Positions 1-38,066 of a stretch of 38,066 nucleotides of DNA are shown here, one piece after another. The notes under the pieces were generated by a model. It made no database searches and had not been told where the DNA came from. It saw only the letters and a program-made list of their open reading frames with translations. Source of the stretch: Accumulibacter sp. Its GTDB lineage: Bacteria; Pseudomonadota; Gammaproteobacteria; Burkholderiales; Rhodocyclaceae. The position numbers and the translations under genes were made by a program. The stretch spans positions 1 to 38,066 of the forward strand of contig JAEUOJ010000165.1 of the NCBI GenBank assembly GCA_016789495.1, given 5' to 3'. Position 1 is the stretch's first letter. Each line of letters opens with the position of its first letter.

Positions 1-404
1 AGGCGATCAACTGCCACCACAACTACGTGGCACGCGAAACCCATTTCGGCGAAGCCTTGTTCATCACCCGCAAGGGCGCCATTTCGGCCCGCGCGGGCGA
101 GCTGGGCATCATTCCCGGCAGCATGGGCGCGAAGTCCTACGTCGTACGCGGCCTGGGCAATGCGCAGTCCTTCTGTTCCTGCTCTCACGGCGCCGGGCGA
201 AGGATGAGCCGCAGCGCCGCCAAGCGCCGTTTCAGCCGTTTTGATCTGGAAGCACAGACGGCAGGCATCGAGTGTCGCAAGGATGGCGGGGTAATCGATG
301 AAATCCCCGGTGCCTACAAGAACATCGATCAGGTCATGGACGACCAGCGCGATCTGGTCGAAGTCGTCCATACCCTGAAACAGGTTCTTTGCGTGAAGGG
401 GTAA
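1..404 (+). CDS. rtcB: RNA-splicing ligase RtcB, C-terminal part (5' end outside window)
   Basis: RtcB joins RNA ends bearing a 2',3'-cyclic phosphate (or 3'-phosphate) to 5'-OH ends, using GTP and Mn2+, in RNA repair or tRNA splicing. The frame is open from base 3 to the TAA at 402-404. Visible signatures are NCHHNYVARETHFGE (metal-binding His), PGSMGAKSYVVRG, and SHGAGRRMSR, whose His is the guanylylated residue. That His lies 71 residues from the C-terminus, the same distance as His337 in the 408-residue E. coli enzyme, and the second His of NCHH falls where E. coli His281 does. The C-terminus is therefore intact. The ordinary end of the family (DEIPGAYKNIDQVM...) is present. The next gene starts 3 bases after the stop, so the two are probably cotranscribed. 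Confidence 0.97.
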   Translation, partial: AINCHHNYVARETHFGEALFITRKGAISARAGELGIIPGSMGAKSYVVRGLGNAQSFCSCSHGAGRRMSRSAAKRRFSRFDLEAQTAGIECRKDGGVIDEIPGAYKNIDQVMDDQRDLVEVVHTLKQVLCVKG

Positions 405-407
405 GCG

Positions 408-602
408 ATGGCTGACCAGAAGATCACGCTCGTCATCCCACGCAGCAAACCGCGCAACCCGCTGCTGGTGCCCGGACTGACCCGGCGCGCCGGGCCGCAT
501 GGCTCGACGCGCAAGGCCATCCGGCAAAAGATGCGCCAGCGCACACAACAATTTCTGGCTGAGTTGCTGAACGGCGACAAGGCCGAATTCGAGATCGACT
601 GA
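408..602 (+). CDS. small basic protein of unknown function, linked to rtcB
   Basis: This is a 64-residue protein starting at ATG 408, three bases after the rtcB stop, with a purine-rich ribosome site (AAGGGG) inside the end of rtcB. It is rich in Arg and Lys in the middle (GLTRRAGPHGSTRKAIRQKMRQR) and acidic at the C-terminus. I recognise no domain. The tight coupling to rtcB suggests cotranslation and a possible role in RNA repair, which is inference only. A 7-bp GC hairpin at 610-627 follows the stop but has no immediate T-tract. Confidence 0.7.
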   Translation: MADQKITLVIPRSKPRNPLLVPGLTRRAGPHGSTRKAIRQKMRQRTQQFLAELLNGDKAEFEID

Positions 603-728
603 AGCACGCCCGCCCCTGCCGGGGCGGACATTCACCCGCTTTTTCCGAGGAGCAAACCATGAACCCGCTCACTGCCCGAGCTACCGCAATCGACCCGCCA
701 CCCTTCCCCCGAATTCAAGGAGTCCACC

Positions 729-1676
729 ATGGACCGTCAAACGGTAGACGAGGTGCTCGCGTGCCTGGTCGGTGAACGCACCCTGTACCCCTACTATCGC
801 GACCGCTACAGTATCGGCCTGTTACGCCATCTCGGCCGGCGGCAGGCGCTTCGCATCGCCGCACTGAAACAATCGCCCTATGCTCAGCTCCTGCACAAGC
901 CACGCGTCAAGAACATCCTTGCCGACAGCGGCGGCAAGGAGATTGATGATATGCAGCTGGCCCGGCACGACTATGACGCCGACCAGACCGTCTTCGTCCT
1001 CACCCTGGGCACCTGGGGTAGCGAACTGAGGCGGGAAACCTGCCGGAAACAGACCTCGCGGCCCGGCTACAACCTGGTGTTGCAACTCAACTTTTGCCGC
1101 CGCCATGATCGATTTTTCCAGCGTCTTGGCTACACCGGTGACAGCTTCAATTACTGCGGCCATCCGGTTTCGGAACGGCGAAATACCCTGGCCTGGGCCC
1201 GAATTGATCTCGACTGGCAGACCGGCACCGCGCTGATCGAGGAAATCCAGTCCGACTGGATCCGGCGTGTCGCCTGGCTGAGCGAGCGCGTGGCCGGCCG
1301 CCTGAAATCCGGCCAGCAGCCGGCCGACGAAACCCGTTACTGCGGCCTGAAATGTTCGCTGCAGACGACCCAGGAGTACTGCCGCTTCGCGCTTGGGCGT
1401 TACTCCGCGATCTGGGCCGAAGCCATGCTCTGGGCGACGATTGCGTTCGTACGCGAGGAGCTCGGTTTGCAGCGGATCTACTACCACAGCGAAGAAAGCG
1501 GCCGACTGCTGAAGAACATCCGGGGTCACCTGCCGCCGCGATCCCTTTACACGGACCTGCCGCGCAAGTTCTGCTTCGTGCCGACCCCGGAAACACCGGA
1601 ATTCCTTCTCCGGGAAAGCGGAGTCGGCAAAGCGATCAGACGGCGCAAGGGTTTGACCTTCTTTCAACTGACGTGA
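729..1676 (+). CDS. unknown protein with EEIQSDW motif, resembling a polyvalent-protein domain
   Basis: A 315-residue protein starting at ATG 729, preceded by AAGGAG at 717-722. I cannot name a family with certainty. Residues around 168-175 read LIEEIQSDW, a motif found in domains of large phage and plasmid polyvalent proteins. As in those domains, it is followed by an Ala/Trp-rich helix (AEAMLWATIAF), a GLQRIYYHS strand and a C-terminal LYTDLPRKFCF segment. The N-terminal 100 residues look helical and lack clear motifs. There is no signal peptide or membrane segment. A competing small frame with its own GAGGAG site begins at 659 and overlaps this start; it could be a leader but shows no other support. 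The gene follows rtcB in the same direction after a 126-base gap. Confidence 0.75.
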   Translation: MDRQTVDEVLACLVGERTLYPYYRDRYSIGLLRHLGRRQALRIAALKQSPYAQLLHKPRVKNILADSGGKEIDDMQLARHDYDADQTVFVLTLGTWGSELRRETCRKQTSRPGYNLVLQLNFCRRHDRFFQRLGYTGDSFNYCGHPVSERRNTLAWARIDLDWQTGTALIEEIQSDWIRRVAWLSERVAGRLKSGQQPADETRYCGLKCSLQTTQEYCRFALGRYSAIWAEAMLWATIAFVREELGLQRIYYHSEESGRLLKNIRGHLPPRSLYTDLPRKFCFVPTPETPEFLLRESGVGKAIRRRKGLTFFQLT

Positions 1677-2099
1677 TTTGCCACCCGGCGATCAGTACGA
1701 GGCGAGCGACGTTTCCGGTATCCGCAAGACGTCGGGGATGCCCGACAGCCTGGCCATTCCGCTCCACGCCCAGCTTGGCCGCCTGAAGCGCCTGGCGCTA
1801 CCCTTGCTGGTCGCGCTGTTGGTCGGTTCCCTGAGCTCCGCCTTGTCTGCCGTTGCCTTTTCCCAGGTGAAAGGTGACGGCGCCGATCAAGGGTCGTCCG
1901 GCCGCGGCGGCCGAAATGGCGAAGGTAAATGGCTGCCCAGTATGGTGGAAGCGGCGACGCGAACGGCGCCGCCGTGGACGACGCGTCGTTGTTGTTTCGG
2001 CGTCAACGGAGCAGCAGGACACAATGGCACGCGCGCGATGGCTGGCATATCATCGCAGCTCACGATCCCGTCACCCGCCGAGCGAGTTTCCCGCTGGCC
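1677..2099. other. gene-poor stretch upstream of the conflict operon
   Basis: No convincing gene. A plus-strand frame from ATG 1738 encodes a plausible cytoplasmic N-terminus followed by one hydrophobic helix (LALPLLVALLVGSLSSALSAV, about residues 19-39). It then drifts into low-quality sequence and overlaps the next gene, so it is either a degraded membrane-protein start or chance. The promoter of the following operon should lie here, but I see no clear -35/-10 pair. Confidence 0.35.
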
Positions 2100-3461
2100 A
2101 TGCCACGTGTCGCCGACATCGCCGAGATTGAGCAGATCTTCCTGAGCGCCACCGCCCAGGACTGCCGGCAATACCGCGAAGCCGTGCGAGACTTCGTGCA
2201 GGGCAACGAGCCAGCGGCGAAGATCTCTCTGCAGGAGGACTGGGCTGCGGGCGGCGAGTTTGTATCTGCGGTCTGCTGTGAGCGAGTCGGGAAATGCGAT
2301 GCCTACATGGGTCTGTTTGGCCACCGTTACGGCTGGATCCCACCCGGTCTCACGAAATCGATCACGGAACTCGAGTTCCTCTGGGCGCTGGACCGCTGGC
2401 CGCAGCCGGTGCCGCCCATCTTCGTTCTGCTTCCGGAAAAGGGCAGCGAAGCCGACCAGAACTTGTCCGACTGGGCCAAGCCCCTGCTCGACAAGGAGTT
2501 CCCCGACGAACACGCGCGCGCCGAGGGAGTGCGTGCGCAACAGGAGTTCCTGGCGTCGGTCGTCACGTGGTTCGCGGACGGGCGCATCCTGGACTACTAC
2601 CAGAACCAGTTGCAGTTGGTCGGCAAGGCGCTTTCGCGCATTCAGCACTGGAATAAGAAACTCCTCCGGCAAGCGTACGCGGGCCGAAAGAATCCGATCG
2701 GCGACATCCCCGGCGAGGAGTTGGGACGCATCGGCCGCGAAGCGCAGCAAAGAGCCTTGAGCGAGGCGCTCGAAGCCTTCCGCGAACGCCAGGGACAGCG
2801 GGCGATCGCCATACTCGTGCATGGCCCCGAGAACCACGGCCAGCGCGAGTTCGCCGAATTCCTCTCGCGTTGGGACGACGAGTGGGAGGGCGGCGAGGTC
2901 TATCCCGGACAGCCCGCCGACCCCGACAGTCTCCCTTCCTTAATCTGTTGGGCCTGCGGCGAGCTTCGCCAACCGGTGCTCTGCGCCGCCGGCATCGACG
3001 CGCTGGCCGAGGTTCTCGCGGCCCGCCTCAGCCGTAGCTCGCTGGTCTTCGTCCAGCGCAGCGCCGGGCGACAAGAGGACCGGCTGGCGGCATTCCAGAG
3101 CCAGTTCTGGCAGCCGCTGCTGACGGCGCTCGGCGGCCGCTCGCCGGGCGGCAAGGGGCGCCTGTACTGGTTCGTGATCGAGCACACGGAACTCCCGCCG
3201 GATCCGGGACCGGCGATCCGCAGCGACGCGCTCGGCGCCGAAGACGTTGATTATCAACAACTCCTCGCGCTGCCGGCGCTCGGCGAGATCAACACCCAGC
3301 AGGTGCAGCGCTGGCTCAAGGAACTCAAGAAGAGTGCTGGCATGGCGCTCGACGAAGACCGCCGCCGCGAGATCGCCAAGCACGCCACGCAGCCCGACGG
3401 CAAGCCGTCGAATGTCTACAATCGCCTGGTTCTCGATGGTTTCTGGGCCAGCGCCACCTGA
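2100..3461 (+). CDS. DUF4062 protein with degenerate STAND-like (iSTAND) C-terminus
   Basis: A 453-residue protein, first gene of a four-gene operon. Residues ~10-100 form a DUF4062 domain: IFLSATAQDCRQYREAV at the N-terminus, then CDAYMGLFGHRYGWIPPG and SITELEF. DUF4062 is a Rossmann-like domain common at the N-terminus of NLR-like STAND proteins. Residues ~235-453 look like an inactive STAND module: a beta strand AIAILVHG leads into PENHGQREF where a Walker A loop would sit, but there is no GK[ST]. The start is uncertain. ATG 2100 lies directly before the DUF4062 fold; an in-frame ATG at 1929 has a better ribosome site (GAAGG), but the 57 residues it would add look non-coding. The family match is strong for DUF4062 and moderate for iSTAND. 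Together with the MoxR and vWA genes that follow, it fits a signal-receiving or effector-regulating role in a conflict system. Confidence 0.85.
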   Translation: MPRVADIAEIEQIFLSATAQDCRQYREAVRDFVQGNEPAAKISLQEDWAAGGEFVSAVCCERVGKCDAYMGLFGHRYGWIPPGLTKSITELEFLWALDRWPQPVPPIFVLLPEKGSEADQNLSDWAKPLLDKEFPDEHARAEGVRAQQEFLASVVTWFADGRILDYYQNQLQLVGKALSRIQHWNKKLLRQAYAGRKNPIGDIPGEELGRIGREAQQRALSEALEAFRERQGQRAIAILVHGPENHGQREFAEFLSRWDDEWEGGEVYPGQPADPDSLPSLICWACGELRQPVLCAAGIDALAEVLAARLSRSSLVFVQRSAGRQEDRLAAFQSQFWQPLLTALGGRSPGGKGRLYWFVIEHTELPPDPGPAIRSDALGAEDVDYQQLLALPALGEINTQQVQRWLKELKKSAGMALDEDRRREIAKHATQPDGKPSNVYNRLVLDGFWASAT

Positions 3462-3471
3462 GGTATACCCC

Positions 3472-4413
3472 GTGCCCGACGACAGTTCCGAAAAGACCTT
3501 CTCCGGTGACCAGTCCGGCTTCTACGTGGCCTCTTCACAGACGGCCGCCATCGTCAACCTGGCGATCCGGCTGGGGCGCCCGTTGCTCGTCGAAGGCGAA
3601 GCCGGTTGCGGCAAGACCCGCTTGGCGCACGCCGTTGCCAAGGAACTCGGCTTCGCCGATGGCCCGCTGGTCATCACCGTCAAGAGCACCAGCCAAGCCA
3701 AGGATCTGCTTTACCGCTTCGACGCGCTGCGCCGCCTGCAGGACGCCCAGAACCCGAAAAACCGGGACGCGGCCTGGGTCTATCCCTACATCACGCTCGA
3801 GCCGCTCGGCCACGCCATCCAGCAGGGCAGGCCCTGCGTCGTGCTGATCGACGAAGTGGACAAGGCCGACATCGACTTCCCGAATGACCTGCTCGACGTT
3901 CTCGACCGCTTCGAGTTCGACATCGAGGATCTGCCGCGCAACGAAAACGAACGCTGCGCCAAGACCAAGGGCTTTGGCCGGCACGTCACGGCGCCGGTCG
4001 ATGGCGTCAAGCCGATCGTCATCATCACCAGCAACCGGGAAAAGCAGTTGCCCGAACCCTTCCTGCGCCGCTGCCTGTATGCCCAGCTCGATTTTCCCGA
4101 GGACACCGCTATTCTCGAAGAGATCGTCAGGAAAAACCTCGACGCGCGCGTCGACGCGGTCAGCGACGCCCTGATCGCCGGCGCGGTGAAAAACTTCTGC
4201 CAGGTCCGCGCGCGTGGCCGGGAACTCAACATGCAGAAGCTGCCGGCGACCAGCGAACTCGTCGACTGGGTCCGTGTTCTCCATTGGCAGCAGCGCCGTG
4301 CCGAGGACGTCTCACCCGACAGCCTCACGGAGACCGATCAGGCGGTGCTGTTCAAGCTGCGCCAGGACATCGAACGCTACCGCGCACGCACGGCCGATGA
4401 GGCCGACCAATGA
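3472..4413 (+). CDS. MoxR-family AAA+ ATPase
   Basis: A 313-residue AAA+ ATPase of the MoxR group, which remodel client proteins together with vWA-domain partners. Visible motifs: Walker A GEAGCGKT (about residues 42-49), Walker B VVLIDE (123-128), sensor 1 with Asn in VIITSNRE (about 188), and Arg-finger region PFLRRC (about 196-201). The start is GTG 3472, ten bases after the previous stop, with GAGG at 3460-3463; longer in-frame extensions run through the upstream gene and are not credible. The gene ends 13 bases before the vWA gene. In ternary conflict systems MoxR is the conserved chaperone-like motor linking the vWA protein to the variable VMAP partner. Confidence 0.93.
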   Translation: MPDDSSEKTFSGDQSGFYVASSQTAAIVNLAIRLGRPLLVEGEAGCGKTRLAHAVAKELGFADGPLVITVKSTSQAKDLLYRFDALRRLQDAQNPKNRDAAWVYPYITLEPLGHAIQQGRPCVVLIDEVDKADIDFPNDLLDVLDRFEFDIEDLPRNENERCAKTKGFGRHVTAPVDGVKPIVIITSNREKQLPEPFLRRCLYAQLDFPEDTAILEEIVRKNLDARVDAVSDALIAGAVKNFCQVRARGRELNMQKLPATSELVDWVRVLHWQQRRAEDVSPDSLTETDQAVLFKLRQDIERYRARTADEADQ

Positions 4414-4426
4414 GCGGCCAGCGCGC

Positions 4427-5557
4427 GTGAGCGAAAAGCACCGCCTGCCGCCGCCGCTCCTGGGGCTGTTTCGGGAACTGCTCGCCAATGGCGTGCCGGT
4501 GGGAACGCGCGACTATCTCGACGGCTTGCGGGCGCTGCGGCTCGGTTTTGGGCAGGGCGACCGGCAGGCCTTGCAGGCTCTCGCGCTGGCGCTGTGGGCT
4601 CGCTGCGACGAGGAGCGCCGCCTCATCACGCGCTGGTTCGACGGCCTGCCGCTTCCCGGGCAGGTGCTGCTCGACGCCGTCGACGACGCCCTGACGACGG
4701 GCGCGGCTGCCGGCGATGACGAAGTCGCCGGCGAAGGGCAAGCGAGCGCCGCGCCGACGCGCCGAAAACCTGACGGCTCAACGCCGCCGACCGGCGAACC
4801 CCGGCCAGTCGTTCCCCCGGTCGAGGCGCGGGCGCGCGTCTCCTTCGCCGGCACGCACGCCGGCGGCGGCCTGCCGGTGCCGCGCCTGCCGGTCGAGCCG
4901 GTGATCGGCGAGGATTACGTGCTGCACCCGCAGACGCTGGTCAGCCTGCGCGACATGGCCGTCCTCTGGCGGCGCTACCGCCGCAGCACGCGCCGCGGAC
5001 CGCCCAGCGAACTGGACCTGGCGGCGACGATTCGTGAACGCTGCCGTCGCGGCGTGCTGGCGCAGCCTGTCTGTCGTCCGCGCCGCGCCAACAGCGCGCG
5101 CCTGCTGGTGCTCGCCGATACCAGCGCCAGCATGGACCCCTGGCGGCCCTTCCTGGCGACGCTGGCCGACTCGCTGCCGCTCGGTCGCCTGGCCAGCGCC
5201 GAGCTGCGCTATTTCACCAATCTGCCGCGCCGGCACCTTTTCGCCGACACCGATTTCGCTGACTCGCAGCCGTGTCGCGAGGTGCTTCGCCGCCATGCCG
5301 GCGCCGGCCTGCTCGTGCTCAGCGACGCCGGCAGCGCGCGCGGCTATCTGAACCGGCGGCGGGCGCTGCAGACCGCCGCCTTCCTCGCCGAAGCGGCCAG
5401 CCTGTTTCCGGCCATCGTCTGGCTCAACCCGATGCCGCGGACGCGCTGGGCCGGTACGACCGCCGCGCTGGTCGCCGCGGGCGCGAACGTCAGCATGCTG
5501 CCGCTCGATGCCGCGCACCTGTTGCGTGCCGTCGACATCCTGCGCGGCAACAAGTAG
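4427..5557 (+). CDS. vWA-domain protein (CoxE-like) of the ternary system
   Basis: A 376-residue protein. The N-terminal ~95 residues are helical. Residues ~95-150 form a low-complexity Ala/Pro/Gly linker. The C-terminal part is a von Willebrand A domain with an intact MIDAS start, LLVLADTSASMD (DxSxS at residues 231-235), and a later acidic strand LLVLSDAGSARG (Asp about 300). The start is probably GTG 4427, 13 bases after the MoxR stop; an ATG at 4410 overlapping that stop hits a TGA after six codons. vWA proteins bind ligands through a metal ion and work with MoxR ATPases. Spacing to the next gene is 9 bases, so cotranscription is nearly certain. Confidence 0.9.
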   Translation: MSEKHRLPPPLLGLFRELLANGVPVGTRDYLDGLRALRLGFGQGDRQALQALALALWARCDEERRLITRWFDGLPLPGQVLLDAVDDALTTGAAAGDDEVAGEGQASAAPTRRKPDGSTPPTGEPRPVVPPVEARARVSFAGTHAGGGLPVPRLPVEPVIGEDYVLHPQTLVSLRDMAVLWRRYRRSTRRGPPSELDLAATIRERCRRGVLAQPVCRPRRANSARLLVLADTSASMDPWRPFLATLADSLPLGRLASAELRYFTNLPRRHLFADTDFADSQPCREVLRRHAGAGLLVLSDAGSARGYLNRRRALQTAAFLAEAASLFPAIVWLNPMPRTRWAGTTAALVAAGANVSMLPLDAAHLLRAVDILRGNK

Positions 5558-5566
5558 CGCGCCGCC

Positions 5567-8236
5567 ATGCCTTACCCCGCCGCTCTCGGCCAACGCCCGC
5601 TCGAAGTCCGCGAAGCCTACGCCGCGCTCGAACAGTACGCCGCCGACTACGGGCGCGAAGCGCTGCTGCTCCTGATGCACGCGTCGGTCCCCGAGACGCT
5701 GCGCGCCGACCTGCTCGACCTGATCCGCGTGAACTTCCTGCCCGACCACCGCGCCGACCTCAGCCTCGATGCCGACGTCCTCTTCTCGCCGCTCGCCACC
5801 GGGCTGGGCCGTGGCTATTACCGCCTCGACGCGCAGGTGCGCTGGCACGGCCTGGCGCTGCTGCGCTCGCTGTACCGCGACGACGCGCGCCCGCGTGCGC
5901 GGCGCGTTGCCGAACTGCTTTGGCGCTACGTGCAGGCGATGGAGCGACGCGCCAGCCGCGCCGCCGACCTGCAACTCGCCGAATTCCTCGCCATCCAGCG
6001 CTGGGTCGCGCTCGCCTATCTCGAACCGGCGAACGCCGCACACGCCTTCGCCGACGCCCTGCGCCAGGCCGGCGAAGCGCCGGCGAGCGCGCTCCTGCGC
6101 CTCGGCGGGCTGACGTCGGCGATCGAGATGCCGCTCGCCAACGAGCAGGAACTGCTCGCCTACGCGAAGGCGATGGATGCGCTGGTCAGCGGCGACGACG
6201 AGCGCGCGCGAACCCTGGTGCAAGCGCTCGGCGATAACGAGATCCGGGTCGGTGACGTCGTGCTAAAGGCGCCGACGACGCTGTTGGCACGGCGCCAGCA
6301 GCAGGACGTAGCCAAAGGGGATGACGAGTCGTTGGCGAGGGCGCCGCGGCGCAAGGTCTGTCTGGTGCTGATTGGCGCCGGCAGGAAGGCGCTGCCGGAC
6401 GGCCGGGCTCCCGATCTCGACCAGGTCTTCGCGATGATACGCACGGGCGTCACGGGCTTGGACATGGACTGTCTGCGGCTCGACGATGTTCGTTCCGCGG
6501 ACGCTTCCGGGCGAGCGATCTACGAGCGCCTGCTCGACGCCGATCTGGTCGTTTGCGACTTGTCGCGTGACGACGATGCACTGGCTTACCTGCTCGGCGT
6601 CCGCTGGGCGCTGCGACCTTCGGGAACGCTGCTCGTCGCCGAGCAGACTTACCGCGGCAGCGTCGGCAACCTGACGCGGCGGCTGTTGCCTTACCAAGCG
6701 CAGGGCGACGGAATCGGCAGCGACGAGCGCGCGCGCTTCGCCGCCCGGCTGCGGGCCATCGTCGGCGAAGCCGACAACGACAGCCTGCGCAGCGACGTGT
6801 ATGCCGACGGTTCGCTGAGTCCGCCCGAGCGTGTCGATTCCGGCGAACCCACGGAAGCGTCGGCAACGCCGGAGGAATCACGCCGCGCAGGCAGTCGCGG
6901 TCGCTGCCTCGTTCTGCAGGCTTTCGGAAGGAAGTCCGCTTTGAGTACGGGGCGGACCCTCTTGCTCGACGAGTCGTATCCGATCATCCGCGAGGCCGTC
7001 GACAGCGTCGGCCTCGAGTGCGTTCGCTTCGACGTTCTTGAGTCGGAAATCATCGGCGACCCGATGTTCCGCCTGCTTCAGGAAGCGGAACTGGTGATTG
7101 CCGACGTGTCGAGCAAAGTTGAAGACGTGTTGCTGGCCCTTGGCATCCGCTTCGGTCTGTGCTCGCGGCATACTCTTCTGATCGCCGCGCTGGGTTCGGT
7201 TCCGGTGCAGTTGGGCGCGTTGCGCGTCCTGCACTACCAGCCCATGGATAGGTCTCCTGGGGTCGAGAATGCCGCCGGATTCCGCGCCGAACTCGTCCAC
7301 TCGATCAAGCAGGCGCTGACGACAAGAACAGTCGATAGCCCCGTCTACCTTGCTTTGCCGGGCCTGCGGCCGCCGCGCCGCTTGCCCGATCCGGTGAGCG
7401 AAGAAAGCGGCGTGCCCGTCAGCGAAGCGACGGTCGACACGCCCGAAAAGCCGCCTTGGGCGAGCGCCGTTGGCAGCGACGAGTACGGACGCTATGCCGA
7501 AATCACCATCGATGGCGTTCGCCAGCGCTTCCGCTGGATCGAGCCGGGAAGCTTTGAGATGGGTTCGCCGGCCAGTGAGCCGGGGTGTGGCTCTGACGAA
7601 GTGCAGCACACCGTGACGCTGAGCCGCGGCTTCTGGCTGGCGGACACGGCCTGCAGTCAGGCTTTTTGGCAGGCGGTAACGCGAAGCAATCCGAGCGATT
7701 TCAAGGAGGTTCCGCGCAACCCGGTCGAGAACGTCAGTTGGAACGATGCGCAGTCCTTCGTCGCCGAACTCAATCGTCACCTGCCTGGCCTGCAGGCGCG
7801 GCTGCCGAGCGAAGCCGAATGGGAGTACGCCTGCCGCGCCGGGACGACGACGCCGTTCTCGTTCGGTGGGAACATCTGGCCCGAACAGGTCAACTACGAC
7901 GGCAACCGTCCCTACGCGAGCGGCAAGAAAGGGCGGTACCGCGCACGCACCGTTCCGGTCGGGTCGCTGCCGCCGAATGCCTGGGGCTTGTACGAGATGC
8001 ACGGTAACGTCAGCGAATGGTGTGCCGACTGGTACGGTTCATACCCGATGGGAGCCCAAACTGATCCCCGAGGTCCGCAGACAGGCGTTTACCGCGTGTT
8101 GCGCGGCGGCTCGTGGTTCTACTACGGCAGGTACGTGCGTTCTGCCTACCGTAGCAGGTACGTGCCGGGCGAGCGCAGCGACGGCAGCGGGTTTCGGCTC
8201 GCCCTAGGTCCAGCAGGGCCGGCGGAGCCGGCCTGA
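5567..8236 (+). CDS. VMAP-like multidomain sensor with C-terminal FGE/C-type-lectin domain; probable DGR variable protein
   Basis: An 889-residue protein, last gene of the operon. Residues ~1-255 are helical and include an LLDLIRVNFLPD...DVLFSPL segment like those in vWA-MoxR-associated proteins. Residues ~262-400 and ~444-590 are two tandem domains of the DUF4071/deoxyribosyltransferase-like type (CLVLIGAGRK...ADLVVCDLS...LGVRWALRP and CLVLQAFGRK...AELVIADVS...LGIRFGL). Residues ~640-882 form an FGE-sulfatase/C-type-lectin fold: RFRWIEPGSFEMGSP, NPVENVSWNDAQSF, LPSEAEWEYACRAGT, WGLYEMHGNVSEWCADW, RVLRGGSW, GFRLAL. The catalytic Cys pair of true formylglycine-generating enzymes is missing, so it is a binding scaffold rather than an enzyme. 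The segment after RGGSW is Tyr/Ser-rich with NNC codons, typical of DGR variable regions. Start ATG 5567 lies 9 bases after the vWA stop. Confidence 0.88.
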   Translation: MPYPAALGQRPLEVREAYAALEQYAADYGREALLLLMHASVPETLRADLLDLIRVNFLPDHRADLSLDADVLFSPLATGLGRGYYRLDAQVRWHGLALLRSLYRDDARPRARRVAELLWRYVQAMERRASRAADLQLAEFLAIQRWVALAYLEPANAAHAFADALRQAGEAPASALLRLGGLTSAIEMPLANEQELLAYAKAMDALVSGDDERARTLVQALGDNEIRVGDVVLKAPTTLLARRQQQDVAKGDDESLARAPRRKVCLVLIGAGRKALPDGRAPDLDQVFAMIRTGVTGLDMDCLRLDDVRSADASGRAIYERLLDADLVVCDLSRDDDALAYLLGVRWALRPSGTLLVAEQTYRGSVGNLTRRLLPYQAQGDGIGSDERARFAARLRAIVGEADNDSLRSDVYADGSLSPPERVDSGEPTEASATPEESRRAGSRGRCLVLQAFGRKSALSTGRTLLLDESYPIIREAVDSVGLECVRFDVLESEIIGDPMFRLLQEAELVIADVSSKVEDVLLALGIRFGLCSRHTLLIAALGSVPVQLGALRVLHYQPMDRSPGVENAAGFRAELVHSIKQALTTRTVDSPVYLALPGLRPPRRLPDPVSEESGVPVSEATVDTPEKPPWASAVGSDEYGRYAEITIDGVRQRFRWIEPGSFEMGSPASEPGCGSDEVQHTVTLSRGFWLADTACSQAFWQAVTRSNPSDFKEVPRNPVENVSWNDAQSFVAELNRHLPGLQARLPSEAEWEYACRAGTTTPFSFGGNIWPEQVNYDGNRPYASGKKGRYRARTVPVGSLPPNAWGLYEMHGNVSEWCADWYGSYPMGAQTDPRGPQTGVYRVLRGGSWFYYGRYVRSAYRSRYVPGERSDGSGFRLALGPAGPAEPA
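8102..8200 (+). other. putative DGR variable region (VR)
   Basis: Codons 846-878 of the lectin-domain protein. After the conserved RVLRGGSW, the candidate variable positions read TTC, TAC, TAC, GGC (851-854), then TAC (856), TAC (861), AGC (863), TAC (865) and AGC, GAC, GGC, AGC (871-874). All end in C, as expected if the template carries AAC codons mutated at their adenines. Between them are invariant-looking Arg, Val, Ser, Ala and Pro codons, and the segment ends with GFRL, the usual end of DGR variable regions. The pattern is seen directly; the template repeat and reverse transcriptase are not in this window. Confidence 0.7.
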
Positions 8237-8243
8237 GCAGGGA

Positions 8244-8287
8244 GTCTGGCCGTATGGCCGTCCGGGACGGACGGCTGTCGGCCAGAC
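8244..8287 (+). repeat. long GC-rich hairpin just after the variable protein gene
   Basis: An outer stem of 8 bp (8244-8251 with 8280-8287), a short imperfect middle, and an inner 7-bp stem (8257-8263 with 8269-8275) closing a 5-base loop. It starts 7 bases after the stop codon and about 45 bases after the variable region, the position of the hairpin/cruciform that promotes retrohoming in DGRs. It is not followed by a T-run, so an intrinsic terminator is less likely, though possible. A smaller GCCGGC/GCCGGC hairpin lies at 8219-8233. Confidence 0.75.
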
Positions 8288-8388
8288 GGGGCAGCCCGCC
8301 GGAGGCGCTGAGGCAGCAGACGCGGTGCGGGGGTCAGGTCTTTCTTTTTTCCTCTTGGCGCCCTCATTCGCCGAGGCGCACTATCTTG

Positions 8389-8606
8389 CTCAGGGGGAAG
8401 CCGCTGGCTGCTCGCTTGCGGCCTGTGGTCTTGTTTCCGGTTCTGGCATGGCTGACCGCCTTTTCCCTGCCTAGGGTGCTTCTACCGTAAAGGGAAAGCG
8501 GAAAAATTTGGTTAAGCCTTCTGCCCGCGAAGGCCGGGCAGGGTTCAGTCCGAGCCGGGTTCGGACAGGTGGCTCTCCATGTCCATGCGCACATGCAGGA
8601 CGCGGA
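8389..8606 (+). repeat. direct repeat copy A (with 10517-10733)
   Basis: About 218 bases that reappear with roughly 85 percent identity by eye at 10517-10733 in the same orientation. Shared blocks include CTGCTCGCTTGCGGCC, GTTCTGGCATGGCTGAC, GTGCTTCTACCGTA and GGACAGGTGGCTCTCCATG. Copy A includes the last ~20 codons of the first parE gene (minus strand) and its downstream flank. The two copies bracket both parDE pairs and the recombinase gene. Confidence 0.8.
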
Positions 8607-8856
8607 GAACCTCATTGGAGCCGTCGTCAATCGTGCGGTAGAAAACAACATGGCGTTCGATGGCATATTTGCGGATGCCGGGCCTGATTTCGGGGCAGTC
8701 ACGGCCTTTCAGGGGATTGGCTGCCAGTTGGTGAAAGCTGGTGTCCAGCAGACCGAGATAGCGGTTTCGTTGTTCGCGCCCCCATGCGTCGGCAGTGTAG
8801 CGCCCGATCGATTCCAAGTCGGTCAGGGCCGCATTGGTGAGGACGAAACCGGACAT
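8545..8856 (-). CDS. parE: ParE/RelE-family toxin
   Basis: A 103-residue toxin of the ParE type (RelE/ParE superfamily); classical ParE poisons DNA gyrase. It shows LTNAALTDLESIGRYTADAWG at the N-terminus, a central RNRYLGLLDTSFHQLAANPLKG helix pair, then IRKYAIERHVVFYRTID and RVLHVRMDMESHL, all family-typical. The ATG at 8856 shares one base with the stop codon of the upstream antitoxin gene, giving translational coupling. Full length, with no visible damage. Confidence 0.92.
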   Translation of the reverse strand: MSGFVLTNAALTDLESIGRYTADAWGREQRNRYLGLLDTSFHQLAANPLKGRDCPEIRPGIRKYAIERHVVFYRTIDDGSNEVLRVLHVRMDMESHLSEPGSD

Positions 8857-9101
8857 CAGGTGGCGCTTTCCGCGTCCAGTCTGTCAATCAGACCCTGCAG
8901 GGAATAGTGTTCGGCCCGACCGCTGTTCTCACCGTCGATCAAAGCCTGTCGCAGGGCGGCCAGCCGGGTTTCCTGCTCTTCCAGAATCCGCAACCCGGCC
9001 CGCAGCACTTCACTTGCGGAACCGAAACGCCCCTCTGCAACCTGCCGGGCGATGAACTGCTCGAAATGCGGGCCGAGCGTAACGCTGGTGTTCTTGTGCA
9101 T
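8856..9101 (-). CDS. parD: ParD-family antitoxin
   Basis: An 81-residue antitoxin: an N-terminal ribbon-helix-helix domain (TSVTLGPHFEQFIARQVAEGRFGSASEVLRAGLRILEE) followed by a flexible C-terminal toxin-binding tail. It should bind the neighbouring ParE toxin and repress its own promoter through the palindrome at 9126-9160. The ATG at 9101 follows a CAGGAGG ribosome site (minus strand, 9107-9113). First gene of the parDE pair, with a 1-base overlap to the toxin. Confidence 0.92.
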   Translation of the reverse strand: MHKNTSVTLGPHFEQFIARQVAEGRFGSASEVLRAGLRILEEQETRLAALRQALIDGENSGRAEHYSLQGLIDRLDAESAT

Positions 9102-9125
9102 GTGACCTCCTGAGGTGAGACCCCA

Positions 9126-9160
9126 TCATATACCATCAAATATTATTTTTTGGTATATGA
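9126..9160. promoter_or_regulatory. 10-bp inverted repeat upstream of parD, likely operator
   Basis: TCATATACCA at 9126-9135 is matched by a perfect reverse complement, TGGTATATGA, at 9151-9160, separated by a 15-base AT-rich spacer. The site is 25 bases upstream of the parD start and lies in an AT-rich promoter-like stretch that contrasts with the GC-rich surroundings. Ribbon-helix-helix antitoxins autoregulate through such palindromes. Confidence 0.7.
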
Positions 9161-9207
9161 AATGGGTCAGCTATGCCCTGCCTCGGCAAGCAGGCGGCCC
9201 GTGGTGT

Positions 9208-9501
9208 TCAGGGCTCGCCAAAAAGAGCGTCAATGTCACGGGCGCTGTGCAAGATACGCTCGACGCGGACAGTGGTGTCACCGGCGCTGTAGGCGATGAG
9301 GTAACGACCGTAGGGCAGGATGCGAAGACCGGAAAGAAGTTCAGGGCGCAGCGCGCCGATGCCGGGATGATGGACAAGCCTCATGCAAGCCTCGCGTAAC
9401 TCGCGGACAAAGCTGACCGCCCGCAGCGGATTATCCTGTGCGATGTAGTCGCCGATGTCTTCGAGGTCGCGCTCACTTTGCGGGGAGAAGTCCAGACGCA
9501 T
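9208..9501 (-). CDS. second ParE-family toxin
   Basis: A 97-residue ParE-type toxin: LDFSPQSERDLEDIGDYIAQDNPLRA, LVHHPGIGALRPEL, LRILPYGRYLIAYSAGDTTVRVERILHSARDI. It is a different lineage from the toxin at 8545. The best start is ATG 9501, which shares one base with the antitoxin stop (TGATG), exactly as in the first pair; a TTG one codon upstream is less likely. Confidence 0.92.
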   Translation of the reverse strand: MRLDFSPQSERDLEDIGDYIAQDNPLRAVSFVRELREACMRLVHHPGIGALRPELLSGLRILPYGRYLIAYSAGDTTVRVERILHSARDIDALFGEP

Positions 9502-9770
9502 CAACGCCCGTCCCGCTCTCGCGCCATGTCGAGATATTTGGCCTCCAGCCGGTCGAAGACCTCCGCCGCCGGGCGACCGGGGCCGCTGTCAATCCCCTGC
9601 TGAATGTCCTGTCGGAGCTGAGCCAGCGTCGCGGCCCGCACTTGGTCTTCCCGCTCCATGAGGCGCAGGGCTTCGCGCACGACCTCACTGGCGGAGTTGT
9701 AGAGGCCAGATGAAACCTTGGTGCGCACCATCTCTTCAAGCTGGGGGGTCAAGTTGATGTTCATCTGCAT
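9501..9770 (-). CDS. second ParD-family antitoxin
   Basis: An 89-residue ribbon-helix-helix antitoxin. Start ATG 9770 gives MQMNINLTPQLEEMVRTKV, followed by the family pattern SGLYNSASEVVREALRLME and an acidic C-terminal arm. GAGG lies at a good distance upstream on the minus strand. An in-frame extension to 9812 adds 14 residues without family support. It pairs with the toxin at 9208-9501. Confidence 0.92.
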   Translation of the reverse strand: MQMNINLTPQLEEMVRTKVSSGLYNSASEVVREALRLMEREDQVRAATLAQLRQDIQQGIDSGPGRPAAEVFDRLEAKYLDMARERDGR

Positions 9771-9827
9771 GGACTGGCCTCGTGATGCGTGACGGTCATC
9801 CAGATGTAGCACGTTGCACCATCATAG

Positions 9828-10397
9828 TCAATCATTGACAACTTGCGCCGTCTTAGCCAGCAACCGGGCCACGGTCGAGGGATGTACCCGAAACAACCTG
9901 GCGGCGTCGGCCCCGGTCTTGCGGCCTGACTGCACTAGGTCGATAACCTCTTTCTGCTGCTGGGGAGAAAGCTTGGGACGGCGGCCCCCTACCCTGCCTT
10001 CCTGCCGGGCGGCCTCAAGCCCGGTGCGGGTGCGCTCGCGCAGCATGGCGCGCTCGAACTCGGCGAAGGAACCGACAATCTGCATCATCATCCGCCCGGC
10101 GGGGGTGGCGGTATCAATGGCCTCGGTCAGGCTCTGGAAATCGGCCCCTGCCCCCTTGAGCTTTTCGAGGATCAGGAGCAGGTCTTTGAGGGAACGGGAC
10201 AGGCGGTCAAGCTTCCACACCACCAGCACGTCACCCTTGCGCAGGTGGTCGAACAGCCTATGCAGTTCCGGGCGATCCCAGCGCCCCCCGGAAGCCTTCT
10301 CCTGAAAGACCCTTTCACACCCGGCGGCCTCAAGCGCGCCGATCTGGAGTGCGGTGTCCTGCTCTTGGGTAGAAACGCGGGCGTAGCCGAAGCGCAT
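9828..10397 (-). CDS. serine recombinase (Tn3-type resolvase/invertase family)
   Basis: A 189-residue serine recombinase. The catalytic domain begins MRFGYARVSTQEQD (nucleophile Ser9), followed by ERVFQEKASGGRWDRPEL, GDVLVVWKLDRLSRSLKDLL, AGRMMMQIVGSFAEFERAMLRERT, and a C-terminal helix-turn-helix (GADAARLFRVHPSTVARLL) preceded by GRVGGRRPKL. Length and motifs match Tn3 resolvases and DNA invertases. ATG 10397 is chosen because it gives the family N-terminus; the frame stays open upstream into the repeat at 10517-10733 but that is not coding. No transposase of the Tn3 type is nearby, so it may be a remnant of a larger transposon or plasmid segment. Confidence 0.93.
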   Translation of the reverse strand: MRFGYARVSTQEQDTALQIGALEAAGCERVFQEKASGGRWDRPELHRLFDHLRKGDVLVVWKLDRLSRSLKDLLLILEKLKGAGADFQSLTEAIDTATPAGRMMMQIVGSFAEFERAMLRERTRTGLEAARQEGRVGGRRPKLSPQQQKEVIDLVQSGRKTGADAARLFRVHPSTVARLLAKTAQVVND

Positions 10398-10471
10398 GGT
10401 TGCATATTCCTGTTGCCATTCGGCGCAATAGTGCAATACCTTTTTGCAACGTGCAAGCTCTTGGGGACAAA

Positions 10472-10506
10472 GACAACTGGGGACAGACCACGGATATGCC
10501 TTGATT
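10472..10506. repeat. 35-bp direct repeat (copy 1; copy 2 at 14324-14358)
   Basis: Thirty-five bases starting GACAACTGGGGACAGACC and ending ATGCCTTGATT recur at 14324-14358 with one difference (G versus A at position 9). Same orientation. The two copies enclose the IS3, intron and second antitoxin cluster. Confidence 0.85.
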
Positions 10507-10516
10507 CTAGATGGGT

Positions 10517-10733
10517 CTCGGGGGCAGCCGCTGACTGCTCGCTTGCGGCCCGTGGTTTTGTTTCCAGTTCTGGCATGGCTGACTGCATTTCCCCTGCGCA
10601 TGGTGCTTCTACCGTAGAAGGAAAGCGGAAAGAATTGGTTAAGCCTTCTGTCGGCGAAGGCCGGGTGGGGTTCAGGCCACGCTGGGTTCGGACAGGTGGC
10701 TCTCCATGTCCATGCGATCATGCAGGACGCGGA
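10517..10733 (+). repeat. direct repeat copy B (with 8389-8606)
   Basis: Imperfect duplicate of 8389-8606, same orientation. On its minus strand 10672-10733 encodes a 20-codon fragment of a ParE C-terminus (RVLHDRMDMESHLSEP then stop) that matches the first ParE except at a few positions. Similarity stops six bases before the end of the IS3 element. Confidence 0.8.
10672..10733 (-). pseudogene. parE 3' remnant
   Basis: Only the last ~20 codons of a ParE toxin remain, followed by a TGA. The peptide matches the C-terminal segment of the toxin at 8545 (shared MDMESHLSEP). The rest of the gene is absent; the neighbouring IS3 element begins six bases away. Confidence 0.6.
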
Positions 10734-10774
10734 TGGAGTTGCCCCCATCCCGTGGACGGTTTTGGACTTGATTC

Positions 10775-11860
10775 TCAAGCGGGCTGATTGTACTCCGGAG
10801 CAGGGTTATCCACGGGGCCGCCGCAAGCCCCTCTCGGGCTGGCGGCGAGCGGCCCGGTGGATAACCCGTGTGCGGGGGGCACAGGCCGGACTGAGGCAGT
10901 CTTGCCTTGCTCCTCGAACTTGACCGGCGACAGATAGCCCAGCGCGGAATGACGACGACGCGGGTTGTACCAAGCCTCGATCCAAGTGAAGACAGCTAGG
11001 CGAGCCTCGGTTTTGCTCTTGAACGTCCGACGGTCGAGCAATTCGCATTCGAGACTGGCGAAGAAGCTTTCCGCCATTGCGTTGTCGTAGGCATCACCGA
11101 CAGTGTCCATCGACAGTCGCACGCCCATGTCTTGGCCGCGCTTACCGAAGGCGAGCGAGGCATACTGGCTCCGCTGATCGCTGTGGTGAATGACATTTTC
11201 CGGCCGCCGCGTCGCGATCGCCATGTTCAGAGCGGCAAGCACGAGTTCGGTCCGCATGTGCTCGCCGATGGACCAACCCACGATACGCCGGCTCCAGGCG
11301 TCGATGACGACCGCCAGATAAATGAATCCGGCCCACGTCGGCACGTACGTCATGTCGGCCACCCACAACTCGTTCGCCGCGGTCGTGGCAAAGCGGCGGC
11401 GTACGAGGTCCGGTGCGCGCGACTGGCTCGCGTCACGCTGGGTCGTCACGACGAAACCCCGACGGCGGCTCACGCCGCGAATGCTGGCTTCCCGCATCAA
11501 TCGGGCAACCCGTTTGTTGCTGACCTGGACACCTTGCTCGATCAGTTCCGCCCGGATTCGTGCGCGTCCGTAGGTTGAATCCGAAGCCGCATGGATCGCG
11601 CGGATGTTTTCGATCAGCACGGCGTTTCCCATCGCGCGCGGGCTGGGCTTGCGCGAATACTAGGCATAGAAGCCGCTGGCCGAGACGTCGAGCACGCGGC
11701 ATAACGTGCGAACGGGGAAGTCGGCCTGATTCGCCATCACGAGTTCGAAGAGTTCGACAAACTCGCATCGGTCTTTCTGGCGAACCAGGCCATAGCCTTT
11801 GCCAGAATGTCGCGCTCCATCTTGGGTTGCGGCGTAGCCGGGCCAGCTCCTCGTTCTCAC
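10775..11860 (-). pseudogene. IS3-family transposase orfB, interrupted by a stop codon
   Basis: The DDE integrase-like transposase. The main open part (11632-10775) holds the HTH_21-like lead-in NIRAIHAASDSTYGRARIRAEL and the rve catalytic core: WVADMTYVPTWAGFIYLAVVID, VIHHSDQRSQYAS, and a NAMAESFFASLE segment with the final Glu. An in-frame TAG at 11660-11662 splits the protein: ...LDVSASGFYA, stop, then YSRKPSPRAMGN. Relatives have Trp there (TGG to TAG). The usual GSQY reads RSQY here, a further departure. The protein is unlikely to be made at full length. Confidence 0.85.
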
Positions 11861-12050
11861 CGTTGCTCACCGACGCCTTGCCGCGGACTGTCTTTCCCTG
11901 GTCACGAGCGGCATCGCCCAGCCAGTTGCTGATCGTTTGCGCGGTCGGACCGAACTCACGCGACAGCTCTGCCGGCTTTCTTCCCGCCGGCGCCAGTTCG
12001 ACAATCTGTTGGCGGAACTCCGCCGGATAGGGTGCTCGGGTCTTTGGCAT
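11770..12050 (-). pseudogene. IS3-family orfA (HTH), frameshifted
   Basis: Begins at ATG 12050 with a GGAG ribosome site: MPKTRAPYPAEFRQQIVELA, then SREFGPTAQTISNWL, a helix-turn-helix of the IS3 orfA type. After EELARLRR the expected leucine-zipper end (MERDILAKAMAWFARKT) is in another frame, so a 1-2 base indel near 11830 breaks the gene. The intact end frame stops at 11770-11772. Confidence 0.8.
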
Positions 12051-12098
12051 CGTGGACTCCTTCCGTCATAAGCTTCAGGGGTCCATGGAAACGGGTCA

Positions 12099-12250
12099 AC
12101 TTCACGCTACGGGCTGTACAAAGTTCCTACGAAGGCGGGCTGGAACTCGGCGCATGCCATGGCGTGAAGAACATCGGAACGCCGTGTGCGGGAAAATCGC
12201 ATGCACGGTTTGATGAGGGAGGGCAGGCAAAAGCTTGTCCTCTACTCTAC
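12099..12250 (+). ncRNA. group II intron 3' end (domains V and VI)
   Basis: The segment GCGTGAAGAACATCGGAACG leads into a domain V-like hairpin at about 12177-12211: GCCGTGTGCG, a GGAAAAT loop region, then CGCATGCACGGT. A domain VI-like stem (GGGCAGGC AAAA GCTTGTCC, 12230-12240 region) follows and the intron would end at ...CTCTACTCTAC (12250). Everything upstream, including any intron-encoded reverse transcriptase, is missing and replaced by the IS3 element, so this is a dead remnant. Confidence 0.75.
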
Positions 12251-12390
12251 CCCCGTTTGTGCGCACACCGCTCCGGCTCGGCGAGCAGCTTGTTCGTCCT
12301 ATTCGCAACAGCCCGTTGGTAGTCAGGTGCTACAGCCCATTAGCCATGGCGGACGTCGCAGTCTGCGACGCCGACCAGGCATCGGCCACG

Positions 12391-12783
12391 CTACGATCGG
12401 CGCATCCTGCGCGCCAGCCCGGCAGCGACGAGCCCAAGCGACAGCAGCGGCAGAGTGCCGCCTTCGGGCACCGCCGCTGCTGTACCGAACGAGACATTGT
12501 CGATCGCCAACCCCTCGCTGGTCACGATCAAAAAGCGGCTACTGGGAATGTCCCCGGCGCTAGCCACCACGCCGAAGAAGGCGAAGTCGTCCGGCGTGAT
12601 GCCAGTGTCGGCATCCCCGGTCTGAGGGAGTTCCGGTGAAAACGCGCCAAAGCTGATCGTCGACGGCGTCCCGAAGTCGACATCGGCGTAGTCGAATCCG
12701 AACGCCGTCGGCGCTCCGGGTTCACCTTCGGGCAGCGATTCTTGTCGCGAGAGAGGTCTCGGTGGCTGAGCGACTACGCTCAT
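12391..12783 (-). pseudogene. PEP-CTERM protein, C-terminal remnant
   Basis: A 130-residue frame ending in a PEP-CTERM-like sorting tail: VPEGGTLPLLSLGLVAAGLARRMRRS, i.e. motif, hydrophobic helix, and basic end. Such tails are cut and processed by exosortase. The motif is VPEGG instead of the usual VPEP. The preceding part (FGFDYADVDFGTPSTISFG, LIVTSEGLAIDNVSFG) is typical of secreted beta-sandwich proteins. There is no signal peptide; upstream sequence seems to continue in another frame (GGDAFDASGNG), so the gene is truncated or frameshifted. Confidence 0.6.
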
Positions 12784-12930
12784 GGCGTGGTTCTCGTCGT
12801 TCGGGGCGAGCCATTTCCTGATGCGTCGAAGGCATCGCCGCCGGCGAGGGAAGGCAGAGGGTCATTGTCGAAATCGCAAAGACAAAGGAAGACAAAGGGG
12901 CTAGGCTGACTGCTGATTGCCTTGCGCCAG

Positions 12931-13101
12931 ATGGCGAAGGCTTTTGGCGGCGTGCCGGGAATCGCCGAACAGGCCCACCTGAATCCGACCCAGCTTTACC
13001 GCACGCTGTCGCCGCAGGGAAATCCAGAGCTGCGCAGTCTGATCGCCGTGCTCAAGGCGATGGGGATGCGGCTGGCGGTACAGCCACTGCGCCAGGGATG
13101 A
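12931..13101 (+). pseudogene. truncated HigA-like antitoxin (C-terminal part)
   Basis: A 56-residue frame from ATG 12931: MAKAFGGVPGIAEQAHLNPT, then QLYRTLSPQGNPELRSLIAV and LKAMGMRLAVQPL. This is the helix-turn-helix half of the addiction-module antidote family that pairs with HigB/RelE-type toxins. The frame continues upstream only eight codons to a TGA at 12907, so the usual N-terminal ~35 residues are lost. No toxin partner is next to it. Confidence 0.65.
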
Positions 13102-13168
13102 ACGGCGCACCGGCAGGCGCTTGCGCCGAGCGTCACTCGCAGGTGCGTGGGTGGCGGACGCAACGGGG

Positions 13169-13555
13169 TCAGATCCGGATGATGCTGTCGCTGTAGCGCG
13201 CGACCTGCGGGTCGCGGGTCATCAGGCGCATGGGTTCGACCAGTGCCTGGGCGACCAGCATCCGGTCGAACGGATCCTGGTGATGTGCCGGCAGGGTTTC
13301 GACGGTCAGCGCGTGCTCGGCATCGACCGGCAGCAGGCGATAGCCGGAATCGCGGAAGTAGCGCAGGGCATCCTGGCCGGAGACCGGCATGTCGCCGCGC
13401 CCCAGGGAATGCTTGATGGCGATCTCCCACAGGCTCGCGACGCTCACCCAGACCGCGCTTTTCGGCGAGAGAATCAGCGTCCGTGCGGCGGGCGGCAGTT
13501 TCGGACTATCGGTGATCGCCCACAGCGCGACGTGGGTGTCGAGCAGCAGATTCAA
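13169..13555 (-). CDS. PIN-domain toxin (VapC-like)
   Basis: A 128-residue PIN-domain ribonuclease toxin. Acidic catalytic residues are visible: Asp in NLLLDTHVALW, Glu in SVASLWEIAIK, Asp in HHQDPFDRMLVAQA, and a late LMTRDPQV. The start is TTG 13555, two bases after the antitoxin stop; no ATG or GTG is available that keeps the LLLDTH strand. PIN toxins cleave RNA, often tRNA. The gene forms a pair with the upstream Phd-type antitoxin. It appears intact. Confidence 0.9.
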   Translation of the reverse strand: MNLLLDTHVALWAITDSPKLPPAARTLILSPKSAVWVSVASLWEIAIKHSLGRGDMPVSGQDALRYFRDSGYRLLPVDAEHALTVETLPAHHQDPFDRMLVAQALVEPMRLMTRDPQVARYSDSIIRI

Positions 13556-13557
13556 GA

Positions 13558-13800
13558 CTACGCGGCGCCGGCAAACAGGCGCGCCACCTCTTCGTTGTGC
13601 GCGTCGATCGAGTCGGGCACGTCGAAAAGCCCCTGGGCGATGCCGATCCGCTGGCCGGCAGGGACGGCGTCGACCGGCACCAGCTTGGCCGCTGGGCGGC
13701 CGTTGCGGGCAATGATAATCTCGCGCTCATGCCCCTGCTCGATGGCATCGACCAGACGCGACAGCGAAGTCTTGGCTTGCAGCATGTTGACCGATTGCAT
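13558..13800 (-). CDS. Phd/YefM-family antitoxin
   Basis: An 80-residue antitoxin: MQSVNMLQAKTSLSRLVDAI, then EIIIARNGRPAAKLVPV, the Phd/YefM DNA-binding fold, followed by a C-terminal toxin-binding tail. ATG 13800 is preceded by GGAGGAAGCG, a strong ribosome site. The frame extends upstream to 14400 but that part is not protein-like. The gene ends two bases before the PIN toxin start. Confidence 0.9.
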   Translation of the reverse strand: MQSVNMLQAKTSLSRLVDAIEQGHEREIIIARNGRPAAKLVPVDAVPAGQRIGIAQGLFDVPDSIDAHNEEVARLFAGAA

Positions 13801-13909
13801 CGCTTCCTCCGATGAAAGATGCCTTAGTCTAGTCTGGTCAAGCAGTATGCGCAAGTTGCAGGTCGCTGCGCGGCGTACCATCAGCGCTTGCCCCCGCGGA
13901 GGATGCGCG

Positions 13910-14124
13910 ATGCAGCTCGAAGAACTGATCACCGTCACGCCCGACGTGCGCAACGGCAAACCCTGCATTGCCGGAACGTACATTGCGGTCGACGACATTC
14001 TCGAGTATTGGCCGCCGACATGAGCGAACAGGAAATCCTCAACGACTTCCACAGCTTGCGCCCCGAACACATTCGCGCAACGCTGGTCTTTGCCGCCAAC
14101 CGCGAAAAGCGCCTGACGGCATGA
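13910..14124 (+). pseudogene. DUF433-family antitoxin, frameshifted
   Basis: ATG 13910 with GGAGG upstream opens MQLEELITVTPDVRNGKPCI, AGTYIAVDDILEYW, typical of DUF433, then runs into TGA (14021-14023). The rest of the family pattern, DMSEQEILNDFHSLRPEHIR and LVFAANREKRLTA, continues in the next frame to TGA 14122-14124. A 1-base deletion (or 2-base insertion) near 14008 explains it. The usual partner, a DUF5615 PIN-like toxin, is absent downstream. Confidence 0.75.
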
Positions 14125-14741
14125 CTGCGCCGAAGCCGCTCTTGCGCGGCAATCGAAGCGCATTCCGTTGGCTGGCTTGCCGCGTTGAGCCGCCGGCCGG
14201 ACCGTCAGGGCAGACTCAAGCCGCGTCGAGATCGGTCTGCAAATCGACCACCGCTTCGAGGCCGACGGCGACGCGCAGCAGGCTTCCGCCGATGCCGGCG
14301 GCGGCGCGTGCTTCGGTGCTTGCGACAACTGAGGACAGACCACGGATATGCCTTGATTATTGAGAAAGCCCCCCACTCGCCGCTGGCGGGTAGTCGCCAA
14401 AGAGAAGGGCCGCTTGGTGTGGATCTTTTGGCCTGAAGTTCCGCACCTTCATCCCCCGGCGGCTGCCTTAAGTCCCTGCTGCAGTTCAAGATTCTGGCCC
14501 TTCGGAGCTCCTTTTTCCCCTCTTTTCCCTTTTTCTTCCTCAACAATTCCGGCAGAGCACGGCGTATTTCGTTTTCATATGCTTGACTGAGCTTCAAACG
14601 CTGGCCGGCGGAATTTTCGGCGTTTCCGAACGGCAAGTGACTGAGGGTCATTCGCCGGCATCCCCTGCTTCACAGAGTGGAGCACAAGTTAATTTGATAC
14701 ATAAAATATATGCAATAGTAATATGATCTAATTATTTTTTA
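14125..14741. other. gene-free stretch between TA island and MocR gene
   Basis: No supported gene. It contains the second copy of the 35-bp repeat (14324-14358), a pyrimidine-rich tract at about 14508-14550 (CTTTTTCCCCTCTTTTCCC), and an AT-rich end (14690-14745) that differs sharply from the surrounding composition and may hold the terminator of the minus-strand MocR gene. A 148-codon minus frame (14205-14651) crosses the repeat and has no recognisable family. Confidence 0.5.
14324..14358. repeat. 35-bp direct repeat (copy 2; copy 1 at 10472-10506)
   Basis: Identical to 10472-10506 except for one base. It lies in the gene-free stretch downstream of the broken DUF433 gene and may mark an edge of the mobile island. 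Confidence 0.85.
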
Positions 14742-16208
14742 TCAGTCTGTCACGGTTTTCTTCGCGCCTTGTTCGATCAATCGCTCGCAAAGCTGGCCCA
14801 GTCGCTGCATGGCGCGGTCGACCTCCTCGCCATACGGCCAGCCGCAGTTGAGTCGGACGAAATGTTCGAAGCGCTCCGAGTTTGAAAACAAGCGCCCGGG
14901 CGCCACGAGAAGCCCTTCAGGCAAGGCTTGATCGAAGAGGCGCTGCGACGAGATCTGCCCGGCCAATTCCACCCACAGGGTCATGCCGCCGTTCGGGTGG
15001 TTGAGGCAAGTGCCGCCGGGAAAGTAAGCGCCGATCGCATCGGCCATCTGCTGCCGATTCCGGCGCAAGATGCCCCGCAGTTGCCGCAGGTGACGATCGT
15101 AGGCGCTGGAGGACATGAAGTCGGCGGCGGCGAGCTGCGAAAGCTGTTCGTTGCAATGCGTCTGCGCATGCTTGAACATTTCCACCCTCGCCTGCCAACG
15201 GCCGCCCGAAATCCAGCCGAGACGCATTCCGGGTGCCAGGATCTTGTGTAGAGACGCGCAATGAATGACATTGCCGGTGTGATCCCAGGCCTTGAGCGCT
15301 CGTTGCGGCGTTTCGTCGTCACACAGCGCGCTGTAGGTATCGTCTTCGATCAGTGGAATGTTCTGTTGCTCGCAGAAGGCCACCAGACGCACCTTGTGCT
15401 CATCGGGCATGATGCTGCCAAGCGGGTTCTGCAGATGAGGGATGACGACCAGCGCCTTGACGTCCGGATAGATTCGGGTCGCCAACTCGAGCGCCTCGAG
15501 GGAAATGCCGCTTTGCGGGCTGGTGGGAATTTCCAGCGCCCGCAAGCCCAGGCTTTCGAGTATCTGCAGCAGTCCGTAGAAGGTCGGCGATTCAACCGCC
15601 ACGATGTCACCGGTCTGGGTAACGGCGCGTAGCGCCAGGTTCAGCGCTTCGATGCAGCCCTGCGTGACGACGATTTCCTCCGGCCCGATGAGCATCCCGC
15701 CATTCATCGCACGCTTGGCGAGTACGCCGCGAAAGACGGCATTGCCGTTGTGCGGCCCGACATCGACCAGCAACTCGGGGTTGAGGCGCAAGGCCCGGGA
15801 AGCCGCATTCCTCAGCGCTTCGCCGGGATACAGGCCGGGTGCGCCGCGAGCCCGGGAAAAGTTGACCTTCACCGGGCTCTGTCGGCAGCGGGCGATGAAC
15901 TCGGAAACGCGGGCATGGATGCCGACATACTGCGCGGCATCGACTGGCTGGGTGATCGCTGGCTCGGCCAGCGGACGCGCGGAAAAGCGGCGCGGCTGGC
16001 AAACGAAATTGCCCGATCGGGGCCGTGCCTCCAGCCAACCATCACTCTCCAACTGACGACAAAGCTGCAGCGCCGTCGAGAGACTGACTTGGTGACGAGC
16101 CATCAGCGTCCGGATGGACGGAAAGCGATCTCCGCAAACCAGAGAACCCGTTTCGATGGCCGCGCGATAGTGATCTGCCAGCCGGCGGTAGAGTGGTGCC
16201 TGAGCCAT
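14742..16208 (-). CDS. MocR-type regulator (GntR helix-turn-helix fused to PLP aminotransferase domain)
   Basis: A 488-residue protein. Residues 1-75 form a GntR winged helix (PLYRRLADHYRAAIETGSL, FPSIRTLMARHQVSLSTAL). Residues ~115-480 form a fold-type I aminotransferase domain: IVVTQGCIEALNLALR, ESPTFYGLLQILESLGL, IPHLQNPLGS, PLIEDDTYSAL, and SLHKILAPGMRLGW with the PLP-binding Lys at 322. MocR proteins use bound PLP or its adducts to control transcription. ATG 16208 is chosen over upstream extensions because the GntR domain begins there. It is divergent from a DUF2917-like gene, with 184 bases between; it may regulate that gene (inference). Confidence 0.92.
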   Translation of the reverse strand: MAQAPLYRRLADHYRAAIETGSLVCGDRFPSIRTLMARHQVSLSTALQLCRQLESDGWLEARPRSGNFVCQPRRFSARPLAEPAITQPVDAAQYVGIHARVSEFIARCRQSPVKVNFSRARGAPGLYPGEALRNAASRALRLNPELLVDVGPHNGNAVFRGVLAKRAMNGGMLIGPEEIVVTQGCIEALNLALRAVTQTGDIVAVESPTFYGLLQILESLGLRALEIPTSPQSGISLEALELATRIYPDVKALVVIPHLQNPLGSIMPDEHKVRLVAFCEQQNIPLIEDDTYSALCDDETPQRALKAWDHTGNVIHCASLHKILAPGMRLGWISGGRWQARVEMFKHAQTHCNEQLSQLAAADFMSSSAYDRHLRQLRGILRRNRQQMADAIGAYFPGGTCLNHPNGGMTLWVELAGQISSQRLFDQALPEGLLVAPGRLFSNSERFEHFVRLNCGWPYGEEVDRAMQRLGQLCERLIEQGAKKTVTD

Positions 16209-16392
16209 GGCAAATGATCTCCGGATGCGGTGATGAACAACAGATATAGATGACGGGAAGTTGGACCGCAACAGTTGCTCGATCACCCGATCTGTATCCG
16301 CCACGATAGGGTACTCCTGTGGCTGTTTTGTCGTTTTCGCGGCGGCTACGATTTCTCCAGCCTCGAACCGGGGCGCAACCGGAGAATTTGCA

Positions 16393-16719
16393 ATGGATGA
16401 TCGACCCAACATCCCTATCACACTCGCCTCGGGCGAGGTCCGTCAGATCCAGTTGCCAGCTGGCAGCGAACTCCTGATCGTCAGCGGGCAGCTTGTCTGG
16501 CGTGATCCACCCCAGTGGCTGGCCGAACAACTGCTAACCAGTACCCGCCTTCTAGGTCCTGAGGAGGTGCAACGGGCAGAACGATCCGGCTGGGTGGAGT
16601 TGTCGGCCAAGTGCAAGGTACAGGCGGTGATCATTGGCCCAACGAACGTCGCTTCGTGCTCGCGGTTCCGGCGCTGGCTGGAACGTCTGTTTGTCCGTGC
16701 TGTGCGGGCAGCGGGATGA
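16393..16719 (+). CDS. DUF2917-like small protein
   Basis: A 108-residue protein from ATG 16393 with GGAG at 16381-16384. The N-terminal part (LASGEVRQIQLPAGSELLIVSGQLVWRD) has the DUF2917 pattern: an LPAG turn followed by a strand ending in a W near Val/Leu. The C-terminal ~30 residues are basic (SRFRRWLERLFVRAVRA). Function unknown. The gene is divergent from the MocR regulator. The family call is moderate since the second half does not show the usual motif. Confidence 0.7.
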   Translation: MDDRPNIPITLASGEVRQIQLPAGSELLIVSGQLVWRDPPQWLAEQLLTSTRLLGPEEVQRAERSGWVELSAKCKVQAVIIGPTNVASCSRFRRWLERLFVRAVRAAG

Positions 16720-17003
16720 GCGGTCGTTTTCGCCAACTGGCCAACCGGAGGTTCTCGGTTGCTCGTCTCGGAGGCTTTGTCACCTGGAGGCCGCAGCGAG
16801 TAAGCCTGACCCTGTTTGCTGTACGCCCTGTTTCGCTGGCCGGGGTGATCCACGGAGGGAGGATTTTGCCTGGTTTCGCGCACGTCGCCGAAGGCCGCTT
16901 GCATCAGGATCGAGGGCCAGAACTCATCACCCCTGACTGCAGGTTCCCGGCGGTCTTTCGCCGGCCACAGATCGATATCAAGGATCACCAACGGATGGCC
17001 TGA
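16716..17003 (+). CDS. possible small hypothetical protein
   Basis: A 95-codon frame whose ATG overlaps the previous TGA (ATGA), as in coupled genes. The peptide is basic at the start (MSGRFRQLANRRFSVARLGG) with a modest hydrophobic patch (SLTLFAVRPVSLAGVI). No family recognised; it may be a chance frame. The overlap is its only support. Confidence 0.3.
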   Translation: MSGRFRQLANRRFSVARLGGFVTWRPQRVSLTLFAVRPVSLAGVIHGGRILPGFAHVAEGRLHQDRGPELITPDCRFPAVFRRPQIDIKDHQRMA

Positions 17004-17325
17004 GGAATCAGGTCATCTTCAGCCGCGACTGTTTGGGGCTCCTCGTCTCTCCGGACACGGGCAGCAGCGCCATTCGCTGCGCCCGGAGCGCCGCTCAAGG
17101 CGCCTGCCGTCCACTCGCCAGAAAACACGCCTTGCGGTCTGGATCGGAGCTAGATTTCGTGATGCACCGTATCAGGAGTCGCCACAGCCAAATCTCACCT
17201 CCTGCCAGTGCTTGGTCGAGGGGACATTTCTCAGTCTCAGCGACCAGTTTTTCCGCGACGGCCACAGCGACTTTACGAGAAGCCGCCGTCGGGCCGCCAT
17301 GACTCAACGCACTCCTGGAGGAGCC
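17004..17325. other. stretch upstream of cstA remnant, no gene seen
   Basis: A plus-strand frame at 17033-17302 has no recognisable features. The region should carry the promoter of the cstA-like gene; no clear -35/-10 pair is evident. Confidence 0.4.
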
Positions 17326-17649
17326 GTGAATATCGTTTCCAAACATGCCATCTGGTGGCTTTTGACGGCGGTCGGGGTATTCTCCCTCGGCACCGTAGCG
17401 CTATCGCGGGGCGAAACCATCAACGCCTTATGGATAGTCACCGCTGCCGTTTCCATCTACCTCGTCGCCTACCGCTACTACAGCCAGTACATCGCTGACC
17501 AGGTGATGCAACTCGACCCGACACGGGCGATCCCGGCCGTTCGCCACAACGACGGCCTCGATTACGTGCCGACCAACAAATACATCCTGTTCGGTCACCA
17601 CTTCGCGGCGATCGCCGGCGCCGGTCCGCTGCCCGCTACGCGCCGGTGA
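17326..17649 (+). pseudogene. CstA/BtsT-family peptide/pyruvate transporter, N-terminal fragment
   Basis: The first ~100 residues of a CstA-family carbon-starvation transporter: WWLLTAVGVFSLGTVAL, RGETINALWIV, YLVAYRYYSQYIADQV, TRAIPAVRHNDGLDYVPTNK and FGHHFAAIAGAGPL. Start GTG 17326 follows GGAGGAGCC, a strong ribosome site; an ATG at 17299 is possible. Family members have about 690 residues, but here the frame ends five codons after GAGPL (PATRR stop). The remainder, including most membrane helices, is gone. Confidence 0.85.
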
Positions 17650-17924
17650 CAGCACCTACTGCCATCAGGTGGTCGCGCCGACCGGCTGCGCACGATGACG
17701 AGATTTCGTCCATCCTGCTTGAGGCCGGTGAGGTTGACCTGGAGGCGATCGGTGCCTTCGTTCAGTCGTTGATCGACGAACTCGGCGACGAATTGCTGCG
17801 CTACAAGGGCATCCTGGCGATTCCTGAAGACGACCGGAAGCTGATTTTTCAGGGCGTCCAGCGCGTCGCCGGCTTCGATTACGGTGAGCCGTGGGCGCCC
17901 AAGGAAGCACGTGCCTCGCGCTGA
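17646..17924 (+). pseudogene. CobW/YjiA-family GTPase, C-terminal fragment
   Basis: From about 17693 the frame reads DDEISSILLEAGEVDLEAIG, AFVQSLIDELGDELLRYKGI, LAIPEDDRKLIFQGVQRVAG, the C-terminal domain of COG0523/CobW metal-chaperone GTPases such as YjiA. The GTP-binding N-terminal domain is absent. The end is also damaged: after ARASR a TGA occurs, while LIGRRLPE, the expected end, follows in another frame. In Enterobacteria yjiY/btsT, yjiX and yjiA form a cluster, so this fragment and the cstA fragment look like the two outer ends of that cluster. Confidence 0.8.
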
Positions 17925-18103
17925 TCGGAAGACGGCTGCCGGAAACGCAGCGGGCGCCGGACGGCAATAGACACGGTTCCTCGAGACTCCGAACCGTTCG
18001 ACGTGTCAGCTGAGAAAGCGCTTCGCTTTCGGCTGGATCATCGACTGCCTTTGAACAGAGTGGAATCGACTTCGGTTGCGCCACGACCCGAAGTCCTGCG
18101 GTT

Positions 18104-19945
18104 CTACTGCAACCATTCCAAAATTTCTTGAAACTGAAATTCTTCGAGCATCCCTGCGATACGCCGGGCCAGACGTGGATGGTCGGACTCGATACGCGAG
18201 AGAACCTCGCTGACCTCGCTGGTGTTCAATTCCTCCGCCGCCTTGCGCAAGGCGCATTTCGTCTCCTCCGTCAAGGCGGCGATCTCCTCCGCGATTTCGG
18301 ATGCTGAGTTGGCAAGCACCGCCACGCGGGACTCCACGGTGCTCTCGCGTTGAAAACGCAGCCCCAGATGAGTTTCCAGCGCGGCATACAGATCCTCTTG
18401 CCGCACGGGCTTGGCCAGGAAGCCACAGCACCCCGCCGCCATGGCCTCATTCCGCTGCTCTTCGAGAACATTGGCGGTGCACATCAGAACTGGGGGCGCC
18501 TCTTCGCCATGCGTCGCACGTATCCGGTAAACCGTCGCCAATCCATCCAACTCCGGCATGCGCCAATCCAAGATGATTAGATCGGGGCAAAAGCTCGTCG
18601 CTCGAGTAACCGCCTCTAGGCCATTAACCGCCTCCGCGATCGAGAAGCCGAGCGGCGCCAGGAGTTGTGTCAGCAAGCGGCGCGCGTCAGGATCGTCGTC
18701 GGCGATCAGGATGCGCTTGCCACGATCCGCTTCGGCAAGCGAGATCACCGCGCCCTTCGCAACCGGCGCGGTCACCGGTTGGTCAGCCCCTGGCAGTACC
18801 AAGGTAAAGCGAAAAACGGAGCCCTGGCCCAGAATCGATTCAACGATCAGCGCACCGCCCATCATCGCCAAGTAGCGCTGGGTGATGGCCAGACCCAGTC
18901 CCGTTCCCGAAGCGGCGGCGTGGGTCACGATCTGAGTGAAGGGTTCAAAAATCCGCTGCTGATCCGCCGGCGAGATGCCGATGCCCGTGTCGCGAACCGC
19001 GAATTCGATTCGCGTGCGGTGCTCCCCGGCCGGCTCTCCCTTGACTTCGAGCATGACGCTCCCCTGACGGGTGAACTTGATGGCATTGCCTAACAAATTG
19101 AGCAAGGCTTGACGTAGCTTGGTGGCGTCGACGTACACCGCCGCCGGCACTTCCTCGATGCGTGACAGCAGCGTCAAACCTGTTTGTTCGGTGCGGGGCT
19201 GCAACAGAGCAAGCACTTCGTCCAGCAATTGCCGAAGATCGGTGGCTTCCTCGGCCAGCTCGACGCGCCCGGCTTCGATTTTCGAGAAGTCCAGGATTTC
19301 GTTGATCAAAGCCAGCAGATGATTGCCCGAGCGATGAATGATCTCCAGGTTTTTTCTGTCTTCCGGGCTGATGCTCTCCGACCGGGCCACCAGCTCCGCA
19401 AACCCGATGATCGCATTGAGTGGCGTGCGCAATTCGTGGCTCATGTTGGCCAGAAAGGCGCCTTTGGCGCGATTCGCGGCTTCGGCCTGGTTCAGCGCCG
19501 CGCTCAGGGAAAGCTCCTGCCGGCGCAGTTGTTGAACGATGTCGGCCAGGTGGCTTTCCCGAGCATGGAGCACCTGGTAAAACCGGACCCGCGAGAGCAG
19601 AAGGTTGTCTTCGAGGGGCTTGGTCAGATAGTCCACGGCGCCGATGGCAAAACCGCGATCGACGAACTCTCTGGCCTTGAACACGGCCGTGAGAAAGATG
19701 ATGGGGATGTTGCGAGTCCGCTCCGTCATCTGCAAATGCTGTGCGGTTTCAAAACCATCCATTCCGGACATCTGCACGTCGAGCAAGATCAGGTGTATAT
19801 CGCGCGAGACCGTGTACATCAGCGCTTCCTCGCCCGAGGCGGCCTCGATCACTTCGGTTTCGGGTAGGCGGGAAAGCAGCGCCTGCAAGGTAAAACGGTT
19901 GTTGGCGTTGTCATCCACCGCCAGGATTACAAAATTGTCAGTCAT
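18104..19945 (-). CDS. hybrid histidine kinase (REC-HisKA-HATPase-REC)
   Basis: A 613-residue soluble kinase. REC1 spans ~6-125 (phospho-acceptor Asp56 in LILLDVQMSGMDG). A short coiled coil leads to HisKA with His170 in NMSHELRTPLNAIIGF. The HATPase has an N box with LLNLLGNAIKFT (Asn287), DTGIGI and GTGLGLAI. REC2 starts ~410 with Asp460 in LIILDWRMPELDG. The C-terminal ~75 residues are helical, without an obvious HPt His motif. No membrane segment, so its input must come through REC1. ATG 19945 overlaps the end of the cheB-cheR gene by 8 bases, so the two are translationally coupled. Confidence 0.93.
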   Translation of the reverse strand: MTDNFVILAVDDNANNRFTLQALLSRLPETEVIEAASGEEALMYTVSRDIHLILLDVQMSGMDGFETAQHLQMTERTRNIPIIFLTAVFKAREFVDRGFAIGAVDYLTKPLEDNLLLSRVRFYQVLHARESHLADIVQQLRRQELSLSAALNQAEAANRAKGAFLANMSHELRTPLNAIIGFAELVARSESISPEDRKNLEIIHRSGNHLLALINEILDFSKIEAGRVELAEEATDLRQLLDEVLALLQPRTEQTGLTLLSRIEEVPAAVYVDATKLRQALLNLLGNAIKFTRQGSVMLEVKGEPAGEHRTRIEFAVRDTGIGISPADQQRIFEPFTQIVTHAAASGTGLGLAITQRYLAMMGGALIVESILGQGSVFRFTLVLPGADQPVTAPVAKGAVISLAEADRGKRILIADDDPDARRLLTQLLAPLGFSIAEAVNGLEAVTRATSFCPDLIILDWRMPELDGLATVYRIRATHGEEAPPVLMCTANVLEEQRNEAMAAGCCGFLAKPVRQEDLYAALETHLGLRFQRESTVESRVAVLANSASEIAEEIAALTEETKCALRKAAEELNTSEVSEVLSRIESDHPRLARRIAGMLEEFQFQEILEWLQ

Positions 19946-21650
19946 GGCGAGCGGTTCCGTGAAAGCGGTAAATGTGCTCATGCCCGAGATGGGGGACGAA
20001 GCCCTCTTCCCTCGCCGTCTGGACCATTCCATCGCGAGGACCGAGAACGAGAAAACCGTCGGGATGCAGGGAGCGCGCGAAGAGGCGCAGCACTTTCCTT
20101 TGCGCCTCCCGGTCGAAATAGATCATCACATTGCGGCAAACGATGAGCTGAAATTCGTTGAAGACGCCTTCGCCGACCAACGAATGGCGGTGGAAAAGCA
20201 CCGCCTGGCGCAATCGGTCGCGCACCTGCAGATAGCAGCCGCCATGCTCGATGTAAGCGTCGAAATGCCGGGGTCCGCCGCTGGCCAGATAATCGGCGCG
20301 GCTGTCCGCCAGCGGCGCCGTCGGAAACAGGCCGTTCGCGCCCAGTTCCAGCAGATAGTGATTGATGTCGGTGGCAAAGAGACGGGTTCTCGACAGCAAC
20401 CCCAGCTCGTCGAGCAGGATCGCCAGCGAGTACGCCTCCTCGCCCGTGGCGCAACCAGCCGACCACACCTTGAGCACCGAAAAGCTGGCCAGGTAGGGCA
20501 AGACCTGTTCGCGCAGCAGGCGAAACTGTTCGGGATGACGAAAAAAACCCGTCACCCCGACCGAGATTTCCGCCACCATTCGTTCAAACAATGGGCGCTG
20601 CGAAAGAACGGCGCGCTGAAAATCCACAAAAGCGGGTAAGCCGAACTTGTTCATCAGGTTCTTGATGCGCCGCTCCAGGCTATCGCGCTGGTAACCACGA
20701 AAATCGTAGTCGTATTGGTGCCACAAAGCCTCCAAAAACAAATCCAGCAGTGCGCCGGTTGGCTCGGCCTGCGGCTCGGCGACCGCCGCCGCCGCGACGC
20801 TGGCGATCGCCGCACATTTCATGAAGTGATCAAAGCGGCCCGCCCGGCGTGCGGCATCCGGTAAAACCCGTGCGTCCCCGCAATCGTCGCCATCCTCGAT
20901 GATCACGCAGCCATCGGCCTCCTGCAGGGCGGCGCAGCCAGCCACTCCGTCCTGGCCGAATCCACACAGCAGAACCCCTAACGCTTGGCTTCGATATTCT
21001 CCGGCCACCGACTCGAACAGGACGTCGATCGAGGGCCGGGCATGATGAACCTTGCGGTCCCGGGTGACATAGACCAGTCCGTGGGCCACCTTGAGGTGAT
21101 GGCCGGGAGGAGCGACGTAGATCGTGCCTGGCGTCAACGGCGCCAAGTGCTGTGGCATGACCACCGAGTAGCCGGTGCGAGTCCGGAGCAGGCGGTCGAG
21201 CCAGTTGGTCATATCCTCCTGCACGTGTTGGACGACAAAAATGACCGCCTCGCTGACCGGCAAATGACCAACAATGTGGAGAAGCTTGTCCAGGCTATTG
21301 GCCGACCCGCCCAGGACCAGCGCCCGGCACGGTTCCAGCGGCGTCAGCGCGCCCTGGTTGGCGACTTGCCGGACGGGCAACCCCAGGCGCATCAGGCAAT
21401 GAACGAGCAGCGGACGGTAAGCAACGATCTTGAGCGCCGACCCCTGGTTCAGCAGGTGGACGAGGGTTTCGATGATTGGCGCGGGCAAGGTATCGGCGTC
21501 GTAAACGTCCAGTTCCAGGAGGTCCCTGACGTCCGCCTCTTCATCGGTCAACAGCGCCAGCAACTCGGCTTGTTCGACGGTCGATTCCAATCGTCCCAGA
21601 ACACCGATGCGTCGGGATTGGTCGGAAGTCGAGCGGATGATTGCCACCAC
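19938..21650 (-). CDS. CheB-CheR fusion (methylesterase and methyltransferase)
   Basis: A 570-residue protein. Residues ~1-100 are an N-terminal region of unknown fold with no CheB receiver. Residues ~108-290 are a CheB methylesterase domain with the triad Ser116 (LGGSANSL), His142 (VVQHVQED) and Asp234 (GFGQDGVAG). Residues ~300-565 are CheR: FRGYQRDSLERRI, SVGVTGFFRHPEQF, the SAM motif VWSAGCATGEEAYSLA, and IVCRNVMIYFD. Such fusions occur in signalling clusters with hybrid kinases outside classic chemotaxis operons. The start is GTG 21650, three bases after the upstream kinase stop. It overlaps the next gene by 8 bases. Confidence 0.92.
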   Translation of the reverse strand: MVAIIRSTSDQSRRIGVLGRLESTVEQAELLALLTDEEADVRDLLELDVYDADTLPAPIIETLVHLLNQGSALKIVAYRPLLVHCLMRLGLPVRQVANQGALTPLEPCRALVLGGSANSLDKLLHIVGHLPVSEAVIFVVQHVQEDMTNWLDRLLRTRTGYSVVMPQHLAPLTPGTIYVAPPGHHLKVAHGLVYVTRDRKVHHARPSIDVLFESVAGEYRSQALGVLLCGFGQDGVAGCAALQEADGCVIIEDGDDCGDARVLPDAARRAGRFDHFMKCAAIASVAAAAVAEPQAEPTGALLDLFLEALWHQYDYDFRGYQRDSLERRIKNLMNKFGLPAFVDFQRAVLSQRPLFERMVAEISVGVTGFFRHPEQFRLLREQVLPYLASFSVLKVWSAGCATGEEAYSLAILLDELGLLSRTRLFATDINHYLLELGANGLFPTAPLADSRADYLASGGPRHFDAYIEHGGCYLQVRDRLRQAVLFHRHSLVGEGVFNEFQLIVCRNVMIYFDREAQRKVLRLFARSLHPDGFLVLGPRDGMVQTAREEGFVPHLGHEHIYRFHGTARHD

Positions 21651-21653
21651 ACC

Positions 21654-24600
21654 TCAGCGCCGCGAACACCAGAGAGCGATCATGTTGATCAGCACGTCGT
21701 AGTCCACCGGTTTTGAAAGATAGTCGTTGGCGCCGGCGGCTAGCGCTTTTTCCTTGTCTTCGGGCAGGGCTTTGGCGGTCAAGGCGATGATCGGAAGATC
21801 GGCCAGTGCCGGCTTGTCCCGAATCCTGGCGATGGTCTGATAGCCGTCCATCTCCGGCATCATGATGTCGGTAACGACCAGATCCACCGAGGTTTTTTCA
21901 AGCAGGGCTAGCGCTTGCTTGCCGTTGATCGCGCCACTCACCCTGGCGCCATTCTGTTCGAGGGCGGCGGTGATGACAAAGAGGTTGCGAGGATCGTCAT
22001 CTACAACCAAGACCTGCCGGCCAGCCAGGCGTTTACCGATGCCTTCGCCATTCGCGCTTACCGTCGCCCCGCCGCTCCTGGCCGTGGGTGCCTCACGCAC
22101 AAAACGCTCGATGCTGTCCAGCAGGCGTTGATCGACCTGGGGGGTTTTGACGATGATACTGTCGGTGTAAGCGCGCAGTCGCGCTTCATCCACCTCGCTC
22201 AAAGGTTGGGTGGAAAAGAACACCAGCGCGGTGCCGGCGTCGGCCTGGCGGATGCTTTGAGCGATGGCCACCCCTTCGTCCGAGGTGTGTCCGGCCAGAT
22301 CGATGATCGCCAGGCGCCAGGCGCGCTCGGCCAAAGCGGCCTGCAGCGCCGGGCCGTCGGTGCACTGGCGCACCAGACCGCATCGGAAACCGGCGATGTG
22401 CGAGATCTCGTCGGCATTGATGCCGCCGCTGGTCACCACCAGCAAAGCCACTCCGGCTGCCAGCACCTCGTTCTCCGCCCGGGCGATCTGCTCGGTATCC
22501 ACCGGCTTTTGCAAGTAACCGACAATCCCTTGTCGCAACAGTGCCGCGTCCCTATCCCGCGCCGAAATGACGTACACCGGAATCTGCGCCAGATCAGGGT
22601 CGGTCTTCAGTGCATGGAGCACGCGGGTTCCGTCCATGTCCGGCAACCCCAGATCGAGCAGAATCCCAGTCGGCCGATGACGGCGGGCCAGCGCCAAGCC
22701 GTCGGCGCCGCAGGCTGCGACCAGAGTTTTGTGGCCGAGTTTGCGGTTGAGCGCCATCAAGATCATTCCAAACGCAGGATCATCATCGATCAACAGGATC
22801 ACTCGGTCGCCGACCTCCAGCCGGTCACGGTCGTCATAGCTTTCCGTTATCTGTTCGGCGGCGGGCGGCTGTTCGGCGGCGGCGAGACTTGTCTGTGCCA
22901 CCTGGTCGACAGGGCTCTCCGGCAGCCGCAAGGCGAACACGCTGCCTTTGCCCGGCGTGCTTTCGAGCTCGATGTCGCCACCCAGCAATTGGGCGAAGCG
23001 CAAACTGATGGTCAACCCCAGACCGGTGCCACCGTACTCGCGTGAAGTCGAGCCATCCACTTGACGAAACGCCTCAAAGATCAGTGTTTGTCGATCCAAC
23101 GGGATACCAACGCCGGTGTCGCGAACCTCGATCCGGATAGGTAGTGCATCGCCGGCCTGGCGCTTGAAGCACAGGGTGACCCCGCCCTCTTTGGTGAACT
23201 TGAGTGCATTGGAAAGCAGATTGCGCAGGATTTGCTCGATTTTGTCACTATCGCTGACAAAATGGCCGCGTAGACGGTCTTCGACAGCGAAACTCAGACC
23301 CCGCTCATGGGCGGCAGGTTCAAACAATTCCCGGCAACTGTCCGACAGCGCGGCGCTGTCGACCTCCGACCAGCGCAGGTCCATGCGGCCCGCCTCCACT
23401 TTGGAGAGGTCCAGCACATCGTTGATAAGCCGCAGCAAATCCTCTCCAGCGCGGTGGATGACCTCGGCCTGCCTGATCTCGTCGGGTTCCAGGTGTCCCT
23501 TTTCGTTACCAGCCATCATCTTGGAAAGCAGGATGATCGCGTTGAGCGGGGTGCGCAACTCGTGGGACATGTTGGCCAGGAATTCAGTTTTGTATTGACC
23601 GGATTGGGTGAGCTGCCGTGCCTTGGCGTCGAGTTCTTCGCGGGATCGGCGCAACTCGAGGTTGTTCTGCTCGAGCTGCCGCTGCTGCTCCTCCAACTGG
23701 GCGTTGGTTAGCTGTAATTCCTCGCTCTGTTGTTGCACCTGCTGTTGTTGCTCCTCCAGTTGGGCGTTGCTTTGGCGAAGCTCCTCGGTCTGTTGCTGCA
23801 ACAACTGTTGCTGTTCCTCCATCCGGGCGTTGGCCTCCTGAAGGCGCTCGCTTTGTGTTCTGGCTTCCTTTTCCGCGCTCTCGGCCACGGTCAACAGCGT
23901 GCGGACCCGCTCCTGCTGTTCGGCCACGTAAAGGAAGGCAGCGACCATCTCGGTCGCGCCGAGCAGGAATTCCAGCTTCAGTGGGTCGAAGCACTCGAAG
24001 CTGGCCAGCTCGACCACGCCCAGCAAAGTCTCTTCCCGTAACAGCGGATAGGTGTAAGTGTAGTAGGGCACGGCGTTGACGATGCCGGTGACGATGGGGG
24101 CGGCGTCCGGAGCGGCGGTGGTTAGGATGATCGGCTTCTTCTCCCGGGCGACCTGGCCGATGGCGCCCTCGCCGACTCGAAAGCGGTTGGCCAAATGAGT
24201 GCGTTGAACATGCATGTAGCTGCCGAGCAAGTCCAGTGCCGCTTCATCGGGCCGATAAACGTAGAGCACTCCCCGGCCAGCCGACAGATAGCGCCCGAGC
24301 ACCTCGATCGCGGTGTCGGCCTGCTGCTGCACGGATAGCCCGCCAGTCAGATCCGCCGACAGGCGACTATAGCCGTCCTTGATCCAGTTGCGGGCGTCGT
24401 TTTCCTCTTTGGCCTGACGCAGCATCAGATTCATCCGGTTGACTGCCTTGCCCAGCTGATCGCGATCGGACAGCAGCGGGACATCCTGGGAGAAATCGCC
24501 TCGCCCGATGGCCTCGGCCCGGTCGGCCAAGCGCGCCAGGGTTCCGATCATGACGTTGATCGAATACGCCATGCTTGTCGTGTCGCTCTTCTCGACATTC

Positions 24601-25322
24601 AACCCCGCCGACAGATCGCCGTCGGACAAGCGCTTCATGACCTCTTGCACCGCCGCCGGCTCACCTCCCAGGGGGCGGACGATGCTGCGGGTGATCAGGA
24701 AAGCGATCAGAGTCCCCGCCAGCAGCGCGATACCCGTCAGCAGCGCCATCCAGAATTGCGCCGTGGCATACGCCTGATGACTTTGCGCAACGTTTTCCCG
24801 CGTGAACCGGTCTTCCAGTTCCATGAATTCGCTGAGCAGATCCTGAACCCTCTTGTTACCGGGAAACGCCCGCTCGAGCAGGATCCGCCCGGCTTCCTTG
24901 TTCTTGTTGGCCAGTCCCAGCTCCATCACCAGGTCGTTGGCGGGCCGCGCCGCCTCCCTGGCTTCCTTGATTCGCGACAGTAGTGATCTGCCCTCTTCGG
25001 AGAGGGGCAGTTTGCCCAGGTGGTTCCACGCGGTGTCGAAATCCACTCGCGCCCGATCAATGTCGGCTTTGACCTTCCTCATGGTCGCTTGATCGGTCAC
25101 AATGACCAACGTGCGAATATCCCGAGCCATCCGGTACTCCGCCTCGGACAGATCCTGGGCGAGCATCAGTTTGGGAACGTTGGCCTGCCCGATCAACCTC
25201 AGCTTGTCGTTGAGCGACTCCATGCTGACATATCCGATCAGCGTCACACCGATCAGCAGCAGCAGCAGGGTGCCGAAACCTAAATAGAGACGGCGGCCAA
25301 CCTTGAGGTTACCAAGCTTCAT
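21654..25322 (-). CDS. membrane hybrid histidine kinase (4HB-HAMP-GAF-HisKA-HATPase-REC x3)
   Basis: A 1222-residue protein. TM1 ~13-33, a periplasmic four-helix-bundle sensor ~34-189, TM2 ~191-211, HAMP-like segments ~212-305, GAF ~325-465. Then a Gln/Glu-rich coiled coil ~470-575 built from near-repeats of NAQLEEQQQQVQQQSEEL, then HisKA with His587 in NMSHELRTPLNAI, HATPase (LLSNALKFT, DTGVGI, GTGLGLTI), and three receiver-like domains. REC1 (ILLIDDDP, GILLDLGLPDMDG) and REC3 (VLVVDDDP, LVVTDIMMPEMDG) look complete. The middle one starts VALLVVTSGG, lacking the acidic pair, though AIIDLAGH remains. ATG 25322 follows GGAGG. First gene of the kinase/CheB-CheR/kinase operon. Confidence 0.93.
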   Translation of the reverse strand: MKLGNLKVGRRLYLGFGTLLLLLIGVTLIGYVSMESLNDKLRLIGQANVPKLMLAQDLSEAEYRMARDIRTLVIVTDQATMRKVKADIDRARVDFDTAWNHLGKLPLSEEGRSLLSRIKEAREAARPANDLVMELGLANKNKEAGRILLERAFPGNKRVQDLLSEFMELEDRFTRENVAQSHQAYATAQFWMALLTGIALLAGTLIAFLITRSIVRPLGGEPAAVQEVMKRLSDGDLSAGLNVEKSDTTSMAYSINVMIGTLARLADRAEAIGRGDFSQDVPLLSDRDQLGKAVNRMNLMLRQAKEENDARNWIKDGYSRLSADLTGGLSVQQQADTAIEVLGRYLSAGRGVLYVYRPDEAALDLLGSYMHVQRTHLANRFRVGEGAIGQVAREKKPIILTTAAPDAAPIVTGIVNAVPYYTYTYPLLREETLLGVVELASFECFDPLKLEFLLGATEMVAAFLYVAEQQERVRTLLTVAESAEKEARTQSERLQEANARMEEQQQLLQQQTEELRQSNAQLEEQQQQVQQQSEELQLTNAQLEEQQRQLEQNNLELRRSREELDAKARQLTQSGQYKTEFLANMSHELRTPLNAIILLSKMMAGNEKGHLEPDEIRQAEVIHRAGEDLLRLINDVLDLSKVEAGRMDLRWSEVDSAALSDSCRELFEPAAHERGLSFAVEDRLRGHFVSDSDKIEQILRNLLSNALKFTKEGGVTLCFKRQAGDALPIRIEVRDTGVGIPLDRQTLIFEAFRQVDGSTSREYGGTGLGLTISLRFAQLLGGDIELESTPGKGSVFALRLPESPVDQVAQTSLAAAEQPPAAEQITESYDDRDRLEVGDRVILLIDDDPAFGMILMALNRKLGHKTLVAACGADGLALARRHRPTGILLDLGLPDMDGTRVLHALKTDPDLAQIPVYVISARDRDAALLRQGIVGYLQKPVDTEQIARAENEVLAAGVALLVVTSGGINADEISHIAGFRCGLVRQCTDGPALQAALAERAWRLAIIDLAGHTSDEGVAIAQSIRQADAGTALVFFSTQPLSEVDEARLRAYTDSIIVKTPQVDQRLLDSIERFVREAPTARSGGATVSANGEGIGKRLAGRQVLVVDDDPRNLFVITAALEQNGARVSGAINGKQALALLEKTSVDLVVTDIMMPEMDGYQTIARIRDKPALADLPIIALTAKALPEDKEKALAAGANDYLSKPVDYDVLINMIALWCSRR

Positions 25323-25720
25323 CAAAATCCTCCATCAGCAGCCATTTTCGGCGGGCACAAGCCCTCGCGCCGCAAAAACAACCGAGCGGCGGAAACGCGC
25401 CAATCCAAAAATCGATCTGCTTTGCGGGAGTTCGACTCAGATAAAACAGCAATTGAATGAGTGTCAGAGGTGAGTCGAACTTTATATTGGAAATACTTAA
25501 ATATACATTAGAGCACTCACCCAATGAGCGCTGGTTAACCATTGGAACGTGTTGATTTATTTAACCGACTTACCGTCCCTCGCGACCGCGTCGATCGGGC
25601 GCAGGGAGCATGGTCGGGTGACATGCCTACTGTCGCAAATGACCTTCGACGCGCTGCGCGCGCAGGCTGGCAGGTCAGGGCAAGCTCCTGTTTCCCTCAT
25701 CATTGGCCTGAGCGCTGACA
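25323..25720. promoter_or_regulatory. intergenic region upstream of the hybrid kinase operon
   Basis: Nearly 400 bases without a gene, AT-rich between 25440 and 25560. It holds an 11-bp perfect inverted repeat, AGTTCGACTCA at 25429-25439 and TGAGTCGAACT at 25471-25481, with a 31-base spacer, about 110-160 bases upstream of the operon start. It could be an operator, a transcript hairpin, or the end of an unseen element. Confidence 0.5.
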
Positions 25721-27346
25721 TCAGTTCTTGACCGATAAGGATGTGGCAGGCACGCCGGCCGCCGGCAACTTGATCACCAGCCGGCATCCGCCGCCGGGTG
25801 TCTCCTCCAACCAGGCGCTGCCACCGACGCTCTCGCAGATTCTGCGCAGAATGGCCAGGCCGACACCGGTTCCTTCTCCTTCCGTCGACAACCGTTCGAA
25901 GATGCGAAACACACGCTCGCGATAGGCTTCCGGAATTCCCGGACCGTTGTCACTGACCCGAAAAATCGCCCAACGGCCCTGTCGCTCGCCATCGACGATG
26001 ATCTGCAACGGCTGGGTACTCCGACCATGGACGACGGCATTGTCCAGCGCCGCCGTGAATACTTCCGTCAAGCGCGGGGCATCGATCATTGCCGGCGGCA
26101 AGACGCCGACGCGAATCCTGATTCCCAATTCGACCAACGAGTGATCAAGCTTGCCAATGATCGTCTTGACGATCTCGCCCGTCTGGCAAGCGGTGATGTC
26201 GCCAATCGGCTGATCGGCGATCAAATACGACTCGACATCTCGCAACAGATGCTGCAACCGCAACGATTGTTGAGTGATCAGGTTCAGTGACAATTGGACT
26301 TCACCATCGCGCAAGCGGCCTGCCAATTGCCTTTCCAACCGGTCGGCATAGCTGGCGAGCCGTCGGGCCGGTTCCTGCAGATGACGGGAACTGAGTTCGG
26401 CAAAATGCTGTAGATCGTTCGCCCGCCGTTCTTCCTTCAATTCCAATGTCCGTTCATGGTCCTTGATCCTGGCGACCAATTTGACCTGAAAAGCGGCCAG
26501 CCAGGCGAAGAACAGCCCGCATAGGACGCTAAACAGCGATTTTCGATAAACCGTCGAGTCTTCATTCCAGCCGCGCACTGGGGCCAGTTTCAGTATCCAA
26601 GTCACATTGGCGATGCGCACACTTCGTTCGACAGGCTGCGACAGCGGCTGTGGGGAGGATGCGGCGATGACCACTTGTTCCGCGGCGCTGATATCACGTC
26701 GCGACAATTCGTAGTCATAGCCGCGTTCCCGCAATTCCGCCAATTGGGTCGGACCAAGAGTTTTGGGGAAAGCGATGAGTACAACCACGAACCCCCAAAA
26801 AGTATTCGTTCCCAGTCCCTCATCCAGGAATACCGGCAATTTGCCGACGATCACCGACCCGCCCTGTGCCAGATTGATCGGCCCACTGACGATCAACTGC
26901 CGGGTTTTGCGGGCCAGAAATGCATCCCGATTACGGACGGTGTCACGCAGCAGGTCGTAACCGATGGCTCCTTCGTTGCCGCGCATTGGCGCCACTTGCG
27001 TGATGATTCCAGCCGGCGCCAGTTGCAAGGCGATCACTCCCGGGTAATAGCGCAGCAAGATGGTCGCCGTGTCGGCGAAGTCCGAAATGACGCCTTTGTT
27101 GTTGTGCAATAACGCCGCCAAAGCATAGGTCGACGCCAACTGGCGTTCCAGCGTGTTCTGCAAGGTGTAGGCATATTCGGTGGCCAGGTTGTCGGCCAAA
27201 TTGCGTACTTCACGCTGGCGGTAGTCCTCCTGACGCCAGATCAGCCCGGCAGCAACCAGTAAAGTGACCACGAAAGCAATCAGTGCGACCCGCCAGGGCT
27301 GGGCAAGCCACGACGTCTCATGGCTGGAATGTGTCTGCCCCTTCAT
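25721..27346 (-). CDS. CHASE-domain sensor histidine kinase with atypical H box
   Basis: About 541 residues. TM1 (WRVALIAFVVTLLVAAGLIW) near the N-terminus, a CHASE-type extracellular domain (NTLERQLASTYALAALL, YPGVIALQLAPAGIITQVAP, FWGFVVVLIAF), TM2 (LFSVLCGLFFAWLAAF), then a dimerisation domain and an HATPase (DNAVVHG, DNGPGIPE, GEGTGVGLAILRRI). The H box reads FAELSSRHLQEPARRL; in relatives it is FAxxASHDLQEPLR, so the phospho-accepting His is Arg here and the next residue is His. No receiver domain. ATG 27346 chosen; a GTG at 27373 is an alternative. The gene is separated from the operon downstream by 400 bases, so it may have its own promoter. Confidence 0.9.
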   Translation of the reverse strand: MKGQTHSSHETSWLAQPWRVALIAFVVTLLVAAGLIWRQEDYRQREVRNLADNLATEYAYTLQNTLERQLASTYALAALLHNNKGVISDFADTATILLRYYPGVIALQLAPAGIITQVAPMRGNEGAIGYDLLRDTVRNRDAFLARKTRQLIVSGPINLAQGGSVIVGKLPVFLDEGLGTNTFWGFVVVLIAFPKTLGPTQLAELRERGYDYELSRRDISAAEQVVIAASSPQPLSQPVERSVRIANVTWILKLAPVRGWNEDSTVYRKSLFSVLCGLFFAWLAAFQVKLVARIKDHERTLELKEERRANDLQHFAELSSRHLQEPARRLASYADRLERQLAGRLRDGEVQLSLNLITQQSLRLQHLLRDVESYLIADQPIGDITACQTGEIVKTIIGKLDHSLVELGIRIRVGVLPPAMIDAPRLTEVFTAALDNAVVHGRSTQPLQIIVDGERQGRWAIFRVSDNGPGIPEAYRERVFRIFERLSTEGEGTGVGLAILRRICESVGGSAWLEETPGGGCRLVIKLPAAGVPATSLSVKN

Positions 27347-27373
27347 TTGCTCAGATATCGCTTCCGACCTCAC

Positions 27374-27964
27374 CGGGCTTAGCGTGGCCGGCGTACGAGA
27401 TGAGCGAACTCAGTAGATCATCGCGCCAATCGATGGCAAGGTCATTGGCTCCAAGGGTGACCAAGCTGCGCGTATTGGATGCAGCGACCGCTCTGGCAAT
27501 ACCTGCGACCGGCACCGAATAGCGGCGGCAATCAGTTTCCCATGGGGCATCTATTGGCCGCATTCCCCGTCGATCCGAACTTCCGGCAAGGTCTTTCATC
27601 GTGCCCTATCATGCCGCCCCAAACAATGATCCCGTCTGCCTGGCAAGTGCCGACTATCGAGCAAATCTAACATTCTGTCGGTAAATCTATTCGAATTTAC
27701 TTATCTTTCAATCAGCTCGATGACACAAAGTGCTGAATATCCAGCTTTCAGAATACAACACTCTGCGTAAACATCCATCGTGGTCGCTTCTCCATTGGTC
27801 GAGCGTCTCCCGAAAACTTCGGGTAGAAGTGCCGATTTCCTCGCTTTCGCCACCGATAAACCAGGACATGCCGGCTCTGCTAGAATGGCCCGTTTGTTTC
27901 AAGCGCGTCAAAAATTCTTTTCAAAGGGGACTCCCCAGTTCGTTTCTCGTAGATAGAGGCCATC
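27374..27964. other. intergenic region between the CHASE kinase and serC
   Basis: About 590 bases with no supported gene; a minus-strand 82-codon frame (27351-27599) and short plus-strand frames have no recognisable features. Upstream of serC a TGCTAGAAT sequence at 27878-27886 resembles an extended -10 element; no good -35 is visible. Confidence 0.4.
27878..27886 (+). promoter_or_regulatory. possible -10 element of serC
   Basis: TGCTAGAAT resembles an extended -10 box, about 79 bases upstream of the serC ATG. No clear -35 hexamer at the expected distance. Confidence 0.25.
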
Positions 27965-29080
27965 ATGGAACCGACCGTAAAACCCAAAAATCCTAATTTT
28001 TCATCGGGCCCTTGCAGCAAGCGCCCCGGTTATGACGTCACCGCACTGCAGTTGAATACCCTTGGCCGCTCGCATCGTTCGGCACTAGGCAAAAAAGCCC
28101 TGGGGCTCGTTTGTACGGAAACCGCCCGGCTGCTGGGTCTTCCGGAGGGTTACCGTGTCGGCGTCGTACCCGGTTCCGACACTGGCGCGGTGGAGATGGC
28201 TCTGTGGTCGCTGCTGGGCGCGCGCGGCGTGGACGTTCTGGCCTGGGAATCGTTCGGTTCCGGCTGGGCGACCGATGTGGTCAAGCAACTGAAAGTGCCG
28301 GGTGCCCGGGTACTGAAAGCCGATTACGGCGATATCGTCGATTTATCGCAAGTGGATTTCAACAACGACGTGGTCTTTACCTGGAACGGCACCACCTCCG
28401 GCGTCAAGGTTCCGGACGGCGACTGGATCCCGGCCGATCGAGCCGGATTGACCATTTGTGATGCCACGTCGGCGGTTTTCGCGATGGATTTGCCGTGGGA
28501 GAAACTCGATGTGATCACCTTTTCCTGGCAGAAGGTACTCGGTGGCGAGGGGGCGCATGGCATGCTGATTCTCGGACCGCGCGCTGTCGAACGCCTGGAG
28601 AGCCATACCCCACCCTGGCCGCTACCGAAGGTTTTTCGGCTCACCTCCGGCGGCAAGCTCAGTGAAGGCATTTTCCGTGGCGAGACGATCAATACCCCGT
28701 CGATGCTTTGCGTCGCCGACTATCTCGACGCGCTGCAGTGGATTGAACGCATTGGCGGTGTTGGCGCGGCCATTGGCCGAAGCAACGCCAATCTGGCGGT
28801 AATCGCCGATTTCGTCGCCGCCAATGACTGGATTTCCTTCCTGGCCAAGGATCCGGCGTGTCGATCGAATACCAGCGTCTGCTTGAGCGTCAAGCTCGAC
28901 GGCGAGCAAGTGAAGAAGATGGCCAAACTGCTCGAGGGTGCCGGCGTCGCTTTCGACATCGGTTCGTATAAAGACGCACCGGCCGGGCTGCGCATCTGGT
29001 GCGGAGCGACCATTGAAACCCCCGACCTGCAAGCCCTGATGCCCTGGCTGACCTGGGCCTATCAGCAAGTCGTGGCCTGA
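27965..29080 (+). CDS. serC: phosphoserine aminotransferase (Methanosarcina-type)
   Basis: A 371-residue PLP enzyme that converts 3-phosphohydroxypyruvate and glutamate to phosphoserine and 2-oxoglutarate, second step of serine synthesis. Visible: [79 protein letters not shown] (Asp166), and [15 protein letters not shown] with the PLP Lys190. These features fit the Methanosarcina-type SerC lineage, distinct from E. coli SerC. ATG 27965 is the first in-frame start. The downstream serA, 61 bases away, catalyses the preceding step, so the two form a serine biosynthesis operon. Confidence 0.93.
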
Positions 29081-29141
29081 TCGCCGCAGCTCAGCTTGCC
29101 ATTTGCCAGCTTTCAACTTTCATCATTCGGGCAATCCTCTC

Positions 29142-30314
29142 ATGTACAAGGTTAGAACTTACAACAAGATTTCGGTCAAGGGCCTCGACCGGTTCCCACG
29201 TCAATCCTTCGAAGTCGGTGGCGACATCGCCCACCCGGACGCTTTCCTAATCCGCAGCCAGAAGTTGCAGGGCATCGAGGTGCCGGCTTCGCTGTTGGCG
29301 GTCGCCCGTGCCGGTGCCGGGGTCAACAACGTTCCGGTCGCCGAGTACGGCAAGCAGGGCATCGTCGTATTCAACACCCCCGGAGCCAACGCCAACGCCG
29401 TCAAGGAATTGGTGATGGCCGGGATGTTGCTTAGTGCGCGCGGGATCGTAGAAGGAATGGCTTTCGTCCAGTCGCTACGCGACATCAACGATTCGGCAGA
29501 AATGTCGCCGATTCTCGAGAAAGAGAAATCACGTTTCGCCGGCACTGAAATTCGTGGCAAGACCCTCGGCATCATCGGGTTGGGCGCCATCGGCTCGATG
29601 GTCGCCGACATGGCGCTGGCGATGGGCCTGCAGGTGATCGGCTTCGATCCGGCGCTGTCGATCGACGCCGCTTGGCGGCTATCGAACTCGGTCGGGCGGA
29701 TGGAAAATCTGCAGGCGCTGCTGGCTCGTTCCGATTATGTTTCGCTGCACGTGCCAGCGACCGACGCCACACGCCACATGATCAATGCCTCCACCCTCGC
29801 GGCGATCAAACCGGGTGCCGTATTGCTCAATTTCGCCCGCGATGCCATCGTCGATTCATCGGCGGTGCTTGCCAGCCTGGCGGAAGGGAAACTCGGTAGA
29901 TACGTTTGCGATTTTCCTGAACCGAGTCTGCTCGGACACCCGAAGATCATCGCCATGCCGCACATCGGCGCCAGTACCGAGGAATCCGAGGAAAACTGCG
30001 CGGTCATGGCGGCCAATCAACTGGTCGACTATCTACAGAACGGCAATATCGTCAATTCGGTCAATTTCCCGGCAATCAGCATGGATCGCAGTCCGGGAAC
30101 CTCACGGATCACCTTTTCCAATGCCAACGTCTCCGGCGTGCTCGGCAACGTGCTGTCCGTGTTGGCAACGCACAAGGTCAATGTCGCCGACATGCTGAAT
30201 AAAAGCCGCGGCGAATTGGCCTTCAATTTGATCGATGTCGAAAGCGTCCCCGATGAAACGGTGATCAAAGCGATCGAAGCGGTCGAGCACGTCATACGCG
30301 TGCGGGTGATCTGA
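29142..30314 (+). CDS. serA: D-3-phosphoglycerate dehydrogenase with ACT domain
   Basis: A 390-residue NAD-dependent dehydrogenase that oxidises 3-phosphoglycerate to 3-phosphohydroxypyruvate. NAD-binding GIIGLGAIGSMVADMALAMG (~143-162), followed by the catalytic Arg233 (LLNFARDAIVD), Glu260 (CDFPEPSLLG) and His274 (MPHIGAST). The C-terminal ~75 residues (from RITFSNANVSGVLGNVLSVL) are an ACT domain, which usually binds serine for feedback inhibition. ATG 29142 gives MYKVRTYNKISVKGLDRF; an upstream frame to 29103 is not supported. Followed by a strong terminator. Confidence 0.95.
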   Translation: MYKVRTYNKISVKGLDRFPRQSFEVGGDIAHPDAFLIRSQKLQGIEVPASLLAVARAGAGVNNVPVAEYGKQGIVVFNTPGANANAVKELVMAGMLLSARGIVEGMAFVQSLRDINDSAEMSPILEKEKSRFAGTEIRGKTLGIIGLGAIGSMVADMALAMGLQVIGFDPALSIDAAWRLSNSVGRMENLQALLARSDYVSLHVPATDATRHMINASTLAAIKPGAVLLNFARDAIVDSSAVLASLAEGKLGRYVCDFPEPSLLGHPKIIAMPHIGASTEESEENCAVMAANQLVDYLQNGNIVNSVNFPAISMDRSPGTSRITFSNANVSGVLGNVLSVLATHKVNVADMLNKSRGELAFNLIDVESVPDETVIKAIEAVEHVIRVRVI

Positions 30315-30353
30315 AGTCCGCCGAAATCTGTATCGCCTGACGACCTGGCCCAC

Positions 30354-30395
30354 AATGACCTGTCCTCCGGATCGACGGAGGACAGGTCATTTTTC
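30354..30395. terminator. bidirectional intrinsic terminator between serA and the SixA-Nudix gene
   Basis: A perfect 16-bp stem, AATGACCTGTCCTCCG at 30354-30369 and its complement at 30376-30391, closes a 6-base loop and is followed by a T-run (30390-30394). On the minus strand it is preceded by A and followed by a short T-rich stretch, so it can serve both convergent genes. Confidence 0.9.
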
Positions 30396-30400
30396 TGTTC

Positions 30401-31411
30401 TCAGCGCTGCTTCCCGTCGAAGCGTTGGGACAGTTTTTTGACCAGTTTGCGCAAGCCGCTCTCGTCGATCCGTCGCAGCGCCTTCTTGACACTGAACCAG
30501 CGCCGTTTGCGGTGTGCTTCCTCCCAGGTCTTGTCGGTCTCGCTTTTGGTCACTGCCATCGGGAAAACGGTGACCTGACATACACCATGCCATTTTTTGT
30601 AGTCGAAGACGCCGATCGCCTGCTCATCGACCAAGCCGCCAATTCCGGCCTCTTCCTGCGCCTCTTTCACCGCTGATTCACGCAAAGACAGCTCCAGTTC
30701 GCGAACGCCTTTGGGAATCACCCAGCGGGTCCCCTTGCGAGAAGCAACCAGCATGATCTGCAACTGCCCATTTTTCCGGCGATAAGGCAGCACACCAGAC
30801 TGGGTGTAAAAGTGCCCCGGTACGGGTCCGCTGCCTTCAACCGACTTTCCCCCGGCAGCCTCCTCCGGTGGCTCGCCGATATCGGTCAATAAATCGTCCG
30901 GCACATCGCCGGTGCGAGTCAGCGAGAGCAGAGACGCGCCTCCACAGCGCAACTTGTCCCATTCGCCGTCGAATTCGAGCACCGCCACCGCGGCGGTAGG
31001 CAGCATCTTGCCATCCTGCGGAATGGCGATCGGTCCCTGGCTGAGATGATGCACCAGTTCCTCGAGCCCTGGGTTATGTCCGACCATCATCACACAGTTG
31101 GCGCTCTTCGGGCAGTCGGCCAAAGCGGCCAGCAAGGCATCGACCGGTGCGGCGTAGATCCGCTGATCCCAGCAGATTTTTTTCGGCGACACACCCATCG
31201 CCCAACAAGCGGCTTCGGTCGTACCGCGCGCGCGCGCCGCTGGCGAACTGAGCACATAATCCGGAACCAATTTCTGGCGCTTCAGCCAGGCCCCCATTTT
31301 CTGGCTGCCCAGACGACCTCGGGCGATCAACGGCCGACTGAAATCCTCGAGTCCGGTAGTCCAGTCGGATTTCCCGTGCCGTAGTATCAACAGCGTCTTG
31401 TGGTGTTTCAT
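30401..31411 (-). CDS. SixA-type histidine phosphatase fused to a Nudix hydrolase
   Basis: A 336-residue two-domain protein. Residues ~1-165 are a SixA-like phosphatase: LLILRHGKSDW (catalytic His in RHG), LSSPAARARGTTEA, MMVGHNPGLEELVHHL. Residues ~200-336 are a Nudix domain: SGVLPYRR, WVIPKGVRELELSLRESAVKEAQEEAGI, an atypical Nudix box where the usual Arg before the EU motif is Lys. SixA acts on phosphohistidine of HPt domains in E. coli; Nudix enzymes hydrolyse nucleoside diphosphate derivatives or polyphosphate-like substrates. Substrates here cannot be told. ATG 31411. It ends 5 bases after the terminator. Confidence 0.9.
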   Translation of the reverse strand: MKHHKTLLILRHGKSDWTTGLEDFSRPLIARGRLGSQKMGAWLKRQKLVPDYVLSSPAARARGTTEAACWAMGVSPKKICWDQRIYAAPVDALLAALADCPKSANCVMMVGHNPGLEELVHHLSQGPIAIPQDGKMLPTAAVAVLEFDGEWDKLRCGGASLLSLTRTGDVPDDLLTDIGEPPEEAAGGKSVEGSGPVPGHFYTQSGVLPYRRKNGQLQIMLVASRKGTRWVIPKGVRELELSLRESAVKEAQEEAGIGGLVDEQAIGVFDYKKWHGVCQVTVFPMAVTKSETDKTWEEAHRKRRWFSVKKALRRIDESGLRKLVKKLSQRFDGKQR

Positions 31412-31554
31412 CGGTCAGCTCCTCTTACTAGTTGTTGGTTATCGATAGTCCTGAAATCAATTGCTTGAAAAAATACAACGCAGTGGGTTACAGAGGGCAT
31501 CATAACGGATCATGACCTGTAGAAGACATCGGAAACAGTCCTGGGAAGAATCTT

Positions 31555-34101
31555 TCAGGCACTACCGCCACGCAAGGCGTCGAGCGGTGATTGCCGCAAC
31601 AGACGGCTGGCAGCAAACCAGCCGGCGGCGATGATCATCGCCGCACCAACCACCGCCGCCGTCGGCGGTAGCCACCAGTCGATGACCACTTCGAACTTGA
31701 AGATCTGGTAGGCGAGAAACTGCCCCAAAGCCAACGCCGCCAACGCGGCCAGCAAGCCGGAGAGGGCGCCGACAGCGGCGAATTCGGCGAGCAGCGCCCG
31801 CCGCAATTGTTGGCGACGCGCACCGAGGGCACGCATCACCGCCAATTCGTAGCGTCGTTCGTCAGCCGCCGACGCCAACGCCGCGTAGAGCACGACCACG
31901 CCTGCAGCGACGGTGAACAGAAAGATGAATTCCATCGCCCGTGCCACTTGTTCCATGATCGCCTGCAGTTGACGGAGAATCGCCGCCACGTCGATCACCG
32001 TCAGGTTCGGAAATTTGCCGACCAGCGTATTGACCAACCCGGCACTCTCCGGCGACAGATACAAACTGGTGATCCAGCTGGCCGGATACCCGTCGAGCAC
32101 CGCTGGTGGCGTCAGCACGAAGAAATTTGGACGCATGGTGTCCCAGTTGACCTGCCGCAAGCCGACGACGCGCAGGACGATCGTTTCGGCGGCAATGACG
32201 AATTCCAAACGATCGCCCACCCGCAAACCCAGGGTCTTGGCCAATCCTTCCTCGACCGAAGCGGCACCCTCGCCGCCCCGGGTCTGCAAATCGGCGGCGG
32301 TAAACCACCGTCCGGCGCGCTGACTGTTGCCTGCGGGCAACTCGCTACGGACCGACAGATTGAATTCACGATCGACCAGGCGTTGCGCCCGTTCGTCGGT
32401 GTAGCTGGCGGCGCTGACCGGGTGATCGTTGATCCGCGTCAGCCGGCCGCGCACCATCGGCGCCAGTTCCGTGCTCAGACCCTGTTCGGCAAGCAGGGCG
32501 CGGAACGGCTCGACCTGCTCTGGCTGAATATTGATCACGAACCGGTTTGGCGCGTCCGCCGGCACCGCCCGGCGCCACGATTCGATCAGATTGTCGCGAA
32601 TCACGGTCAACAGCAGCAGGGCCATGAACCCAAGCGCCAAGGCGACGATCTGCACCACGCTGACCGTCGCCCTCCGTTCGAGACTGGCCAGACCGTAACG
32701 CCAGCCGACCCCAGCGCCGCTTGCGCTCGGGATACTCCGGCTGCCGCGCATAGCGGCCGCCAGCCGAACCGCGCCTCGCGCCAGCAAGGCAAAGATCAGT
32801 AAGGCGGCGCTGAAGGCGACGATGATCCAGGCGCCGAGCTCGATTTCCCCCGCCACCCAGAACATTAGCGATGCCAATGCCAGAAAACCCAGCAGATACG
32901 CGCTGATCGAACCCCTGTGCGCTGTACCCAGTTCGCGACGCAGCACGCGCAAGGTGGAGACGTTCTTCAATTGCAGCAACGGCGGCACCGCAAAACCGAA
33001 CAGCAGCCAAAAACCGATCGCCACCCCCTGAAACGCCGGCCAAAGGCTGGGCAAAGGCAGTGGCGCGGCCAACAGGTGCGCTAGCCAGGCATTCAACACG
33101 AAATGGGCCACAAAACCGATCAGGCAGCCAAGCACCGCCGCCAGCACGCCGAGAACGGCAAACTGTATCAGGCACAACCGCAACAACATCCCCTGCGTCG
33201 CGCCAAGACAACGCATGACCGCAAATGGATCGAGATGGCGCTGCACATAACGGCGAGTTGCCAAGGCCATGGCCACCGCGGCCAGGACGACGGTCAATAA
33301 AGCCGACAAGCCAAGGAATTTATTGGCCCGGTCGAGCGCGCTGCGGATTTCCGGGCGACCATTTTGCGGATCCTCGATCCGCTCTCCGCGCTGCAATCGC
33401 TGCTCCACCGCCGCCTGAAAACGTTTGACCACCGGCAACTCCCCGGCCAACAACAGCCGGTAGGCTACTCGACTGCCGGTCTGCAGCAAGCCTGTTTTCG
33501 GCAAATCGTCCAGGTGCATCAGCAAACGCGGCGCGACACTGAAGAAATTGATTCCCCGATCCGGCTCCAGGGTCAGAATGGCGCTCACTCGCAGGACCGA
33601 GTTGCCGACGTTCAGCCGCTGCCCGACGCTCGCTGCCAACGCCACCGCCAGCCGCTCGTCGATCCATACCGTCCCGGGTTCGGGAACACCGGTTGCCAGA
33701 GCATCCGGGGCATTTAACGCCGGCGCGATGCGTAAGGCGCCTCGCAGTGGATAACCCGGGCCGACCGCTTTGATCTCAGCCAATTGTGCCCGTTGCGCCT
33801 CGTCTTTGCCATGACTGACCATACTCGGAAAAGTACGGGTGTCCACCAATTGCAGACCAGCGGCGTGCGCTTCGGCAGTCAATGACTCCGGCCACGGATG
33901 ATCGGCCACCAGCAGCAAATCGGCGCCGAGCAATTGGTGCGATTCACGATCGAGCGCCTGCCGCACTCGATCGGCGAAAAACCCGACCGCAGTCATCGCC
34001 GCGACGGCGATGACTACCGCGACGACCAGCAAGCGCAATTCGCCCGCGCGCGCATCACGACGCAGCATCCGCCAGGAGAAAGAAAAAGAGCGCGCCAGCA
34101 T
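31555..34101 (-). CDS. ABC transporter permease, FtsX-like (YbbP-type)
   Basis: An 848-residue membrane protein with two FtsX-like repeats separated by periplasmic domains. TM segments: LRLLVVAVVIAVAAMTAVGF near the start, then LSALLTVVLAAVAMALAT, a cluster around FAVLGVLAAVLGCLIGFV, mid-protein helices, and a C-terminal set ending AAVVGAAMIIAAGWFAASRLL and SPLDALRG. The arrangement matches the YbbP-type permease, whose ATPase partner (YbbA) is not in this window. ATG 34101 chosen, giving MLARSFSFSWRMLRRDARAGE; a GTG at 34128 is an alternative. Probable role in exporting or extracting a lipid or lipoprotein from the inner membrane (inference). Confidence 0.9.
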   Translation of the reverse strand: MLARSFSFSWRMLRRDARAGELRLLVVAVVIAVAAMTAVGFFADRVRQALDRESHQLLGADLLLVADHPWPESLTAEAHAAGLQLVDTRTFPSMVSHGKDEAQRAQLAEIKAVGPGYPLRGALRIAPALNAPDALATGVPEPGTVWIDERLAVALAASVGQRLNVGNSVLRVSAILTLEPDRGINFFSVAPRLLMHLDDLPKTGLLQTGSRVAYRLLLAGELPVVKRFQAAVEQRLQRGERIEDPQNGRPEIRSALDRANKFLGLSALLTVVLAAVAMALATRRYVQRHLDPFAVMRCLGATQGMLLRLCLIQFAVLGVLAAVLGCLIGFVAHFVLNAWLAHLLAAPLPLPSLWPAFQGVAIGFWLLFGFAVPPLLQLKNVSTLRVLRRELGTAHRGSISAYLLGFLALASLMFWVAGEIELGAWIIVAFSAALLIFALLARGAVRLAAAMRGSRSIPSASGAGVGWRYGLASLERRATVSVVQIVALALGFMALLLLTVIRDNLIESWRRAVPADAPNRFVINIQPEQVEPFRALLAEQGLSTELAPMVRGRLTRINDHPVSAASYTDERAQRLVDREFNLSVRSELPAGNSQRAGRWFTAADLQTRGGEGAASVEEGLAKTLGLRVGDRLEFVIAAETIVLRVVGLRQVNWDTMRPNFFVLTPPAVLDGYPASWITSLYLSPESAGLVNTLVGKFPNLTVIDVAAILRQLQAIMEQVARAMEFIFLFTVAAGVVVLYAALASAADERRYELAVMRALGARRQQLRRALLAEFAAVGALSGLLAALAALALGQFLAYQIFKFEVVIDWWLPPTAAVVGAAMIIAAGWFAASRLLRQSPLDALRGGSA

Positions 34102-34217
34102 GAGCAGCAAGCCTCGCCTATTCAGCACGGCGGCTGCGGCCAGCGGCGTGAGCGATCGTCACTCATCCGTGGTTGGCAAACCGATTCAGCCAAGCAAGCA
34201 GCGAGATCGACTGTTGC

Positions 34218-35456
34218 TCAAGGGTTGAGCAACAAACCCAGTCGCCGTGCCAGCCAGGCGGTAGTCGGCGCCTGAATCAGGATGGTCATCAACACAGCAA
34301 CGAAGGTGACCGAGGCGATCATCTCGGCTCCCGGAGCTTTCATGCCGAGCAGCAGACCAGCCAAAGCCGCGGGAATGACTCCGGTCTCGCGAGTCCAGCA
34401 CATGAACAGCAACTCCTTCAGGCTCCAGCGGCTGCGCCGATCAGGCCCGGCGCAGAGAAATACCGTCAGCGGACGGGCAACCAGCATCATCACCGCAACC
34501 ACTGCCGCGCCACCGACCAAATATTTGTTCATCAGAGCGAAATCGACCTGGGCGCCGAGCAGGATGAAGATGAACATGCGCATGATCAAGGCGGTGGTGG
34601 TGATGAATTCCTCGAGCCGCTGGTGTTCGACTTCATCCATTTTGAAGCCGAAGGCGTCTTGGTTGCCGAGGATGATCCCGAAAACGAACACCGCCATGAA
34701 ACCGCTGGCGCTGAGACTGTCCGCCTCCATGTAAGCGCCGATGACCGCCATCAGAGTGACCAACGGTGCGTATTCGACCAGAAAATCGTACTTGTCGTGA
34801 CCAATCAGAAACGCTGCCGCATAACCAAGAATGCCACCGACCAAAATGCCGAGTCCAGCCTGTTTGCACAGCTCAAAAGCCGAGTGCCCCAGCGAAAAGG
34901 TTTCTGAGCCCATGGCCACGCCAAGGATGGTGAAAGTGACGATGGCGCCCATCGCATCGTTGAAAGCCGATTCGCTCATCACCGTCTGCGCCACACGATC
35001 CTTGATCGGCACTTGCTTGAAAATCGGCACCAGCGTCGCCGGATCGGTAGAAGCGATACACGCGCCGAGCAGCATGGCGACGATCAGCGGTACCTCCAAG
35101 AAGTAGTAGGCGGCCAATCCGGTGATCGTCGCGGTGATCAGCACGCCGATCGTCGAGATGACGACAATGGTGATCCAGACTTGCTTGAGAACCTTCAAAC
35201 GCAGCGAGGCGCCACCATCAAACAAGATATAACACGAGCCAAAAATCAGAATCACCTGGTTCAATGCCGAGTCCGCCTTGATATCGACTAGGCCGGCCAC
35301 TGCCGGGCCAACGGCGATGCCAATCAGCAGCAGCACCGCAACATCCGGCATTTTCAGCCTCTTGGCCAGCAAGGCTGCCAACATGCCGAAAGCGAGCACG
35401 ACACCAAAGACGATCAGCACATGTTTTGCGGTTTCAATGGCAGCATTGGCTTCCAT
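34218..35456 (-). CDS. cation:proton antiporter (CPA1/NhaP-like)
   Basis: A 412-residue integral membrane protein with about 12 hydrophobic segments. Motifs: CIASTDPATLVPIF and SESAFNDAMGAIVTF, i.e. the Asp-containing core helices of sodium/proton antiporters; LLGAQVDFALM and CWTRETGVIPAALAGLLLG follow. It exchanges Na+ or K+ for H+ at the inner membrane. ATG 35456. It lies upstream of the permease in the same direction with a 116-base gap; a functional link is not evident. No C-terminal TrkA-type regulatory domain, so shorter than Kef-type proteins. Confidence 0.9.
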   Translation of the reverse strand: MEANAAIETAKHVLIVFGVVLAFGMLAALLAKRLKMPDVAVLLLIGIAVGPAVAGLVDIKADSALNQVILIFGSCYILFDGGASLRLKVLKQVWITIVVISTIGVLITATITGLAAYYFLEVPLIVAMLLGACIASTDPATLVPIFKQVPIKDRVAQTVMSESAFNDAMGAIVTFTILGVAMGSETFSLGHSAFELCKQAGLGILVGGILGYAAAFLIGHDKYDFLVEYAPLVTLMAVIGAYMEADSLSASGFMAVFVFGIILGNQDAFGFKMDEVEHQRLEEFITTTALIMRMFIFILLGAQVDFALMNKYLVGGAAVVAVMMLVARPLTVFLCAGPDRRSRWSLKELLFMCWTRETGVIPAALAGLLLGMKAPGAEMIASVTFVAVLMTILIQAPTTAWLARRLGLLLNP

Positions 35457-35889
35457 GAGAACTCCGGGAAAGGGTTGCGGCGACTACTGGCCGCTAGAAA
35501 ATGAGTAGGATATTGGCTTACTCGGCAAAGCCTGGATCTGAACAGAAATCGGCAAGGAAGTGAAGCGTGACTTCGCAGTTGCCGTCGAACAGGGTGAAGT
35601 AACTTTTTCGGCAAGTGTGGCCGATTGCTTGCGAACGACGATCGATGTATTCGTCAACAAGGCAAGTCCTTTACAATCACGTCCTGCTGTACCGGATAGC
35701 CGGACACAGTGAATAGCGACAGATCTTCGACGCGGAACCCCTGGACTTGTCTTTCTGGTCGAACGGGGTGCACAGCCAACCCGAGTCCGCGGAGAGACAA
35801 GAAAGACGCCGGACCATCGAGGGTGGTCCTTTTACGCCAAGCTGCATCGATCCGGTGTTCAGCGGGCTCATCAACTGAAAGGAGCAGAC
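35457..35889. other. intergenic region between antiporter and acyl-CoA synthetase
   Basis: About 430 bases between divergent genes, so promoters of both should be here. A TACAAT at 35672-35677 is a possible plus-strand -10; no clear -35. AAAGGAG at 35878-35884 is the ribosome site of the synthetase gene. No gene recognised. Confidence 0.4.
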
Positions 35890-37563
35890 ATGTCATATTC
35901 GGCTTTCGTGCAAGCGCGCGATTTTCTGCAAGCTCATCGCACCGATTACGAAACGGCGTATCGTGATTTCAAGTGGCCACAGCTCAATGAATTCAACTGG
36001 GCGCTCGATTACTTCGATGTGATGGCGGCCAACAACGACCGGCTGGCGCTATGGGTGGTCAATGAAGACGGTTCGGAGCAGAAGATGTCGTACGCCCAGA
36101 TGTCGAAGCGCTCGAATCAAGTGGCCAATTGGCTGCGAGGGCTGGGAGTCAAACGAGGTGACCGGATCCTGATGATGCTCGGTAACGAGGTGTCGTTGTG
36201 GGACACCATGCTCGCTTCGATCAAACTAGGGGCGGTACTCACACCCGCCACCACCCTGCTCGCTCCCGATGACCTCCGCGACCGCATCGACCGCGGCCAG
36301 GTGCGGCACGTGATCATCGGTCACGTGCACGCCGAAAAATTCGCGAACCTGCCGGGAGACTATTCGCGAGTCACCGTTGGCGGCGCTGTCCCCGGCTGGC
36401 AGCAACTCGAAAAAGCCTATCTCGAAGCTGAAGAGTTTCAGCCAGATGGCACGACCCTGGCCACCGACCCGCAACTGCTCTATTTCACCTCCGGAACCAC
36501 TTCCAAACCGAAGCTGGTGTTGCACAGCCAACAGAGCTACCCGGTTGGCCACTTGTCGACGATGTACTGGCTAGGCCTACAACCCGGGGACGTGCATTGG
36601 AACATCAGTTCTCCAGGGTGGGCCAAACATGCCTGGAGCTGCTTTTTCGCCCCGTGGAACGCTGGCGCGACGATCTTCATATTTAACTACAGTCGCTTCA
36701 CCGGCGCGGCGATCCTCGAAACGCTGGTTCGCTGCGAGGTGACCACGCTCTGCGCGCCGCCGACCGTCTGGCGGATGCTGATCCAGGAAGATCTCGGCAA
36801 GTACCCGGTCAAACTTCGGGAACTGATCGGCGCCGGTGAGCCGCTCAACCCGGAAGTAATCGACCAGGTCAAGAACGCCTGGGGCATCACGCTTCGCGAT
36901 GGTTTTGGACAAACCGAAACCACCGCTCAAGTTGGCAATTCGCCCGGGCAAGCGGTCAAGCTCGGTTCGATGGGCCGGCCGATGCCTGGGTACCAGGTTC
37001 GCCTGGTCGACGCCGATGGCAACGTCGCTGACGAAGGCGAAATCTGTCTCGACCTGAGCAGTCGACCGATAGGCCTGATGATCGCCTACGCCGACGATCC
37101 GGAAAAAACCGACGAAGTGATGCGTGACGGTTTCTACCACACTGGCGACACCGCTTCGATTGACGCCGATGGTTACATCACCTACGTCGGTCGTGCCGAC
37201 GACGTGTTCAAAGCCTCGGATTACCGGATCAGCCCGTTCGAACTGGAAAGCGTACTGATCGAACACGAAGCGGTCGCCGAAGCCGCCGTCGTCCCAAGTC
37301 CCGATCCGCTACGGTTGGCGGTGCCGAAGGCGTTCCTGACCCTGCGGGCGGGTTTTCAGCCTGGACCGGAACTGGCTCGCGATATTTTCATTTTCCTGCG
37401 CAGTCACTTGTCGCCCTACAAGCGCATTCGCCGGCTCGAATTCGGCGAATTGCCGAAAACCATTTCCGGCAAGATCAGGCGTGTCGAATTGCGTAAAGGC
37501 GAACAGGACAAGGGCGCCAACCGCGGCAGCCTGGAATTCTACGAGGACGATTTCCAGTACTGA
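35890..37563 (+). CDS. AMP-forming acyl-CoA synthetase
   Basis: A 557-residue member of the ANL superfamily, which activates a carboxylic acid to acyl-AMP and then acyl-CoA. Motifs: YFTSGTTSKPKLV (P-loop-like A3), GLRDGFGQTETTAQVG-like A5 region (LRDGFGQTETT), YHTGDTASIDADGYITYVGRADDVFKASDYRI (A7-A8), and PKTISGKIRR with the catalytic Lys near residue 530. The sequence resembles medium-chain or acetyl/benzoate-type synthetases, but the substrate cannot be read from motifs alone. ATG 35890, with AAAGGAG 5 bases before. Confidence 0.92.
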   Translation: MSYSAFVQARDFLQAHRTDYETAYRDFKWPQLNEFNWALDYFDVMAANNDRLALWVVNEDGSEQKMSYAQMSKRSNQVANWLRGLGVKRGDRILMMLGNEVSLWDTMLASIKLGAVLTPATTLLAPDDLRDRIDRGQVRHVIIGHVHAEKFANLPGDYSRVTVGGAVPGWQQLEKAYLEAEEFQPDGTTLATDPQLLYFTSGTTSKPKLVLHSQQSYPVGHLSTMYWLGLQPGDVHWNISSPGWAKHAWSCFFAPWNAGATIFIFNYSRFTGAAILETLVRCEVTTLCAPPTVWRMLIQEDLGKYPVKLRELIGAGEPLNPEVIDQVKNAWGITLRDGFGQTETTAQVGNSPGQAVKLGSMGRPMPGYQVRLVDADGNVADEGEICLDLSSRPIGLMIAYADDPEKTDEVMRDGFYHTGDTASIDADGYITYVGRADDVFKASDYRISPFELESVLIEHEAVAEAAVVPSPDPLRLAVPKAFLTLRAGFQPGPELARDIFIFLRSHLSPYKRIRRLEFGELPKTISGKIRRVELRKGEQDKGANRGSLEFYEDDFQY

Positions 37564-37581
37564 GCAAGCCGACTTTCACGG

Positions 37582-37632
37582 CGGCGCCCTTCCGGCGCCG
37601 ATGACGATGCACCAGCCGCCTGCGGGCGGCTG
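37582..37632 (+). terminator. two GC-rich hairpins after the acyl-CoA synthetase gene
   Basis: Stem 1: CGGCGCC at 37582-37588 with GGCGCCG at 37594-37600. Stem 2: CAGCCGCC at 37613-37620 with GGCGGCTG at 37625-37632, loop TGCG, followed by TGTCATTT. Likely a transcription terminator, though the T-tract is weak. Confidence 0.5.
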
Positions 37633-37730
37633 TGTCATTTGAGCATACGGCTTGTCAATGACTGACCTACAATCCTTAAACCAGAGACTAAAAGATCGCC
37701 ATTCCGGCCTTGCTTGGACCGAGACTTGCC

Positions 37731-38066
37731 ATGCGCCATTTTTACTTCTTGCTTTTCATCGTTGCCTGGTTTGGTCTGTTCGGTCGGGCATCGATTGCCG
37801 AGGAAAAGGCTCAGATGATCGATACCGCCGCCGAACTGCAAGCCGCAATGGAGGACGTCAACGCCACCTTGCGTCCTGGACCGCAGGATATCGACGTTGT
37901 CAGCCAGGCGCGGCTGAAATTACCGATAAATTTCGCTTTCGTTCCCGCTGCGGCGGCGACCCGTTTATTGACCGCTTTTGGCAACCGCCCGGGAAATGAT
38001 CTGGTTGGTTTGGTCGTTCCGAGCAATGGCGATGACTGGTTGCTGGTCATCCGCTATATCGCCTCC
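37731..38066 (+). CDS. DUF2167 membrane protein, N-terminal part (continues past window)
   Basis: Open frame from ATG 37731 to the window end, 112 codons without a stop. A signal peptide-like start (FYFLLFIVAWFGLFGRASIA) is followed by a mature part: RPGPQDIDVVSQARLKLPIN, FAFVPAAAATRLLTAFGNRP, LVGLVVPSNGDDWLLVIRYI. This pattern of a strand ending in Leu-Pro, an 'FxFxP' helix start and a 'GLVxP' strand is typical of the DUF2167 family of membrane-anchored proteins with unknown function. The 3' part, including the C-terminal membrane segment, is outside the window. Confidence 0.8.
   Translation, partial: MRHFYFLLFIVAWFGLFGRASIAEEKAQMIDTAAELQAAMEDVNATLRPGPQDIDVVSQARLKLPINFAFVPAAAATRLLTAFGNRPGNDLVGLVVPSNGDDWLLVIRYIAS

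Follow-up and report, generated by a model that had tools for sequence, protein, structure and literature searches.

Positions 8093–8203 of the window, by which we mean the complete 38,066-nucleotide stretch of DNA analyzed here, very likely constitute the variable repeat (VR) of a diversity-generating-retroelement (DGR) target gene (Table 1). The window corresponds to contig C154 of the Accumulibacter MAG G000 (3.26 Mb, 203 contigs, 87.6% complete). The VR is homologous to template repeats (TRs) of congeners, its changes are specific to template adenines (template-A sites), its end differs from that of the TRs, and it is followed by hairpins. In the proposed course of events, a reverse transcriptase (RT) would copy a non-coding TR rich in AAC codons, random bases would be placed opposite the TR adenines, and the cDNA would replace 8093–8203, guided by the IMH-like end and hairpin 1, perhaps also by hairpin 2. 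The C-terminal C-type-lectin (FGE-like) domain would thereby gain a variable face for ligand binding. The IMH function of the VR end is proposed here by analogy with the DGR prototype, and the hairpins would take part in homing.

Table 1. Features of the iSTAND operon, the candidate DGR target gene and its 3' end (positions in the window).
Feature	Position	Strand	Basis and remarks
DUF4062-iSTAND protein	1929..3461	+	PF13271 and PF19995; start codon uncertain
AAA ATPase, putative MoxR-like	3247..4413	+	PF00004, PF07728; true start probably further in
CoxE-type vWA protein	4214..5557	+	PF05762; true start probably further in
Target gene, 889 aa	5567..8236	+	ORF; full-length ortholog G007:C35, 88% identical
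FGE-sulfatase (C-type-lectin fold) domain	7535..8203	+	PF03781; best solved-structure match 2y3c
DGR variable repeat (VR), very likely	8093..8203	+	Gapless alignment to six congener TRs; variable core 8117–8188
IMH-like 3' VR end, VR type	8189..8210	+	GGTC where TRs have GCTC
Hairpin 1	8217..8233	+	GGCCGGC-GGA-GCCGGCC; 7-bp stem, GGA loop; in frame before stop
Hairpin 2	8244..8287	+	Inner stem with GGA loop, outer stem interrupted, no T-run; fold

Several congeners carry an RT (motif GLPIG.LTSQHFAN) together with an AAC-rich copy of the 3' end of FGE-like genes, and these genes flank both. A pattern on the conserved flanks, applied to selected loci of the genus, yielded 24 VRs (those of the window and its ortholog included) and 6 TRs, told apart by their GGTC or GCTC ends; because it was drawn by flank pattern from selected loci, this set is no census. 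The TR of G025:C63, which is 6 bases shorter, was missed by the pattern, and two VRs of other length from G004:C88 were excluded from the TR comparison. As is characteristic of DGR targets, the window VR is homologous to these AAC-rich TRs and differs from them mainly at template adenines: in comparison with the six equally long TRs, 12–14 of 22–26 template-A sites differ, compared with 5–11 of 85–89 other sites, with Fisher P values from 2e-7 (G019:C57) to 7e-5 (G007:C63). For the two closest TRs, the differences amount to 13/23 and 14/25 at template-A sites and to 5/88 and 6/86 at other sites. The likeness to DGR targets extends to the IMH-like end, which differs from that of the TRs, and to the inverted repeat (the hairpin core) behind the VR. 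Judging from these alignments, the window VR belongs to the TR/VR family of the congeners. However, ten VR–TR pairs of equal length that share a locus (two each from G002, G022, G023, G019, and G007:C63) have either 0 (six pairs) or 1 (four pairs) mismatches at non-A sites, and the window VR, having at least 5, was therefore not made from any of the six TRs as they stand.

The same pattern emerged from the comparison with the ortholog, which stems from another species and a genome rated 100% complete (contig C35 of G007). With the template-A sites set by the TR of G023:C4, which the ortholog VR fits better (2/86 non-A mismatches) than the C63 TR of its own genome (11/89), the VRs of the window and this one ortholog differ at 18/25 template-A sites and at 8/86 others (P = 1.7e-9). 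Over the rest of the gene, 209/2556 sites differ, which equals the rate of the non-A sites within the VR (P = 0.69). Ordinary positive selection on an FGE-like binding loop, acting without any retroelement, would agree with the dN/dS between the two genes (1.4 in the VR core, 0.43 outside) and with C-ending codons being common in this GC-rich gene. Yet differences concentrated on template-A sites are what targeted A-mutagenesis leaves, whereas loop selection alone is not expected to spare non-A sites, which here have diverged as much as the remainder of the gene; moreover, TRs and DGR RTs of the same family occur in the genus. We regard positive selection as refuted by this A-specificity and assign it a very small probability.

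The preliminary description of this DNA had read twelve NNC codons within 8117–8188 as a DGR signature and as descendants of AAC codons in a template. All twelve are present and in frame, as are the flanking RVLRGGSW and GFRL, and the descent from template AAC codons is supported by both the congener TRs and the ortholog comparison. Ten of the twelve correspond to AAC in the TR of G004:C88, while the codon at 8186 is ATC there; for the codon at 8126, each of the six TRs compared has GGC. As a signature, the codons hold up by comparison with the templates but not by count alone: 15/24 codons in 8117–8188 end in C, compared with 44.5% gene-wide (binomial P = 0.059), and 104/866 24-codon windows of the target gene reach 15 C-ending codons, so that these endings are nothing unusual for this gene. 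Codon endings as proof of DGR origin were rejected, not being significant alone.

The VR forms the C-terminal end of a predicted C-type-lectin/FGE ligand-binding domain, the arrangement seen in DGR targets. By sequence, the best solved-structure match is 2y3c, Treponema denticola variable protein 1 (E = 4.2e-26), which we take to be the DGR protein TvpA. The VR of TvpA occupies the same C-terminal place, but TvpA is devoid of the long N-terminal part of the window protein. Three pieces taken from the first 630 aa of the latter were compared with Pfam and yielded no match, even with E values as high as 1 allowed. The TvpA DGR system is named in PMC7159879. A relative of the target gene in the single-contig genome G015 (C1:1860181-1862275) is split over two reading frames of 634 and 779 aa and therefore looks interrupted.

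Behind the VR, the preliminary description had noted a long GC hairpin without a T-run, seven bases past the stop codon (8234–8236). This is hairpin 2, which indeed starts at 8244 and lacks a T-run; the DNA of 8201–8300 folds with z = -4.73 (0/200 shuffles as stable), and no terminator-like site was called in 8000–8500 (0 found, 0.6 expected). The core shared among VRs, however, resides not in this hairpin but in the nearer hairpin 1, which had been overlooked; it begins 13 bases past the VR and encodes the last residues of the protein. This core, CCGGCGGAGCCGG, occurs within 300 nt behind 22/24 VRs and 0/6 TRs. In G000, SCCGGCGGAGCCGGS has a single copy, located in hairpin 1, and the hairpin core as a genome-wide repeat was rejected. 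Across 8 genomes, SCCGGCGGAGCCGGS has 15 copies, 11 of them behind identified VRs; as the reversed pattern has 9 copies, the count alone is modest, and the evidence lies in position, not in number.

Hairpins of this kind are concentrated behind VRs throughout the set. Stems of at least 10 pairs with a 3-nt loop number 24 in 7.2 kb (the 300 bases behind each of the 24 VRs), compared with 8 in 213 kb elsewhere in the same loci. With stems of at least 6 pairs, at least two GGA-loop hairpins follow 19/24 VRs, the window having two and the richest VR five, while a GGA-loop hairpin follows 0/6 TRs, five of which have a single 3-nt-loop hairpin with another loop. Likewise, with both strands taken together, GCGGAGC has 53 occurrences in the 3.6 kb behind VRs and none in the 0.9 kb behind TRs, compared with 51 in 427 kb of other sequence. 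Covariation was assessed in the 8/24 VRs that share one alignable 3' type, which does not include the window: three helices pair in 97.9% of cells (slid structures, 24–51%), and in five pairs both partners have changed, a number reached by 0/500 shuffles, although related rows can exceed shuffles without structure. Over all 24 VRs, the first GGA-loop hairpin begins between +12 and +43 relative to the VR end, whereas the stop codon varies from +12 to +192 and once lies further away. Given this wide variation, many GGA-loop hairpins are located inside the reading frame, and, the hairpin offset being steady, it is the VR, not the end of the gene, that the first hairpin accompanies.

When the comparison was broadened to 156 FGE ends, a perfect hairpin of at least 8 pairs within 250 nt was found at 21/41 non-TR ends whose locus has a DGR RT and at 23/90 ends whose locus has none. 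By the same measure, none was found at five VR ends of three Zoogloea/Desulfobacterales DGR loci (L172, L180, and L181), nor at several Accumulibacter VR ends. About 90–130 bases behind the VR at 7551 in locus L087 (G007:C63), a long G run is followed by a C run, perhaps an assembly artifact.

Directly behind the VR genes of G007:C35 and G010:C5, hairpin 2 recurs, as an identical copy in the former and with 82% likeness in the latter. As a query, it had matches in 7/28 genomes, those beyond these two being shorter or weaker; among these others, G016:C7 is near a VR gene and G024:C223 is not at an identified VR. The latter would also suit a transcription terminator or a stabilizer of the mRNA 3' end unrelated to the VR, as would the location of hairpin 2, which directly follows the stop codon and lies where the homology with G007 ends; a terminator function has been proposed for hairpin clusters (PMC8355165). 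We consider this a serious possibility, although on balance we doubt it: hairpin 2 is without a T-run, the first GGA-loop hairpins keep their distance from the VR while stops vary and are often in frame, and they are missing behind all six TRs.

GNA triloops make unusually stable DNA mini-hairpins. In the Bordetella phage BPP-1, one hairpin with a 4-nt GRNA loop is needed for homing (Guo et al. 2011, PMC3240598), and the Accumulibacter sites resemble this target site in having a GC-rich hairpin close behind the VR, a G...A loop, and an IMH-like end. They differ from it in that BPP-1 is described with a single hairpin with a 7–10 bp stem, whereas the Accumulibacter hairpins have 3-nt GGA loops and often stand several in tandem. 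We tentatively propose, with the chances close to balanced, that Accumulibacter DGR targets are marked by tandem GGA-triloop DNA hairpins (up to five), partly coding and kept by compensatory stem changes, as a distinct form of target site that could mark remote genes for homing in trans. Our literature search, largely confined to openly accessible papers, recognized no description of tandem hairpins at DGR targets.

The preliminary description had called for a whole-genome search for a TR and a DGR RT, whose absence from the complete genome was to refute its reading. Neither was found in G000; since this genome is only 87.6% complete, we take their absence to bear on present activity and not on origin. 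No TR was found in G000 by BLAST, nor did one emerge from a pattern search that left the variable sites free and tolerated at most 3 mismatches, and no cognate TR matching all non-A sites was recovered from this incomplete MAG; a TR query had matches in 25/28 genomes of the genus, its sole match in G000 being the window VR itself. A congener DGR RT query, which had matches in 21/28 genomes (some clearly other RT types at low identity), likewise revealed no DGR RT in the incomplete G000. The lone RT_1 match of this genome (L022 1–775, contig C24) is a retron-like RT fragment at a contig edge, its two open pieces being separated by a stop that falls between the matched portions. It was rejected as a DGR RT: both pieces score best on retron models, below the cut-offs of those models, and it reads QGAPTSP where DGR RTs read GLPIG.LTSQ.

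Being apart from any RT or TR found in G000, the window gene is likely a remote or orphan target, and we think it probable that it is now frozen because its DGR was lost or became separated from it. In G007, the C63 DGR was considered as a trans source of the ortholog VR and rejected for its present TR. For Dore et al., trans activity was indicated when every non-A site matched (PMC10907252), and by this measure C63, with its 11/89 mismatches to the ortholog VR but 0 to its own two VRs, does not serve the ortholog VR now. The TR-like repeats on G007:C60 and C1 were compared by protein letters only. VR genes of the same family on G024:C271 and G010:C5 were also noted, the DGR RT query giving no match in G024 and a weak, group II-like match in G010; in view of this lack of a clear DGR RT match, orphan VRs may recur in the genus.

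The window gene could instead be an active remote target, 8093–8203 still being diversified in trans by an RT and a TR missing from the assembly, which we judge rather unlikely but by no means far-fetched. The MAG is fragmented and incomplete, and trans-diversified remote targets have been reported elsewhere (PMC10907252; PMC7517822). In addition, the 96 bases of 8195–8290, comprising the VR end and both hairpins, are identical in G007:C35 despite a gene difference of approximately 8%; however, this identity is not unique, as 5622–5745 is identical as well. Further points against present activity are that in the 100%-complete G007 the C63 TR fails to fit the orthologous VR and that G024 and G010 harbor VR genes with no or only a weak RT match, so we continue to favor a frozen target.

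The target gene closes an operon in which Pfam matches place an iSTAND protein (PF19995), an AAA ATPase (AAA families), and a CoxE-type vWA protein (PF05762) together; the ATPase is assigned to the MoxR subfamily putatively, from its place and partners and not from a tree. The order of the four genes is the same in G007:C35, and the homology between the two contigs spans 2024 to 8290, stopping at both ends though both contigs continue. Ternary conflict systems of iSTAND, MoxR, and vWA proteins have been published, with an FGS (FGE) domain in approximately 22% of iSTAND systems (Kaur et al. 2020, PMC7159879). Like these, the window has the three core components, with MoxR by context, in a single operon and an FGE domain; while that study describes effector domains on the vWA protein, the FGE domain here is on a separate protein of 889 aa. 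Going by domain content, the operon of DUF4062-iSTAND, MoxR-like, vWA, and FGE proteins is of this published type. PADLOC returned weak matches only, for five window proteins. Weak, below-cut-off matches to the anti-phage families MadB (3247–4413, E = 1e-23) and MadC (4214–5557, E = 0.0015) were also observed.

In a study of multicellular bacteria, DGR-varied proteins with a lectin fold have been proposed as sensors of MoxR-type systems (Dore et al. 2024, PMC10907252), and by analogy the 889-aa protein may be the sensor of the iSTAND-MoxR-vWA conflict system. The window shares with the DGRs of that study an FGE/C-type-lectin target and a MoxR/vWA neighborhood, and remote targets are described there; it differs from them in its third component, iSTAND, and in that no RT or TR was found in its genome.

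Beyond the hairpins, homology to G007 stops just before a region (8393–12050) with a 214-nt repeat (8393–8606 and 10520–10733, 88%), a ParE-type toxin gene, a resolvase, and an integrase-core (rve) transposase gene. Outside the operon, 17068–17944 is 89% and 79% similar to two stretches farther along the G007:C35 contig.

DGRs were noted in Accumulibacter in 2012 (PMC3521204), multiple related ones have since been ascribed to the genus (Dore et al. 2024, PMC10907252), and remote targets are known in cyanobacteria (PMC7517822); the window target thus belongs to an already known kind. What our literature search did not turn up is the tandem triloop hairpin array. The present case adds a remote or orphan DGR target within an iSTAND-MoxR-vWA operon, and its approximately 25 template-A positions provide a sharp set of sites for testing activity. 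RT-first surveys are blind to remote or orphan targets, as Roux et al. say of theirs (PMC8144416). If tandem triloop hairpins do mark targets, they would provide a sequence handle for finding remote ones and a way to ask what defines DGR target sites outside phages.
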